A stretch of DNA of 60,900 bases from positions 1 to 60,900 of the forward strand of contig CANDMI010000013.1 in the NCBI GenBank assembly GCA_947385775.1, read 5' to 3'. Made by a program: the position numbers and the translations under genes. Source of the DNA: an uncultured Eubacterium sp. (GTDB lineage Bacteria; Bacillota; Clostridia; Lachnospirales; Lachnospiraceae). Within the stretch, counting starts at the first letter, position 1; every line of letters starts with the position of its first letter. Positions 1-60,900 of the stretch are shown here, one piece after another. Under the pieces are notes generated by a model. The model saw nothing but the letters and a program-made list of their open reading frames with translations, had not been told where the DNA came from and searched no databases.

Positions 1-45
1 GATCCTCGGTAGTGACTGGAGTTCAGACGTGTGCTCTTCCGATCT
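1..45 (+). other. Illumina adapter (not genomic)
   Basis: Bases 12-45 are the 34-base TruSeq Read-2 primer (begins GTGACTGGAGTTCAGACG, ends CTCTTCCGATCT). Bases 4-11 (CCTCGGTA) fit an 8-base i7 index and bases 1-3 (GAT) the end of the P7 oligo, so the whole block reads P7 tail, index, primer. It is library sequence fused to a contig end. Reading through it gives the well-known artefact peptide MCSSDL. Genomic sequence starts at about 46. Confidence 0.97.
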
Positions 46-502
46 GTTTTTGCTTGTGGACACAAAGGAAGCCGCCAGGCGCGTGTTTGACGGGGAAAAT
101 CGCGACGCGGAAGCTTATCTGAATATAGAGCAGGCGAAGGAGGGGCTTAAGGAGCGGGCCAGGCTGGAAAAGGAGCGCTTTTTTCAGCTTTATGGGATTG
201 ATTATTACGACGCGAGCAACTATGACCTGATCATTGAAAGCACATGCGCAACGCCCGGGCAGATCGCGCGGGAGATACAAAGGAATTTTGAGATTTACCA
301 AAAGGAGCCGTTTTGCGCGAAAGTGGAGCTGAATTTAGGATGCTTGCGGGAGGGCTTTGTAACGAAAAAAATAGAGGATGAGGCGGCGGGGAGCGTTTTT
401 GTGCAAATAGAGGATATCCGCACGCCGATGAAAGAGCAAGACTTTGGTTACACGGTGGATTTTTCCAAGGTGTTTCCGATTTTGGAACGAAAAGAAAAGT
501 AA
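46..502 (+). CDS. Cytidylate kinase-like protein, C-terminal fragment
   Basis: The reading frame enters from the adapter junction, so the N-terminal part with the P-loop is missing and no native start is present. The visible residues contain the NRDAEAYLNIEQA and YGIDYYDASNYDLIIEST segments. These match the lid and C-terminal part of the AAA-type cytidylate kinase-like family, which phosphorylates CMP/dCMP or related substrates with ATP. About 65 further residues follow (ending FSKVFPILERKEK), a tail longer than a minimal CMP kinase, so this may be a two-part protein. The family is recognised from the motif pattern only, and the substrate is unproven. It converges on typA across a 191-bp AT-rich gap in which I see no clear hairpin terminator. 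Confidence 0.7.
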
Positions 503-693
503 ATAAGGGGTAGATGTTTGAAAAATCATGCTACTGTCTGCACGCCCCACTTTGCGGCATATTTGTGCCAAATTCGGTCAACGTAGCCTGTACGCTTCCC
601 TTATTTGGCGCAAATAAATCTCCCGCAAATTGTGACGCACGTCTGTCAAAATGCATTTTATTTTTGATTTCAGTATTTTCAATTTATTTCATT

Positions 694-2526
694 TTATTTT
701 TTATTGATCGACGCGCGTTTTCGCATGGTGGAGTCCAAGATCCGTTTTCGGATGCGCAGGCTTTCCGGAGTGACCTCTAAAAGCTCGTCCGTGTCGATGA
801 AATCAAGGGCCTGCTCTAAGCTTAAAATGCGTGGGGGCGTAAGCGTTAAGGCTTCATCCGCGCTGGAGGAGCGGGTATTAGTCAGATGTTTTTTCTTGCA
901 TACGTTAAGCTCGATGTCCTCCGCTTTTGCGCACTGGCCTACGACCATGCCGGCGTAAACCTTTTCTCCGGCCCCAATAAAAAGCTGTCCGCGGTCCTGG
1001 GCGCTAAACAGCCCGTATGCGACGGAAACGCCGGTTTCAAACGCGATCAAAGAGCCTTGCTTGCGGTATTGGATGTCTCCGCGGTATTCTTCGTAGCCGT
1101 TAAATATGGTGTTGATGATGCCGTTGCCCTTTGTATCCGTTAGAAAATCGCCGCGATAACCAATTAAGCCTCTCGATGGGATTAAAAATTCCAGCCTTGT
1201 GTAGCCGCCGGAGATGGAATGCATGTTTTGCAGCTCTCCTTTGCGCTGTCCGAGCTTTTCGATGACGGCTCCGGTAAATTCGTCCGGCACGTCGATGTAG
1301 GCGATCTCCATTGGCTCCAGTTTTTTGCCCCGGTCGTCCGTTTTATATAAAACCTCCGCTTTGCTGACCGCGAACTCGTAGCCGTCGCGCCGCATGTTTT
1401 CGATTAATACGGATAAATGCAGTTCGCCCCGTCCGGACACTTTAAAGCAGTCAGTATCTTCGGTTTCTTCCACGCGCAGGGACACATCGGTGTTTAGTTC
1501 ACGCATAAGCCGGTCGCGCAGGTGGCGGGATGTGACGTATTTTCCTTCCTGTCCGGCAAACGGGCTGTCGTTTACAAGGAAGTTCATGGAGATCGTAGGC
1601 TCTGATATTTTCTGGAACGGGATCGCGCATGGCTCCTGCACCGAGCAGATGGTGTCTCCGATGCGGATGTCCGCGATGCCGGAGATGGCTACGATGGAGC
1701 CGATGTCGGCCTGCTGTACGTCTACCTTGTTTAAGCCGTCAAATTCGTACAGTTTGCTGATCTTTACCTTGTTTTGCTTATCCGGTTCGTGGTGGTTTAC
1801 GACGATGGCGTCCTGGTTGATCTTTAAGCAGCCGTTGTCCACTTTCCCGATGCCGATGCGCCCTACATATTCGTTGTAGTCGATCGTGCTGATCAAAACC
1901 TGCGTAGGGGCGTTTGGATCGCCCTGCGGGGCAGGGATATAGTCTAAGACGGTTTCAAATAACGGCGTCATATCCTTTGGCTCGTCGTTTAAATCCCTTA
2001 AGGCATAGCCGCCTTTTGCGGAAGCGTAGACAAATGGGCAGTCGAGCTGCTCTTCGGAAGCGTCTAAATCCATCAAAAGCTCTAACACTTCGTCGATGAC
2101 TTCCTTAGGGCGCGCTTCCGGGCGGTCGATCTTATTTATGCATACGATGACCGGAAGATCCAGCTCTAATGCTTTCATTAAAACGAATTTGGTCTGCGGC
2201 ATCGCGCCTTCAAACGCGTCGACTACAAGGATAACGCCGTTGACCATTTTTAAAACGCGCTCCACCTCCCCGCCAAAATCGGCGTGGCCCGGGGTGTCGA
2301 TAATGTTGATCTTTACGTCTTTGTATAAGACGGCTGTATTTTTTGAAAGGATGGTGATGCCGCGTTCCCGTTCAATGTCGTTTGAGTCCATTACGCGCTC
2401 CTGGACTTCCTGATTGGCGCGGAACACACCGCTTTGCTTTAACAGCTCGTCGACCAGGGTCGTTTTGCCGTGGTCAACATGGGCGATGATCGCGATATTA
2501 CGGACATCATCTCTTGTTATTTTCAT
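694..2526 (-). CDS. typA: Translational GTPase TypA/BipA
   Basis: A ribosome-associated GTPase of the EF-G/LepA class, needed for ribosome assembly and stress adaptation, especially at low temperature. The 610 residues match the usual family length. The N-terminus carries the G1 motif AHVDHGKTTL near residues 16-25, then DTPGHADFGGEV (G3) and NKIDRP (G4). EF-Tu domain-II-like, EF-G domain-III/V-like and the BipA-specific C-terminal regions (SRGLIGYRGDFLTDTKG) follow. The protein ends in a basic tail. The start follows an AGAAGG ribosome binding site. It is transcribed alone, with its own promoter about 110 bp upstream. Confidence 0.97.
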   Translation of the reverse strand: MKITRDDVRNIAIIAHVDHGKTTLVDELLKQSGVFRANQEVQERVMDSNDIERERGITILSKNTAVLYKDVKINIIDTPGHADFGGEVERVLKMVNGVILVVDAFEGAMPQTKFVLMKALELDLPVIVCINKIDRPEARPKEVIDEVLELLMDLDASEEQLDCPFVYASAKGGYALRDLNDEPKDMTPLFETVLDYIPAPQGDPNAPTQVLISTIDYNEYVGRIGIGKVDNGCLKINQDAIVVNHHEPDKQNKVKISKLYEFDGLNKVDVQQADIGSIVAISGIADIRIGDTICSVQEPCAIPFQKISEPTISMNFLVNDSPFAGQEGKYVTSRHLRDRLMRELNTDVSLRVEETEDTDCFKVSGRGELHLSVLIENMRRDGYEFAVSKAEVLYKTDDRGKKLEPMEIAYIDVPDEFTGAVIEKLGQRKGELQNMHSISGGYTRLEFLIPSRGLIGYRGDFLTDTKGNGIINTIFNGYEEYRGDIQYRKQGSLIAFETGVSVAYGLFSAQDRGQLFIGAGEKVYAGMVVGQCAKAEDIELNVCKKKHLTNTRSSSADEALTLTPPRILSLEQALDFIDTDELLEVTPESLRIRKRILDSTMRKRASINKK

Positions 2527-2633
2527 AAATATGAACCTTCTTTCTATATTAAATTGCAGTTATGGATTTATGGATATGGATCGCAGTTGCGCAGCTGCAT
2601 AAGCGATTGCTATAGCGCGGCGCCAGCTTTTTT

Positions 2634-2661
2634 ATTCTAGCACATTTTTTTGTAAGTGCAA
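2634..2661 (-). promoter_or_regulatory. Probable sigma-A promoter of typA
   Basis: On the minus strand TTGCAC is followed after 16 bp by TAGAAT, 108 bp ahead of the typA start. The -10 box matches consensus at 5 of 6 bases, the -35 at 3 of 6. The leader that would result contains a GC-rich partly palindromic stretch around 2582-2625. Confidence 0.45.
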
Positions 2662-2984
2662 TCTTTTTTGCATGGAATTTGCAGAAATTTGCAGAAATCT
2701 TGGAAATGGAGTTTGATTATCGAAAATTTATTGGAAACAGTCTTGATTTTTTTTAAATTAACGTATACACTTTGTCTGTTAGGAAATGCAAGATTTTGGG
2801 AAATGTGGGAAATGTTAGATTATCGACATGAAATGAGAAGTTTTTTAACTGTCACATGTTAAATTCTGTCTTGCACGGGTATAAATGCGAGAATGGGAGA
2901 ATACATTGTTAGTAGCTAAAATCAGACCGGCATGCAGGGCTGAAGATAGACCACGTTTGGAAAGAGGAAGGGAGAAATAAATTC
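2662..2984. other. AT-rich intergenic region, no gene seen
   Basis: This region separates the divergent typA and SSB-like genes. It holds AT-rich sequence with a near-direct repeat of TTTGCAGAAA around 2688-2700. The short frames in it have no ribosome binding site or recognisable protein. A weak promoter candidate (TTGATT, 15-bp spacer, TATACA at 2743-2769) could serve the downstream gene. The SSB-like gene's ribosome site GGAAGGGAG lies about 2959-2974. Confidence 0.4.
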
Positions 2985-3623
2985 ATGGCAGATAAAATTT
3001 TTGAAAACAACCAGGTAACGATCGCGGGAAAAATCGTATCGGATTTCCAGTTTAGCCACGAGGTGTACGGGGAAGGCTTTTATATGGTGGACGTATCCGT
3101 GGACCGGCTTAGCAATTTTGTGGATTACATTCCGGTCATGGTGTCGGAGCGGTTGATCGACACGAGCCAAAACTACATAGGGCAATACATTTATGTGGCA
3201 GGCCAGTTCCGCTCCTATAACCGGCACGAGGAAAAGAAGAACCGGCTTGTGCTGTCTGTGTTTGCAAGGGAGCTTGGCTTTATGGAGCAGGAGGAGGAAG
3301 ACGTAAAAAGCAACCAGATCTTCTTAGACGGCTATATATGCAAGGAGCCGATTTATCGAAAGACTCCGCTTGGGCGTGAGATCGCCGACCTTTTGATCGC
3401 GGTCAACCGTTCTTATGGAAAATCCGATTACATCCCATGCATTTGCTGGGGAAGGAACGCGAGGTTTGCCTCCGGGTTTTCGGTTGGCTCCCATGTACAG
3501 GTCTTTGGCAGGATACAGAGCCGTGAATACGTGAAAAAATTAAATGAATTTGAAACGGAAAAAAGAGTCGCATATGAAGTGTCCGTCAGCAAGATTGAAT
3601 ATATAGACGACAAAAATTATTAG
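2985..3623 (+). CDS. Tandem-OB single-stranded DNA-binding-like protein
   Basis: Two SSB-type OB folds appear in one 212-residue chain. The first (about residues 1-105) runs from NNQVTIAGKIVSDF to the YIYVAGQFRSY strand. The second (about 107-205) starts at NQIFLDGYICKEPIYRKTPLG and continues through IADLLIAVNR and VQVFGRIQSREY, the typical SSB strand pattern. Ordinary bacterial SSB has a single OB fold and an acidic C-terminal DDDIPF-like tail. Here the tail (SKIEYIDDKNY) lacks that partner-recruiting tip. This suggests a specialised paralogue rather than the replicative ssb. It is followed by a promoter for the next gene, so it is probably monocistronic. Confidence 0.75.
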   Translation: MADKIFENNQVTIAGKIVSDFQFSHEVYGEGFYMVDVSVDRLSNFVDYIPVMVSERLIDTSQNYIGQYIYVAGQFRSYNRHEEKKNRLVLSVFARELGFMEQEEEDVKSNQIFLDGYICKEPIYRKTPLGREIADLLIAVNRSYGKSDYIPCICWGRNARFASGFSVGSHVQVFGRIQSREYVKKLNEFETEKRVAYEVSVSKIEYIDDKNY

Positions 3624-3637
3624 GAATTACATTTTTG

Positions 3638-3666
3638 TTGCATTTTATATCAAAATGTGGTATGGT
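3638..3666 (+). promoter_or_regulatory. Probable sigma-A promoter
   Basis: TTGCAT, 17-bp spacer, TATGGT, located 168 bp before the adenosyltransferase gene and 14 bp after the SSB-like stop. The leader downstream is made of degenerate AATAGTTA / TTAGATAA repeats (about 3700-3750). Confidence 0.55.
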
Positions 3667-3788
3667 AAAAAAATCTTGATAATGTAAAACTTGATAATAA
3701 AAAGTTAGAATAGTTATAATAGTTAGATTATAATAGTTAGATAAAAAAAGATCTTTCGCAGTCACTGTATTTTAGGGAGGAAAGTAAG

Positions 3789-3818
3789 ATGTATCGGGCA
3801 GGGCGCATACCCTTGTAG
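3789..3818 (+). CDS. Possible 9-codon leader ORF
   Basis: An ATG with a strong Shine-Dalgarno (AGGGAGGAAAG just upstream) opens a frame reading MYRAGRIPL and then TAG. The stop lies 16 nt before the start of the adenosyltransferase gene, whose own site GAGGAGG follows directly. It could be a translated leader peptide or a decayed remnant. There is no independent evidence that it is expressed. Confidence 0.25.
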   Translation: MYRAGRIPL

Positions 3819-3833
3819 TTAGAGGAGGAAAAT

Positions 3834-4343
3834 ATGGATTCAGGCAAGGTTCAGATTTATTATGGAGAGGGCCGCGGGAAATCCGCCGCCGCGTTAGGGT
3901 GTGCGTTGCAGGCGGCGAGCGCGGGGGAAAATGTTTTTATCATCCAGTTTTTAAAAGGCAGGATGGAAGTGGAGTCGGCGTTTATACAGCGGTTAGAGCC
4001 TGAGATCAAGGTGTTTCGTTTTGAGAAATCCATAAAGCGTTATGAAAGCCTGTCCGACCAGGAAAAACTAGAAGAGAATATAAACTTGAAAAACGGGGTC
4101 AACTTTGCAAGGAAGGTGCTTATGACAGCCGAGTGCAGCCTTTTGGTATTGGATGAGCTGTTAGGGGTGTTAGATAACGGCGTAGTGTCTGTGGAAGAGG
4201 TCAAAGCGCTTTTGGCTGCGAAGGCGGAAAGCACGCAGCTGATCTTAACCGGGCGCGTGCTGCCAAGGGAGCTTCGGGAATGCGCGGATGAAATTTACCA
4301 GATACGCACGCAAAAAAAGTATTACAGTGAAAACAAGCCGTGA
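3834..4343 (+). CDS. Cob(I)yrinic acid a,c-diamide adenosyltransferase (CobA/BtuR-type)
   Basis: A P-loop corrinoid adenosyltransferase that uses ATP to attach the 5'-deoxyadenosyl group to cobalt of cobalamin precursors. The 169-residue protein has the Walker-type GEGRGKSAAALG motif at residues 11-22, with the lysine-serine pair that binds ATP, and LLVLDELLGVLDNG as the Walker-B-like segment. The length fits the CobA/BtuR/CobO family. The ribosome site GAGGAGG is strong. No cobalamin riboswitch was recognised upstream and no other B12 gene is adjacent, so a role in salvage is inferred. A terminator follows. Confidence 0.88.
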   Translation: MDSGKVQIYYGEGRGKSAAALGCALQAASAGENVFIIQFLKGRMEVESAFIQRLEPEIKVFRFEKSIKRYESLSDQEKLEENINLKNGVNFARKVLMTAECSLLVLDELLGVLDNGVVSVEEVKALLAAKAESTQLILTGRVLPRELRECADEIYQIRTQKKYYSENKP

Positions 4344-4406
4344 AGCTTGACAGATAAGGAAAACAGTGCTATAGTGAATAGTAATTAAGGTTCAAGTGAA
4401 TAGTCT

Positions 4407-4433
4407 AAGCCGGCTCATCTGAGCCGGCTTTTA
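4407..4433 (+). terminator. Rho-independent terminator
   Basis: A perfect 10-bp stem AAGCCGGCTC / GAGCCGGCTT with an ATCT loop, followed by TTTA. It ends the adenosyltransferase transcript and lies 100 bp before dapA, so dapA needs its own start. Confidence 0.85.
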
Positions 4434-4533
4434 TCCGCATTAGTTGTAAAATAAGCAGATTTATGGAAATTACCTTGGCTCTGGACAGCTGCAAATGCAT
4501 AAGATAATAACAAAGGAATCAGGAGGAAGCTAT

Positions 4534-5418
4534 ATGGCAATTTTTAAAGGGGCGGGCGTCGCGATCGTTACGCCGATGAAAGACAATCTGGATGTAAATT
4601 ATGATAAACTGGAAGAGCTGGTGAACGAGCAGATCGCAGGCGGGACCGACGCGATCATTATTACCGGGACTACCGGCGAAGCGTCTACGATGACGGAGGA
4701 GGAGCATTTAGACGTGATACGCGCCTGCGTGGATTTTACCAAGCATCGGATACCGGTTATCGCGGGAACAGGATCAAACTGCACAAGGACAGCGGTCTAT
4801 TTATCACAGGAGGCGCAAAAGGCGGGCGCGGACGGCCTTTTGATTGTAACGCCGTACTACAATAAGGCGACGCAGCAGGGGCTGATCGCGCATTATACAA
4901 CGATCGCGGAATCGGTAAAGCTTCCGATCATTATGTATAATGTGCCGGGGCGTACGGGCTGCAACTTACTGCCGCAGACGGTGGCGCATTTGTTTCAAAA
5001 TGTGGAAAACATCGTCGGCTTAAAAGAAGCCACCGGGAATATCGCGCAGGCTTCTAAGACCATGGATCTAACGGACGGAAAGCTGGATATGTATTCTGGC
5101 GAGGATGGGATCATACTCCCGCTTCTAGCAATCGGCGCGCTGGGCGTGATCTCGGTATGGTCAAACGTTGCGCCGGCGGATGTGCACAACCTGTGCCAGA
5201 GCTTTTTTGACGGGGATTTAAAAACCGCAAGACAGCTGCAAAGAAAAGGGCTTTCCCTGGTAGACGCGTTGTTTTCCGAGGTGAATCCAATACCAGTGAA
5301 AAAGGCGCTGAATCTAATGGGGAAAGAAGCAGGCTCCCTGCGCCCGCCGCTTTGTGAGATGAGTAAAGAGGGGACGCAAAAATTAGAAGCCGCCATGAAA
5401 GAGTACGGCATTTTATAA
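4534..5418 (+). CDS. dapA: 4-hydroxy-tetrahydrodipicolinate synthase
   Basis: Condenses pyruvate and L-aspartate-4-semialdehyde, the first committed step of the lysine/diaminopimelate branch. The start MAIFKGAGVAIVTPM is chosen because AGGAGG sits 8 bp upstream; an upstream in-frame ATG at 4495 has no such site. The 294-residue TIM barrel shows TGTTGEASTMTEEEH (substrate loop), MYNVPGRTGCN with the proton-relay tyrosine, and VGLKEATGN with the Schiff-base lysine at residue 164. dapB follows 47 bp downstream, so the pair probably forms an operon supplying meso-diaminopimelate and lysine. No lysine riboswitch was recognised. Confidence 0.97.
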   Translation: MAIFKGAGVAIVTPMKDNLDVNYDKLEELVNEQIAGGTDAIIITGTTGEASTMTEEEHLDVIRACVDFTKHRIPVIAGTGSNCTRTAVYLSQEAQKAGADGLLIVTPYYNKATQQGLIAHYTTIAESVKLPIIMYNVPGRTGCNLLPQTVAHLFQNVENIVGLKEATGNIAQASKTMDLTDGKLDMYSGEDGIILPLLAIGALGVISVWSNVAPADVHNLCQSFFDGDLKTARQLQRKGLSLVDALFSEVNPIPVKKALNLMGKEAGSLRPPLCEMSKEGTQKLEAAMKEYGIL

Positions 5419-5465
5419 AAGATAAGCGGCTTTTACGGCTTTTACATAAGATGGAGGCAAAGAAC

Positions 5466-6224
5466 ATGACGAAGATCATTATGCATGGCTGCAATGGAAA
5501 GATGGGGCAGGTCATTACGAAATTGTGCGCGGACGATGAAGGGACTAAGATCGTTGCGGGCGTTGACGCGGCAGGCGGCGAAAACAGCTATCCGGTGTTT
5601 ACGAGCTTAAAGGATTGTGACGCGCCGGCGGACGTTGTCGTGGATTTTTCTACGGCGGGCGCGGTAGAGGGCTTGTTAGAATACTGTGTGGAAAAAAAGC
5701 TTCCGGTCGTGCTTTGTACGACCGGGTTATCGGAAGGGCAGCTTTTAAAGGCGAAGGAGGCCGCAAAAAGCATAGCGGTGTTAAAATCCGCGAATATGTC
5801 CCTTGGCATTAATACGCTTTTAAACCTGCTGCAAAAAGCCGCTAGGACGCTTGCGCCAGCAGGTTTTGACGTGGAGATCGTAGAAAAGCACCACAACCAA
5901 AAGCTGGACGCGCCAAGCGGGACCGCGCTTGCTTTGGCGGACGCGGTGAACGATGCGATGGACGAAGCGTACGAGTATACGTATGACCGGAGCCAGGTAC
6001 GGCAAAAGCGCGGCAAAAACGAGATCGGGATTTCTTCGGTGCGCGGCGGCAACATTGTCGGCGAGCACGAGGTGATCTTTGCCGGAATGGACGAGGTCAT
6101 TACCTTTAAGCACAGCGCCTATTCCAGGGCGGTCTTTGCCAAAGGCGCGGTAGAAGCCGCGAAATTTTTAGCGGGACGGGAAGCGGGCATGTACGATATG
6201 TCGGATGTGATTGCGAATAAATAA
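5466..6224 (+). CDS. dapB: 4-hydroxy-tetrahydrodipicolinate reductase
   Basis: Reduces the DapA product with NAD(P)H to tetrahydrodipicolinate. The start MTKIIMHGCNGKMGQ is preferred over the ATG at 5451, because that ATG overlaps the GGAGG ribosome site. The 252-residue protein has the Rossmann motif HGCNGKMGQ, the conserved VEKHHNQKLDAPSGTAL segment with the catalytic HH and K, and the GEHEVIFAG segment typical of DapB. It directly follows dapA, and the next gene starts 25 bp later on the same strand. Confidence 0.97.
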   Translation: MTKIIMHGCNGKMGQVITKLCADDEGTKIVAGVDAAGGENSYPVFTSLKDCDAPADVVVDFSTAGAVEGLLEYCVEKKLPVVLCTTGLSEGQLLKAKEAAKSIAVLKSANMSLGINTLLNLLQKAARTLAPAGFDVEIVEKHHNQKLDAPSGTALALADAVNDAMDEAYEYTYDRSQVRQKRGKNEIGISSVRGGNIVGEHEVIFAGMDEVITFKHSAYSRAVFAKGAVEAAKFLAGREAGMYDMSDVIANK

Positions 6225-6249
6225 CTACAGGATAAAGGTAGGGAGGTTT

Positions 6250-7356
6250 ATGGAAAGGGACATGATTTTAATTGCCGACGATGAGGAAATCAACCGCGAG
6301 GTGTTGAAAGTAATTTTCGAAGAGCAATATCAGATAATAGAAGCGGTGGACGGAGAGCAGGCGATGGAGGCGTTAGAGCAGTATAACGAGGAAATCGTGC
6401 TGATCCTCCTTGACCTGCTTATGCCAAACAAATCCGGCATGGACGTGCTTGATTTTATGACGAAAAAAGGGTATATGGATTCGATCCCGGTCATTATGAT
6501 CACCGGGGAGGCTACGGATTCGTCTGACGAAAAAGCCTACGAATACGGCGTTTCGGATATTATTTATAAGCCGTTTGCGCCAAAGGTGGTCATGCGGCGC
6601 GCGATGAACATTATCGAATTGTTCGCCCATCGCATGGATCTGGAAAAGAAGCTGGAAAAACGCACGAGGCAGTTAAGGGAAAGCAAGGAAAAATTAGAAA
6701 AGAGCAACGAGTTTTTGATCAACGCGTTAAGTTCTGTAGTAGAATATAGGAGCTTAGAATCCGGGGAGCATATCCGACGGGTAAAATATTTTACGAAGAT
6801 CTTGTTAAAATACCTGCGCAGGTACTATCCGGAGTATAAAATGACAGAGGATCAGGCAAAACTAATTGTGGACGCTTCCGCGCTGCATGATCTTGGAAAG
6901 ATCGCGATCCCGGACAATATTTTATTAAAGCCGGGCAGGCTTACGAGAGAAGAATTTGAGGAAATGAAAAAGCACACCACGTATGGCTGTGAGATGTTAG
7001 AGCAGTTTAAGCAGGAGGATACCGACTTTTACCGTTATTGCTATGATATTTGCAGGCACCACCATGAGCGCTACGACGGAAACGGCTACCCGGATAAGCT
7101 AAAGGGCGAGGAGATACCGATTTGGGCGCAGATTGTTTCCATCGTGGATGTGTACGACGCGCTGGTGACGGAGCGCGTTTATAAAAAGCCTTACGCGGTG
7201 GATGAAGCCGTACGCATGATCTTTGACGGCGAATGCGGCGTATTTTCGGATAAGATCTTAGAGTGCTTCCGGCTGGCGAAATATGACCTGTTCCAGGCAA
7301 CGGAAAATAAGCTTGTTTATACAGACAATGAGTTTGTTGAGGAGACGGTATCATAG
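6250..7356 (+). CDS. Response regulator with HD-GYP phosphodiesterase domain
   Basis: The start at 6250 has TAGGGAGG about 4 bp upstream; an earlier in-frame ATG at 6211 lies inside dapB and is unlikely. Residues 1-125 form a receiver domain with acidic pocket D10-D11, phospho-acceptor D55 (LILLDLLMPN) and the KPF switch lysine. A coiled-coil linker (about 130-165) leads to an HD-GYP domain (about 165-350) with ALHDLGKIAIPD and HHERYDGNGYP. The intact HD and GYP residues suggest real cyclic-di-GMP hydrolysis, though related enzymes act on other cyclic dinucleotides. There is no neighbouring kinase gene. It sits between dapB and aspS with short gaps. Confidence 0.92.
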   Translation: MERDMILIADDEEINREVLKVIFEEQYQIIEAVDGEQAMEALEQYNEEIVLILLDLLMPNKSGMDVLDFMTKKGYMDSIPVIMITGEATDSSDEKAYEYGVSDIIYKPFAPKVVMRRAMNIIELFAHRMDLEKKLEKRTRQLRESKEKLEKSNEFLINALSSVVEYRSLESGEHIRRVKYFTKILLKYLRRYYPEYKMTEDQAKLIVDASALHDLGKIAIPDNILLKPGRLTREEFEEMKKHTTYGCEMLEQFKQEDTDFYRYCYDICRHHHERYDGNGYPDKLKGEEIPIWAQIVSIVDVYDALVTERVYKKPYAVDEAVRMIFDGECGVFSDKILECFRLAKYDLFQATENKLVYTDNEFVEETVS

Positions 7357-7385
7357 GCTTTCGACACAAAAAAGGAGAATCAGAC

Positions 7386-9131
7386 ATGGGAAACATTTAC
7401 AGGGATAGGAACTTAGGGCAGGTGAGCGAGGCAGACATAGGAAAGACCCTTCGCGTGTCAGGCTGGATTGAAAATATCCGCGACCACGGGGGCGTATCGT
7501 TTTTAGATTTAAGGGACATGTATGCGGTCATGCAGATTGTCATACGTGATACGGCATTGTTAAACGGCATCCGAAAGGAGCAGGCGGTTTCGATCGTAGG
7601 TTTAGTTGAAAAGCGGGATGAAGAGACTTATAACCCGAAAATCCCGACCGGGACGATTGAGTTGGAAGCACATGAGGTGAACGTCGTAGGGCAGCTTTAT
7701 GAAAACCTTCCGTTTGAGATCCAGACAAGCCGTGAGGTGCGGGAGGACGTGCGTTTAAAATACCGCTATCTGGATTTAAGGAATGCGAAGGTGCGGGACA
7801 ATATCATTTTCCGGTCTAATGTGATTTCCTATTTACGCCAGAAGATGACGGAAATGGGATTTTTGGAAATCCAGACTCCGATTCTTTGCGCGTCGTCGCC
7901 GGAAGGGGCCAGGGACTATATTGTGCCTTCCCGTAAATTTAAAGGGAAATTTTACGCGCTGCCTCAGGCTCCGCAGCAATATAAGCAGCTTTTGATGGTG
8001 TCCGGATTTGATAAATATTTCCAGATCGCGCCATGCTTTCGGGATGAGGATGCAAGGGCCGACCGATCCCCGGGTGAATTTTACCAGTTGGATTTTGAAA
8101 TGAGCTTTGCGACCCAGGAGGACGTGTTTGCCGCAGGGGAAGAGGTGCTGACCGCCACGTTTGAAAAGTTTGCGCCGGAAAATTATGCGGTGACAAAGGC
8201 GCCGTTTCCGATCATCAGTTACAAGCAGGCGATGTTAGAGTTTGGCACGGATAAGCCGGATCTGCGCAATCCGCTGCGCATTATTGACGTGACAGAGTTT
8301 TTCCAGAAATGCACATTTAAGCCTTTTATCGGAAAGACCGTGCGCGCCATCCGCGTACAGCAAAAAATGTCCAAGGGCTTCCATGAAAAGCTGTTAAAAT
8401 TCGCCCAGGGACTTGGCATGGGCGGGCTTGGCTATTTAGAGGCGTTAGAAGACGGCTCTTATAAAGGCCCGATCGACAAGTTTATCCCGGACGACTGCAA
8501 AGAGGAGTTTCGCGCCCTTTCAGGACTGGAAGCCGGCGATACGATTTTCTTTATGGCGGACCGTGAGGAGCGCGCCAATTATTACGCGGGCATGATCCGC
8601 AATGAGCTTGGAGAAAAGCTGGAGCTGCTTGAGAAAAACGCGTTCCGTTTTTGTTATGTAAATGATTTTCCGATGTATGAAAAAGACCCGGACACAAAAA
8701 AGATCGGGTTTACCCATAATCCGTTTTCTATGCCGCAGGGCGGGCTGGAGGCTCTGAATACGAAAGATCCGCTGGATGTATTAGCGTACCAGTATGATAT
8801 TGTATGCAACGGCGTGGAGCTGTCCTCGGGGGCGGTAAGAAACCATGATCTACAGATTATGGTAAAGGCGTTTGAGATCGCGGGCTATGGCGAAGAGGAG
8901 TTAAAAAGCAAGTTCGGGGCTTTGTACAATGCGTTCCAGTACGGCGCGCCGCCACATGCGGGGATGGCTCCTGGGGTAGACCGGATGATCATGTTGTTAC
9001 GCGGAGAGGAAAATATCCGTGAGGTTATTGCATACCCGATGAACGGCAATGCGGAGGATTTAATGTGCAATGCGCCGGGCGCAGTTACGGAGCAGCAGCT
9101 TCGGGAAACCCATATTAAAATACGGGATTAA
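7386..9131 (+). CDS. aspS: Aspartyl-tRNA synthetase
   Basis: Charges tRNA-Asp, and probably also tRNA-Asn in an organism that has GatCAB. The N-terminal OB anticodon-binding domain (GWIENIRDHGGVSFLDLRD) is followed by class II motifs: motif 2 FRDEDARADRSPGEFYQLD and motif 3 GMAPGVDRMIMLL near the C-terminus, with a GAD insertion domain between them. The 581 residues match bacterial-type AspRS. The gatCAB operon follows directly, which fits an indirect Asn-tRNA route, although Asp specificity alone cannot be excluded. The ribosome site is AAAAGGAG. Confidence 0.97.
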   Translation: MGNIYRDRNLGQVSEADIGKTLRVSGWIENIRDHGGVSFLDLRDMYAVMQIVIRDTALLNGIRKEQAVSIVGLVEKRDEETYNPKIPTGTIELEAHEVNVVGQLYENLPFEIQTSREVREDVRLKYRYLDLRNAKVRDNIIFRSNVISYLRQKMTEMGFLEIQTPILCASSPEGARDYIVPSRKFKGKFYALPQAPQQYKQLLMVSGFDKYFQIAPCFRDEDARADRSPGEFYQLDFEMSFATQEDVFAAGEEVLTATFEKFAPENYAVTKAPFPIISYKQAMLEFGTDKPDLRNPLRIIDVTEFFQKCTFKPFIGKTVRAIRVQQKMSKGFHEKLLKFAQGLGMGGLGYLEALEDGSYKGPIDKFIPDDCKEEFRALSGLEAGDTIFFMADREERANYYAGMIRNELGEKLELLEKNAFRFCYVNDFPMYEKDPDTKKIGFTHNPFSMPQGGLEALNTKDPLDVLAYQYDIVCNGVELSSGAVRNHDLQIMVKAFEIAGYGEEELKSKFGALYNAFQYGAPPHAGMAPGVDRMIMLLRGEENIREVIAYPMNGNAEDLMCNAPGAVTEQQLRETHIKIRD

Positions 9132-9213
9132 AACATGGGACTTAGAAACGGTATCGTTCGCTTTTCATCGTATTTAATTATAGAAGATATAGAAATAGAA
9201 AGGAGCCAGCCAT

Positions 9214-9507
9214 ATGGCAAATGTAATTTCGGATGAAACGTTAGAGTATGTGGGCATCCTTGCGAAATTGGAGCTTTCCGGCGAAGAAAAGGCGGCGGCG
9301 AAAAAGGATATGGAGAGCATGTTGGACTATATCGATAAATTAAACGAGCTGGACACTACAGGCGTGGAGCCTATGTCACATGCGTTCCATACTTCGAATG
9401 TGTTGCGCGAGGATGTGGTCACCAACGGGGACGGGCATCTGGAAACGCTTGCAAATGCGCCGGAGGAAAAAGACCGCAGCTTTGCTGTGCCAAAAACATT
9501 TAACTAA
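9214..9507 (+). CDS. gatC: Asp-tRNA(Asn)/Glu-tRNA(Gln) amidotransferase subunit C
   Basis: The small subunit that clasps GatA and GatB together. The 97-residue protein has the characteristic start (ETLEYVGILAKLELSGEE), the LNELDTTGVEPMSHA core and LREDVV near the end. A GAAAGGAGCC ribosome site precedes it. It is the first gene of the gatC-gatA-gatB run. Confidence 0.95.
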   Translation: MANVISDETLEYVGILAKLELSGEEKAAAKKDMESMLDYIDKLNELDTTGVEPMSHAFHTSNVLREDVVTNGDGHLETLANAPEEKDRSFAVPKTFN

Positions 9508-9524
9508 AGGATGGGAGGATGTCC

Positions 9525-11006
9525 ATGAGCCTTACGAGCTTAACTGCTGTAGAATTGGGAAAAAAAATTAAGGCAGGCGAAGTCTCTGTGGAAGAAGCAG
9601 TGCGGGATGCCTTAGAGCAGATTCAAAAAAAAGAGCCGAAGCTAAACAGCTTTGTGACCGTAGATGAAAAGGGCGCGCTAAAGCAGGCGGGCGAGGTGCA
9701 AAAAAAGATAGACGCGGGGGAATTATCCGGCCCCCTTGCCGGAGTTCCGGCGGCTGTCAAGGACAACATGTGCACCGAGGGGCTGCTTACGACGTGCAGC
9801 TCGAAAATATTGTCCAATTTTGTGCCAACGTACACGGCGCAAGCGGTTTGTAATTTAAAGGAAGCCGGGGCCGTGGTTTTGGGCAAGACGAATATGGACG
9901 AGTTTGCCATGGGTTCTACTTCGGAAACTTCTTATTACGGCCCGGTGAAAAACCCGTGGGATCGAAACCATGTGCCAGGAGGGTCGTCCGGCGGCTCCTG
10001 CGCTGCGGTGGCGGCGGAGGAGTGCGTCTACACCCTTGGCTCTGACACCGGCGGCTCCATCCGACAACCCAGCGCGTTTTGCGGCGTTACGGGCATAAAG
10101 CCAACCTATGGCACGGTGTCCCGCTACGGGCTGATCGCGTACGGCTCGTCACTAGACCAGATCGGGCCGGTGGCAAAGGATGTGGCGGACTGCGCGGCTA
10201 TCTTAGAAGCGATTTCTTCCCATGATCAAAAGGATTCCACTTCGATTAAACGTACGGATACGGACTTTACGTCCGCTCTAATAGACGATGTGGAGGGCAT
10301 GAAGATCGGGATCCCGCGGGATTACTTTCGGGAGGGCGTACAGCCGGAAGTAAGGGATGCGGTGTTAAAGGCGGCGGACGTTTTAAAGGATAAGGGAGCT
10401 ATTTTAGAAGAGTTTGATTTAAGCTTGGTAGACTATGCGATCCCGGCCTATTATGTCATAGCCTGCGCCGAGGCAAGCTCCAATCTGGAGCGTTTTGACG
10501 GGATTAAATACGGTTACCGCACGTCAGATTACGAGGGACTGCACAATATGTATAAAAAAAGCCGCTCGGAAGGCTTTGGCGCGGAGGTTAAGCGCCGCAT
10601 TATGCTGGGTTCCTTTGTATTAAGCTCCGGCTATTATGACGCTTATTATTTAAAGGCGCTGCGGACAAAGGCGTTGATCAAAAAAGCGTTTGATGAAGCG
10701 TTTGCGGCATACGACTGCATTTTAGGCCCGGCGGCTCCTGCTACGGCGCCAAAGATCGGAGAAAGTTTGTCTGACCCGATTAAAATGTATTTGGGCGATA
10801 TTTATACTATATCCGCGAATCTGGCGGGGCTTCCAGGCATTTCCATCCCGGTGGGCGCGGACGATAAAGGGCTTCCGATCGGGATGCAACTTCTTTCGGA
10901 TTGCTTTCAGGAAAAAAAGATGATCCGGGCGGCTTACGCGTTTGAGAAAACAAGGGGCTATGTGCGCTGTCCATTTGCGAAACAGGAAGGAGGGGCAGGC
11001 GAATGA
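9525..11006 (+). CDS. gatA: Asp-tRNA(Asn)/Glu-tRNA(Gln) amidotransferase subunit A
   Basis: The amidase subunit, releasing ammonia from glutamine for the transamidation. Signature amidase motifs include AAVKDNMC with the catalytic lysine, GGSSGGSCAAVAA, and SDTGGSIRQPSAFCG with the catalytic Ser-cis-Ser pair. Start 9525 is preferred because the GGAGG at 9514-9518 directly abuts the in-frame ATG at 9519, giving it no spacing. The 493 residues are normal for the family. It lies 17 bp after gatC, and gatB overlaps its stop by 4 bp (ATGA), indicating translational coupling. Confidence 0.96.
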   Translation: MSLTSLTAVELGKKIKAGEVSVEEAVRDALEQIQKKEPKLNSFVTVDEKGALKQAGEVQKKIDAGELSGPLAGVPAAVKDNMCTEGLLTTCSSKILSNFVPTYTAQAVCNLKEAGAVVLGKTNMDEFAMGSTSETSYYGPVKNPWDRNHVPGGSSGGSCAAVAAEECVYTLGSDTGGSIRQPSAFCGVTGIKPTYGTVSRYGLIAYGSSLDQIGPVAKDVADCAAILEAISSHDQKDSTSIKRTDTDFTSALIDDVEGMKIGIPRDYFREGVQPEVRDAVLKAADVLKDKGAILEEFDLSLVDYAIPAYYVIACAEASSNLERFDGIKYGYRTSDYEGLHNMYKKSRSEGFGAEVKRRIMLGSFVLSSGYYDAYYLKALRTKALIKKAFDEAFAAYDCILGPAAPATAPKIGESLSDPIKMYLGDIYTISANLAGLPGISIPVGADDKGLPIGMQLLSDCFQEKKMIRAAYAFEKTRGYVRCPFAKQEGGAGE

Positions 11007-12430
11007 AAAATTATGAAACCGTCATTGGGCTGGAAGTCCATGTAGAATTGGCGACGAAAACAAAAATATTCTGCGGCTGTTCCACTGCCTTTGGCGCAAA
11101 GCCAAACGCGCATACCTGCCCGGTCTGCACTGGGATGCCAGGCTCGCTTCCGGTTTTGAATAAAAAGGTTTTGGAATATGCGGCCGCCGTGGGCCTTGCG
11201 TTAAACTGTGAGATCACAAAATACAGCAAATTTGACCGGAAAAATTATTTTTACCCGGACAACCCGCAAAACTACCAGATTTCCCAGCTCTATCTGCCGA
11301 TTTGCAGAAACGGACATATTGAAATCGAAACGGAGTCCGGCAAAAAAACGGTGCGGATACATGAGATCCATATGGAAGAAGATGCCGGAAAGCTTGTGCA
11401 TGACGAGTGGGAGGACATTTCCCTTGTGGATTACAACCGTTCCGGCGTGCCGTTAATTGAAATCGTTTCAGAGCCGGATATGCGCTCCGCAGATGAGGTT
11501 ATCGCCTATCTGGACAAGCTTCGGATGACGATCCAGTACCTTGGCGCCTCCGATTGCAAGCTCCAGGAGGGCTCCATGCGGGCGGATGTAAACTTATCCG
11601 TACGGGAGGCCGGGGCAAAGGAATTTGGCACCCGCACCGAAATGAAAAACCTGAACTCATTTAAAGCGATTATGCGGGCCATTGAAAACGAGACGAACCG
11701 CCAGATTGATTTATTGGAGTCCGGGGAAAAGGTGATTCAGGAAACCAGGCGATGGGATGATGAAAAGGAATATTCTTATGCGATGCGTTCCAAAGAAGAC
11801 GCACAGGATTACCGATATTTCCCGGAGCCGGATCTTACGCCGGTCGAGATCAGCGACGAATGGCTGGATCAGCTTCGCGCGGCTCAGCCGGAGCTTCGGG
11901 AGGAGAAGCTTGCGCGTTATAAAAAGCAGTATGGCCTGCCGGATTACGACGCGGAAATCCTGACCGCTTCCAAAAAGCTTGCGGATATTTTTGAACAGAC
12001 CGCGGAAATCTGCCATAAGCCAAAAAAAGTGTCCAACTGGCTGATGGGGGAGGCGATGCGGCTGTTAAAGGAGGAAGGAAAGGAATGGGAGGATATTTCC
12101 TTTTCCGCCGAAAACCTGGCAAAGCTTGTGGACCTTGCGGATTCTGGCACGGTTACAAACACGGTGGCAAAGGAAGTGTTTGCGCTTGTATTCCATGAAG
12201 ATATAGATCCGAAAAGCTATGTGGAGGAAAAAGGGTTAAAATCGGTCAATGACGAGGGGCAGCTTCGCTCGGTCGTTGAGAAGGTGATCGAGGAGAACCC
12301 GCAGTCCGTCCAGGATTACCGAAACGGGAAGCAGAAAGCCATTGGTTTTTTAGTCGGGCAGACTATGAAAGCGATGAAAGGGCAGGCAAACCCGGGGATG
12401 GTGAACCAGATTTTAAAGGAACTGTTGTAA
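11003..12430 (+). CDS. gatB: Asp-tRNA(Asn)/Glu-tRNA(Gln) amidotransferase subunit B
   Basis: The tRNA-binding and kinase subunit, which activates the misacylated Asp/Glu with ATP. It begins YETVIGLEVHVELATKTK, contains the cysteine cluster CGCSTAF...CPVCTGMPG of the zinc site, FDRKNYFYPDNPQNYQ, and HMEEDAGKL. The 475-residue chain ends with the YqeY-like tail domain (VQDYRNGKQKAIGFLVGQ). It is the last gene of the operon, with a strong terminator 14 bp after the stop. Confidence 0.97.
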   Translation: MKNYETVIGLEVHVELATKTKIFCGCSTAFGAKPNAHTCPVCTGMPGSLPVLNKKVLEYAAAVGLALNCEITKYSKFDRKNYFYPDNPQNYQISQLYLPICRNGHIEIETESGKKTVRIHEIHMEEDAGKLVHDEWEDISLVDYNRSGVPLIEIVSEPDMRSADEVIAYLDKLRMTIQYLGASDCKLQEGSMRADVNLSVREAGAKEFGTRTEMKNLNSFKAIMRAIENETNRQIDLLESGEKVIQETRRWDDEKEYSYAMRSKEDAQDYRYFPEPDLTPVEISDEWLDQLRAAQPELREEKLARYKKQYGLPDYDAEILTASKKLADIFEQTAEICHKPKKVSNWLMGEAMRLLKEEGKEWEDISFSAENLAKLVDLADSGTVTNTVAKEVFALVFHEDIDPKSYVEEKGLKSVNDEGQLRSVVEKVIEENPQSVQDYRNGKQKAIGFLVGQTMKAMKGQANPGMVNQILKELL

Positions 12431-12443
12431 AAAGGCAGTTCGA

Positions 12444-12482
12444 AATCCGGCTCTTTGCAAAAGTTAAAGGGCCGGATTTGTT
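12444..12482 (+). terminator. Terminator after gatCAB
   Basis: A 13-bp stem AATCCGGCTCTTT / AAAGGGCCGGATT with one G-T pair and a 9-nt loop, followed by TGTTAT. It lies between the convergent gatB and DUF6062 genes. Confidence 0.8.
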
Positions 12483-12494
12483 ATAGTCGAGCTT

Positions 12495-13265
12495 TCAAGG
12501 CTCCTGTTCAAATACCGGGTCTGCGGGATAGCCGCTGGCGCATTTTTGCATGGCGCGCTGTACGCTGTCCGCGGAATTGCCCCAGGGCTTTTCTTTATTG
12601 CGGTAGTCGTTTTTTTCTACGAACCAGGCGACCTCTTCTTGCAGGCGTTTCATATTTTTCAACATGATATCAGACGCTTTTGGAAAAAATTCTTTTCTTT
12701 CCGCTTCTGACAGTTTTTCCGCGGCGCATTCCATTAAATCGCGAAAATGCGGCAGGCAAAATCCCTTGCTTTGTTCAAATTCCGCGCGAAAATCGCCGCT
12801 TTTTCGATACAGGTCAAAAAATGTTTCCAGATAACGGTCATAAATCTGCTGGATGCGGCCGCAGACATAGCAGGAGCATTCCATTTTGTCAATCCACTGT
12901 CCAATTGAGGTTTTCGATGGGGAGGCGGATACGCCCGCCTTTTTTATGCGGCGAAAAACAGAGGATTTTCCAGGGGTAAAGCTTTGCAGCTCTTTTTCCA
13001 GTTCTTCATTTAGTTTTTTTAAGTGCGTGCTTAGGATTAAGGCGCTGCCTAAGCGGTTGCCGTAGTCGTACATCATTTTGTAATGGCGGCGGCAAAAGCC
13101 CAGCGCGTCTGTTTTTTCGCGGACATAGTCTTCCATGTAGGAAGAGCCGAGGGTAAAGGCGATGGCGTATTGCTCCGCGGCGCGCTCAAGGTAGCAAAAC
13201 GGGCATTCGTCGTCCGCATGGAAAGCGTCTTCCAGCGGAAGGTTTTCAAGGGTGTTTTTCTTCAT
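12495..13265 (-). CDS. DUF6062 family cysteine-rich protein
   Basis: A 256-residue soluble protein with repeated Cys/His motifs: CPFC near the start, GFCRRH about 50 residues later, CSCYVC in the middle and GFCLPHFRD after it. The repeated CxxC...FC-xx-H pattern suggests two related metal-binding (probably zinc) halves. The pattern matches what is annotated as DUF6062, common in Lachnospiraceae; the function is unknown. It is convergent with gatB and has no operon partner except the degraded nuclease gene upstream. Confidence 0.7.
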   Translation of the reverse strand: MKKNTLENLPLEDAFHADDECPFCYLERAAEQYAIAFTLGSSYMEDYVREKTDALGFCRRHYKMMYDYGNRLGSALILSTHLKKLNEELEKELQSFTPGKSSVFRRIKKAGVSASPSKTSIGQWIDKMECSCYVCGRIQQIYDRYLETFFDLYRKSGDFRAEFEQSKGFCLPHFRDLMECAAEKLSEAERKEFFPKASDIMLKNMKRLQEEVAWFVEKNDYRNKEKPWGNSADSVQRAMQKCASGYPADPVFEQEP

Positions 13266-13333
13266 GTGTAAGCCTCACTTTTGGGTTTGCGGTCTTTTGG
13301 CTGCTTTGCATGATCAGGCAAACGTGTCTTGAT

Positions 13334-13849
13334 TCAGAGCCCATAAGTCAGCATTAATTGTTTCCGAAAATCTTTGTCTTTTGTAGAACGTTCTAAATCG
13401 TCAAAGCGTTTGTCCTGTATCAGAAAAGCATATAAATTGTTCAGACGTTCTTCACCGCGTTCCTTGCCACGTTCCTCGCCACGTTTTTCCGCCTCTAAGA
13501 TTGTCTGGTTATAGTCCAAAAGCGCTTTTTCACGCGCTTCGTATTCCAGACGCTTTTCTTTGTCGAGACTGATGGCCTGTAGCCGCTCATACGCGGTTTC
13601 GATATATTGGTTTTTTTGCGCAAGCATATCAAACTCCTCCTTTTTCTCCGCATTGATAAACTTTGCCCAAAGCTCAATGTCGCTACAGTCTTTCCTTAGC
13701 TCTTTCGGCAGTTTTGGGAGTTCGATTAAATGGAACTCCATTTTTTCGGTATAAACAAAATTGCGCGTGTCTTCCCGGATATGGAAGCAGGAATAAAATT
13801 CTGTTTCATCCGGAAAAAGGTTGAAGTCCAGTATGCTGATACTGATACA
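13334..13849 (-). pseudogene. Rpn/PD-(D/E)XK transposase-like nuclease, C-terminal remnant
   Basis: From 13741 down an open frame encodes MEFHLIELPKLPKELRKD..., with a coiled, EKRGEERGKERGEER-rich tail typical of the Rpn (recombination-promoting nuclease) family. The same frame continues upstream without an ATG, reading ILDFNLFPDETEFYSCF and HIREDTRNFVYTEK, the conserved middle of these proteins, until a stop at 13850-13852. The N-terminal third with the catalytic PD-(D/E)XK residues is absent. The gene is therefore a truncated relic, although the part from 13741 could still be translated. Confidence 0.7.
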
Positions 13850-14070
13850 CTATACTACAAGAAAATCTTTTCTGAAACATCATGCCTATCTTATTTTCAT
13901 TATATCTAAATTTTTGCGAAATGTACAGATAGAAAACGCGTAATGTAGAGCTGATATTCATATACAAGTTACTTTTTACGGGGGCTCTGCCGTATATAAT
14001 GATAAATAATAGAGCGTTATCCGGCAGTTTGGTTTTGGGATAATTTGAAGGTTTGTGCTACCCGGACGCT

Positions 14071-14298
14071 GGAAGCAAGCCGGGGGCCTGTCCGGATGTT
14101 CCGGCTCCGGGATGTAAGAAGCCCTAAGCATTCTGTTTATAAGTTATCGATACCGGACGGACCGGGATTGCATCGCCATCCATGGCGGCAATCCCTTTTT
14201 CGGGCATCCCTGCCCGAAAATCCTGTTAAAAACAGAATGCTAAGGGCTTCTAACATCCCTGCGCAAGTCACATCCGAACAGGCCCCCGGCTTGCTTCC
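14071..14298. repeat. Structured hairpin unit A of copy 1
   Basis: The outer stem pairs 14071-14099 with 14270-14298 (29 bp, one mismatch). An internal loop (14100-14108 with 14260-14269) separates it from the middle stem, 14109-14137 with 14231-14259 (29 bp, two A-A mismatches). The apex holds two further hairpins: 14164-14171 with 14188-14195, enclosing CGCCATCCATGGCG, and TTTTCGGGCA (14197-14206) with TGCCCGAAAA (14211-14220). The shape resembles a multi-branched structured RNA. Confidence 0.85.
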
Positions 14299-14450
14299 GG
14301 CTGGTTATCAAAAATTTAAATGTTTCGAAACTGCCTGCCAATGACTTGTGCCTTTTCCAGTATAAAATTCCAAGAGTATACTGCATTTGCCATATGAGTT
14401 GAACCTGGCGCTGGTGGGGAAAAATAACGGAAAGCTTTTGAAAAACAGCC

Positions 14451-14678
14451 GGAAACAGACAGCAGACCCGTCCGGATGTGACTGTGCAGGGATGTTAGAA
14501 GTTCTTGGCATTCTGCTTTCCGTACAGGATTTTCGGGCAGGGATGCCCGAAAAAGGGGATTGCGCCATGGATGGCGGTCAATACCCGGTCCGTCCGGTAT
14601 AGAAACCTTTGCGCAGAATGCCTAGAACTTCTTATATCCCAAAGCCGGAACATCCGAACGGGACTGCTGCCTGTTTCC
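14451..14678. repeat. Structured hairpin unit B of copy 1
   Basis: The outer stem pairs 14451-14479 with 14650-14678. The unit has the same internal loop, middle stem and two apical hairpins as unit A but is inverted relative to it. Because A and B are inverted, the two units can also pair with each other, so the whole element is one giant palindrome. Unit B matches unit C at 60487-60714 in reverse complement. Confidence 0.85.
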
Positions 14679-14813
14679 AGCGTCCGGCAAACAAAAAATC
14701 CTATCATTTTGCCGAATAATTGCCTATTATTGATCGTTTATACCGCAGAGCCCCACCTCCCGTGAAAAGCAACATTCCTCCCAGCGTTCCCCACTCCAAC
14801 TTAAAATAAAAAG

Positions 14814-14842
14814 TAGACACATCCGTTACAGACTGTTATAAT
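14814..14842 (+). promoter_or_regulatory. Strong sigma-A promoter of the chemoreceptor gene
   Basis: TAGACA, 17-bp spacer, TATAAT: 11 of 12 consensus bases. It starts 40 bp after the end of the palindromic element and 58 bp before the chemoreceptor ATG. Confidence 0.8.
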
Positions 14843-14899
14843 GAAATTATACATTGCAAATGACAATAATGGCAATGAACAAGGAGGAGAAGGTAAATC

Positions 14900-16945
14900 A
14901 TGAAAGGACGGGGAAAAAGGCCATCACAGGAAAAAGGCCAGGTTAAAAAACGGATTGCCGACGAGATATTGCGCCAGGTTGGAAAAAGCGTATTAGCTGT
15001 ATTCATACTGGTAGCGGTAGTCGCGATTGCGATTATAAGCGTTGTGGTCACATCATCTAATAAATCAGAGCTGATGCTGCAATCACGATCAGCGTCCAAT
15101 AATCTTTCTGCCTTTTTCGGGCAGTATGTAAAATCAATCGAGACGCTTGCGGAAAATCCAGAAGTAGAGTTTTTGATGGAAAACACAAAACAGGGGGAAT
15201 TGATCGATGGAAAAGAGCATATGGGCACGGTGTTAGAAAACATTAAACGGCTTGCGGAATCGGATTCGGAAAATCTGCTTGCGGTTTGGATCGCGGATTT
15301 AGATGCCAGCGCGTTTTTGCAGTCGGATGGGGTGACCTCTGAAAAAGGCTGGGATATTACCACACGCGAATGGTATTCCTGCTTTGAAATGGGAAAATCC
15401 ATGTTGACGGAGCCTTATGTGGACGAAGTGACAGGGGGGCTTGTCCTTAGCGCGGTATGCCCGGTGTTTGATTCAGACACCGGAGATGCCCTTGGCGCGG
15501 TTGGTATGGATATTTCTATGAGCCATGTCATGAAGGTTATGAGTGAGTATAAAATAGGGACATATGGATATGTGCTGCTGCTTTCAGAAAACGGAACGTT
15601 TGTTTATCATCCAAAAGAGGAGCTGTTGCAAAAAAAACTGTCTGAGGTTGATATTTCCAGCAATGTGATGGAAGCGGTGACTGCGGGCGAGGATGAAATG
15701 ATCCGGTATAAAATAGACGGACACCGCAAATACGGCGCGATCGTAAAAGCCGGAGATACAGGCTATGTCGTATTGAGCACGATGCCTTTGGCGGAATATT
15801 ACCAGGTATTGTTCTGGCTGGTCATTGCGCTGCTCGTAGTATTTGTACTGGGTACGGTACTGATCGTGCGCAATATTAAAAAGAGCGCGGCGAAGCTGAC
15901 AAAGCCGATCAAGGAATTAAACAGCACGGCGCAAAAGCTTGCGGCCGGGGATTTAGACGTAGATTTGCAGGTTACGGCGGAGGATGAGATCGGCGAGCTG
16001 GGGCATTCCATTGGCGAAACGGTGAACCGGTTAAAAGAGTATATTGTATACATAGACGAAACGGCGGATGTGTTAGCGCAGCTTTCACAGGGCAAATTAA
16101 GCATTGATTTAAAGCAGGATTATGTCGGAGAGTTCCAAAAGCTAAAGGTTGCGCTGATGGAGATCTCAAGGTCTATGAATGAAGTTATGGAAGGCATTCA
16201 TGAAAGCGCGGAGCAGGTGTCAGTCGGGGCTTCGGAGCTTGCGGGCGCATCCCAGATACTTGCGGACGGGGCAGGCGCCCAGGCGGCTTCCGTAGAGGAG
16301 CTTTCCGCAACTTCCACGGCTGTGTTGGAGCAGGTTCACCAGGGGCGCGCCATCGCCGAGGATTCCGCGGAGGCGGCTGGGCAGGTTTCTGTTATGATGC
16401 AGGAGAGCTACGATAAGATGCAGCTTATGATGGAGGCGGTCAATAAGATCCGGGAAACCTCCCAGCAGGTCGTAGGCATCATCCAGACCATTGAAGAGAT
16501 CGCGGACCAGACGAACCTGTTATCGTTAAATGCTTCGATCGAAGCAGCCAGGGCGGGGGAAGCCGGAAAAGGCTTTGCCGTGGTTGCGGATGAAATCGGG
16601 AAGCTGGCGTTAGAAAGCTCAAAGGCTGCGACAATGACAAAAGATCTGATCGGGGTTTCCATGGATGAAATCGGAAAGGGAAACAGGCTTGCCTCCAATG
16701 TGATGGAATCCTTAGAAAAATCGGTAGACGCGGTATCCAATGTGAAAGGGATGATCCAAAAGACGGCGGAAAATGCGGTGACTCAGGCAGACAATATGGA
16801 GCAGATTAATGTAGGCATTGAAGAGATCGCCCAGAAAGTGCAGGATAATTCCGCGGCGGCGCAAGAGACATCCGCGACTTCAGAGGAGCTGGCGTCTCAG
16901 GCTACGATGTTAAATGATATGGTGCAAAAATTTGAATTGTTTTAA
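14900..16945 (+). CDS. Methyl-accepting chemotaxis protein
   Basis: A membrane chemoreceptor feeding CheA/CheW. The 681-residue chain has a basic N-terminus, a first membrane helix at about 30-51, and a periplasm-facing Cache-type sensor (about 52-300, with the [11 protein letters not shown] and [12 protein letters not shown] segments of double-Cache domains). A second helix lies at about 303-325 ([17 protein letters not shown]), then HAMP and a long coiled coil. The highly conserved signalling tip, [21 protein letters not shown], falls near residues 533-553. AAGGAGGAG lies upstream of the ATG. It is followed by nahK and lnpA on the same strand, suggesting the ligand could be a mucin or milk sugar or an amine/organic acid; ligand identity is not readable from sequence. 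Confidence 0.95.
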
Positions 16946-16987
16946 GAACGGCAGATCAGTAGGATGATATTTTAAGGGGGATATTCT

Positions 16988-18073
16988 ATGGGGAGCAAGG
17001 AAATTGTAAATAGATTTGCGGTAGAAGGGGATTTTATCAGGGCGGAGGAATACGGCAGCGGGCATATCAACCGGACGGAGTTGATTGAGCTAAGCCAGGG
17101 CGGGCAGGCGGTAAGGTATATTTTACAGCGGATCAATACGCAGATTTTTGCAAACGTCAGCCAGCTTATGGAAAATATCGTGTCGGTCACGTCCTTTTTA
17201 AGAGACAAAATCAGGGAGCAGGGCGGCGATCCAGACCGGGAAACGTTGCAGGTAATCCAGACAAGGGACGGCGGCAGCTATTGGAAGGACGGAGCGGATC
17301 ATTACCGTATGTATCGGTTTGTCGAGGGGGCGGCAAGTTACGATGCGGCAAAAGAGCCTGGCATATTATACGAAAGCGGAAAGGCGTTTGGACGGTTCCA
17401 GCAATTGCTTTCGGATTACCCGGCGGATACGCTGCATGAAACGATCGTGGATTTTCATAATACGCCAAAACGGTTTGAAACATTTTGCGACGCGGTGGAA
17501 GCGGATAGATGCGGCAGGGCAGCGTCCGTAGCGCAGGAGATTTCGTTTATTAAGGAGCGTAAGTCCGAGACGCAGGCGCTGACGGGGCTTTTGGAAAATG
17601 GGGAGCTGCCGCTTCGGGTCGTGCACAATGACACAAAGCTGAATAATGTGTTATTTGACAAAAATACCAAAAAAAGCTTGTGCGTCATTGATCTGGATAC
17701 GGTCATGCCGGGGACGCTGGCTTACGACTTTGGGGATGCGATTCGCTTTGGGGCGAACACGGCGGCGGAGGATGAGCCGGACGTATCGAAGGTGTCGCTG
17801 GATTTGGAGCTGTATCGGCAGTACGCGTCTGGGTATTTGTCTGGGTGCAGCGGCAGCCTTACGGAAAAAGAGCTGGAAATGCTGCCGATGGGTGCGAAGC
17901 TTATGACGTTAGAGTGCGGGATGCGGTTTTTGACGGACTATTTGAGCGGGGATACTTATTTTCGGATACACCATAAGCGGCAAAACCTGGACCGATGCAG
18001 GACGCAGCTTGCGCTTGTGGCGGACATGGAGCGCAAATGGGAGCAGATGGCGCGGCTTTCCGCTTCGGAATAA
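16988..18073 (+). CDS. nahK: N-acetylhexosamine 1-kinase (NahK-like)
   Basis: Phosphorylates the anomeric hydroxyl of GlcNAc or GalNAc released by the next enzyme, using ATP. The 361-residue protein belongs to the aminoglycoside-phosphotransferase-like kinases and tracks the Bifidobacterium NahK pattern along its length: YGSGHINRTEL, YILQRINTQIF, VHNDTKLNN with the catalytic aspartate at 215, IDLDTVMPGTLAYDFGD with the metal-binding D237, and ECGMRFLTDYLSGD near the end. Length is close to the known 359-residue enzyme. AAGGGGG precedes the ATG by 7 bp. The neighbour lnpA completes the phosphorolytic pathway. Confidence 0.9.
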   Translation: MGSKEIVNRFAVEGDFIRAEEYGSGHINRTELIELSQGGQAVRYILQRINTQIFANVSQLMENIVSVTSFLRDKIREQGGDPDRETLQVIQTRDGGSYWKDGADHYRMYRFVEGAASYDAAKEPGILYESGKAFGRFQQLLSDYPADTLHETIVDFHNTPKRFETFCDAVEADRCGRAASVAQEISFIKERKSETQALTGLLENGELPLRVVHNDTKLNNVLFDKNTKKSLCVIDLDTVMPGTLAYDFGDAIRFGANTAAEDEPDVSKVSLDLELYRQYASGYLSGCSGSLTEKELEMLPMGAKLMTLECGMRFLTDYLSGDTYFRIHHKRQNLDRCRTQLALVADMERKWEQMARLSASE

Positions 18074-18126
18074 AAATAGATAAAAATAGATATAAACAGA
18101 TTAAGAGGCGTTATATACAGTTCCTT

Positions 18127-18166
18127 AGCGGCAGTTTTTGCGAATCAGTTTGCAAAAGCTGCCGCT
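18127..18166 (+). promoter_or_regulatory. Intercistronic RNA hairpin between nahK and lnpA
   Basis: A 15-bp stem AGCGGCAGTTTTTGC / GCAAAAGCTGCCGCT with one G-U pair and a 10-nt loop. It lacks a following T-run, so it may be an RNA processing or stability structure rather than a full terminator. lnpA starts 70 bp downstream with its own GGGAGG site. Confidence 0.6.
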
Positions 18167-18235
18167 GAAAAATATTATATACCTTTGAGGGAAATGATTT
18201 GTCTTTGTAAAATTTTTTTAGGGAGGATTTAAAAA

Positions 18236-20395
18236 ATGGAAAAAACCAGGGGGCAGGTTACGATACCTACGGATATGGACGTAATTCCGCAAACGGTGCG
18301 TCTGGCGGAAAAATGGGGGGCGGATGCAGTCCGGGACTGCGACGGCACGGAATTTCCAGTTGCGCTAAAGGATGCGGGGATGAAGGTCTATGCGACCTAT
18401 TATACCACAAGGAAGGACAATGACTGGGCGAAGAAAAATCCAGAGGAGATCCAGCAGATGTACGTAATGACGCCGCGCTATACGGCTGTGGATGACAAAC
18501 TTCGCATCCCTCTTATGAAGGGACTGAATCCAGAAATGTTAGCGCTAAATAAAAGGGATGACATTACGCGCTGGTGGGAGGTCATAGACCGAAGCATAGG
18601 GGAAGTCGTGCCGCCGGAAAGCTGGAGCTTTGAGGAAGAAAGCGGCGAGGCGGTCATACGCAGTATCCCGTTTCATGATTATACGGTAAGCTTCCTTGCG
18701 TATATCATCTGGGACCCGGTGCATATGTATAACGCGACGGTGAACCAATGGGAAGGCGTAGAACATCAGATGACGTTTGACGTTCGACAGCCAAAAACCC
18801 ATGCGTTTACGTTGCAGCGGCTGGAAAACTACATCAAGTCGCATCCGTATGTGGACGTGCTGCGCTTTACTACGTTTTTCCATCAGTTTACGCTTATTTT
18901 TGACGAACAGTGCAGGGAAAAGTATGTGGACTGGTACGGCTATTCCGCGTCCGTCAGTCCTTATATACTGGAGCGGTTTGAAAAAGAAGCCGGGTATCCG
19001 TTCCGCCCGGAATATATCATTGACGAGGGGTATTACAACGGCCAGTACCGGATACCTTCCAAAGAATTTTTGGACTTTGTAGCGTTCCAGCGGCGGGAAG
19101 TGGCAAAAATCGTAAAAGAAATGGTGGACATCACCCATAAATACCAAAAAGAAGCCATGATGTTTTTGGGCGACCACTGGATTGGCACAGAGCCTTATAT
19201 GGAAGAATTTGCGGGCACGGGCGTGGACGCGGTAGTTGGCAGCGTAGGAAACGGGGCGACGCTGCGCCTGATCAGTGACATTGAAGGCGTATCCTATACC
19301 GAAGGGCGGCTTTTGCCATATTTTTTCCCGGACGTGTTTTATGAAGGCGGCAATCCATTGCAGGAAGCAAAGGAAAACTGGGTGACAGCGCGCCGCGCGA
19401 TTTTGCGTAAACCGGTAGACCGGATCGGGTATGGCGGATATTTAAAGCTGGCGCTGGATTTTCCGGATTTTGTAGATTATGTGGAGTCGGTATGCGAGGA
19501 ATTCCGTATGCTGTACCAAAATATTGCGGGTAGCCGTCCGTACTGCGCCGCAAGGGTGGCGGTATTAAACTGCTGGGGTAAGATGCGCTCCTGGGGGTGC
19601 CATATGGTGCACCATGCGATTTACCATAAGCAAAATTATTCCTATGCCGGGGTCATAGAAGCGCTGTCCGGCGCGCCGTTTGACGTTCGTTTTATCAGCT
19701 TTGCCGATATTTTGGACGATCCGGATATTTTAAAAGACATTGACGTGCTGATCAACGTCGGGGATGCGGATACGGCCCATACAGGCGGGGAGTGGTGGTG
19801 CGACCCGGTTGTGTCGGCTGCGGTTAAGCGTTTCGTATACGAGGGCGGCGGCATCATCGGCGTAGGGGAGCCGTCTGGCCATCAGGCAGGAGGACGCTTC
19901 TTCCAGCTTTCCAATGTGTTTGGCGTGGAGGAAGAACGCGGGTTTACCCTTGGGTACGATAAATATAACTGGCAGGAGCATCCGCACTTTATAATAGAAG
20001 ATACGCCGTCAGAGTTGGACTTTGGCGAGGGAAAGAAAAACATTTATGCGCTGGACGGCGCTAAAGCGCTTGCTGTTCGGGAGGAAAGCGTGCAGTTGGC
20101 GGTAAATGAATTTGGGAGCGGTCGCGCGGTTTACGTAAGCGGCCTGCCATACAGCTTTGCAAACAGCCGCCTTTTATACCGCGCGGTTCTCTGGAGCGGG
20201 GGCATGGAAGAAAAGCTCTGCCGCTGGTATTCCAAAAATTATCATGTGGATGTGCACGCATATGAGGAAACGGGCAGGTATTGCGTCGTGAACAACACGG
20301 ATAAGGAGCAGTCCACAACGATCTACAAAGGGGATGGAAGCTCTTTCTCCCTTACATTAAAGGCAGGGCAGATCATGTGGTATGAAATAGCGTAA
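18236..20395 (+). CDS. lnpA: 1,3-beta-galactosyl-N-acetylhexosamine phosphorylase (GH112)
   Basis: Cytoplasmic phosphorylase that splits galacto-N-biose or lacto-N-biose with phosphate into galactose-1-phosphate and GalNAc/GlcNAc. The 719-residue protein shows GH112 hallmarks throughout: GQVTIPTDMD at the start, RDCDGTEFP, WDPVHMYN, DWYGYSASVSP, and MFLGDHWIGTEPY, whose aspartate is residue 313, the number I recall for the catalytic acid of the Bifidobacterium enzyme. A beta/alpha barrel is followed by Rossmann-like and C-terminal domains. GNB versus LNB preference cannot be told here, and GH112 also contains galactosyl-rhamnose phosphorylases; linkage to nahK favours HexNAc substrates. Confidence 0.92.
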   Translation: MEKTRGQVTIPTDMDVIPQTVRLAEKWGADAVRDCDGTEFPVALKDAGMKVYATYYTTRKDNDWAKKNPEEIQQMYVMTPRYTAVDDKLRIPLMKGLNPEMLALNKRDDITRWWEVIDRSIGEVVPPESWSFEEESGEAVIRSIPFHDYTVSFLAYIIWDPVHMYNATVNQWEGVEHQMTFDVRQPKTHAFTLQRLENYIKSHPYVDVLRFTTFFHQFTLIFDEQCREKYVDWYGYSASVSPYILERFEKEAGYPFRPEYIIDEGYYNGQYRIPSKEFLDFVAFQRREVAKIVKEMVDITHKYQKEAMMFLGDHWIGTEPYMEEFAGTGVDAVVGSVGNGATLRLISDIEGVSYTEGRLLPYFFPDVFYEGGNPLQEAKENWVTARRAILRKPVDRIGYGGYLKLALDFPDFVDYVESVCEEFRMLYQNIAGSRPYCAARVAVLNCWGKMRSWGCHMVHHAIYHKQNYSYAGVIEALSGAPFDVRFISFADILDDPDILKDIDVLINVGDADTAHTGGEWWCDPVVSAAVKRFVYEGGGIIGVGEPSGHQAGGRFFQLSNVFGVEEERGFTLGYDKYNWQEHPHFIIEDTPSELDFGEGKKNIYALDGAKALAVREESVQLAVNEFGSGRAVYVSGLPYSFANSRLLYRAVLWSGGMEEKLCRWYSKNYHVDVHAYEETGRYCVVNNTDKEQSTTIYKGDGSSFSLTLKAGQIMWYEIA

Positions 20396-20406
20396 TTACA
20401 GTATGG

Positions 20407-20439
20407 CCAGGGACTTTGCATTTCCTGTATAGTCCCTGG
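20407..20439 (+). terminator. Hairpin after lnpA, possible terminator
   Basis: A perfect 9-bp stem CCAGGGACT / AGTCCCTGG with a 15-nt loop containing TTGCATTT. No T-run follows. A related hairpin (GGACTTTGC, loop ATTTACT) follows the galactanase gene at 31770. Confidence 0.5.
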
Positions 20440-20474
20440 GAATTGTATGCAAAAAATGGAGGTTATGTAAATCG

Positions 20475-20987
20475 ATGAACGATTATAAGCTTACCGAACA
20501 GGTGGTGAGAAAGCCCAAGGCAATGACCGGGCTTTTAAAAAAGTTGATGGTTGGATTTGCGGTGTTTTTTGTGCTGCTTGGCATTATGATCTCCCAGGGC
20601 TTTATGCTGCCGGGAGCGTTGCTGGCGCTGTTGTATTTTTTTTATGACGTTTTAAGCCAGAAGGAATACGAGTATATGCTGGAAGGGTCGACGTTTACGA
20701 TTGACGTTATTTTAGGGAAGCGCTACCGCAAGACCGCCCATGTGCTGGAGCTTGGAAAGCTGGAAGCCGTCGCGCCAAACAGACATCATGCGGTTGAAAA
20801 GTACCGCAAGGATGTGGGGTCGGTGAAGCTGCCGAAATATGACTATACCTCTTATGATGCGGATACGCCTTATTATACGATGATCATTATGGAGGATAAG
20901 CAAAAGATCAAGCTGCTGCTGGATTTGAAAGAGGATATGCTTCAGGCGATGAAGCGGAAGTATCCGGATCGGGTGTATTTGGCGTGA
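20475..20987 (+). CDS. DUF6106-like small membrane protein
   Basis: A 170-residue protein with a hydrophilic start (TEQVVRKP), one long or two short membrane helices at about 22-58, and a soluble part containing KEYEYMLEGSTFTIDVILGKRYRK and LGKLEAVAPN. This order matches what I recall of DUF6106; function unknown. TGGAGG lies about 12 bp before the ATG. It follows lnpA after a hairpin and may be part of the same transcript by readthrough. No catalytic motif is visible. Confidence 0.65.
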   Translation: MNDYKLTEQVVRKPKAMTGLLKKLMVGFAVFFVLLGIMISQGFMLPGALLALLYFFYDVLSQKEYEYMLEGSTFTIDVILGKRYRKTAHVLELGKLEAVAPNRHHAVEKYRKDVGSVKLPKYDYTSYDADTPYYTMIIMEDKQKIKLLLDLKEDMLQAMKRKYPDRVYLA

Positions 20988-21074
20988 TGAGGTTATGCTT
21001 TCATGAGGGGAGATTGAGGTATGAAGAGCCGGATTATTCGATTGATGAAATTCTGGCTATGAGGAGGATACAGA

Positions 21075-21449
21075 ATGAAACGGGAATTAGGAATCGCAAG
21101 GTGTGGACTTGCTTGTTGTCTGTGTTCAGAAAACACAAAATGCAATGGCTGTTTTTCGGATAACTGTCCTGACTACGCACAATGCGAGAATAGAAAATGC
21201 TCTATTGAAAAGGAATTCCCAGGCTGTTATGCTTGTGAAATGGATTGTAAAAGGGGATTATTGAACAAAATCAAGCCATACGGTTTTACATTGTTTATAA
21301 AAAGATATGGGAGAGAAAGCCTTCTTGACTGTCTTGAAAAAAATGAAAGGCAAGGAATACTATATCATCGTAAAGGAATTATTGGCGATTACGATGATTT
21401 TGACGATGTGGAAAAACTGATAGAATTTATTAAGACAGGAAAACGCTAA
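21075..21449 (+). CDS. DUF3795-like cysteine-rich protein
   Basis: A 124-residue protein with about eleven cysteines in its first 60 residues: ARCGLACCLCSEN, CNGCFSDNCPDYAQC, CSIEKEF and CYACEMDC. The CGLxCxxC opening is typical of DUF3795, presumed zinc- or cluster-binding. The C-terminal half (about 70-124) is charged and lacks cysteines. AGGAGG lies 8 bp upstream. Base composition is visibly more AT-rich than in lnpA, marking the start of a small accessory patch. Confidence 0.7.
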   Translation: MKRELGIARCGLACCLCSENTKCNGCFSDNCPDYAQCENRKCSIEKEFPGCYACEMDCKRGLLNKIKPYGFTLFIKRYGRESLLDCLEKNERQGILYHRKGIIGDYDDFDDVEKLIEFIKTGKR

Positions 21450-21532
21450 ATCCCTGTTTGTCTATTTTGAAAATTAAACAGCCACCATTAAAATTGTAAA
21501 GACGTGTTTTTTGTATAATTCAAGTGTGGTAG

Positions 21533-21791
21533 GAGTGTGATATATCGTATCTTTTGGAATTATATATCATCTATACAGGCAGTAGGGGAAGAAAACCCGA
21601 CACAATATCGTTGTCTAAAGAATTTTTTAATGGTGAGGATGTTGACATTGAGGATTTTCTGTAAAGTTTTTGATGAACAGAGAAAACTGTATGGAATGAC
21701 AGAGCAGACAGTGAAAGAAACAATCCGTATTTGTAAGGACAGGAATATCTTAAAAGAATATTTGGTTAGCATAATCAAAGTAACAATTTAG
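21533..21791 (+). pseudogene. Rpn-type nuclease remnant, frame-shifted
   Basis: One frame reads LLELYIIYTGSR then SLSKEFFNGEDVDIEDFL and stops at 21662-21664. A second frame continues as FCKVFDEQRKLYGMTEQT and ETIRICKDRNILKEYL to 21791. Both pieces resemble successive parts of Rpn/PD-(D/E)XK transposase-like proteins, where a linking segment is expected between them. Together they indicate an N-terminally cut gene with an internal deletion or frameshift at about 21640-21665. It is the second of three such relics in the window. Confidence 0.65.
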
Positions 21792-21821
21792 TATCAAAAT
21801 AACAGAGCAGCTGATAAGCAA

Positions 21822-21859
21822 CGCTTCTAATATTCTTTAGCCCAGTTGTGCTTTCCTAC
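21822..21859 (+). repeat. 38-bp direct repeat, left copy
   Basis: CGCTTCTAATATTCTTTAGC followed by CCAGTTGTGCTTTCCTAC. The identical 38 bases recur at 22482-22519. The two copies bracket exactly the DUF4160 gene pair and its leader. Confidence 0.9.
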
Positions 21860-21942
21860 CCTATCCAAATTTTTACTGCTTGATAGAAATATCGCAAAAA
21901 TATTTAGAACCGAATGCAACAAAATAAAGGGAGGTTTAATCA

Positions 21943-22212
21943 ATGGTATACCCATATGCAACATTAAGCGACGAAACTGAAGTTGTCCATTCTGAAATGA
22001 AACCAGATGGAAGGGTAAAGGTGTATATTGAGAAATCGGTTTACAATGGATTTCATCATGCTACCTGCTATCTGCCAGACTATACGTGGGAAGGCATAGT
22101 TGGATTTTCAGATACGGAAATGGCATATTTGAAAGAATTTGTGGAAAATAACGCCCATTTAATCATAGAGTTTGCAAAAGCAGGAGGTTTTGAGAATGCC
22201 TCAAATTTTTAA
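21943..22212 (+). CDS. Small protein paired with DUF4160, unknown function
   Basis: An 89-residue protein beginning MVYPYATLSDETEVVHSE, with an acidic strand-rich first half and a helical C-terminus (DTEMAYLKEFVENNAHLIIEFA). I do not recognise the family with certainty. AAAGGGAGG lies 6 bp before the ATG. Its end overlaps the following DUF4160 gene by 17 nt. DUF4160 genes often travel with a small DUF2442-type partner in toxin-antitoxin-like pairs. This one occupies that position, but its sequence is not clearly DUF2442. Confidence 0.6.
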   Translation: MVYPYATLSDETEVVHSEMKPDGRVKVYIEKSVYNGFHHATCYLPDYTWEGIVGFSDTEMAYLKEFVENNAHLIIEFAKAGGFENASNF

Positions 22213-22474
22213 ATTTGGTGGATATATAATTTTCTTTTGGTCAAATGAGAACAAGCCAACAGAGCCCGTCCATGTCCATATTGCAAAACATAATCCGAAA
22301 GCCAATTCAACAAAAGTGTGGATAACCAGGAGGGGGAAAGCGCTCATATGCAACAATAATTCCCATATACCTTCAAAAGAATTGAGGAAAGTAATTGCAT
22401 TTATTGAAGCAAATAGCAATGAAATTATACAAAAGTGGTACGAATATTTTGATGAAATCTGTTATTATTGCTAA
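22196..22474 (+). CDS. DUF4160 domain protein
   Basis: Start at MPQIFKFGGYIIFFWSNE is set by AGGAGG 8 bp upstream; an earlier in-frame ATG at 22172 is unlikely. The 92-residue protein fits DUF4160, with the FGGYIIFFWSNENKP start, EPVHVHIAKHN with the conserved HVH, ALICNNNSHIP, and IIQKWYEYFDE. DUF4160 members lie in predicted toxin-antitoxin-like or defence-associated pairs; molecular activity is not established. The 17-nt overlap with the upstream gene implies coupled translation. Confidence 0.75.
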   Translation: MPQIFKFGGYIIFFWSNENKPTEPVHVHIAKHNPKANSTKVWITRRGKALICNNNSHIPSKELRKVIAFIEANSNEIIQKWYEYFDEICYYC

Positions 22475-22481
22475 TAAATAC

Positions 22482-22519
22482 CGCTTCTAATATTCTTTAG
22501 CCCAGTTGTGCTTTCCTAC
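22482..22519 (+). repeat. 38-bp direct repeat, right copy
   Basis: Identical to 21822-21859. It starts 8 bp after the DUF4160 stop codon and ends before the promoter region of the sugar-binding lipoprotein gene. Confidence 0.9.
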
Positions 22520-22616
22520 ATATCCTCCGCACCCTCCCCCCGCCCTTATCGTAATTTTTAATAAAAACCCCTCGTTATTTCCTCCGATATTAGGCAATGC
22601 GAATACAATTAATCGA

Positions 22617-22673
22617 ATATGCAATCTATATAATCATATATGCAATCTATAGTGCCTTATGAATTGCTATAAT
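22617..22673 (+). promoter_or_regulatory. Tandem operator and activator-type promoter of the sugar ABC genes
   Basis: The 14-mer ATATGCAATCTATA occurs at 22617-22630 and 22638-22651, exactly 21 bp apart (two helical turns). A perfect TATAAT lies at 22668-22673, but the position for the -35 (22645-22650) reads ATCTAT, a poor match that is covered by the second repeat. This is the usual arrangement where an AraC-family activator replaces a -35 element. The AraC-type gene at 25923-26859 is the natural candidate. Confidence 0.7.
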
Positions 22674-22712
22674 ATACCCATCTCAAATAATTAAATAAGG
22701 AGGGAAAACAAT

Positions 22713-24098
22713 ATGAAAAGGAAATTAATGGCAGTATTGCTTGCAGGCGCGATGTCGATTACGGCGGTAGCGTGCGGTGGTGATTCAGGAAGTGATACAA
22801 AGGATGATTCACAGACAAGCAGTACAGACAAAGACCAGTCCGATGCGGACACATCCGCGGACAAGGAGCAGGATAAGGAAGAAGGCGGGGATTCCGCTGG
22901 CGGCGGAAAGCTGACCGTATGGGCTTGGGATCAGACCTTTAATATCAAAGCGATCAACATGGCGGCGGAGCAGTATAAAAAAGACCATCCGGATTTCGAG
23001 ATCGAGGTTGTGGAGACATCTTCCGACGACTGCCAGACGAAGCTTACAACATGCGGAAATGCGGGCGATTACAGCACGATGGCGGATATCGTATTGATGC
23101 AGGACAACAGCTACCAGAAGTTCTTAAAGAGCTATCCGGACGCATTTACCGATCTGACAGACTGCGGCATCAACTGGGATGATTTTTCAACCATTAAGCA
23201 GAGCTATTCCATGGCGGATGGCAAGCATTATGGCGTTCCTTATGATAACGGCGTATGCGCGGCATTCTATCGTACCGATGTGCTGAAAGAAGCCGGCTAT
23301 AAAATCGAAGACTTAACAGACATTACTTGGTCGAAATTTATTGAGATCGGCGAAAAAGTGCATGAAAAAACAGGCAAATACCTTTTGACAAGTGAAGCGG
23401 CCGGCGGCGATACGATCATGCTGATGATCCAGTCCTGCGGCGCGAACTTTGTAAATGAAGAAGGCCAGGCATACATAACCGGCAACGACGTTGCGGATAA
23501 ATGTATCGACCTTTACACCGAGATGGTGAAAAAAGATGTTGTAAAACTTGTAAATAACTGGGATGAATATGTAAAGACCGTAACAGACGGCGAAGCGGCC
23601 GGTATTGTAAACGGGAACTGGATGAACGCGACACTGGTAGGCATCGATGACCAGAAGGGCAACTGGCAGATTACGACAATCCCGAAGGTTGACGGCGTAG
23701 AGACTGCTACAAATTATGCAAACAACGGCGGTTCTTCTTGGTATATTACATCCAACTGCAAGGACGTGGATCTGGCAAAGGATTTCCTCGTAAGCACATT
23801 TGGTTCCAGCACGGAATTTTATGATGCGATCCTTCCGGAAACATCCGGTATCGCATGTTACCTGCCAGCAGGCGAATCAAAAGTATATAATGAGCCGGTA
23901 GCTTTTTATGATGACCAGCCGATTTATTCTACATTGGTAGAATATTCTTCCCATATTCCGGAATTTACAAAGACTCCGTACCATTATGAGGCAAGAGAGG
24001 CTGTCAACACCGCGATCATCAAGATAGTAGACGGCACTTCAAAAGAAGATGCCTTACAGGAAGCTCAGGAGACATTGGAATTTAAGATGACTGAGTAA
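22713..24098 (+). CDS. Carbohydrate ABC transporter substrate-binding lipoprotein
   Basis: Family-1 solute-binding protein of a CUT1 importer, anchored outside the membrane. A signal peptide (MKRKLMAVLLAGAMSITAVA) ends in a lipobox before Cys21. An acidic Asp/Ser/Thr-rich linker runs to about residue 65, then the binding domain begins at KLTVWAWDQTFN. It continues with typical segments (MADIVLMQDNSYQKF, YGVPYDNGVCAAFYRTDVL, ITWSKFIEIGEKV). The 461-residue length is normal. AGGAGG precedes the ATG. Two permease genes follow. The ATPase is absent, as is common in Clostridia that share one MsmK-like subunit. The substrate is inferred to be an oligosaccharide such as GNB/LNB or a galacto-oligosaccharide. 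Confidence 0.92.
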   Translation: MKRKLMAVLLAGAMSITAVACGGDSGSDTKDDSQTSSTDKDQSDADTSADKEQDKEEGGDSAGGGKLTVWAWDQTFNIKAINMAAEQYKKDHPDFEIEVVETSSDDCQTKLTTCGNAGDYSTMADIVLMQDNSYQKFLKSYPDAFTDLTDCGINWDDFSTIKQSYSMADGKHYGVPYDNGVCAAFYRTDVLKEAGYKIEDLTDITWSKFIEIGEKVHEKTGKYLLTSEAAGGDTIMLMIQSCGANFVNEEGQAYITGNDVADKCIDLYTEMVKKDVVKLVNNWDEYVKTVTDGEAAGIVNGNWMNATLVGIDDQKGNWQITTIPKVDGVETATNYANNGGSSWYITSNCKDVDLAKDFLVSTFGSSTEFYDAILPETSGIACYLPAGESKVYNEPVAFYDDQPIYSTLVEYSSHIPEFTKTPYHYEAREAVNTAIIKIVDGTSKEDALQEAQETLEFKMTE

Positions 24099-24122
24099 GC
24101 GCTGCAAAGCGGGCAAGGCGTT

Positions 24123-24156
24123 TATGGGGGACTGCTCGCAGCTCCCCCATATTTGT
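24123..24156 (+). terminator. Hairpin between binding-protein and permease genes
   Basis: TATGGGGGA pairs with TCCCCCATA, with inner pairing CTGC / GCAG, followed by TTTGTT. A partial terminator here would keep permease expression below that of the binding protein, a common design in such operons (inferred). Confidence 0.65.
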
Positions 24157-24200
24157 TGACGCATTTTTTACCAAAAAGGAAGTAGAAGGGAGGCATTGAA

Positions 24201-25100
24201 GTGAATTCAAATAAAAAAGGATTAACGCTGGTTGCCAAGCAAAGGATAGCCGGGTGGACATTTTTAACCCCGGCGACACTGATGATCGTGATTATGAGCT
24301 TTTACCCGATGGTCCGCGCGTTTATCATATCTTTGCAGACCGGGGTCGGCGCGAATATGAGGTTCGCGGAGCCGATATTCAGTAATTATAAAAGGATCCT
24401 TGCGGATAAGGTATTCCAGCAGTCCATTGTCAATACGTTCATGTACCTGCTGATACAGGTGCCAATCATGCTGCTGCTTGCGATTTTGCTGGCGCAGTTG
24501 TTAAATAACCAGCACCTTCGGTTTAAAGGGCTGTTTCGTACCTGCGTATTCTTACCGTGCGCGACGTCGCTCGTTTCCTACGCGTTGATCTTCCGTTCCT
24601 TATTTGCGCAGGAAGGGCTGATCAATACAATTCTGGTAAACTTACATATTCTGGACAAGGGGTATAATTTCCTCGGAAACTCCTTTAGCGCGAAGGTTGT
24701 CATTATCATAGCGCTGGTATGGAGGTGGACGGGATACAATATGGTATTTTACTTAGCGGGGTTACAAAATATCGAATATTCCGTATACGAAGCGGCAAAT
24801 ATTGACGGGGCAAGCGGCTGGAAGACGTTTTGGAAGATTACCGTCCCGCTGTTAAAGCCGACTATCGTTATGACCGTGATCACATCCATCAACGGTACCT
24901 TGCAGTTGTTTGACGAGTCCGTCAACCTGACCAAGGGCGGGCCTGCAAATTCCACGATCACGATGTCCCATTATGTATATAATACCTGTTTTATCAACGT
25001 CCCGAACTTTGGATACGCATCCGCGATGGCATTTTTGATCTTCCTTATGGTTGCCATCCTGGCGTTAATTAACTTGAAAGTAGGTGATACGCGTGACTAA
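24201..25100 (+). CDS. Sugar ABC transporter permease (MalF/UgpA-type)
   Basis: The first of two CUT1 membrane subunits. Start is a GTG at 24201 with AAGGGAGG 7 bp upstream. The 299 residues hold about six helices (for example LTPATLMIVIMSFYPMV and YLLIQVPIMLLLAILLAQLL). The cytoplasmic EAA loop reads EYSVYEAANIDGASGWKTFW, which docks to the ATPase. The C-terminus overlaps the next permease gene by 8 bp, indicating coupling. Confidence 0.92.
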   Translation: MNSNKKGLTLVAKQRIAGWTFLTPATLMIVIMSFYPMVRAFIISLQTGVGANMRFAEPIFSNYKRILADKVFQQSIVNTFMYLLIQVPIMLLLAILLAQLLNNQHLRFKGLFRTCVFLPCATSLVSYALIFRSLFAQEGLINTILVNLHILDKGYNFLGNSFSAKVVIIIALVWRWTGYNMVFYLAGLQNIEYSVYEAANIDGASGWKTFWKITVPLLKPTIVMTVITSINGTLQLFDESVNLTKGGPANSTITMSHYVYNTCFINVPNFGYASAMAFLIFLMVAILALINLKVGDTRD

Positions 25101-25920
25101 GAAGAATCCTTCCATGATTCAGCGCAGGCTGATACCGACTTATATTTTCCTTACGATTGTATCTATATTTTCCGTGTTCCCGCTGTACTGGATGATTGCC
25201 GCGGCCACCAACACCTCTACGGAGATTTCCAGGGGGCGTATCCTGCCGGGGACGCATTTTTTGGAAAATTTTAAAAACCTGACCGAACAGCAGCCGCTTT
25301 GGCGGGCGCTTGGAAATTCCTTTTTGTATGCGCTGGTTACGACGATCGTCTGCCTGTTGATCTGCTCGATTGCTGGGTACGGCTTTGAGATTTACAATGA
25401 CAAATGGAAAGATAAGCTGTTTTCCATCCTGCTGCTGGCGATGATGGTTCCGCAGGTAGCGACTATGGTTCCGCTGTTTCAGATGTTTTCAAAGGCGAAG
25501 CTTTTAAATACGACGGTTGGCTTTATCCTTCCGATGATATCCACGCCGTTTATGATCATGATGTTCCGCCAGCATGCCAGGTCGTTTCCGATTGACATTA
25601 TCGAAGCGGCAAGGATTGACGGGTTAAGCGAAGTGCAGATATTTTTCCGCATGTTTATGCCGACGATGAAATCCACCTATGCGGCTGCCGCGGTTATTAC
25701 GTTTATGAACGCATGGAACTCTTATTTGTGGCCAAAGGTTATTATGACAGACAACAAATCCCTGACGATGCCGATGTTGATCGCAAACCTGATCACCGGG
25801 TATGTCATTGATTACGGTATGCTGATGTGCGGCGTATTGTTCTGTTCGATTCCTACGATGATCATTTTCTTCGTACTGCAAAAACAGTTCGCGGAAGGAA
25901 TCACCGGGGCAGTCAAATAG
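25093..25920 (+). CDS. Sugar ABC transporter permease (MalG/UgpE-type)
   Basis: The second CUT1 membrane subunit, 275 residues from the GTG at 25093. A GTG at 25084 is an alternative start. It has six predicted helices (IFLTIVSIFSVFPLYWMIAA first) and the EAA loop DIIEAARIDGLSEVQIFFR. The protein ends QKQFAEGITGAVK, the usual ending of this subunit class. The convergent AraC-type gene starts only 2 bp beyond its stop. Confidence 0.92.
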   Translation: MTKKNPSMIQRRLIPTYIFLTIVSIFSVFPLYWMIAAATNTSTEISRGRILPGTHFLENFKNLTEQQPLWRALGNSFLYALVTTIVCLLICSIAGYGFEIYNDKWKDKLFSILLLAMMVPQVATMVPLFQMFSKAKLLNTTVGFILPMISTPFMIMMFRQHARSFPIDIIEAARIDGLSEVQIFFRMFMPTMKSTYAAAAVITFMNAWNSYLWPKVIMTDNKSLTMPMLIANLITGYVIDYGMLMCGVLFCSIPTMIIFFVLQKQFAEGITGAVK

Positions 25921-25922
25921 CC

Positions 25923-26859
25923 TTACCAGCCTTCTTCGGAATGGATCTGGGATTTTAAAAGCTGCTGCTCATAATTGTCCGGGCGTTTGCGCCATTCGTT
26001 TGGAGAGACGCCTGTGACTTTTTTAAAATTGCGGCTGAAGGTGGAAAATGTTGGAAAGCCGCACTTGTTTGCAATGTCCATAATATAGTCGTCCGTCCGC
26101 TTTAAATAATCGCAGGCGGCCTGGACGCGTATCAGGTTGACGTAGTCCATGGGGCTTATGGACATGTATCTGGAAAAAATTTTACGGAAATGGGATTCGC
26201 TCATATGGCAGTTTGCCGCGATATCCTCGATTTTTAAAGGCTCCATATAATGCAGGGAAATATAATCCAGCGATTGCGAGATCGGGATTACCTCAATATG
26301 GGGGGGGTTCATTTGACAGCTCGTTGTCCTTGTTTTCCCTTGCGATATGGATTAACAGCGCGGTCACCTCCGCGGTGGCTTCCTCTATGTAAAACGCCTC
26401 TTTGCGCCGCATAATGTCTAAGACATTGCGGATCTTTTGCCCAAGCTTTGGCTTTTCGGCTTCCGGGCATAAATAGGCGCGGGCGTTGATCAGGGGGATG
26501 ACCGTCTGGTTTATATGCCGCATATTGTTATGGTAAGCGTTGTCTAACGCTTCCTCAATATCGATAAACAGGTATTCCCAGCTTGAAACCGTATCCGGGT
26601 CGCTGTTTGTCGTATGCGGGCATTTTTTCGGTATAACTGAAAAACAGCCGCCCACGTAGCGGTGTTCCTCGTTCCCGAGTATCAGGCTGCCGGTTCCATC
26701 ATAGCAGTAGCCGATTTCCAGGTAATTATGGAAATGCAGGTAGTCGATATCCCGGCCGTAATTTTGCACCCATTTTTCCCCAATCAACGCCAGAAACGGG
26801 ACGTTTTTCGGGATTTTATAATACCTTAGCTGAATTTGTTTTTTATCGTTGTTTGTCAT
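25923..26859 (-). pseudogene. AraC-family regulator interrupted by a frameshift at a C8 tract
   Basis: The first part (26859 down to 26293) encodes a 188-residue cupin-like ligand-binding domain (HFHNYLEIGYCYDGTGSLIL, GGCFSVIPKKCPH) and ends in NEPPPY-stop. The second part (from 26312 down) encodes the AraC DNA-binding domain with both helix-turn-helices (IEDIAANCHMSESHFRKIF; IMDIANKCGFPTFSTFSRNF) and GVSPNEWRK. The shift lies in a run of eight G on the plus strand at 26300-26307. With seven the frames join as SNEPPHIEVIPIS and give one 311-residue regulator. It may be a sequencing error, a decayed gene or a phase-variable switch. Convergent with the permeases. Confidence 0.85.
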
Positions 26860-27016
26860 AGGAGACTCCTTATCTTCTTATTATATCGGACAAAAAATGA
26901 CTTCGCAAGTATTATTTCATGCTATTTTGTAATTTTTATGGAAAAAAGGTAATAGAAAAAAGTAATAGAAAAAGGTATTAGAAGGTAATAGAAAAAACGC
27001 AGAAAGAAGGAGAGTA

Positions 27017-28849
27017 ATGGATCAATTTATCGTAAATATTATCCACCGCCCGGAGATGGTGCCGGAATACGCGGAAAAAGTCACGGGGCACGGGCAGTCC
27101 GAGGACATCGGGCGCAAGGCCCTGTTAACCGAAAGCCTGGACATTTTTAAAACCCAGCAGGAATGCGCCCATAAAAACGGGTTAAAGACCACGATCCAGA
27201 TGACCTACGCCAGCCTGTTTAACGAAGAGGCCGTAGCTTTGGCAAAACAGCACCATGAGCGGTACGGGGATGAGATCGCCCTTTCCCTGCTGGGGCTTCC
27301 ATGCGAGCAGTTCCGGGAAAAATACAAGACCAAGGATTTCTGCATCTGGATGTTTTCCATGGAGGACAAAAAGGCCATCGTAAACGACGTGTTCGGCAAA
27401 TTTTATGAGCGGTTCGGCTTTTATCCGCAGTCCACAGGCTCGTACTATATGGACGCGGAGCTGATCAATTATATCAAAGAAAAATATCCGTCCGTCAAAT
27501 GCGCCGTGGCCACCTGCTGGGAGGAGGGGCCGAAGGCGTACCACACCTGCAACAACAGCTGGTACACGTTTATGGACGGCGGCCCTTGGGCGCCTTGGAT
27601 ACCGTCAAAGCAAAACACCCACGCGCCTGCCGCAAATGAAGCGGAGGACTCCGGCATTGTGGCGATCCCGCATTTAAGTAGGGATTTGATCGCCTGCTAC
27701 GACGGCAACGGCTCCAATTTCGGGACGCACCCGCAAAACGTGCTGCGGGGCATGATCTACGAGGACGGGGAGTACCCGTACCTGTATAATTTAATCGACC
27801 AGTTCCGCTACCAGGCGAAGTTCAACAATGGGTATGCATATAATATGATGTTTGTGGGGCCTGGCTGGATGAACAAGATGGGCCGCTGGGAGGCGCCGTA
27901 CGAGCTTTTAAAAAAATCCTATGAGGACGGCTGCGCCTACTATGGTCAGCTGAAAAAGGAAGGGAAGCTTACGGACATGACGATGGCGGAGTTTGCGGAT
28001 TTTTACCGCGGGAAGAAAAGCTACGCCGAGCCGGAATGCGCCCTTTGGAGGGACATCTTATATGGAAGCGAAAAACAGGTGTTTTGGTACTGCGACCCAT
28101 ATATGCGCGCCTGCGTCAACATGGACCAGGGGGGAGCCATCGTGGATTTAAGGCCGTACGTGGCAAAGCTGCCATGGCCGGTTGGAATCGGAACCCCGCA
28201 TATCCAGGACGCAAGCTATCCATTCTTGATCCAGGAAAAATACCGCGCCGGGTATTTCACCCATTACGCCGGGGAAGGGACGGTGCGAAGCGCCAAGGTC
28301 TGCTGCAATGGGGAGGAGGTGGATTTATGCCTCTGCCGCACGAAAGCCCATGTTTCGAAAGAGGGCAAAGACCATATCCTGACCTTAGATCCGGTGGACA
28401 TTGAGTTTTCGGACACAACCGTAAAGCTACAGACTATAATCACATTTACGGAAGGGGAGAGCGCGGTTAAGACCGAGCGTAAGATCTTAAACGTCACAAA
28501 TCCGAAGGCGGAGGTTACGATTCAGGAATACATGACGGCCTGCTACGGCACGACGGAGTACAGCGAGGATATGTCCAGCCTGACCTTGTGGGTGGAAGCG
28601 GACGGAAACAAAGAAGAGCTTTCCTACGAATACAAGTGCAGGGAGGCTTTGAAGGAAAACGCCGCCCGCGTAAGCTGCAAGCTGCCGCCAATAAAGACCC
28701 TTGTGTCAATGGAATGCGAAGGGAACGGCAAGTCCGGCTTTATCCGGGAAGGGTATGCCTTCAGCCCGATGTTTACGCTGGGGTATACGGGGAAATTATG
28801 TGAAAAGGAGGTGTTTACGACATGGCTCAGGCTGGAAAAGGCAGATTAA
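27017..28849 (+). CDS. Unrecognised 610-residue probable carbohydrate-active enzyme
   Basis: I do not recognise the family. No signal peptide is seen, so it is cytoplasmic. The N-terminal part (about 1-320) alternates helices and strands like a beta/alpha barrel: TTIQMTYASLFNEEAVALA, DEIALSLLGLPCEQF, and GFYPQSTGSYYMDAELINYI, the last recalling the layout of NodB/GH57-like deacetylase or glycosidase barrels. Aromatic-rich DGGPWAPWIPSKQNTHAPA (about 186-204) could bind a sugar. The C-terminal part (about 400-610) is strand-rich like a beta-sandwich. GAAGGAGAG precedes the ATG. Its position between the sugar transporter/AraC genes and the galactanase supports a role in oligosaccharide breakdown (inferred). 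Its stop overlaps the next gene by 28 bp. Confidence 0.6.
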   Translation: MDQFIVNIIHRPEMVPEYAEKVTGHGQSEDIGRKALLTESLDIFKTQQECAHKNGLKTTIQMTYASLFNEEAVALAKQHHERYGDEIALSLLGLPCEQFREKYKTKDFCIWMFSMEDKKAIVNDVFGKFYERFGFYPQSTGSYYMDAELINYIKEKYPSVKCAVATCWEEGPKAYHTCNNSWYTFMDGGPWAPWIPSKQNTHAPAANEAEDSGIVAIPHLSRDLIACYDGNGSNFGTHPQNVLRGMIYEDGEYPYLYNLIDQFRYQAKFNNGYAYNMMFVGPGWMNKMGRWEAPYELLKKSYEDGCAYYGQLKKEGKLTDMTMAEFADFYRGKKSYAEPECALWRDILYGSEKQVFWYCDPYMRACVNMDQGGAIVDLRPYVAKLPWPVGIGTPHIQDASYPFLIQEKYRAGYFTHYAGEGTVRSAKVCCNGEEVDLCLCRTKAHVSKEGKDHILTLDPVDIEFSDTTVKLQTIITFTEGESAVKTERKILNVTNPKAEVTIQEYMTACYGTTEYSEDMSSLTLWVEADGNKEELSYEYKCREALKENAARVSCKLPPIKTLVSMECEGNGKSGFIREGYAFSPMFTLGYTGKLCEKEVFTTWLRLEKAD

Positions 28850-29049
28850 ATTACCGGTGCCCGTCCTGTTTTATGCGGGATTTGGATCTGGATATGTTTT
28901 ACGATAAGGAAAAAAAGGAGTATTACTGCATCCGCTGCCAGTATACGGGGACGGAAGAAGACGTGCTTGCGAAAAACCAAATGGCGCGGTTCCGGTACCG
29001 GGATATGAAAAAGCGGTATGGGATGGAGGATTTTGAGAGGTTTGAATAA
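28822..29049 (+). CDS. Small zinc-ribbon protein
   Basis: A 75-residue protein with CPSC and, about 25 residues later, CIRC, the two knuckles of a zinc ribbon. A basic helical C-terminus follows (AKNQMARFRYRDMKKRYGMEDFERFE). AAGGAGGTG lies 9 bp upstream. It begins 28 bp inside the previous gene in another frame, so translation is likely coupled. It might bind nucleic acid or assist a partner; function is unknown. Confidence 0.6.
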   Translation: MAQAGKGRLNYRCPSCFMRDLDLDMFYDKEKKEYYCIRCQYTGTEEDVLAKNQMARFRYRDMKKRYGMEDFERFE

Positions 29050-29112
29050 AGGTTAGAGAAAAAGGATTAGAGAAAAGGGTTTTATAAAGGGATTAAAAAG
29101 GGAGGTTTTTAA

Positions 29113-31725
29113 ATGAGCGGATTTAAGAAAACAGCCAGTGTGCTATTAAGCTTATGTATGGCGGTTACGCCTTTGAGCGGTGTGGGTATTGTCAGCGCGT
29201 CCGATAACGGGGGGACGACACAGAATGTGGTATTGGCGGCGGATTCCGATACCGCGGTGGAAGCTCCGATTAATGTCAAAAAGATTCCGGGGCTGTCCGA
29301 AGATTTTATCCATGGGATTGACGTTTCCACATATTTAAGCGAGATCCAAAGCGGGGTAAAATACAAGGATGAAAACGGCGTGGAAAAGAACATGTTTGAG
29401 ATTTTTAAAGACGGCGGCGCCAACTGGATCAGACTCCGTGTCTGGAACTGCCCGTACCGCGTGGACGCAAACGGGAAGATCCTTTATACCGACGATGCCG
29501 GAAATGAGTATAATGAGGATCAGGTGACGAAAACCCAGCATAAAGACGGGTATTTTGAATATGCGTTAAAAGACGGCGGCAAAACCGTATATCCGGAAGG
29601 TTACGGCGCGGGCAACTGTGACATCGATACGGCGGTTGCGACCGGTAAGATCGCGACGGATTATGGCATGAAAGTGTTAATTGATTTCCATTATTCCGAT
29701 TTTTGGGCTGACCCTTCCAAAATGAAAGCTCCAAAAGCATGGACTGGTATGGATATTGACACAAAAGCGAAAGCCCTTTCGGACTTTACGGCGGACTGCA
29801 TGAAAAAGTTAAAGGACGGCGGCGTGGACGTAGGCATGGTGCAGGTCGGAAATGAAATTAACGGCGGTATGGCAGGCGAAGCGGACTGGAATAATATTGC
29901 AAAGCTTCTGGACGCAGGCTGTAAGGCAGTCCGCGCGGCGGATGATAAGATCCTGATCGCGATCCATTACGCGAATCCGGACAGGGAAAATTACCAGATG
30001 GAGCGGGCAAAGGCGCTGGCGGATAAAAATATCGATTACGATGTGTTTGCGTCGTCCTATTATTCCTTCTGGCATGGCTCCACCGAGAACTTGACAAACG
30101 TATTAAGCGGCATTGCAAAAACATACCAAAAGAAGGTTATGGTGGCGGAGGTTTCCTATTGCACGACGCTGGAAGATGGCGACGGACATAAAAATGTCGT
30201 AAGCGCGGACACCCCGGGGCTTGATTACTCCATTGATGAAAAGGGCGAAGGCCAGGCTGCCGCGGTGCGGGATGCCATTGCGGCGGTCGCGGCAGTCGGG
30301 GATGCGGGAATCGGCACATTTTACTGGGAACCGGCATGGGTTCCGGTGCAAAATTATGCAGGCGCCGACGCTTCTAAAAAGGAAGAAGTGTTAAATTACA
30401 ACATTGACAAATGGGAGAAATACGGCTGCGGATGGGCGTCCAAATGGTCTGGCCCGGTTGGCGATCAAAAGGAAGGCGAAGGCTATGACCCGGGCGTAAA
30501 GAAAGACCAGGCTACACACGGTTCAGAGTGGGATAACCAGGCGATGTTTGATTTTAACGGCAAAGCGCTCCCATCCATCAATGTGTACAAATGGATTTAC
30601 ACAGGCGCAAGCGGCCCGGTTCGCGTAAAATCGGTAGACGCGTTGGAATGTACGATGCAGTATAAAGGGGAACCATCCCTGCCGGATAAGACGACGGTTC
30701 GGCTGAATAATGAACAAAGCGTAGAAAACGTGCCGGTTACGTGGGACGCGTCGCAGCTTGAGGCATTAAAGACAGCGGATTTTGGCGAATACACCGTCAA
30801 CGGGACGATAGGGGAATTCCAGTTCCAGTCAAAGGGTGAAACGGTTGCCGTAAAAGCGGGCGAATGGCAGACAACCTGCAACGTAGTTGTGACCGGGCAA
30901 AATTATGTAAGAAACGGCAGCTTTGAGGAAGGCGAAAACGGCTGGACAAAGCAGGGCGAGGTTACGTTTAAGACAGACGGGGCCAGCGGCAACGCGAAGG
31001 ATGGCAGCAATTACTATCAGGTATACGGCGTAGGCGGCTCCACGATTGATTTTGAGATCGGACAGACAATATCAGGCCAGCAGCTTCCGCCAAGCGGAAA
31101 ATATATGTTATTTGGCTATTATCAGGGCACAAATTTGGGAACTATATCCGAAGAATCCGGCCTGATCGCGCAGGTAACGTATAAGGACGGCTCTGTCCAG
31201 ACCTATAAAGGGGAAATCCAGGTTCCGGGCACATGGAAGGTGTTCTATCAGGCGAAAGCGAAAGGCATCGTGATCAACGAAAATGTGGAAAGCATTCAGA
31301 TCACAAGCCGCATGATCAGCAACAACGGCGGCTGGGCAGTCGTAGACGATATTAATTTAATGCAGACGGACGGGGCGGACACCCTGACGGCGGAAGAAAA
31401 AGCGTTTGGCGAAAAGCGGCAAAGCGCGTTAAATCCAGCCAAGGTAAAGAAGCCGGTTGTGAAAAACACGAAAAAGGATACCCTGAAAGTCAGCTACAAA
31501 AAGGCCGAAGGCGCGCAGGGCTATGAGATCCGCTATGCGTCCAAGTCAAACATGAAAGGCGTGAAGAAGGTAACAACAAAGAAGCTGTCCTGCACGGTGA
31601 AGGATAAGACGCTGAAAAAAGGCGGCGCGTATTATGTGCAGGTGCGCGCATATGCGTTGGACGATGCGGGCAAAAAGGTTTACGGCAAATACAGCTCGAA
31701 AGCAAAAGTGCAGATTCAAAAGTAA
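29113..31725 (+). CDS. Secreted arabinogalactan endo-beta-1,4-galactanase (GH53), multidomain
   Basis: Cleaves beta-1,4-galactan of pectin side chains outside the cell. The signal peptide (about 1-30) ends GIVSAS. The GH53 barrel spans about 60-480, with acid/base E248 in VQVGNEINGG and nucleophile E346 in VMVAEVSY; FHYSDFWADP and ANWIRLRVWN are family hallmarks. A bacterial Ig-like domain follows (about 505-590), then a jelly-roll, probably a galactan-binding module (NYVRNGSFEEGENGW to about 760). An Fn3-like lysine-rich C-terminal domain ends at 870. No LPxTG anchor is seen; the basic tail may bind the wall. It lies 63 bp after the zinc-ribbon gene; the intracellular GH2 beta-galactosidase at 34383 would finish the products. 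Confidence 0.93.
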   Translation: MSGFKKTASVLLSLCMAVTPLSGVGIVSASDNGGTTQNVVLAADSDTAVEAPINVKKIPGLSEDFIHGIDVSTYLSEIQSGVKYKDENGVEKNMFEIFKDGGANWIRLRVWNCPYRVDANGKILYTDDAGNEYNEDQVTKTQHKDGYFEYALKDGGKTVYPEGYGAGNCDIDTAVATGKIATDYGMKVLIDFHYSDFWADPSKMKAPKAWTGMDIDTKAKALSDFTADCMKKLKDGGVDVGMVQVGNEINGGMAGEADWNNIAKLLDAGCKAVRAADDKILIAIHYANPDRENYQMERAKALADKNIDYDVFASSYYSFWHGSTENLTNVLSGIAKTYQKKVMVAEVSYCTTLEDGDGHKNVVSADTPGLDYSIDEKGEGQAAAVRDAIAAVAAVGDAGIGTFYWEPAWVPVQNYAGADASKKEEVLNYNIDKWEKYGCGWASKWSGPVGDQKEGEGYDPGVKKDQATHGSEWDNQAMFDFNGKALPSINVYKWIYTGASGPVRVKSVDALECTMQYKGEPSLPDKTTVRLNNEQSVENVPVTWDASQLEALKTADFGEYTVNGTIGEFQFQSKGETVAVKAGEWQTTCNVVVTGQNYVRNGSFEEGENGWTKQGEVTFKTDGASGNAKDGSNYYQVYGVGGSTIDFEIGQTISGQQLPPSGKYMLFGYYQGTNLGTISEESGLIAQVTYKDGSVQTYKGEIQVPGTWKVFYQAKAKGIVINENVESIQITSRMISNNGGWAVVDDINLMQTDGADTLTAEEKAFGEKRQSALNPAKVKKPVVKNTKKDTLKVSYKKAEGAQGYEIRYASKSNMKGVKKVTTKKLSCTVKDKTLKKGGAYYVQVRAYALDDAGKKVYGKYSSKAKVQIQK

Positions 31726-31769
31726 GAGACGCAAAAGCGTAAAATGGAAGTTTGTAACAGTTCAGCCCA

Positions 31770-31794
31770 GGACTTTGCATTTACTGCAAAGTCC
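31770..31794 (+). terminator. Hairpin after the galactanase gene
   Basis: A perfect 9-bp stem GGACTTTGC / GCAAAGTCC with the loop ATTTACT, 44 bp after the stop. There is no T-run. The 5' arm and loop start share GGACTTTGCATTT with the hairpin after lnpA (20407-20439). Confidence 0.5.
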
Positions 31795-31834
31795 GTATGA
31801 TAAAGCAGCGGTTGCGGGAATCCGATTCTTTGCC

Positions 31835-31863
31835 TTTACATCCAAACCTGCGCTTGTTATAAT
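31835..31863 (+). promoter_or_regulatory. Strong promoter of the 48-residue gene
   Basis: TTTACA, 17-bp spacer, TATAAT: 11 of 12 consensus bases, 55 bp before the small ORF at 31919. Confidence 0.75.
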
Positions 31864-31918
31864 TTAGGAAACAGCGCGATATCGTTAAGAAATATTTGAA
31901 GAGAAAGCAGGTGGGAAT

Positions 31919-32065
31919 ATGGGCATGACAGACAGCCAGTTTAAAGGGTTTATTAAATTTGTGCTGGATGATATAAGAGAAGTTCTGGAAACCATGAACG
32001 AAGGCAAAGAAAAGGAGAAACTGCAAAAAGTGGCGGACAATTTGCAGCAGACATTGGAAGATTAA
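31919..32065 (+). CDS. 48-residue helical protein
   Basis: The frame reads MGMTDSQFKGFIKFVLDDIR and then a charged helix ending LQQTLED. It has its own consensus promoter, an AGGTGG-type ribosome site and a strong terminator 15 bp after the stop, so it looks like a real monocistronic gene. Small proteins with a similar MTDxQFK start and LQKTLED end seem familiar from Firmicutes, but no function is known to me. The second ATG at 31925 is an alternative start. Confidence 0.7.
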   Translation: MGMTDSQFKGFIKFVLDDIREVLETMNEGKEKEKLQKVADNLQQTLED

Positions 32066-32080
32066 GACAGGCTAAGAAAA

Positions 32081-32117
32081 AAGCCAGGGCATTTATAAAA
32101 CAATGCCCTGGCTTTTT
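32081..32117 (+). terminator. Strong terminator
   Basis: A 13-bp stem AAGCCAGGGCATT / AATGCCCTGGCTT with an 8-nt loop, T-run after it and A-run before it. It could act in both directions, ending the small gene and the convergent aminotransferase gene. Confidence 0.88.
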
Positions 32118-32235
32118 ATGCACACGGGCGCCCAAGTGAAATTTGTCAGCGGAAGCTGACGGGCGCCCGGCGCGGCGAGTAGGGAAAGAAAGATCTTCCC
32201 TACTCGATTTTTCCTAACAGCTTTTCAACAGTTTT

Positions 32236-33522
32236 TCAACAGTTTTTCAATAGTTTTTCAATAGAAGCAAGCTTTACGCAAAGCGTAAATATCTCCGTAG
32301 CGTCCCGCATTTCCTCCACGGTCGGAAACGTAGGCGCGATACGTATGTTGGAATCCTGCGGGTCTTTTCCGTAAGGATAAGTGGCCCCCGCCCCGGTTAA
32401 CACTACGCCAAGCTGCTTGCATTTTTCAACGATCGCTTTCGCGCATCCAGGCATGGATTCAAAAGAGATAAAATACCCGCCCCTTGGCTTGATCCAGCAG
32501 CCGATCCCAAGGCCCGTAAGCTCCCTGTCTAAAATTTCCAGCACAGCGTCAAATTTTGGCCGGATGATATTGGCGTGTTTTTCCATATGGGCGTTTAAGC
32601 CGTCCAGGTTTTTGAAAAACCGCGCATGGCGAAGCTGGTTTATTTTGTCATGGCCGATGATCTGGGTCGTCATGAATTTTTTGATATATTCCATGTTTGC
32701 TTTTGAAGTCGCGATCGCGGACACGCCGGAGCCAGGGAAGCTTACCTTGGAGGTGGAGGCAAATATGTATGCCATATCCGGGTTGCCTGCTTTTTCGCAC
32801 TCTTCTAATAAATTTAAGATCTTATCGTGCTTATCGTCGTAAAGGTGGTGGATACAGTATGCGTTATCCCAAAAAATACGAAAATCCTTGGCCTTTGGCT
32901 TTAAATTCGCAAAGCGCTTTACTGTCTCGTCGGAATAGGTGATGCCGGTCGGGTTGGAATATTTCGGGACGCACCAGATGCCCTTTACGGATTCGTCCTC
33001 GTTTACATATTTTTCCACCAGATCCATATCCGGGCCGTCTTCTCCTAACGGGATAGTTACCATTTCAATGCCAAAAAGCTCTGTGATTTTAAAATGCCTG
33101 TCGTACCCTGGAACCGGGCATAAAAATTTTACTTTGTCCAGCTTGCACCATGGAGCAGAGCCGTTTACCCCCATGACCATAGAGCGGCAAACGGTGTCGT
33201 ACATAATGTTCAGGCTGGAATTGCCGCATACGATGACGTTGTCCTTTTTGACCTCCATCATATCCGCCATAAGCTGGCGGCATTCGCCGATGCCGTCCCA
33301 GTCCCCGTAATTTCTGGTGTCATTTCCAAGCGCCGTGCGCATATCGGATTCACTGTTGACGATATTTAGTAATTGCGTGGATAATGCAAGCTGCGCCACG
33401 CTTGGCTTGCCCCTTGCCATATTAAAAGAAAGGCCCTTTGCCTCTTGCGTTTTAAATTGTTCTTCCAGGCTCGCCTTTAAGGATAAAAGCTCATTTTGAT
33501 CCATTTCGGTATACATTTTCAT
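32236..33522 (-). CDS. PLP-dependent aminotransferase, class I (aspartate aminotransferase subgroup Ic-like)
   Basis: A 428-residue enzyme from the ATG at 33522, which has GGAGGG upstream on the minus strand; an open frame extends 34 codons further but without a ribosome site. Features are NMARGKPSVAQL, YGDWDGIGECRQLMAD, VPKYSNPTGITYSDE, WDNAYCIHHLYDD and ASTSKVSFPGSGVSAIA, with the PLP Schiff-base lysine. These fit the Asp_aminotransf group (PF12897) whose characterised members use aspartate and 2-oxoglutarate. The exact substrate is not readable from sequence. Transcribed alone. Confidence 0.88.
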   Translation of the reverse strand: MKMYTEMDQNELLSLKASLEEQFKTQEAKGLSFNMARGKPSVAQLALSTQLLNIVNSESDMRTALGNDTRNYGDWDGIGECRQLMADMMEVKKDNVIVCGNSSLNIMYDTVCRSMVMGVNGSAPWCKLDKVKFLCPVPGYDRHFKITELFGIEMVTIPLGEDGPDMDLVEKYVNEDESVKGIWCVPKYSNPTGITYSDETVKRFANLKPKAKDFRIFWDNAYCIHHLYDDKHDKILNLLEECEKAGNPDMAYIFASTSKVSFPGSGVSAIATSKANMEYIKKFMTTQIIGHDKINQLRHARFFKNLDGLNAHMEKHANIIRPKFDAVLEILDRELTGLGIGCWIKPRGGYFISFESMPGCAKAIVEKCKQLGVVLTGAGATYPYGKDPQDSNIRIAPTFPTVEEMRDATEIFTLCVKLASIEKLLKNC

Positions 33523-33557
33523 AAATGCCGTTCTCCCTCCCTGATATAATGTTTGCC

Positions 33558-33585
33558 TGTATAGCCTTAAATCAACTGTTTTCAA
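33558..33585 (-). promoter_or_regulatory. Probable promoter of the aminotransferase gene
   Basis: On the minus strand TTGAAA, 16-bp spacer, TATACA, 35 bp before the chosen start. It lies back to back with the plus-strand promoter at 33635. Confidence 0.55.
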
Positions 33586-33634
33586 ACTCTTTTCAAGTAT
33601 AACAGGGTATTTTGACGCAGTCAATAAAAATACG

Positions 33635-33663
33635 TTGCTATTTTACCGAAACTTTCTTATAAT
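33635..33663 (+). promoter_or_regulatory. Promoter of the exonuclease / beta-galactosidase genes
   Basis: TTGCTA, 17-bp spacer, TATAAT, 35 bp before the ATG at 33699, with AAAGGAGG in between. Confidence 0.7.
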
Positions 33664-33698
33664 AGAGATAGCGTAACGATACAAAGGAGGATTGCAGG

Positions 33699-34346
33699 AT
33701 GGGGAAACGGCTTGCGGGGTATGTGCCGGATTATGTAGTATTCGATTTAGAAACGACAGGGACAAGCGTAAAAAGCGACGATATTATAGAGATTTCAGCC
33801 ATAAAGACAGTGTCGGGCGTAATAAAAGAAACCTATTCCACACTGGTAAACCCGAAACGGAGCATTCCTGCGGCGGCTTCCGCGATTAACGGGATTACGG
33901 ATGAGATGACGGCGCAGGCGCCGTTTTTAGAAGAAGCGCTGGCGGGTTTTTTGGATTTTATCGGGGATTTTGTGCTGGTGGGGCATAATATCCATACCTT
34001 TGATCTGAAATTTATATGCCGCGATGCGATGAAGCTGTTTGACCGGCAGGTAAACAATGATTACATAGATACGCTAAATATGGCAAGGAAGTGCCTGCCA
34101 AAGCTTTCGCATCATAAGCTTACCGATGTGGCGGCGTATTTTCAGATTGATACAAAAGGGGCGCACCGGGCGTTAAACGACTGTATGATGAACCAGAAAT
34201 GCTACGAAGAAATGGCGAAGCTGCTGCCAAAGGATCTTCCGGTATGCCCAGAGTGCGGCGGCGAGCTGGTAAAACGAAAGGGCAGGTTTGGAGAATTTTT
34301 CGGCTGTTCCAATTATCCGAACTGCAAGTATACCAAAAATGCATAA
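33699..34346 (+). CDS. DnaQ-like 3'-5' exonuclease with C-terminal topoisomerase-type zinc finger
   Basis: A 215-residue DEDDh exonuclease. Motif I is FDLETTG (D16, E18), motif II is GHNIHTFDLKF, and motif III is HRALNDCMMN. The C-terminal 38 residues (CPECGGELVKRKGRFGEFFG, then CSNYPNC) form a zinc ribbon of the type found at the end of DNA topoisomerase I, which would help bind single-stranded DNA. It resembles epsilon-like proofreading domains outside the polymerase and probably trims DNA in repair. It lies 36 bp upstream of the beta-galactosidase gene, without a terminator between. Confidence 0.9.
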   Translation: MGKRLAGYVPDYVVFDLETTGTSVKSDDIIEISAIKTVSGVIKETYSTLVNPKRSIPAAASAINGITDEMTAQAPFLEEALAGFLDFIGDFVLVGHNIHTFDLKFICRDAMKLFDRQVNNDYIDTLNMARKCLPKLSHHKLTDVAAYFQIDTKGAHRALNDCMMNQKCYEEMAKLLPKDLPVCPECGGELVKRKGRFGEFFGCSNYPNCKYTKNA

Positions 34347-34382
34347 AAATATAATAAGAAATAAAAAATTCAGGAGGGGATT

Positions 34383-37300
34383 ATGGGAGCGTTTGATTAT
34401 ACAAGGGTAAAAGATCCGCAGTATTTTGCGGAAGGAAGGCTGGAAGCGCATTCCGACCACGTATGCTTTGCAAACAGAAAAGAGGCCATGGCGGGGGGGA
34501 CGAGCCTTCGGCATTCTTTGAATGGAATCTGGAAATTCCACTATGCGAAAAACTACGCCCAGGCGCCTGTGGGGTTTGAACAGGCGGATTTCGATTGCAG
34601 GCCATGGGACGATATCCGGGTTCCGGCTCATATCCAGATGGAGGGCTATGACAGGCCGCAGTATGTGAACACGCAGTACCCTTGGGACGGCTGGGAGGAT
34701 ATCCGCCCGGGTGAGATACCGGTGGAATTTAACCCGACGGCAAGCTATGTAAAATATTTTATGCTGCCGGAAAACATGAAAGGGCAGCCGGTTTATATTT
34801 CCTTCCAGGGGGCGGAAAGCGCGCTGGCATTGTGGCTGAACGGACATTATGTGGGCTACGGGGCGGACAGCTTTACCCCGTCGGAGTTTGAGCTTACGCC
34901 TTTTATTATAGAAGGGGAAAATAAGCTGGCGGTGCAGGTGTTTAAGTGGACGGCGGGAAGCTGGTGCGAAGACCAGGACTTTTATCGTTTCAGCGGCATT
35001 TACAGGGATGTGTACCTTTATACCGTGCCAAAGGCGCATTTGTGGGATATCAAGACAGAGCCGGTAGTGGCGCCGGAGCTTGACCATGCGGATTTAAATC
35101 TTTGTTTCAAGGCGCAGGGGGCCGGGAAGCTGCATATTACGCTATCCGACGGCGGGGATGCGGTTGTGGAGGATACGGTGCAGCTTGACCATGAGCTGTC
35201 GTTATCATACCCTGTGCTTTCGCCAAAGCTTTGGAGCGCGGAGGAGCCGCATTTATATACGATGTCCTTAGAGCTTATGGATTCCGATGGAAATGTATGT
35301 GAATATATTGTACAAAGGGTAGGGTTCCGTCGCTTTGAAATGAAGGACGGCCTGATGTGCTTAAACGGAAAGCGCATTGTGTTTAAAGGGGTAAACCGTC
35401 ACGAGTTTTCGTCTTTAACGGGTCGGGCGGTATCCAAAGAGGAAACCTTACAGGATATCCTGACGATGAAGCGCAATAACATCAACGCCATCCGCACCTG
35501 TCATTATCCGGACAATTCCTGGATTTACGGGCTTTGCGATGAATACGGGCTGTATATGATCGCGGAAAACAACATGGAATCCCACGGCACATGGGACGCT
35601 TATTTGTGCGGCAGGGCGGAGAAAGATTTTATCGTGCCGTGCGACCATAAGGAATGGGAAGCGATGATGCTAGACCGCGTCAATTCCTGCTATCAGCGGG
35701 ATAAAAACCATCCTTCCATTTTAATCTGGTCATGCGGGAACGAATCTTATGGCGGGAAGGTCATTTATGAGATGTCCGAAAAATTCCGCTCCTTAGATCC
35801 GCACCGCCTGGTGCATTACGAAGGGGTGTTCCATGACCGCCGCTACAACAATACAAGCGATATGGAAAGCCAGATGTACCCGTCGGTGGCTTCCATCGAA
35901 GCGTTTTTAAAGGAGCATACAGACAAGCCGTTTATCTGCTGCGAATATACCCACGCTATGGGCAATTCCTGCGGGGCTATGCATAAATACACGGATCTGT
36001 CAGACCGGGAGCCGCGCTACCAGGGCGGGTTTATCTGGGATTACATTGACCAGTCTATTTTGAAAAAAGACCGTTACGGCGAGCCATATCAGGCTTACGG
36101 CGGGGATTTTGGAGAGCGGCCGTCTGACTACAGCTTTTCCGGAAACGGCATCGTATATGGCGGCGGGCGCGACGAGTCGCCAAAGATGCAGGATGTAAAG
36201 TACAATTATCAAAATATTTCCGTTTCTTTTGAGGACGGGGAGCATTTTACAGTAACGAATAAAAATTTGTTTATAAATACGGACGACTATGCCTGCAAGG
36301 CTGTTTTATTAAGAAACGGCGTTTTGGTTATGGAAAAAGAGCTTGCGGTATCCGTTCCTGCGTTGGAGAGCGCCCAGTTTCCAGTTCCGTTTGCGGAAAT
36401 AGTGTATCAGGAGGACGCGGAGTATGCGGTTACGATTTCTTTCCTATTAAAAGAAGATACGATCTGGGCGAAGGCCGGACATGAGGTGGCGTTTGGGCAA
36501 AAGGTTTATAAAAAGCCGTTTGTATGGGAAAAAAGCGGTAAGGCGCTAAAAGTCATCCATGGAAAGAAAAATATCGGCGTAAAGGGCGATGGGTTTGAAG
36601 TTCTGTTTTCCATTGCAAACGGCGGGCTGGTATCTTACCGTTACGGCGGGGTGGAAATGCTTGAAAAAATGCCGATGCCGAATTTTTGGCGGGCGCCTGT
36701 GGACAATGACCTTGGAAACCACGGCCCGGCAAGGCAGGCCCAGTGGAAGATCGCCAGCACAAGCCTGTTGCTTGGCTGTTCCGATTGGACGCAGGAGCGC
36801 ATGACCGATGTAAAGGAGGAAGCGGGCGGCGTTACAGTATCGTTTCGGTATGCGATGCCGACACAGCCTGCAAGCGCTTGTGAGGTTTCCTATAGGGTAA
36901 CCGGGGACGGTGCCGTGCATGTAAAACTGTCCTACGACCCGGTGGAGGGGCTTTGCGATATGCCGGAGTTTGGGATGTTGTTCCAGATGAACGCGGATTA
37001 TGACAATGTAACCTGGTATGGGCTTGGGCCGCAGGAAACCTATGCGGACCGCAAACACGGCGCAAAGCTTGGGCTGTATCAAAACAAGGTTATGGACAAT
37101 TTTGCAAAATACCTTGTCCCGCAGGAATGCGGCAATAAAATGGGCGTGCGCTTTGCCACGGTGACGGACGCAAAGGGCCGGGGGCTTTTATTTGCGGGGG
37201 ATGAGATCAATTTTTCCGCGCTTCCGTATACGCCTCATGAAATGGAAAACGCTTCCCACGCGTATGAGCTGCCAAACGTACACCATACCTATATCCGCGC

Positions 37301-37418
37301 GGCGCTTGCCCAGATGGGCGTAGCCGGGGATGACAGCTGGGGCGCGCCGGTGCATCCGGAGTATTTAATCGATGTAAGTAAGAAACTGGAATTTTCATTT
37401 GTATTTAAGGGGGTTTAG
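34383..37418 (+). CDS. lacZ: Beta-galactosidase, GH2 (LacZ-type)
   Basis: A cytoplasmic enzyme of 1011 residues, the standard long LacZ layout. It has a sugar-binding jelly roll (about 45-220, SLNGIWKFHY and YVNTQYPWDG), an Ig-like domain, and a TIM barrel (about 335-630). Acid/base E454 lies in WSCGNES and nucleophile E521 in FICCEYTHAMGNS. The Bgal_small C-terminal domain contains FWRAPVDNDLGN and YGLGPQETYADR. AGGAGGGG precedes the ATG. It would hydrolyse galacto-oligosaccharides from galactan or lactose. The next gene begins within 8 bp of its stop. Confidence 0.95.
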   Translation: MGAFDYTRVKDPQYFAEGRLEAHSDHVCFANRKEAMAGGTSLRHSLNGIWKFHYAKNYAQAPVGFEQADFDCRPWDDIRVPAHIQMEGYDRPQYVNTQYPWDGWEDIRPGEIPVEFNPTASYVKYFMLPENMKGQPVYISFQGAESALALWLNGHYVGYGADSFTPSEFELTPFIIEGENKLAVQVFKWTAGSWCEDQDFYRFSGIYRDVYLYTVPKAHLWDIKTEPVVAPELDHADLNLCFKAQGAGKLHITLSDGGDAVVEDTVQLDHELSLSYPVLSPKLWSAEEPHLYTMSLELMDSDGNVCEYIVQRVGFRRFEMKDGLMCLNGKRIVFKGVNRHEFSSLTGRAVSKEETLQDILTMKRNNINAIRTCHYPDNSWIYGLCDEYGLYMIAENNMESHGTWDAYLCGRAEKDFIVPCDHKEWEAMMLDRVNSCYQRDKNHPSILIWSCGNESYGGKVIYEMSEKFRSLDPHRLVHYEGVFHDRRYNNTSDMESQMYPSVASIEAFLKEHTDKPFICCEYTHAMGNSCGAMHKYTDLSDREPRYQGGFIWDYIDQSILKKDRYGEPYQAYGGDFGERPSDYSFSGNGIVYGGGRDESPKMQDVKYNYQNISVSFEDGEHFTVTNKNLFINTDDYACKAVLLRNGVLVMEKELAVSVPALESAQFPVPFAEIVYQEDAEYAVTISFLLKEDTIWAKAGHEVAFGQKVYKKPFVWEKSGKALKVIHGKKNIGVKGDGFEVLFSIANGGLVSYRYGGVEMLEKMPMPNFWRAPVDNDLGNHGPARQAQWKIASTSLLLGCSDWTQERMTDVKEEAGGVTVSFRYAMPTQPASACEVSYRVTGDGAVHVKLSYDPVEGLCDMPEFGMLFQMNADYDNVTWYGLGPQETYADRKHGAKLGLYQNKVMDNFAKYLVPQECGNKMGVRFATVTDAKGRGLLFAGDEINFSALPYTPHEMENASHAYELPNVHHTYIRAALAQMGVAGDDSWGAPVHPEYLIDVSKKLEFSFVFKGV

Positions 37419-37425
37419 CGTAAAG

Positions 37426-38481
37426 ATGAATGAAGAACCAATCGTGATAAATAAGGCAGGCGGGCGTACCGCCCCAAAAACGGGCATTGCATTACGCGCC
37501 GCCTGCCTGATGATGGCCATCTGCCTGCTTTTGCAGGCGGACGCGGCTGTGGCGCAGGTATCCGCGGCGGAAAAAAATACCGTTACGTTTTCTGAATTAA
37601 ACGACGATTCGGTATTTTTAAAGGAATCACAGCCCCATGTATGCACGCTGACATCCAGCGCGATGATGGTGCGCAGGGCGGCGATGCTTTCCGGAAATGA
37701 CGAATGGGAAAAGATTACAGAGCAGTACGTCCGCCAGAGCGCATGGTCAGAAGGGGTCGGCCTAAAGTGGAATTTCACCTCCGCGGGCATTAACGTGGCG
37801 CATAAGCCGCTGTCATCCAAAACGGAATTGATTAACATGCTAAAAGACCATCCGGAAGGCGTAGTGATCTATAATACATATAAGCCGCACTCGATTTTAG
37901 TGACCGATTATACAGACGGCGTATTTTACTGTTCAGATCCGTCCAATGGAAGCCCATCCGGCAGATATCCGGTTTCCCAGGCTTCTATCAGTGTGGAATC
38001 CGCAAGCCGCTGCTGGTATGTCACAAGGCCCTTTGGCCTTTCGGTGATCATGGAGGATAGGGACTATGAGGCAGACAATTTAAAATACCGCCTGCTGGAC
38101 GCGGAGGAAAAAACCGTGGAATGCGCCGGGATGGTTAAGGACAAAAAGGCCGCTGCGGTGCCGGATACGGTAGAGCTGGAAGGGGAGGAATTTCAGGTTA
38201 TCCGCATATCGGACAATGCTTTCGCGAAATCTTCAAAGCTGAAATCGGTTACGATTGGCGAAAATGTTCAGGAAATCGGGAAAAAAGCGTTTTACCAGTG
38301 TAAAAAATTAAAAGAGGTTTATATTTCTACGCTTTGCTTACAGGAAATCGCGGAAAACGCCTTTGGCAAGATCAACCAGGCGGCGGAGATTATTTTAATG
38401 ACGCAGGATGAGATTCCGGCGATGATCGAGCTGCTTTCCGTCTCGGCGGTGCCGCAGACGGTTACGGTGCGGGCGGAGTAA
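37426..38481 (+). CDS. Exported protein with C39-like peptidase fold and LRR_5 repeats
   Basis: The start at 37426 (MNEEPIVINK) is the first ATG; AAGGGGG lies 12 bp upstream at the end of lacZ. A membrane or signal helix spans about 20-45 and ends AVAQVSAAEK. The next domain has a Cys-His-Asp order of the papain-like C39 fold: C73 in VCTLTSSAMM, H155 in PHSILVTDYTDG, D171 in CSDPSNG. The last about 100 residues carry BspA-type leucine-rich repeats (ISDNAFAKSSKLKSVTIGEN, IGKKAFYQCKKLKEV). Likely a cell-surface peptidase or binding protein. It precedes a transglycosylase gene by 26 bp. Confidence 0.75.
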   Translation: MNEEPIVINKAGGRTAPKTGIALRAACLMMAICLLLQADAAVAQVSAAEKNTVTFSELNDDSVFLKESQPHVCTLTSSAMMVRRAAMLSGNDEWEKITEQYVRQSAWSEGVGLKWNFTSAGINVAHKPLSSKTELINMLKDHPEGVVIYNTYKPHSILVTDYTDGVFYCSDPSNGSPSGRYPVSQASISVESASRCWYVTRPFGLSVIMEDRDYEADNLKYRLLDAEEKTVECAGMVKDKKAAAVPDTVELEGEEFQVIRISDNAFAKSSKLKSVTIGENVQEIGKKAFYQCKKLKEVYISTLCLQEIAENAFGKINQAAEIILMTQDEIPAMIELLSVSAVPQTVTVRAE

Positions 38482-38507
38482 AAAATGAAATAAGGAAAGG
38501 GATTGTT

Positions 38508-39443
38508 ATGAACGTCGGTTCAATTAATCAAACGGATCAGGCAGAAAATATAAGGCAGACAGCCGCGGGAAATAACAGCAGGGCGTCAAACGCCGGCTTT
38601 TCGGGATATATGGATCAGGCAAGCGGCTCTGGTTCTTTGGAGCAGATATTTGATGAAGCGTCTAAGACCTATAACGTGTCCAAGGATCTGCTAAAGGCGG
38701 TTGCAAAGGCGGAGTCCAACTTTAACCCAAAGGCCGTTTCAAGCTGCGGGGCAATGGGGATCATGCAGCTTATGCCTGCGACGGCTTCCGGGCTTGGCGT
38801 TACCAACGCTTACGACCCAAAGCAGAATATTATGGGCGGAGCCAAGTATTTAAGCCAGCTTTTGACGAAATATAATGGAAATATACCATATGCGGTCGCC
38901 GCGTATAACGCCGGGGGCGGAAATGTGGATAAATACGGCGGAATCCCGCCATTTAATGAAACGCAAAATTATGTGGCGAAGGTGCTTCAATATCTGAACC
39001 AGGGCGTGGATATCCCGCAACAGGCCGCAGGCTCCGTGCAGGGCGCCTCTGGGAATGGAGCGTCCGCCTTAGCGCAACAGTCAGCAGGCGGCGCGGGAAA
39101 TGCTTTACAGCAGATTATGGAGCAATATTTTGATTATGAAGATTATCTGGAATTTTTGCAGCTTTTTACGAAGATCATATACGAAAAGATCAGCGGGAAG
39201 GAGCTAGAGCAGCCGGAGGCTTTAGACAGCGAAAAAGAAAAAGAGGAGCAGGATGCGGCTGATGAAATTACAGAAGAAGAGCCTAGGAAGGCGCTTACGA
39301 TGACAGTGCGGGATTCATTCGGGCGCAGCAAAACGTACATACAGGGCGATGAGGCAAAGAGCGATGCTAAACGGGCATATGTGGATATGACTTCCGGCGG
39401 GACAAACCGTTTGGCCGTTGTTTTGAATAAGGCGGCGGAATAA
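38508..39443 (+). CDS. Lytic transglycosylase domain protein
   Basis: A 311-residue protein with an SLT (goose-lysozyme-like) domain at about 50-165. Catalytic E69 lies in VAKAESNFNP, then AVSSCGAMGIMQLMPATASG and YAVAAYNAGGGNV follow. No signal peptide is visible: the N-terminus is a 40-residue polar Gln/Asn/Ser-rich segment, like flagellar- or conjugation-type transglycosylases exported by another route. The second half is Gln/Gly/Ala-rich and then acidic (SEKEKEEQDAADEITEEE). It lies in an apparent operon with the genes on both sides. Confidence 0.85.
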   Translation: MNVGSINQTDQAENIRQTAAGNNSRASNAGFSGYMDQASGSGSLEQIFDEASKTYNVSKDLLKAVAKAESNFNPKAVSSCGAMGIMQLMPATASGLGVTNAYDPKQNIMGGAKYLSQLLTKYNGNIPYAVAAYNAGGGNVDKYGGIPPFNETQNYVAKVLQYLNQGVDIPQQAAGSVQGASGNGASALAQQSAGGAGNALQQIMEQYFDYEDYLEFLQLFTKIIYEKISGKELEQPEALDSEKEKEEQDAADEITEEEPRKALTMTVRDSFGRSKTYIQGDEAKSDAKRAYVDMTSGGTNRLAVVLNKAAE

Positions 39444-39465
39444 CACAGAAAGACAGGTGCATACA

Positions 39466-41721
39466 ATGGAAGTGTTGAAAATAAAAAAAGGCCAGGCGAT
39501 TGCAAAGCGGAAAGAAAAAGTAAAACAATGGTATCTCGTATCCGAAGGCTCGGTCATACAAAAGCTTTCGTTTGCGGAGATTTCCCTTGGAAAAAATACG
39601 ATTGTCGGGATTTTGGAAAGCGACTGGTTTATTTGTGATTATATTGCGGGGGAGGACAGCGTGCTTTTGGTCATCCCATGTAAAAACGCGGATGATTTAA
39701 AAAAGCTGTTGGCGGCAAACGAACGCTACCGCAGCATTTTCCTGCGTACGGCCATCGAGCAAAGGCACAGGATGTTCGCGCTTTATTCGGATTTATCCAT
39801 GCGCACCAGGCAGTTCCATGCCTTTGTACAGACTGTGTACAATGACTACAAGTCGATGTGCAGCAGCTTAGGGCTGGACGAGCAGGCGTTCCCGCAGATG
39901 AATTATTTTAATATGATCGAAATGGAGCACAAGGCCCAGCCGTGGGAGATCCTAAACAGCGTCAGCCTTGTGAAAAATTATTTAAAGGACTATATACAGC
40001 TAATGGGGCGCGATGACAGCTTAAGCGTAGGTGTGATCATGGAAGCATCTGCACAGATGCACCGCGCCATGCTTGGCGTACGGGAAATGGTAAAATATTT
40101 AACCTACCATAAAGATATATTGCTGGCGGAAACAGGAGGCGACATGTTCAGCCTTTATTTTGACCTGGCAATCCGGGCGGGCAGAAGGCAGCTGGATATC
40201 GCCCCAATGAAAAAGCAGCTTTCGATTTTAACCGGATTTTTGCAGAAAATGAAAATTTATGACGCGCAGTTGATCGAATCCAGGGTGAAGCAGTATGAGG
40301 AGTACGATTTTGCCCGCACCGGTGCGGCTTCCATTACGACAGGCATGGACGTGGTGTCAGAAGACTGCCTTGGGCATATTTTAGAGTTTTCCGGTCTGCC
40401 GCAGGAAGATATCAACGCCTTTAAATCTACGGTGGAACAATTTAAGGCGCTGCCGGATATGCTGTCTACGGATTCTGACGCTTACAAGCTGCGCAAGCAG
40501 ATCGCGGCTGCTTTTTATGACGTTTATTTTGGCGTATTTATGCAGGCTGTGGAAAACGAGGAGGAAGTGTCCCCGATCATCGAAATGTTTTTAAACTTCG
40601 GATTTATGGACGTCCAAATTGCGGGGGAGGAGTACACCAAGGCGCTTTATGACTTAACCGGACGGCTGCGCCAGTTTCAGTCCGAGCATATTTACACGAT
40701 TTTTAACTGGCTAAAGAGCATTTACAAGGGGGAAAAGGAGCCGTCGAAAAATGAGTTTGACTTAGACTATTTCGGGGCGCTTTTAGAGCAGCGCAAAAAC
40801 GGGGATCTGACCGAAGACCAGGTCAAAAAAATGCAGCATGACCAGAAGGAAAAGGTGCGGTTTGAGATTAAAAACATGTTTACCTCCGCAAACCGTATCA
40901 CATCCGGGCGCATCACCACGTTTTGCCCGATCCTTTGCGAAGCGGATTTAATCAATTCCATTGATAAGCTGGCGGTTACGGCGGAAAAATTAGAGGACGC
41001 GCTGAACAAAACCCGTATGGTGGACTATTCGGTCTTTTATCGGGAAGTACAGTTCCCGTCCCCGGGGCTTGATATTTTAAACCACGAGCAGATCATGCTG
41101 GAGGTGCTGCCGGACATTATCTTAATGCCAAACGCCGGGGCCAGGTCTATGATGTGGCAGGAGACGGCGGACAAACGCAGGGACACGCCGGCCCGGTTCT
41201 TATTCCCGATTTTTACAGCCGCGGATTTGGACGATATGATGATGGAAGCGATCGGCAGGTTCCGCTGGGAGATGTGCCGAAAGATCCAGGGCGTGCGCTG
41301 GAACGATATCCGCGAAAAATCGCTAACCAGCGAATACTGCGACTATTTACAGTTTTACCGCAAAAACCAGAATTTATCTGTGGACGCAAAGGATAAGCTA
41401 AAAATCGCGCTTACGAGGGCGAAAAACAATTACCGGGAAGTGTTTGCCAAGGATTATGAAAACTGGATTAAATATGAGTCCAAAGGGAGCTTCCGGCTGA
41501 ATAAGGTGGCCAGGGATATTTTGATCCTATATTGTCCGTTTACCGCGGAGATCCGGGAGGAGTTGAAGTCGAATCCGGTATATCAGAACGCTTTTGCAAA
41601 GCTGGAGCGGGACAATGTGAAAAAGGCGCAGCGACTTAGCGCGCTGTATGATAAGTACCAAAAGGCTGGCGGCGAGATTACGGTGCAGATGCAGGATAAT
41701 CTTGCGTTTTATCAGATGTAG
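39466..41721 (+). CDS. Large protein with N-terminal cyclic-nucleotide-binding-like fold, unknown function
   Basis: Start at MEVLKIKKGQ; a GTG three codons upstream is less likely. Residues 1-100 follow the strand order of a cNMP-binding cupin-like domain (QWYLVSEGSVIQKLSF, NTIVGILESDWFICDYIAG, SVLLVIPCKN), but I do not see the phosphate-binding cassette. The remaining 650 residues are mostly helical and charged with no motif I recognise. No membrane segment or signal peptide is seen. The gene starts 22 bp after the transglycosylase gene, and the pairing suggests a shared role at the envelope (inferred). Length 751 residues. Confidence 0.65.
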   Translation: MEVLKIKKGQAIAKRKEKVKQWYLVSEGSVIQKLSFAEISLGKNTIVGILESDWFICDYIAGEDSVLLVIPCKNADDLKKLLAANERYRSIFLRTAIEQRHRMFALYSDLSMRTRQFHAFVQTVYNDYKSMCSSLGLDEQAFPQMNYFNMIEMEHKAQPWEILNSVSLVKNYLKDYIQLMGRDDSLSVGVIMEASAQMHRAMLGVREMVKYLTYHKDILLAETGGDMFSLYFDLAIRAGRRQLDIAPMKKQLSILTGFLQKMKIYDAQLIESRVKQYEEYDFARTGAASITTGMDVVSEDCLGHILEFSGLPQEDINAFKSTVEQFKALPDMLSTDSDAYKLRKQIAAAFYDVYFGVFMQAVENEEEVSPIIEMFLNFGFMDVQIAGEEYTKALYDLTGRLRQFQSEHIYTIFNWLKSIYKGEKEPSKNEFDLDYFGALLEQRKNGDLTEDQVKKMQHDQKEKVRFEIKNMFTSANRITSGRITTFCPILCEADLINSIDKLAVTAEKLEDALNKTRMVDYSVFYREVQFPSPGLDILNHEQIMLEVLPDIILMPNAGARSMMWQETADKRRDTPARFLFPIFTAADLDDMMMEAIGRFRWEMCRKIQGVRWNDIREKSLTSEYCDYLQFYRKNQNLSVDAKDKLKIALTRAKNNYREVFAKDYENWIKYESKGSFRLNKVARDILILYCPFTAEIREELKSNPVYQNAFAKLERDNVKKAQRLSALYDKYQKAGGEITVQMQDNLAFYQM

Positions 41722-42061
41722 AAGTGTTTTTTTATAGCGGTCGGAAGTCGAAAGATGGGGAACTGTCCCCGGCAATGTTTAAGGCGTTCCGGCGCTCCGT
41801 TGCGCAACGCAACAGAAAAAAGAAGAACGCATAGGAAATTCTGTTACGGACTAAGGGCGCGCCGCCATGGACTTTTCGGCTTACACATTGAAAATTGAAT
41901 CAGAGTTACCTAAAATGCCGTTGCATGGATAAAACCCAGGCAACGGCATTTTGTTATATCCGAAGATGATTTCCTTTGTTTAGAAAATTACCCCATCCGG
42001 CGCAAAGCTTATGGAATTTCTATGGCTTTGCGCTTTTTAAATTGTTTGCAATGGTTACGGC
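41722..42061. other. Intergenic region with terminator, no gene seen
   Basis: After the large cNMP-like gene comes a short GC-richer stretch containing a 12-bp palindrome (CGTTGCGCAACG, about 41798-41809), then a strong terminator at 41912. I saw no ribosome site with a credible frame. Confidence 0.5.
41912..41955 (+). terminator. Strong terminator
   Basis: A perfect 13-bp stem AAAATGCCGTTGC / GCAACGGCATTTT with a 15-nt loop, followed by GTTAT. It probably ends the 33.7-41.7 kb transcript. Confidence 0.82.
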
Positions 42062-42088
42062 ATAATGTAATATTAAATACTACATTAT
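42062..42088 (+). promoter_or_regulatory. Palindromic operator candidate
   Basis: ATAATGTA and TACATTAT form an 8-bp inverted repeat with an 11-bp spacer, 23 bp upstream of a consensus promoter. The position fits an upstream operator for a dimeric regulator; which one is unknown. Confidence 0.5.
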
Positions 42089-42111
42089 ATTGTAAATATT
42101 TCTATAAAGAA

Positions 42112-42140
42112 TTGACATAAATACAGCATATTGTTATAAT
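42112..42140 (+). promoter_or_regulatory. Perfect-consensus sigma-A promoter
   Basis: TTGACA, 17-bp spacer, TATAAT, all 12 bases matching. It drives the FMN oxidoreductase gene, leaving a leader of about 125 nt. Confidence 0.88.
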
Positions 42141-42269
42141 TATAAACGCGAGATAATTACATAGTAAAATTTTAGGGCTTGTTATGCTTTAAGCCTGGAA
42201 AGAACTGGAATTAAAAATAGAATTAAATTTATGTTTAAAATCAGAATTGAAAGGGATGGGTAATTACGT

Positions 42270-43331
42270 ATGGAGCTTCAGGAATTAAAAATCGGGAGAA
42301 AAACAGCGCGGGTTCCGATCATTCAGGGCGGTATGGGCGTTGGGGTCAGCCGCTTTCGTCTTGCGGGGGCGGTTGCGAAAGAAGGCGGGGTTGGCATGAT
42401 TTCTTCTGCACAGATTGGATACGATGAGCCGGATTTTGAAGCGGATGTGCAAGGATGCAATGCGCGCTCGATTCAAAAGCATGTAGCGCTTGCAAAACAG
42501 CAGGCGGATGGCGGGCTGGTCGGCGTTAATATTATGGTGGCGTTACAGCATTATGCCGAGCATGTAAAGGCCGCAGTCTGTGCAGGCGCGGATCTGATCG
42601 CATGCGGGGCGGGGCTTCCGGTAGATCTGCCGGAGCTTGTGAAAGATTCAGACACCGCGATCGCGCCGATCATATCCACGAAAAAAGCCGCATCTGTCAT
42701 TTTGCGTATGTGGGATAAAAAATACAAACGGACGGCTGACCTGCTTGTGGTTGAAGGCCCAAAGGCGGGAGGGCATCTTGGGTTTTCGCATTCCGCGCTT
42801 TGTGACATACCGGCCCTTTCGTATGACGAAGAGATCAAAGAGATTATCCGTGAAAAAAGGATTTATGAACAAAAGTATGGGGTATTGATCCCGGTCGTCG
42901 TAGGGGGCGGAATTTTTGACCAGTCCGATATCCGTCATGTGATGGAGCTTGGCGCGGACGGCGTGCAGATTGCCAGCAGGTTCGTAGCGACAAAAGAATG
43001 TGACGCTTCCATGGCATATAAACAGGCATACGTCCAGGCAAAAGAGGAGGATATCGCGATCATAAACAGCCCGGTCGGGATGCCGGGGCGGGCAATCCGA
43101 AACGCGTTTATCCGAAAAGCGGAGCAGGGTCAGATTCCGGTTACAAAATGCTTCCATTGCATAAAAAAATGCAATCCAAAGGAAACCGCATACTGTATCA
43201 CCCAGGCGTTGGTGAACGCGGTAAAAGGAAACCTGGATGAAGGGCTGATCTTTTGCGGGGCGAATGTTGGGAGGATTACGGAGATTACAGATGTAGCGAC
43301 GCTGATGCGTGAGCTGGCCACAGGCTCTTGA
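42270..43331 (+). CDS. NAD(P)H-dependent flavin oxidoreductase (nitronate monooxygenase / FabK-like)
   Basis: A 353-residue FMN TIM-barrel enzyme. Markers are PIIQGGMGVGVS at the start, NIMVALQHYAEHV, IISTKKAA, EGPKAGGHLGF with the catalytic-type histidine, and VVVGGGIFDQSDI and GADGVQIASRF for phosphate binding. Members oxidise nitronates (class I) or reduce enoyl-ACP (FabK); this one stands alone without fab genes. An unusual four-cysteine cluster, CFHCIKKCNPKETAYC, occurs about 55 residues from the end, suggesting a bound metal or cluster. No classic ribosome site is seen (AAAGGGATGGG about 18 bp upstream). A perfect promoter and palindrome precede it. Confidence 0.85.
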   Translation: MELQELKIGRKTARVPIIQGGMGVGVSRFRLAGAVAKEGGVGMISSAQIGYDEPDFEADVQGCNARSIQKHVALAKQQADGGLVGVNIMVALQHYAEHVKAAVCAGADLIACGAGLPVDLPELVKDSDTAIAPIISTKKAASVILRMWDKKYKRTADLLVVEGPKAGGHLGFSHSALCDIPALSYDEEIKEIIREKRIYEQKYGVLIPVVVGGGIFDQSDIRHVMELGADGVQIASRFVATKECDASMAYKQAYVQAKEEDIAIINSPVGMPGRAIRNAFIRKAEQGQIPVTKCFHCIKKCNPKETAYCITQALVNAVKGNLDEGLIFCGANVGRITEITDVATLMRELATGS

Positions 43332-43360
43332 TTTTTTGGGGTTATGGGAAGTCTGTTTTT

Positions 43361-43407
43361 AAATTGTGCATTTTATACAAATTAATAAAAGGGAAATTGT
43401 GCATTTT
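43361..43407 (+). repeat. Pair of 14-bp direct repeats upstream of small gene
   Basis: AAATTGTGCATTTT occurs at 43361-43374 and 43394-43407, 33 bp apart (about three helical turns). They lie 110-156 bp before the small gene at 43517 and could be regulator sites. Confidence 0.6.
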
Positions 43408-43516
43408 GTTGCAGATTAGATATTGTTTAATCAGAACGATGGGACTAAAATAAATATGGTAAAGGGAAAGAGTAAAAATTGTGTATGCGCGTTCACGCCA
43501 GAATGGAGGAACAAAA

Positions 43517-43762
43517 ATGAAAATGAAAATGTATAGCGTAAAAGAGCCGGAAAAATTCCTTGATATAGTCAGCCAGTGCAAGGGCAGTGTCGAGCTTGTT
43601 TCAGAGAAGGGGGATCGTTTGAATTTAAAGTCTGAGCTAACGAAATATATCGCGCTTAGCAAGCTTTTTACAGACAATACATTGATTAATGACATGGAAT
43701 TAATCGCTTCTGAGCCGGAGGATGTAAGGTTCCTTTTGCAATATATGATAGAAGGCAAATAG
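43517..43762 (+). CDS. 81-residue conserved small protein, unknown function
   Basis: Start MKMKMYSVKEPEKF is set by TGGAGG 8 bp upstream; an earlier in-frame TTG lies before that site. The sequence DIVSQCKGSVELVSEKGDRLNLKS followed by a helical end (SEPEDVRFLLQYMIEGK) resembles an HPr-like small domain found in many Clostridia, sometimes mislabelled polyA polymerase. Lacking the phospho-histidine of HPr, it is more likely a regulatory relative. Transcribed alone. Confidence 0.65.
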   Translation: MKMKMYSVKEPEKFLDIVSQCKGSVELVSEKGDRLNLKSELTKYIALSKLFTDNTLINDMELIASEPEDVRFLLQYMIEGK

Positions 43763-43763
43763 C

Positions 43764-43782
43764 CCGACCTCATCCTTACCAA
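43764..43782 (+). repeat. Duplicated 19-bp fragment of tRNA-Thr
   Basis: CCGACCTCATCCTTACCAA is identical to 44175-44193, which covers part of the anticodon arm and the variable region of the tRNA-Thr gene 411 bp away. Tyrosine-integrase elements typically use such sites, so this may be an old attachment-site remnant. Confidence 0.6.
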
Positions 43783-44093
43783 AACGAAACACATGTGTTA
43801 ATGGTGGAATCCTCCACGACAAAGAAGATTAAATATGTACGTTGTGAAATGTAAAAACACCCAGAAACAGCAGTCCGCAGACTGTCATTCCCTGGCGTTC
43901 CATTAGCCTGTTCCTGCTGTTTCATCTTTCTTTAACAAAATCATTTCTGGCTCTGACCTTTTAGAATCGATTTCAAGCGGTTCTATCTTCATGGGGAAAT
44001 CTCACAGAGTGGATGAAAAGGAATTTACTTGCTTTCCAGAGGGAGAACCGTATAGAAATATAAGCAGCAGGTTACCCGTTTCGAATGTTCAGT
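43783..44093. other. Intergenic stretch between tRNA fragment and tRNA-Thr
   Basis: About 310 bp with no convincing gene. It contains GAAACAGCAG (near 43864) and CTGCTGTTTC (near 43914), which can form a 10-bp stem around a 40-nt loop. It may be the decayed interior of an excised element. Confidence 0.4.
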
Positions 44094-44131
44094 AATAAAA
44101 AAAGCCTTTCGAAGCATATACTTCGAAAGGC
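44094..44131 (-). terminator. Terminator of tRNA-Thr
   Basis: A perfect 11-bp stem GCCTTTCGAAG / CTTCGAAAGGC with a 6-nt loop, followed on the minus strand by a run of seven T. Confidence 0.9.
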
Positions 44132-44151
44132 CCCTATTTTACTCTTTTTAG

Positions 44152-44224
<73 letters not shown>

Positions 44225-44267
44225 CTGCAAACAGTGTAATTTTGTCTTAAGCAACTGTCCATAAAAG

Positions 44268-44296
44268 AGTATACTATTTAGAGATGGATATGTCAA
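44268..44296 (-). promoter_or_regulatory. Promoter of tRNA-Thr
   Basis: On the minus strand TTGACA, 17-bp spacer, TATACT, 44 bp upstream of the mature tRNA 5' end. Confidence 0.88.
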
Positions 44297-44417
44297 CTGT
44301 TTTTTGTATTTTTTGTAATATTTAGGTTACAGTTCAGATAAGTGTTACGATTATGTTAACTGGACGCTGGGAGATGGGGGCAGGTCGGTTTTCCATCTCC
44401 TGTCGTCCGATCAGCGG

Positions 44418-45344
44418 TTACCTTCCCACATCGCCTTTCTTCATAGCCTTCCTTTCCAAATATTCTTCCAAACAAATCCCTTTCTTAAAAATTTTCTTTG
44501 CCGCCTTTTTCCCAACATACCGGTAATGCCACGGTTCGTAAATAATCCCGGTCATAGAGCTTTTGTCATTCGGGTAGCGCAAAATAAACCCGTACTTCCA
44601 GCTGTTGTTTAAAAGCCACTGTTGCACCATAGTATACTCCTGCGTGTAATCCAAAAGCTGGTGGCTGCGGTCTACGATATCCACGGCAAGCCCAAGCTCA
44701 TGCTCGCTTGTGCCAGGGCGGGCGACGGAAGTGGCGGCTTTTGCGCGCGCGTCCTTTTTCGCGTAGCCCTGCGCCAGAAGCTCTTCCACCCGTTCTTTAA
44801 AAAGCGACACCTGCTTTTCATGCGTCCGGTAGGAGGAGCAGATAAGCGGGTCTAACCCTTCGTTTCGGCAGGCTTGCAGCATTTCCATAAGCGGCGTGTA
44901 ACAGCGGATATCTATGGATTGCCCGCTTTCCAATGGCACAGTCACGATCTCATGGTTGTCCGGCAGGGGATTCCAGGGATTTACAAGCACTAGGTTCCAT
45001 TTGTCCGATACAGATTTTATATGTAAGACCTCATCCTCCGCGGTCGTATCCGCAAGCTGTTCCCCGGTCAGATTAGCTTTGTCGTTACCAGGCGCGTTTG
45101 AGGAGGTTTGTTTTTTCGATTGTTTGGAAACGTTTTCTGTGGCAAGGCGCAGTTTGGAATCCGATTGTAATTTTAACAGGTGAAGCTCGGATGCGCCCGC
45201 AAGCGTAAGCGCGGCGACGCAGATGCCGAAAAAACAATTGCGCAGCCTGCGCATGCGCCTTCTTCTGCGGTTTTTTCGCGCCCGTTTTTTGTAGCTTGCC
45301 CGCGTTTCATAAACGCCATAAGGTGTGTTCTTTTGTATATACAT
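44418..45344 (-). CDS. Membrane-anchored D-alanyl-D-alanine carboxypeptidase (M15B, VanY-type)
   Basis: Start MYIQKNTPYGVYETR at 45344 is set by AGAGAGG about 6 bp upstream; the frame extends 10 codons further without such a site. A strongly basic stretch (KKRARKNRRRRRMRR) precedes one membrane helix (about 39-57), so the catalytic part faces outside. The VanY domain shows SSYRTHEKQ, TSEHELGLAVDIVD with zinc ligands His and Asp, and EPWHYRYVG with the third ligand. It trims the last D-Ala of peptidoglycan stems. Last of four minus-strand genes headed by a two-component system. Confidence 0.92.
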   Translation of the reverse strand: MYIQKNTPYGVYETRASYKKRARKNRRRRRMRRLRNCFFGICVAALTLAGASELHLLKLQSDSKLRLATENVSKQSKKQTSSNAPGNDKANLTGEQLADTTAEDEVLHIKSVSDKWNLVLVNPWNPLPDNHEIVTVPLESGQSIDIRCYTPLMEMLQACRNEGLDPLICSSYRTHEKQVSLFKERVEELLAQGYAKKDARAKAATSVARPGTSEHELGLAVDIVDRSHQLLDYTQEYTMVQQWLLNNSWKYGFILRYPNDKSSMTGIIYEPWHYRYVGKKAAKKIFKKGICLEEYLERKAMKKGDVGR

Positions 45345-45526
45345 GGAAAACCTCTCTTTCTGGGTGTAGGTCATTTCTCATTTATCGAAAAGTTCCTGTT
45401 GGATTGGATTATGTTTTGTCAAGTTATGAGTATGATAATAAAAAACGTTTGCATCAATCCGGCATCGTTTTTCTCATTTCCTTTATTTTATATAATAAAG
45501 ATTTATAAAGTACAAAAGCGTGGCCG

Positions 45527-46384
45527 CTAATTAAAATCGATCTGATGATAATTATTTGTCAGCGGCAGCTGCAACGTGTTGCCGGAATCATCGGTGAGCT
45601 TTATGGAATAGACGTATTCTGTAGGCAAAGCGTTTTGGTCATAAATTTTTTTGTCGGCAGGTTCTCTTGTTTCTTTCCATACCGCGTTCGTTTTCATCTG
45701 ATAATGTTTTTTTAAAAATTTCGCAACCGCGTTGGCAAATTTCAGGTGCGGCGGGGCGCCTTTTCGCTCCATGTCCGTCATATAGTCGGATATTTCCCTG
45801 GAATTATAAATATTGAATCCAACCAGCTTGCCGCTTTTGTCGTCTATGGACATGAGCAGGATGCTGGTATCCTCAAAATAAACCGTGCAGTCCCAGATGA
45901 ACGCGGTTCTGTAATCGGACGCGCCAAGCGTTGGAGCCGCCTGAAAGCCGTTTTTTGTATTGTAGACTCCGGAATCCGACGCGATAGCCAATGACAATGA
46001 GGCCGACTGTCCTTCGATGGCGTTTGGAGAGTAAGGGAGCGCATTTGGCGTTAGGATGCCGCTGCGCTCCATTTTTTTAATGAGCGCGGATACGATCTTA
46101 TGGATTTCCGCTTCCGTATGGATGCTGCCCGCGTAAGGATATTCCACAAAATAGTAATCGCCCGTAAGCAGTTGCAGGGTGTCGTATAAGCTGGAACTGT
46201 AGGTCAGCGTGATCGGCTCCACCTTAGGGCGTTCGATTTTTGCGTAAATCTGTTTGTCCTGGTATTTGCACCAAGCGGAAGGAAGCCGAAAACCGATCGC
46301 GCATACGATAGCGGTTACGGTAAAATAAAAACCAGTAATCAAAATTTTTTTTATATTCAAATATTTTCCCAGATTTTTTTTCAT
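45527..46384 (-). CDS. Membrane-anchored protein of unknown function in a two-component operon
   Basis: Start at 46384 (MKKNLGKYLNIKKILITGFY) shares ATGA with the kinase stop, showing tight coupling. One N-terminal helix (about 12-33) leaves about 250 residues outside. That region has IWDCTVYFEDTSILLMSIDDKSGKLVGFNIY, a strand-rich stretch like the YycI/YycH-type accessory proteins of WalK, and also TLQLLTGDYYFVEYPYAG. I do not recognise a family. It likely modulates the sensor kinase or acts on the wall (inferred from position). Confidence 0.65.
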   Translation of the reverse strand: MKKNLGKYLNIKKILITGFYFTVTAIVCAIGFRLPSAWCKYQDKQIYAKIERPKVEPITLTYSSSLYDTLQLLTGDYYFVEYPYAGSIHTEAEIHKIVSALIKKMERSGILTPNALPYSPNAIEGQSASLSLAIASDSGVYNTKNGFQAAPTLGASDYRTAFIWDCTVYFEDTSILLMSIDDKSGKLVGFNIYNSREISDYMTDMERKGAPPHLKFANAVAKFLKKHYQMKTNAVWKETREPADKKIYDQNALPTEYVYSIKLTDDSGNTLQLPLTNNYHQIDFN

Positions 46385-47781
46385 GCGCGGCCTCCCTTTA
46401 AGTCTACCGTGGCGATCGTGCCGCATCCTTGCGTGCTTTGGAAGGAAATATCCCCGTTGTGCAATTGCGCGATCCTTGCGCAGAGCGCAAGCCCAAGCCC
46501 CGCGCCGCCCTGGGAACGGGAGCGCGCCTTATCGACGCGATAAAAGGCTTCCGTTAAATGCCCGATGGCTTCCGGGGGGATGCCGATGCCATTGTCGGTT
46601 ACCGTGACTTTACAGCCATGCTCTGTCATAACAGATACAATCGTTATAAAACCGTTATTTAATATCGCCTTTCTGGCGTTTTCAATTAAGTTTACAAGCA
46701 AAGAGCGGAAAAAATCGCCATCCAGCATACAAAAGCCGGGTTCACACCTATATTCCAGCGAGACTCCCTCCAAAGATAAAACAGGCTTTAAATATTCCGC
46801 CAGGCTTTGGATGATCTCGGCGGGAGAGGCTTTTACAAGGGAAAGCGCGTCGTTTTTTGTCGTATATAGCTCTAACAGCTTAAGGGAAAGCCGCTCCAGC
46901 CTTTTCCCTTCGGAAAAAATATAATTTGCCGCTTCTGTCATATCATCCTTTGACAGGGACTGGCTGCGCAAAAGGTCTGCGTACCCGATGATCGATGTCA
47001 TAGGGGTCTTTAATTCGTGCGTAAAATTTCCAATAAATAAATCCTGCTGTTCGATGGAAGTTTTCAGCTCCTCGATGCCTGCTTGCAGCTGGTCTGCCAT
47101 AAGGTCAAAATCCTTTGACACAGAGCCGATCTCATCATGGCTTTTTACGCCGCTTCGATACGCGTAATTGCCGGAGGCGATCTCACGGGACGCCCGGGAA
47201 AGCTTCGCTAAGGGCCTTGTCAAGAAGAACGCCAGGATAAACGAAACGCATGCGCATGCGATTAACAGGATGGAAAAAATCTGCTGGTAAATATCCTGCA
47301 ACTGCCCGCGCACCTCATAAATGGAATCAATGTGGTAGGCCGCGTCTAAATAATAAAGCTGCTTTCCCACATAAAAACAGCCGGACAATTGGAGGTAGTG
47401 TGAATCCTCTGGCGCGGTAATGATCGCGCAGGCAAGGCGGTTTGGGTCAACTTTTTGGTTTAGGCTTAAAAAAAAGTTGACCGCGTCGCCTTTGGAATAA
47501 AACGTCTTTTTTTTCGAATATAGCTTTAGCGCCGACCAGGAAGCGTTTTGCCCGGAAAGCTGTTCGAAAATATTGGAAATATCCGTTTTTTCAGTCCAGC
47601 GCTCCATGCCGTTTACCACTTGGAGCGTGTTTAAGATCATGCGGTAGGATTCCTTCGCAGCCGCCTTTTCCTGCTCTAGGGAAGCCTGAAAGGTAATGGA
47701 GATCAGCGCGCTGCTGCCGGCGCTGAAAAAAAGCGCCATTAAAATGATCATAAAGCAGACAGTCTTTAATTGAAATTTCAT
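46381..47781 (-). CDS. Sensor histidine kinase
   Basis: A 466-residue membrane kinase. The first helix spans about 7-28; an extracellular sensor reaches to about 165; the second helix is ILLIACACVSFILAFFLT, followed by HAMP. The HisKA domain has H255 in FTHELKTPMTSIIGYADLL. The HATPase domain contains NLIENARKA (N box), VTDNGIGIPPEA (G1) and GGAGLGLALC (G2). The response regulator gene lies 15 bp upstream. The signal is unknown; the M15 carboxypeptidase in the cluster suggests envelope stress or cell-wall state. Confidence 0.94.
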   Translation of the reverse strand: MKFQLKTVCFMIILMALFFSAGSSALISITFQASLEQEKAAAKESYRMILNTLQVVNGMERWTEKTDISNIFEQLSGQNASWSALKLYSKKKTFYSKGDAVNFFLSLNQKVDPNRLACAIITAPEDSHYLQLSGCFYVGKQLYYLDAAYHIDSIYEVRGQLQDIYQQIFSILLIACACVSFILAFFLTRPLAKLSRASREIASGNYAYRSGVKSHDEIGSVSKDFDLMADQLQAGIEELKTSIEQQDLFIGNFTHELKTPMTSIIGYADLLRSQSLSKDDMTEAANYIFSEGKRLERLSLKLLELYTTKNDALSLVKASPAEIIQSLAEYLKPVLSLEGVSLEYRCEPGFCMLDGDFFRSLLVNLIENARKAILNNGFITIVSVMTEHGCKVTVTDNGIGIPPEAIGHLTEAFYRVDKARSRSQGGAGLGLALCARIAQLHNGDISFQSTQGCGTIATVDLKGGRA

Positions 47782-47796
47782 TTTTCCTTCTTTCGG

Positions 47797-48456
47797 TCAG
47801 TCGTTCACTTCCAGGCGGTAGCCGATTTTGTTTACCGCCAAAAGCTCTTTTTCCAGGTGGGCTTTTCGCCGCAGCCTTTGGATATGCAGATCTACGGTTT
47901 TGCTGCCGTAGGTAAACTCTTTTTCCCAGATGCGCTCGTAGATCGTTTCACGGTACAGTGCGGTATTGGGATTTTGGGCGAATAATAATAAAAGGTCGTA
48001 TTCCTTTGGGGTCAGCGCGATCTCGCATCCGTCCCGGCTGACCTTTCGCGACCTGGTGTTGATGGTAAGGCCGTTTATGATAAGCGTTTCTTCCGCCTTA
48101 TGATAACGGCGCAGCACAACGTCAATGCGCGCCAAAAGCTCGATGATCTCAAATGGCTTTACAATATAATCCTCCGCGCCCATGCGAAGCCCTTTTACTT
48201 TGTCGGACACGGAGTTTTTTGCAGTGATGAAAATAACCGGGATCTGGAGCGGACGGATATACTCCATCAGCTCAAACCCGTCCACCTCCGGCAGCATAAT
48301 GTCCAGTAAAATTAAATCGAAATTACGATTATCGATCATATCCGCCGCCTGCGCGCCGTCATAAGCGCAGCTGCATAAATACCCGGCGTTTTTTAAACTT
48401 AATTTAATAAGATTGGAAATCGGTTTTTCATCCTCCGCGATCAATATATGTATCAA
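47797..48456 (-). CDS. OmpR-family response regulator
   Basis: A 219-residue regulator. The receiver domain has the acidic pair in AEDE, phospho-acceptor D52 in LILLDIMLPEVDG and the KPF lysine. The C-terminal winged helix (about 125-219) has ALTPKEYDLLLLFAQNPN and KTVDLHIQRLRRKAH, the DNA-recognition segment. A TAGGAGG ribosome site precedes it. It heads the operon with the kinase, the unknown membrane protein and perhaps the carboxypeptidase. Confidence 0.95.
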   Translation of the reverse strand: MIHILIAEDEKPISNLIKLSLKNAGYLCSCAYDGAQAADMIDNRNFDLILLDIMLPEVDGFELMEYIRPLQIPVIFITAKNSVSDKVKGLRMGAEDYIVKPFEIIELLARIDVVLRRYHKAEETLIINGLTINTRSRKVSRDGCEIALTPKEYDLLLLFAQNPNTALYRETIYERIWEKEFTYGSKTVDLHIQRLRRKAHLEKELLAVNKIGYRLEVND

Positions 48457-48492
48457 GATGGAAACCTCCTAGTATGCAAATAATTTACCGAA

Positions 48493-48521
48493 TATATACG
48501 GCATATCTTTGATTGTAACAA
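48493..48521 (-). promoter_or_regulatory. Possible promoter of the two-component operon
   Basis: On the minus strand TTGTTA, 17-bp spacer, TATATA, 37 bp before the regulator start. It nearly abuts the divergent promoter at 48529. Confidence 0.45.
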
Positions 48522-48528
48522 AATGCTA

Positions 48529-48557
48529 TAGAAAAAGCAAACAGAATGCGTTATAAT
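48529..48557 (+). promoter_or_regulatory. Probable promoter of the nucleotidyltransferase gene
   Basis: TAGAAA, 17-bp spacer, TATAAT, 34 bp before the ATG at 48591. The -10 is perfect, the -35 matches 4 of 6. Confidence 0.55.
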
Positions 48558-48590
48558 ATACCAAGGAAAAAGAAAAGGAGGAGAGTTTTG

Positions 48591-49496
48591 ATGAAAGAAG
48601 CTGCACTCGTAATTATGGCCGCGGGGCTTGGCTCCCGTTTTGGAGAGGGGATCAAGCAGCTCCAAAAGGTAGGGCCAAACGGGGAGATTATCATTGATTA
48701 TTCCATACATGACGCGTTGGAAGCCGGATTTACAAAAGTGGTGTTTATTATCCGAAAGGAAATAGAGGAGGAATTTAAGCAGGTGATCGGCTCACGGATT
48801 GAAAAGATCTGCCCGGTTACCTATGTGTTCCAGGATAAGGATGACCTGCCGCAGGGCTTTCAATGCCCTAAGGGCCGCGTGAAGCCATGGGGGACGGGGC
48901 ATGCGGCGCTTACCTGTAAAGATGTTTTGGATGTGCCGTTTGCGATCATCAACGCGGACGATTATTATGGAAAAAGCGCGTTCCAAAGCGTGTACCAATT
49001 TTTGACAGAGCATGACCGGACAAAATACGAATACTGCATGGCGGGATTTTTGACCCGCAATACATTAAGCGACAACGGCCCGGTTTCCAGAGGGGTCTGT
49101 GAGATGGATGAAGCCCATTACTTAAAAAAGGTAACGGAAACCCATGGAATCTACAGCGTAGGAAACGGGCTTGTGCAGGATGAAAACGGGAACCGTTTTT
49201 CGGACGACGCGCTCGTGTCCATGAATATGTGGGGGCTTACGCCGGAATTTTTAGAGGTGTTGGAAGAGCGGTTTGTGGACTTTTTACAGGAAAAGGGCAT
49301 GTCGGATTTAAAGGCCGAATATTTGCTGCCGGAAGTCATTGACCAGATGTTGCAGCATTCCTTGGCAAGCGTTAAGGTTTTGCCTACGCCGGATCAGTGG
49401 TTTGGCGTGACTTACGCACAGGATAAGGAAGGGGTTGCGCGGGCATTTGCAAAGCTTTCCTCTGACGGCGTTTACCCGGCGCGTTTGTGGGGATAA
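48591..49496 (+). CDS. Sugar-phosphate nucleotidyltransferase
   Basis: Start [20 protein letters not shown] is set by AAGGAGGAG; the frame extends upstream without such a site. The 301-residue protein has the GxGxRFG signature of NTP transferases, [29 protein letters not shown] with the metal-binding aspartates, and [11 protein letters not shown]. The family makes NDP-sugars from sugar-1-phosphate and NTP. Which sugar is not readable. It is followed 19 bp later by a UDP-sugar dehydrogenase, suggesting joint work in making a uronic-acid-type precursor for surface glycans. Confidence 0.85.
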
Positions 49497-49515
49497 TAAA
49501 AACAGGAGGAAACAA

Positions 49516-50751
49516 ATGAAAATAGCAGTAGCAGGGACGGGCTATGTAGGGCTGTCCTTAGCCGTATTACTTTCCATACGTCATGAGGTGACGGCGGTGG
49601 ATATCTTGCCGGAAAAAGTGGAAATGATCAACCAGCGAAGGTCGCCGATCATTGATAAAGAAATTTCGGAATATTTAGAAAACCAGCCGCTTTCCCTTAC
49701 GGCTACCACAGACGGAAAGGCGGCTTATCGGGACGCGGACTTTGTCATCGTCTCAACGCCTACTAATTATGACCCGAAGATGAATTATTTCGACACGTCA
49801 TCCGTAGAGTCTGTGATCGGGGAAGTGTTAGAGGTAAGCAAAGCTGTGATCGTAGTAAAATCCACGGTTCCGGTTGGGTTTACCAAAGAGGCGAACCGGA
49901 AATTTGGCACAGACCGGATATTATTTTCACCGGAATTTTTACGGGAAGGCCACGCGCTGTACGACAACCTGCATCCTTCCAGGATCATTGTGGGAAGCGG
50001 CAAGGACAATGAAAAAATGCGCAAAGCCGCGGAAGAGTTCGCCGGGCTTTTGCAGGAAGGCGCGCTTAGAAAGGATGTAAAGGCGCTTCATATGGAGTCC
50101 ACGGAAGCGGAGGCCGTAAAGCTGTTTGCCAATACGTACCTGGCGCTTCGGGTTTCTTATTTTAATGAGCTGGACACCTATGCGGAGGTCAGGGGGTTAA
50201 ACACGAAGCACATTATAGAAGGGGTATGCTTAGATCCCAGGATTGGCGACCAGTATAACAACCCTTCTTTTGGCTACGGCGGCTACTGCCTGCCGAAGGA
50301 CACCAAGCAGTTATTAGCCAACTATAAGGATGTGCCGGAAAACCTGATCGAAGCCATCGTAGCGTCCAACGGCACGAGAAAGGATTTTATCGCGGAGCAG
50401 ATTTTAAATAAAGGCGGTTATTTTGGAGAAAATAACAGCAAAGGCAAAAACGGCGTCCCGGGAAATGAATGCACAGTAGGCATATACCGCCTTACGATGA
50501 AAATGAATTCGGATAATTTCAGGCAAAGCTCGATTCAGGGCGTAATGAAGCGTATCAAGGCAAAGGGGGCTTCGGTCATTGTTTACGAACCGACGCTTAC
50601 CGGGACGGACGCTTTTTTTGGCAGCGAGGTTGTAAAAAGCCTGCCGGAATTTAAGGCAAGGTCAAATGTCATTGTGGCAAACCGTTTTTCCAGTGAACTG
50701 GAAGACGTGGCGGACAAAGTTTATACGAGGGATTTATATGGCAGGGATTGA
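49516..50751 (+). CDS. ugd: Nucleotide-sugar dehydrogenase (UDP-glucose 6-dehydrogenase type)
   Basis: Start [14 protein letters not shown] is set by AGGAGG 8 bp upstream; the open frame before it lies in the previous gene. The 411-residue protein carries the Rossmann motif [55 protein letters not shown], and [12 protein letters not shown] with catalytic C258. It oxidises UDP-glucose (or a related sugar) twice to the uronate using NAD. The FLREG and length fit the group sometimes used in capsule synthesis. Confidence 0.92.
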
Positions 50752-50797
50752 CAAAATATGCTGTATAGATAAAATAGTAGAGAGGTGATTTTGCGCG

Positions 50798-51451
50798 ATG
50801 CAGGAAAATAAGGAAAACCAGGAGCCGGATCAAAGCCTAGGACAGGACGAAAAAGAAGGCTGGGGCGGGGCTTACAGCTATGGAAGCCCATCCGGGAATG
50901 AGCCGTATGGGCAGGGCGCGTCGGGAAATTATCAGTACGGACAAAACGGCTACGGGCAAAACCGGTCAGAAAATTACGGACAGTATCAAAACGGGGCTGG
51001 AAACTACCAGCAGTATTATCAGAACGGGTATGGGAATTACCAGCAAAATGGCGGCGCAGGAGGGGGAAATGGCTTTGGCATTGCGTCTATGATTTTAGGG
51101 ATCGTGTCGCTGGCGCTGTTTTGCACCTGCATCAATATCCCGCTTGCGATCGCGGCGGTCGTATTTGGCGTGCTGCATTTGATACGCAGGCCGGACAATA
51201 AGGTTTTTGGGATTGTGGGGATCGTGACTTCTGTGATTTCCGTGGTGGCGTTTATCCTGATGGCAGTATTGATGTGGAGCCCGTTAGTGGCGTATTATAA
51301 TGAAAGCGGCAGTCAGATACAGCGGCCTTTTGGCCATGATTATGACGATTACGACGACGATTATGACAGGCATGACGGCTTTGATTTTGATTTCGACTTT
51401 CCGTTTCCAGATGATTCCGGCTATGGCCTGCCGGGGAGCGGCGGATTTTAA
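50798..51451 (+). CDS. DUF4190-type membrane protein with Gly/Tyr/Gln-rich N-terminus
   Basis: A 217-residue protein. Residues 1-90 are low complexity, with repeated NYGQ/YGQN/YQQ units. Two membrane helices follow (about 92-127 and 135-160, GFGIASMILGIVSLALF and IVGIVTSVISVVAFILMAVL). A short acidic tail rich in Asp-Tyr and Asp-Phe (DYDDYDDDYDRHDGFDFDFD) ends the protein. This layout is common for Clostridial DUF4190 proteins. GAGAGGTG precedes the ATG. The function is unknown. It lies 46 bp after the dehydrogenase gene and 21 bp before ileS. Confidence 0.78.
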   Translation: MQENKENQEPDQSLGQDEKEGWGGAYSYGSPSGNEPYGQGASGNYQYGQNGYGQNRSENYGQYQNGAGNYQQYYQNGYGNYQQNGGAGGGNGFGIASMILGIVSLALFCTCINIPLAIAAVVFGVLHLIRRPDNKVFGIVGIVTSVISVVAFILMAVLMWSPLVAYYNESGSQIQRPFGHDYDDYDDDYDRHDGFDFDFDFPFPDDSGYGLPGSGGF

Positions 51452-51472
51452 AAAGACAAAAGGAGATACAGC

Positions 51473-54400
51473 ATGTACAGCAAAGTAGACACGAAACTGA
51501 ATTTTGTGGAAAGGGAGCAAAAGACGGCGGAATTTTGGAAGCAGCAGGATATATTCCGCAAGTCCATGGAATTAAGAAAGGGCGGGGAGACGTATACGTT
51601 TTACGACGGGCCTCCTACGGCAAACGGCAAGCCGCATATCGGGCATGTGTTAACCCGCGTCATTAAAGACATGATTCCAAGATACCAGACCATGAAAGGG
51701 AAGTATGTCCCGCGCAAAGCAGGCTGGGATACCCACGGGCTTCCGGTGGAGCTGGAAGTGGAAAAGCTGCTTGGGCTAAACGGCAAAGACCAGATTGAAG
51801 AATACGGCATGGAGCCTTTTATTAAGCAATGTAAGGAATCCGTGTGGAAATATAAGGGCATGTGGGAGGATTTTTCCCAGACCGTCGGTTTTTGGGCGGA
51901 TATGGACGACCCGTATGTTACCTATGATGATAATTTTATAGAATCCGAATGGTGGGCGTTACAGCAGATCTGGGATAAAAAGCTGTTGTACAAGGGCTTT
52001 AAGATCGTGCCGTACTGCCCGCGCTGCGGCACGCCACTGTCCTCCCAGGAGGTGGCCCAGGGCTATAAAACCGTAAAGGAACGTTCCGCTATTGTACGGT
52101 TTAAGGTCGTAGGGGAGGATGCGTATTTCCTTGCCTGGACGACTACGCCGTGGACGCTGCCGTCCAATGTGGCGCTCTGCGTGCACCCGCAGGAGTCTTA
52201 CAGTTTGGTTAAGGCAAAGGACGGATACCGCTATTATATGGCGGATGAGCTTTTAGATAAAGTTCTTGGCCCTCTCGCGCAGGAAGGGGAAACGGCCTAT
52301 GAGGTGTTGGAAACCTATAAAGGGCAGGATTTAGAATATAAGGAATACGAGCCGCTTTTTGATTTTGCGAAAGATATAATACAAAAGCAGAAAAAAAAGG
52401 CGCATTACATTACATGCGATACGTATGTAACGATGACGGACGGCACGGGCATCGTCCACATCGCGCCTGCGTTTGGTGAGGACGACGCGCAGGTGGGCAG
52501 GAAATATGATCTGCCGTTTGTGCAGCTTGTGGATGGAAAAGGGGAGATGACGGCGGAAACGTCTTATGCGGGCGTGTTTGTAAAAAAAGCGGATCCTATG
52601 ATCTTAACGGATCTGGACAAAAAGGGGCTGTTGTTTTCCGCGCCAAAGTTTGAGCATGACTACCCGCACTGCTGGCGCTGCTCCACGCCGCTTATTTATT
52701 ATGCAAGGGAATCCTGGTTTATCAAGATGACGGAGGTCAAAGACGACCTGGTGCGCAACAACAATACCGTAAACTGGATACCGGAGTCCATTGGCAAAGG
52801 GCGTTTTGGCGACTGGCTGGAAAATATACAGGACTGGGGGATTTCCAGAAACCGCTACTGGGGCACGCCGCTGCCTGTCTGGGAATGTGAATGCGGGCAT
52901 CAGGAATGCATCGGCAGCCGAAGCCAGTTAGCGGAAAAAACCGGAAACCCGCAGGATGCAAAGGTAGAGCTGCACCGTCCGTACATCGATGACGTGACGT
53001 TTACCTGTGAAAAATGCGGCGGCGCGATGCGCCGTGTGCCGGAGGTTATTGACTGCTGGTTTGATTCTGGGGCGATGCCGTTTGCGCAGCATCATTACCC
53101 GTTTGAAAATCAGGATTTATTTAAAGAGCAGTTCCCGGCCCAGTTTATTTCCGAGGCGGTAGACCAGACCAGAGGGTGGTTTTATTCCCTGATGGCGGAG
53201 TCCACGCTGCTGTTTAACAAGTCCCCGTATGAAAACGTCATTGTGCTTGGGCATGTGCAGGATGAAAACGGGCAGAAAATGAGCAAATCCAAAGGAAACG
53301 CCATCGACCCGTTTGAAGCGTTAAATACTTACGGGGCGGACGCGATCCGCTGGTACTTTTATATCAACAGCGCGCCGTGGCTGCCAAACCGTTTCCATGG
53401 GAAAGCCGTAGTGGAAGGGCAGCGGAAATTTTTAGGGACTTTGTGGAATACTTACGCATTTTTCGTGCTATATGCAAATATTGACCAGTTTGACGCAACA
53501 AAATATCCGTTAGAGTATGATAAACTTAGCGTAATGGATAAGTGGCTGTTGTCCAGGCTCAACACCTTAGTGAAAAACGTGGACGACGATTTGGGCGCAT
53601 ACCGCATTCCGGAGGCTGCAAGGGCGCTGGACGCGTTTGTGGATGAGATGTCTAACTGGTACGTCAGAAGAAGCCGCGGGCGCTTCTGGGCAAAGGGCAT
53701 GGAGCAGGATAAGATCAACGCCTATATGACGCTTTATACCGCGCTTGTGACCGTGGCAAAGGCAGCGGCGCCGATGATCCCGTTTATGGCGGAGGATATT
53801 TACCGCAACCTGGTTTGCAGCATTGATAAGGGCGCATGTGAAAGCGTGCATTTATGCGATTTTCCAAAGGCGCAGGAAGCTTGGATTGACAATAAACTGG
53901 AAGAAAATATGGAGCTGGCGTTAAAGACGGTTGTATTGGGCCGCGCCTGCCGCAATTCGGCAAATATCAAAAACCGCCAGCCGATTGGACGGATGTTTGT
54001 AAAAGCTCCATTTGAATTACCGGAATATTTCGTAGAAATCATAGAAGATGAGTTAAATGTAAAAGAGGTTTTATTTACGGAGGATGTCAGCGGATATACT
54101 GATTATACGTTTAAACCGCAGCTTCGGACCGTAGGGCCAAAATATGGAAAATATTTAAAGCAGATTCAAGAAGCGTTGAAAAACCTGGACGGAAGGGCCG
54201 CGATGGAAAAGCTGCGTGAGAATGGCTCCATTAGCCTTGACAGCGTCGGGGAAGGGATTGTATTATCAGAGGATGACCTGCTGATCACGATGACGCAGAT
54301 GCCGGGTTACCAGGCGGAAGGGGATTCCAACATTACTGTCGTGCTGGATACAAACCTGACATCAGAATTAATCGAAGAAGGGTTTGTGCGGGAGCTTATC

Positions 54401-54628
54401 AGCAAGCTTCAGACGATGCGTAAGGAAGCCGGATTTGAGGTAATGGATAAGATCAAGATTTCCTACGCCGCGCAGCAAAAGATCGCAGATATTTTTGCAA
54501 AATACGGGGAACAGATTCAGTCCGATGTGCTTGGGGTCGGCCTGTGCGCGGGACAACTGTTTGGATATACCAAGGAATGGGATATTAATGGCGAAAAAGT
54601 GACATTAGGCGTGGAAAAGCAGTCATAA
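51473..54628 (+). CDS. ileS: Isoleucyl-tRNA synthetase
   Basis: Class I synthetase charging tRNA-Ile, with an editing domain that removes Val. The HIGH motif is PHIGHVL at residues 54-60 and the KMSKS motif is at 602-606 (KMSKSKGNAIDPF). The editing (CP1) domain contains WTTTPWTLPSN and a TDGTGIVHIAPAFGEDD segment. The anticodon-binding domain follows. The 1051-residue form without a C-terminal zinc-finger pair is the eukaryote-like type, which is often less sensitive to mupirocin (family knowledge). No T-box leader is seen: only 21 bp separate it from the previous gene. Confidence 0.97.
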   Translation: MYSKVDTKLNFVEREQKTAEFWKQQDIFRKSMELRKGGETYTFYDGPPTANGKPHIGHVLTRVIKDMIPRYQTMKGKYVPRKAGWDTHGLPVELEVEKLLGLNGKDQIEEYGMEPFIKQCKESVWKYKGMWEDFSQTVGFWADMDDPYVTYDDNFIESEWWALQQIWDKKLLYKGFKIVPYCPRCGTPLSSQEVAQGYKTVKERSAIVRFKVVGEDAYFLAWTTTPWTLPSNVALCVHPQESYSLVKAKDGYRYYMADELLDKVLGPLAQEGETAYEVLETYKGQDLEYKEYEPLFDFAKDIIQKQKKKAHYITCDTYVTMTDGTGIVHIAPAFGEDDAQVGRKYDLPFVQLVDGKGEMTAETSYAGVFVKKADPMILTDLDKKGLLFSAPKFEHDYPHCWRCSTPLIYYARESWFIKMTEVKDDLVRNNNTVNWIPESIGKGRFGDWLENIQDWGISRNRYWGTPLPVWECECGHQECIGSRSQLAEKTGNPQDAKVELHRPYIDDVTFTCEKCGGAMRRVPEVIDCWFDSGAMPFAQHHYPFENQDLFKEQFPAQFISEAVDQTRGWFYSLMAESTLLFNKSPYENVIVLGHVQDENGQKMSKSKGNAIDPFEALNTYGADAIRWYFYINSAPWLPNRFHGKAVVEGQRKFLGTLWNTYAFFVLYANIDQFDATKYPLEYDKLSVMDKWLLSRLNTLVKNVDDDLGAYRIPEAARALDAFVDEMSNWYVRRSRGRFWAKGMEQDKINAYMTLYTALVTVAKAAAPMIPFMAEDIYRNLVCSIDKGACESVHLCDFPKAQEAWIDNKLEENMELALKTVVLGRACRNSANIKNRQPIGRMFVKAPFELPEYFVEIIEDELNVKEVLFTEDVSGYTDYTFKPQLRTVGPKYGKYLKQIQEALKNLDGRAAMEKLRENGSISLDSVGEGIVLSEDDLLITMTQMPGYQAEGDSNITVVLDTNLTSELIEEGFVRELISKLQTMRKEAGFEVMDKIKISYAAQQKIADIFAKYGEQIQSDVLGVGLCAGQLFGYTKEWDINGEKVTLGVEKQS

Positions 54629-54653
54629 AACCAGAAGCTAGAAGGAGGCGCAA

Positions 54654-57125
54654 ATGAAAAGTAAAATGTTCGAAAAGGACACCTTTATCAGGGAAGTAAA
54701 AGACAATGTAAAAAATCTGTACCGTAAGACTTTGGACGAGGCAAGCCAGAAGGAGATCTATCAGGCGGTCGCCCATACGGTAAAAGACGTGATCATTGAT
54801 GAATGGCTTGCGACGCAAAAGACGTTCGATAAAGAGGATCCAAAAATCGTTTATTATATGTCCATGGAATTTTTAATGGGCCGCGCGCTGGGCAACAACC
54901 TGATCAATTTAACCGCATATCAGGAAGTGCAGGACGCGTTAAAGGAAATCGGTTTAGACATTAACGTCATCGAAGACCAGGAGCCGGACCCGGCTCTTGG
55001 AAACGGGGGCCTTGGCAGGCTGGCGGCTTGCTTTTTAGAGTCCTTATCCACGCTGAATTATCCGGCGTACGGCTGCGGCATCCGTTACCGCTATGGGATG
55101 TTCAAGCAGCAGATCCGCGACGGCTACCAGATGGAAACGCCGGACGACTGGTTAAAGGGCGGCTATCCATTCGAACTGCACCGGCCGGAATACAGCTATG
55201 AGGTAAAATTTGGCGGCTATGTGCGCACGGAAGGGATGCCGGACGGACGAACAAAGTTTGTGCAGGAAAATTACCAGTCCGTAAAGGCCATCCCGTACGA
55301 TATGCCAATCGTGGGATACAACAATAATGTAGTCAATACGTTAATGATCTGGGACGCGGAGCCAAGCGAAGGGTTCAAGCTGGATTCCTTTGACAAAGGG
55401 GATTATCACAAGGCGGTGGAGCAGCAAAACCTTGCCAGGAACCTGGTGGAAGTGCTTTATCCGTGCGACGACCATATCGCGGGCAAGGAGCTGCGGTTAA
55501 AGCAGCAGTACTTCTTTGTATCCGCTTCGCTCCAGAGGGCGATTTCAAAATTTAAGAAAAACCACCCGGATATCCACATGCTGCCGGATAAAGTAGCGAT
55601 CCAGATGAACGATACCCACCCGACCCTTGCGGTAGCGGAGCTAATGCGCCTTTTGCTGGATGAAGAGGGCTTAGGCTGGGACGACGCATGGGCGATCACC
55701 ACAAAGACCTGCGCGTACACGAACCATACGATCATGGCGGAAGCTTTGGAAAAATGGCCGATTGAGATTTTCTCGAGGCTGCTTCCTAGGATTTACCAGA
55801 TCGTGGAGGAAATTAACCGCAGGTTCCAGCTCGAGATCCAGCAGAAATTCCCGGGAGACGGGGAAAAGATCAAGAAAATGTCCATCATTTACGATGGCCA
55901 GGTAAAAATGGCGCACCTTGCGATTGCGGCAGGCCATTCGGTCAACGGCGTGGCAAAGCTCCATACGGAGATTTTAAAGAAAGAGGAATTAAAAGACTTC
56001 TACGAGATGTATCCGGAGAAGTTTAACAATAAGACAAACGGCATCACACAGCGCCGGTTCCTGCTTCACGCAAACCCGCTGCTGGCGAATTGGGTGACGA
56101 AATATATTGGAAATGATTGGATTACGAACCTTTCCCATATGAAAAAGCTGGCGATCTATGCGGACGATGAAAAGGCGCAGCAGGAATTTATGAACATCAA
56201 GTACCAGAACAAAGTGCGTCTTGCAAAATACATTTTAGAGAACAATGGCATAGAAGTGGATCCGCGTTCCATTTTCGATGTACAGGTAAAACGCCTGCAC
56301 GAATACAAACGCCAGCTTTTAAATATTTTACATGTGATGTACCTGTACAATAAGCTGAAGGAAAACCCGAATATGGAATTTATACCGCGGACGTTTATCT
56401 TCGGCGCAAAAGCGGCGGCGGGCTATAAGATCGCAAAGCTTACGATCAAGCTTATCAACAATGTAGCAAATGTTATTAACAACGATAAGGGCATTAATAA
56501 TAAAATTAAAATTGTATTTATAGAGGACTATCGGGTATCCAATGCGGAATGGATTTTCGCGGCGGCGGATGTTTCCGAGCAGATTTCCACCGCGTCAAAG
56601 GAGGCTTCCGGAACCGGGAACATGAAGTTTATGTTAAACGGCGCTTTGACGATCGGAACGATGGATGGCGCAAACGTGGAGATGGTAGAGGAAATGGGGG
56701 AGGAGAATGCGTTTATTTTCGGCATGAGCTCCGACGAGGTAATCGCCCATGAAACAAAGCGCGATTACGACCCAATGGAAATCTTCAACAGCGATTCCGA
56801 GATCCGCCAGGTTTTGATGCAGCTGATCAACGGTTTTTATTCCTCCAACGACACCGAGCTGTTCCGCGACCTGTATAACTCCCTGCTGAATACCCACAGC
56901 ACTCGTTATGCGGACACTTATTTTGTATTAAAGGATTTCCGTTCCTATGCGCAGGCGCAGGAACGCGTAATGCAGGCTTATCAGGATGAAGCCCGCTGGG
57001 CAAAGAGCGCGATATTGAATGTGGCAAACGTCGGCAAGTTTTCCTCAGACCGTACGATCGAAGAGTACGCGAATGAAATCTGGCATTTGCAGAAGGTGTT
57101 TGTGGAAATGGAAGATGAGATTTAA
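54654..57125 (+). CDS. glgP: Glycogen/alpha-glucan phosphorylase
   Basis: Releases glucose-1-phosphate from alpha-1,4-glucans (GT35). The 823-residue chain has EDQEPDPALGNGGLGRLAACF, DTHPTLAVAELMRLLLDEE, NGITQRRFLLHANP, DVQVKRLHEYKRQLLNILH, and EASGTGNMKFMLNGALTIGT with the PLP lysine K658. GGAGGCGC precedes the ATG. No other glycogen gene is adjacent. It lies 25 bp after ileS with a strong terminator behind it. Confidence 0.97.
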   Translation: MKSKMFEKDTFIREVKDNVKNLYRKTLDEASQKEIYQAVAHTVKDVIIDEWLATQKTFDKEDPKIVYYMSMEFLMGRALGNNLINLTAYQEVQDALKEIGLDINVIEDQEPDPALGNGGLGRLAACFLESLSTLNYPAYGCGIRYRYGMFKQQIRDGYQMETPDDWLKGGYPFELHRPEYSYEVKFGGYVRTEGMPDGRTKFVQENYQSVKAIPYDMPIVGYNNNVVNTLMIWDAEPSEGFKLDSFDKGDYHKAVEQQNLARNLVEVLYPCDDHIAGKELRLKQQYFFVSASLQRAISKFKKNHPDIHMLPDKVAIQMNDTHPTLAVAELMRLLLDEEGLGWDDAWAITTKTCAYTNHTIMAEALEKWPIEIFSRLLPRIYQIVEEINRRFQLEIQQKFPGDGEKIKKMSIIYDGQVKMAHLAIAAGHSVNGVAKLHTEILKKEELKDFYEMYPEKFNNKTNGITQRRFLLHANPLLANWVTKYIGNDWITNLSHMKKLAIYADDEKAQQEFMNIKYQNKVRLAKYILENNGIEVDPRSIFDVQVKRLHEYKRQLLNILHVMYLYNKLKENPNMEFIPRTFIFGAKAAAGYKIAKLTIKLINNVANVINNDKGINNKIKIVFIEDYRVSNAEWIFAAADVSEQISTASKEASGTGNMKFMLNGALTIGTMDGANVEMVEEMGEENAFIFGMSSDEVIAHETKRDYDPMEIFNSDSEIRQVLMQLINGFYSSNDTELFRDLYNSLLNTHSTRYADTYFVLKDFRSYAQAQERVMQAYQDEARWAKSAILNVANVGKFSSDRTIEEYANEIWHLQKVFVEMEDEI

Positions 57126-57172
57126 AGTTCGTGTTCATTCGAAACAGTCTGTTATTAATTTTAATATGAGGG

Positions 57173-57198
57173 CAGGGCTGCGTTGCAGCCCTGTTTTT
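57173..57198 (+). terminator. Terminator after glgP
   Basis: A perfect 9-bp stem CAGGGCTGC / GCAGCCCTG with a GTT loop, followed by TTTTTG. Confidence 0.92.
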
Positions 57199-57233
57199 GT
57201 GGCGTTATGATTTAGAAAATAAGGAGGCACACC

Positions 57234-58004
57234 TTGACGCACCTGGAACAATATTACAATAAATTTAGCGAAGAAAAACGCCTGACCAGGCGCCATGGGC
57301 AGGTGGAATATCAAGTTACGATGAAATATATACACAAATACCTGGAACAAATGGAAAACCCCACTATCTTAGAAACCGGCGCAGGCACCGGGCGCTATAG
57401 CGTGCAGCTTGCAGAGGAAGGGTATGATGTGACGGCGCTGGAGCTGGTAAAATATAATCTGGGTATGTTAAAATCCAAGGGAAGCAGCGTCAAGGCGCAT
57501 CAGGGAGACGCCAGGGATTTATCATTGTTTTCGGACGCTTCCTTTGATATGACGCTGATTTTCGGCCCGATGTACCATTTATTTACTCTGGAGGATAAGG
57601 TGCAAGTTCTTACCGAAGCAAAACGGGTGACCAGGCAAGGGGGAATTATTATGGCGGCCTATTGTATGAATGAATACGGAGTGCTGTTATATGGCTTTCG
57701 GGACGGGAATGTCAAAGAGTGCCTTTCGGATGGCAGGCTGACCTTGGATTTTAAGTGCGTGTCCGCGCCAAAGGATCTATATGATTACGTTCGGTTGGAA
57801 GATATCGACCAGATCAATCAGGCGGCGGGGCTGAAACGCTTACAGATCATCGCGCCGGACGGCCCGGCGAACTATATGCGCCAGGCTTTGAACGCGATGG
57901 ATGCAGAAACGTTTGAACTGTTTATAAAATACCAGATGTCCGTATGCGAGCGACCGGATCTGATCGGCGCAAGCGCGCATACGGTGGACATTTTACGTCG
58001 ATGA
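57234..58004 (+). CDS. Class I SAM-dependent methyltransferase
   Basis: A TTG start with AAGGAGG 7 bp upstream. The 256-residue protein has the SAM motif ILETGAGTGRYSVQLAEEGYDV, written here as ETGAGTGRY plus the acidic end of strand 2 (ALELV). VKAHQGDARDLS and MTLIFGPMYHL follow. The substrate is unknown; the closest style is small-molecule methyltransferases of the ubiE/COQ5 kind. Its last 12 bp overlap the convergent gene at 57993. Confidence 0.85.
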   Translation: MTHLEQYYNKFSEEKRLTRRHGQVEYQVTMKYIHKYLEQMENPTILETGAGTGRYSVQLAEEGYDVTALELVKYNLGMLKSKGSSVKAHQGDARDLSLFSDASFDMTLIFGPMYHLFTLEDKVQVLTEAKRVTRQGGIIMAAYCMNEYGVLLYGFRDGNVKECLSDGRLTLDFKCVSAPKDLYDYVRLEDIDQINQAAGLKRLQIIAPDGPANYMRQALNAMDAETFELFIKYQMSVCERPDLIGASAHTVDILRR

Positions 58005-58187
58005 CATGCGTTCCTCCATAAGCTCTTCCGTTTTTTTGAGCGCCTCCCTGTGGCCGGTCAGCGCCGCAAACGGCGCAAACTGCGCGGCGCGTGCGGCCCT
58101 GTCCATTTGCGGGTGTGTGGCGGAGGTTGGATGCGGAAGGTTTAGAATATCGTCATAGCGGTGTTTATCGGTGTAATAGATGCCCAT
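57993..58187 (-). CDS. Small protein usually found with Y-family polymerases
   Basis: A 64-residue protein with PHPTSATHPQMDRAARAAQFAP, given in parts as YDDILNLPHPTSATHPQM and RAARAAQFAPFAALTGH. The MxxxxRAAQFAPFAALTG signature is common in small Firmicutes proteins encoded next to UmuC/UvrX-type polymerases (family knowledge; function unclear). AAAGGAGCG lies upstream. In this window its expected partner at 58734 is separated from it by a 546-bp insertion-like gap that holds a broken nuclease gene. Confidence 0.75.
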   Translation of the reverse strand: MGIYYTDKHRYDDILNLPHPTSATHPQMDRAARAAQFAPFAALTGHREALKKTEELMEERMSST

Positions 58188-58334
58188 TGAGCGCTCCTTT
58201 CTTTCGATGTTAGGGGTGATTGTTAAATGTAATATTTATTTTTGTGGATTGTTTTTGTTTTCATGTGGTGGGTTTTATTGTAGCATAATATTTTTTGGGG
58301 GACAAGGAAAAGATACAGGGGTTTTTGGATATTC

Positions 58335-58384
58335 GTTACAGTTTGGGATATTGCATATATGTGCGCGATATTGTATACTGTAAC
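58335..58384 (+). promoter_or_regulatory. Promoter enclosed by an inverted repeat
   Basis: TTGCAT (58351-58356), 17-bp spacer, TATACT (58374-58379). An inverted repeat GTTACAGT (58335-58342) / ACTGTAAC (58377-58384) brackets it, and GATATTG occurs twice inside. The design suits a repressed promoter. It points to the truncated nuclease gene at 58466. Confidence 0.5.
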
Positions 58385-58465
58385 TGAATCATACAGGTTT
58401 TAGAAAAAATCTAAAAGAACAATACGCAAAGAAAGGGAAATTTAATATTGCGGCATACAGCCAGT

Positions 58466-58733
58466 ATGGAATTAAAAGAATCCGAATATACATACGACCA
58501 GAAATTTAAGCAGCTATTTGGCAACATAAAATTTTTGGCCCCGATCTTAAAAAATATCATAAAGGAATATAAGGAGCTGTCCCTTCCGGAAATCGAAGAG
58601 CTTGTGATCTCGGTGCAGGATGGGGAGGAAGTCGTTACAAACCTTGGCGTAGAGGATGTGGGAAAAGGGGACGAGTCGAAAACCTTTTATGACGTGGTGG
58701 CGGGGTGCAGGCTGATCAGCCGCCAGCAGTTTC
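58466..58733 (+). pseudogene. Rpn-type nuclease, N-terminal remnant
   Basis: The frame reads MELKESEYTYDQKFKQLFGN, then IKFLAPILKNIIKEYKEL and LPEIEELVISVQDGEE, which look like the start of an Rpn/PD-(D/E)XK transposase-like protein. It then passes without a stop into sequence antisense to the polymerase gene, and the catalytic core is missing. It is the third such relic in the window and the only one keeping its 5' end and promoter. The exact break is not visible; it is near 58700-58733. Confidence 0.6.
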
Positions 58734-60281
58734 TTAGGCTTTGTGTCCGCCGATCTGCTGGTTGCGCAGCGCGCCGGTTGCGCCGGATACGAAATTCATC
58801 CCTTTTAAAACCGCGTTTTTTCCGTATTTCTTTTTAATATCCAAAACCGCATGCTGCATCCGCCTTTCGCGATTTAAATCTAAATCTAAATTTAAGGCGG
58901 CTTCCTTTGATTTTTGCTCTGTGTTGTCCTTATCATTGGGAAAAAGCTCCAGCTGCTGGAATTCCGGTTCCCTCGCGGGAGCGGCATCCTCGTAAATCAC
59001 ATTGTTTGCTGTCAGCGTAACCCTTCGGATGAAAAGATGCGGGTTTAGGATGCGCTCGTAAAGCGCAGCAGCCGCGTCCATCAAAAGCTTTGCGGATGAT
59101 GTGGCAAAGTCAAGGTTGGCGGAGCCGTGGGCGTGCTTTGGAACTCTGCGGCCATAGCGGTCGGTCGTGACAGGGCCGCGGTATTGCTTTCGGATTTCCG
59201 GGTCGGAGAGGTTTTTTGTGTCATAGCCTACGGTTAATACAATCTGGCTGGTAACAAGCTGCTTATCCACAAGATCTAAGGCAAGCAGGTCCGCCATTTC
59301 CCGCACGATCAGCTTTCCTTCGCTAAAAGTATAAGGGCGCTGCAACACCTGCCCGGAGCAAAGGCTGTTTTCCACAGGCCGGTACGCCTTGATATCCGCT
59401 AACGTGCAAGGCTCAAAGCCCCACGCATGGTCGATCAAAAGCTCGGCGTTAATGCCAAAAAGCTGATAGAGCAGGTCCTCATTGTAAAAATCGTTTACGC
59501 CTCCGAGGGAGCATCTTGCAATATCCCCCATCGTGTAAATGCCGTTTTCTTCTAATTTTGCGGCGTAGCCTTTGCCGACGCGCCAAAAATCCGTAAGTGG
59601 GTAGTGGTTCCAAAGCAGCTTTCGGTAAGTCAGCTCGTCTAATTGCGCGATGCGCACGCCGTCCTTATCCGGCATGGTGTGCTTTGCGACAATATCCATA
59701 GCGATCTTACAAAGGTAAAGGTTTGTTCCAACGCCGGCGGTCGCCGTAATCCCGGTTTCTAAAAAGACCTCCCGTATCAGTTTTTTCGCAAGCCCCCGGG
59801 CGTCCAGCTGGTAGGCGCGAAGGTAATGGGTGGCGTCGATAAACACCTCGTCGATGGAATACACATGGATGTCCTCCGGGGCGATATGTTTTAAATAGAT
59901 GTTGTAAATTTTTGCGCTGTATTCCATATAATGAGCCATGCGCGGCGGGGCTGTGATATAGGATACGGCAAGGGAAGGGTTTTCCTTTAATTGTGTGGCG
60001 TCCCAGGATTTTCCGCTAAATCTGCGCTCGGGCGCGCGACTTAGACGTTTGGCGTTTACCTCTTTTATGCGCTGTACGACTTCAAACAGCCTTGCGCGTC
60101 CGGATATGCCGTAAGATTTTAAGGATGGCGAAACGGCAAGGCAGATCGTTTTTTCCGTGCGGCTGTCATCCGCCACCACCAGGTTTGTGTTTAAAGGGTT
60201 CAGCCCACGTTCCATACATTCTACGGAAGCGTAAAAGGATTTTAGATCAATTGCGATATAAACAGGATTTTCCTGCGCCAT
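58734..60281 (-). CDS. Y-family DNA polymerase (UmuC/UvrX-type lesion-bypass polymerase)
   Basis: A 515-residue translesion polymerase. Catalytic carboxylates are in IAIDLKSFYASVE (D12) and YSIDEVFID. The little-finger region follows, and a beta-clamp-binding motif QQLELF lies at residues 442-447. The N-terminal half has long insertions typical of Gram-positive UmuC/UvrX rather than DinB. AGGAGG precedes the ATG. It is under a LexA box (60326-60337). The C-terminal end is complete (RNQQIGGHKA). Confidence 0.93.
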   Translation of the reverse strand: MAQENPVYIAIDLKSFYASVECMERGLNPLNTNLVVADDSRTEKTICLAVSPSLKSYGISGRARLFEVVQRIKEVNAKRLSRAPERRFSGKSWDATQLKENPSLAVSYITAPPRMAHYMEYSAKIYNIYLKHIAPEDIHVYSIDEVFIDATHYLRAYQLDARGLAKKLIREVFLETGITATAGVGTNLYLCKIAMDIVAKHTMPDKDGVRIAQLDELTYRKLLWNHYPLTDFWRVGKGYAAKLEENGIYTMGDIARCSLGGVNDFYNEDLLYQLFGINAELLIDHAWGFEPCTLADIKAYRPVENSLCSGQVLQRPYTFSEGKLIVREMADLLALDLVDKQLVTSQIVLTVGYDTKNLSDPEIRKQYRGPVTTDRYGRRVPKHAHGSANLDFATSSAKLLMDAAAALYERILNPHLFIRRVTLTANNVIYEDAAPAREPEFQQLELFPNDKDNTEQKSKEAALNLDLDLNRERRMQHAVLDIKKKYGKNAVLKGMNFVSGATGALRNQQIGGHKA

Positions 60282-60316
60282 TTTTCACACCTCCTGATAC
60301 GAAGCTTATGCCTGTT

Positions 60317-60345
60317 ATTATAACAGAATATATGTTCTGATTCAA
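60317..60345 (-). promoter_or_regulatory. SOS-controlled promoter of the Y-family polymerase
   Basis: On the minus strand TTGAAT, 17-bp spacer, TATAAT. The spacer contains a LexA-type box at 60326-60337 (GAAC-N4-ATTC, one base off the Gram-positive core GAAC-N4-GTTC), embedded in the 16-bp near-palindrome CAGAATATATGTTCTG. A repressor bound there would block RNA polymerase. Confidence 0.8.
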
Positions 60346-60395
60346 TAGCAAATTTGTGGAAGCTTTGCAAAAGGAAAACAAAAGGCAAATTGGCA

Positions 60396-60900
60396 GTTGC
60401 TTTTCATGGGGTGGGGCTCTAATGTGTAAATCATCAATAATAGAGCGTTATTAGGCAAAATATTGGGAAAATTTTACCCGGACGCTGGAAACAGGCAGCA
60501 AGCCCGTCCGGATGTTCCGGCTCCGGGATATAAGAAGTTCTAGGCATTCTGTGCAAGGGTTTCAATGCCGGACGGATCGGGGATTGATCGCCATCCATGG
60601 CGCAATCCCCTTTTTCGGGCATCCCTGCCCGAAAATCCTGTACGGAAAACAGAATGCCAAGAACTTCTAACATCCCTGCACAGTCACATTCGGACGGGCC
60701 TGCTGCCTGTTTCCGGCTGTTTTTCATAAGCTTTCCGTTATGTTTCCAAACCAGCGCCATTTTTCATCCTATATAACAATTGCATATTTCTGGAATTTTA
60801 TACTGGCAAAAGGCACAAGTTATTGGCAGGCAGTTTTGAAACGTTTAAATTTTCGATAACCAGCCGGAAGCAAGCCGGGGGCCTGTCCCGATGTGACTTG
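60396..60900. repeat. Doubly palindromic non-coding element, copy 2 (cut by window end)
   Basis: This is the reverse complement of copy 1. Its start GTTGCTTTTCATGGGG, GGGGCTCTA and AATAATAG match the right end of copy 1. Unit C (60487-60714) has an outer stem pairing 60487-60515 with 60686-60714 and a middle stem pairing 60525-60552 with 60649-60676. The second unit begins at 60866 and runs off the window. About 300 bp are expected beyond 60900. The element end lies 50 bp upstream of the polymerase -35. Confidence 0.85.

Follow-up and report, generated by a model that had tools for sequence, protein, structure and literature searches.

TwoAYGGAY, a named RNA motif, at the tips of a palindromic and probably mobile element of Lachnospiraceae

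The locus studied here, positions 13968 to 14773 of a 60,900-nucleotide stretch of DNA from an uncultured Eubacterium sp. (hereafter the window), raises the question of whether its extensive base pairing belongs to a structured RNA, to a mobile DNA element, or to both. The initial annotation had described an interspersed 806-bp element with inverted ends and a pair of large hairpins, one on each strand, and we found the element present with this architecture, flanked by a fragment of a PDDEXK_2 gene on one side and by a chemotaxis-receptor gene on the other. Its inverted ends include a 16-nt arm pair that is 94% complementary. A second copy in opposite orientation does begin at 60396 as claimed, with only 505 bp of it visible because contig C13 ends at 60900. 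The features of the two copies are as follows.

13968..14773, no strand assigned: element copy 1, 806 bp, a divergent hairpin-unit pair bounded by terminal inverted repeats; BLAST copies in the genome start at the same end
13968..13996, + strand: left terminal repeat, GTTACTTTTTACGGGG...
14066..14304, - strand: hairpin unit A; RF01731 match at 14102-14266 (-), 113.2 bits
14174..14187, - strand: unit A tip hairpin 2, loop AUGGAU on the RNA strand (sequence and RF01731 alignment)
14197..14220, - strand: unit A tip hairpin 1, GGA in the loop on the RNA strand (sequence and RF01731 alignment)
14313..14341, - strand: promoter-like site TTGGCA-17-TAAATT, reading from the middle of the element into unit A (weakly supported)
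14445..14684, + strand: hairpin unit B; RF01731 match at 14483-14646 (+), 116.1 bits
14530..14553, + strand: unit B tip hairpin 1, loop AGGGAU (sequence and RF01731 alignment)
14562..14577, + strand: unit B tip hairpin 2, loop AUGGAU (sequence and RF01731 alignment)
14739..14773, - strand: right terminal repeat, GTTGCTTTTCACGGG... (- strand reading)
60396..60900, - strand: element copy 2, opposite orientation, 505 bp visible
60481..60720, - strand: hairpin unit C, counterpart of unit B; RF01731 match at 60526-60680 (-), 113.1 bits

Units A, B and C are full-length matches to Rfam family RF01731, TwoAYGGAY (113-116 bits against a threshold of 43; model positions 1-168 of 168), which rules out a new RNA family; since identity to an already named family was what the initial annotation itself had named as refutation, its proposal of a possible new structured RNA falls. 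The 2010 discovery paper, in its passage on this motif, rates an RNA nature as probable and a cis-regulatory role as improbable (PMC2864571), and a later account predicts that TwoAYGGAY binds CsrA and, in the part concerned with the motif, calls its function unknown (PMC4333381). Rfam gives RF01731 the type 'cis-regulatory' and places it in the same clan as CsrB (CL00106). A cis-regulatory RNA is expected at a constant position and on a constant strand relative to a gene; 37 copies in two genomes were found in mixed orientations. Nor are there merely two copies, although both in the window exist: scoring 150 of 185 candidates in the window's genome (3.98 Mb) gave at least 44 RF01731 matches at E ≤ 0.001, at least 41 of them over the family threshold, and many lie at contig ends, where an assembly-breaking repeat would be expected.

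Quantification of the pairing confirmed that the fold is exceptional, with unit A reaching -160.1 kcal/mol (z = -14.9; 0 of 200 shuffles equally good), while plain folding with 160-nt flanks yielded no useful outer stem. Comparing A with C, the initial annotation had counted nine compensatory pairs against two breaking ones and concluded that the folded form is selected. The covariation is real: across the 88 pairs shared in an A/B/C alignment we counted 13 double changes that are Watson-Crick in both units, the remaining differing pairs being 4 one-sided yet paired, 1 broken and 1 gap, so that the re-count stands at 13 versus 1. The proper counterpart of C, however, is B (92.4% identity, vs 80.9% to A), and between these two only 7 of the 88 pairs are unlike: one is compensated, one has a change on a single side that leaves it paired, four are broken by a change on a single side, and one is a double change with one broken. 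On 82 aligned matches, double changes were seen in 33 of 36 model pairs (539 cells vs 141 shuffled), 22 of these pairs being inner arm pairs, which call for the same caution as the arms below, in an alignment that was fitted to the model.

RNA-level selection tolerates G-U pairs and does not tolerate A-C mismatches, and this distinction separates the long arms of the units from their tips. In 143 copies with 9708 arm pairs, arm mismatches numbered 281 GU and 345 AC, a slight AC excess (two-sided p = 0.012). The same count in tRNAs gave 21 GU and 1 AC at fixed stem positions (19 tRNAs), or 20 and 0 when only program-bracketed pairs were used (16 tRNAs), both controls being biased in that the tRNA-finding program looks for pairing. 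Since arm mismatches show no wobble preference, arm pairing is not kept by sense-RNA selection. At the tip hairpins GU exceeded AC by 39 to 21 (p = 0.014; 11 to 4 for hairpin 1 alone), a modest excess in a count where hairpin 2 is difficult to align, and the contrast between tip and arms is significant (Fisher p = 0.004). Of 158 distinct units, 151 retain GGA in loop 1, and of the 155 in which hairpin 2 was found, 134 retain it in loop 2. RNA-type selection is thus supported only for the tip hairpins and their GGA loops; the claim that the folded form is selected holds there and fails for the arms. For the wobble test we set aside matches cut by contig ends, a weak set of units without GGA, L108, L111, L235, L039 and second-strand duplicates, and then matches with less than 60 nt of flank, duplicates and arm-alignment scores below 40, which left the 143 copies; the 158-unit loop set has L108, L111 and one L039 unit restored. 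The weak set itself comprises about 14 loci in the window's genome (L039-L050 and L066, e.g., C15:29628-30331; ~40-58 bits), mostly divergent pairs with conserved outer stems, a CGTCC foot and, by eye, tip loops without GGA, indicating that the GGA motif is not required for high copy number.

What the arms do conserve is their match to each other. In Lachnospiraceae S10_Bin3 (G315), the two arms of a copy match as reverse complements at a median of 94.3%, whereas arms of different copies match at 78.6% (7 of 8 copies, L137 dropped). In Lachnospiraceae bacterium 28-4 (G409), the corresponding values are 88.6% within a copy (range 70.6-94.9) and 59.6% between copies, against 52.9% in a shuffled control and 87.4% for the tip between copies (8 of 16 units, those with both terminal repeats recognised). 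In the same seven G315 copies, mirroring in both arms was seen for 74% of the substitutions and for 62% of the gap columns, compared with 0-9% when right arms were dealt to other copies, and two of them lack 8 and 11 alignment columns, respectively, each in both arms. Both arms of a copy therefore change jointly, indels included, and as a pattern this is strong. We infer, with moderate confidence as to the cause, that a DNA-level process in which one arm is copied from its partner fits these data better than RNA selection. Template switching, described in the pertinent part of PMC8794818 as making and repairing RNA hairpins with compensatory multi-base changes that need no G-U intermediates, is the best-fitting known mechanism; mirrored arms would likewise be expected if a transposase imposed some selection for palindromic DNA.

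The evidence that the carrier moves comes mainly from relatives. The terminal end GTTRCTTTTCAYGG has 33 exact copies in the window's genome and 0 for the reversed control. There, the divergent hairpin-unit pair lies between GTTACTTTTCATGGGG-type ends, and G315 and G409 carry mostly a single hairpin of ~340-430 bp with ends CACGGAAATCAATTTT. With the geometry fixed by the terminal ends, 15 of 28 copies in G315 and G409 showed 9-bp target duplications (at least 7 of 9 flank matches), versus 6 of 756 mismatched flank pairs. These 28 were drawn from 32 copies, L323, L307, L308 and L317 being left out for want of a recognised end pair, and four of the 28, with 9-10 end mismatches and probably misplaced, were scored as misses. 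L323 has an 11-bp direct repeat by eye. With a looser test, duplications were scored at 9 of 17 G315 copies, where the control rate was 8.5%, and at 5 of 11 G122 copies, where it was 5.5%. For the window's own element type the one clean case is an 8-bp TACAGATC duplication at the C46 copy in the window's genome, and the flanks of the window copy show no target duplication. Among the matches listed from 12 other genomes of the genus, those flanks were never found side by side, and for want of a usable empty site we examined a G315 site instead: this site is filled in two genomes (G315 and G409) and without the element in two others (G411 and G412), the occupant in G409 being a TwoAYGGAY hairpin that has diverged strongly (45 bits to model R1) with the terminal repeat seen in G315. 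At the same site G410 (L300) and G415 (L303) carry other, unrelated hairpin DNA that R1 does not match, suggesting that the site is a hot spot for insertion.

Taken as tests of a MITE, the terminal inverted repeats are present and target-site duplications occur in G315 and G409, so that the alternative of a mobile element, which the initial annotation had also raised, is probably right. The case for a mobile carrier is strong in the relatives and, by descent, good for the window copy. G409 has many occurrences of the terminal pattern (93 vs 2 for the control), as does G415 (45 vs 4); in the same genus as these it is near background in G407 (7 vs 5) and low in G408 (10 vs 1) and G417 (4 vs 0). 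Autonomous partners were sought by eye: G315 has no end pair 1-3 kb apart at up to 1 mismatch, 28-4 has no end pair of transposase size among the matches listed at up to 2 mismatches, and the lists for the window's genome contained no transposase with element ends. The DNA between far-spaced divergent pairs (L088, L111, L040 and L036) holds ORFs, none transposase-like by eye. The element types have end sequences CACGGAAATC / GTTACTTTTC, and with different ends among subfamilies a single transposase cannot be assumed. The left neighbour of the window copy is a fragment of a PDDEXK_2 gene (nuclease/transposase family; 13334-13741), a relative of which is near the C99 copy; we rejected it as the mobiliser because its relatives occur near just one other copy examined (L026/L067). 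Short derivatives were seen as well: L319 (G315 C102), L318 (G315 C48) and L056 (window's genome, C52), of ~54, 166 and 214 bp, retain both terminal repeats and have mostly or wholly lost the RNA tip. At L054 (5747-5806; window's genome, C7), a 60-bp palindrome has only GTTACTTTTCACGG in common with the element end and lies next to a second short copy of that end at 4770.

Three other readings have to be set against this evidence. If the element were a structured or cis-regulatory RNA whose whole long stem is kept by RNA selection, its repeats being duplicated RNA genes, then the widespread double changes in the model pairs, the conserved loops and the extreme folding score would follow; the arm mismatches would nevertheless be expected to resemble those of tRNA stems, which they do not, and neither the mirrored 8- and 11-base indels, nor the target duplications, nor the even split of G122 copies relative to flanking genes (8 same-strand, 8 opposite) agrees with it, making this reading very unlikely. 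A mobile palindrome whose DNA hairpin is selected because a transposase needs it, without any arm copying, accounts for the strand-symmetric mismatches as well as for the terminal repeats and target duplications. On that account, however, it is hard to see why arms that between copies are nearly unrelated, close to the shuffled level, should be so well paired within each copy, and stepwise compensation explains poorly the large share of mirrored gap columns; we regard it as unlikely.

Were the element REP-like, mobilised by a tyrosine transposase of the RAYT/IS200 type and perhaps related to CGTC-tagged palindromes, it would have the hairpin form, the mostly intergenic position and the inverted dimers found here, and in several subfamilies CGTCC stands by eye just past the stem, as in the CGTC-tagged repeats treated in the relevant part of PMC3733652. 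The length of 340-806 bp, however, compares with 20-40 bp for the repeats in that account (PMC3733652). A REP moved by a RAYT would be a palindrome of that short size without target duplication, and the 9-bp duplications speak against such an origin, which we consider highly improbable. RAYT/IS200-type enzymes are not known to make target duplications. The judgement that the element is neither a REP nor a simple, featureless MITE was right.

The element is, in our reading, probably a non-autonomous, MITE-like DNA transposon of Lachnospiraceae with TwoAYGGAY (RF01731) as its cargo, DNA-level copying between its arms and a tip of predicted CsrA type; it is a known RNA in an unrecognised vehicle. 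One arm would be copied onto the other at the DNA level, by template switching at the palindrome or by fold-back synthesis during transposition; the tip would be transcribed and its paired GGA hairpin loops may bind a protein of the CsrA kind; and the element would in this way scatter CsrA-binding RNAs through the genome, the host tolerating or exploiting them. With a divergent layout, any transcript crossing the element from either side would contain one sense unit. In the region of the promoter-like site directed into unit A, such sites numbered 4 against 1.5 expected; this and the same region in sister copies are weak evidence for a promoter.

This reading sets the element apart from its closest relatives among known systems. 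The window units share sequence, structure and both AYGGAY loops with TwoAYGGAY RNA, which the discovery paper's passage treats as a candidate RNA motif only (PMC2864571), whereas here it caps a repeated hairpin that resembles a transposon and frequently occurs as a divergent pair. The likeness to CsrA-binding sponge RNAs (CsrB and RsmY; clan CL00106) lies in the paired GGA hairpin loops; unlike these, the present units occur as many dispersed copies in a mobile element, with two sites per unit, in Clostridia, and their binding is predicted. MITEs and mobile, structured repeats like the Bacillus cereus bcr1 (cited in PMC2267715) are likewise short, non-coding and hairpin-forming, with terminal repeats and target duplications, but the element here has a conserved, named RNA as cargo and arms private to each copy, and no autonomous partner was found. 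Template switching is described for RNA genes in the part of PMC8794818 that concerns us, and here would involve arms of ~75-115 bp that belong to a repeated mobile element and mirror each other's indels. In the open-access literature covered we found no report of TwoAYGGAY mobility.

The tip loops are mostly A-N-GGAU hexaloops with a C-G closing pair, the paired-loop arrangement of a CsrA sponge RNA, and resemble the E. coli CsrA consensus RUACARGGAUGU as quoted in the relevant part of PMC6692469. The window's genome has csrA, and the adjoining protein reads as a putative FliW. Its CsrA has L4 and R44, which we take to be RNA-contacting residues. Among genomes with RF01731, csrA was found in 62 of 65, versus 148 of 332 others, many of these genomes being incomplete and related; flagellin was found in 64 of the 65. 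Of seven flagellin-positive genomes negative for csrA, two have RF01731, about the same rate as with csrA (62 of 206), so that the co-occurrence is confounded with flagella and csrA is not singled out. Binding of CsrA by the TwoAYGGAY tip, predicted by others, is plausible. G349 has six csrA-like matches compared with one or two in most other genomes.

A more far-reaching picture, which we put forward tentatively, is that of a self-correcting palindromic transposon in which one arm rewrites the other each round, so that the arms drift as one while the terminal repeats and RNA tip stay constant; the tip would be a CsrA-binding module, and the transposon would spread and tune the host's dosage of CsrA sponge. 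If so, some of the covariation read as RNA selection in repeat-derived RNAs would be a footprint of DNA copying. The GU-versus-AC mismatch test, which separates RNA-level from DNA-level pairing, is applicable to other repeat-derived RNA families. TwoAYGGAY, on record since 2010 with no function assigned and typed 'cis-regulatory' in Rfam, thus seems to be carried about by a transposon; this changes where its function should be sought and is a caution against taking the genes around it for regulons. Dispersed CsrA-type sites would give a mobile element simple access to a global regulator in gut Lachnospiraceae.

Across the family, 65 of 397 genomes have an RF01731 match, and individual genomes, of which 38 positives and one negative were searched more fully, reach at least 50, these counts being lower bounds with up to 53 candidates scored per genome. 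All 26 pairs of units less than 600 nt apart, counted by eye, are divergent (15 in the window's genome, 4 in relatives, 6 at named loci and 1 more in 28-4; one G409 pair met in two tables was counted once), and at ~650-1110 nt apart four are divergent, one convergent and one tandem. Single units are common, with one match each in 20 G122 loci and 20 G315 loci. Simple ORF calling placed 35 of 37 examined copies in G122 and G315 between genes, and 9 of 17 G315 copies between divergent genes. Spread by phages or viruses was rejected, as none of six pattern hits on viral contigs was confirmed by model R1; seven matches titled as other phyla also went unconfirmed by R1 (63 scored of 80 listed, from at least 120 stretches), as did L174 and L176. 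At L314 (28-4) and at L112 and L124 (G122) the palindrome extends several bases beyond the terminal repeats into copy-private DNA, a picture that outward spread of arm copying, or insertion into a hairpin, would give.
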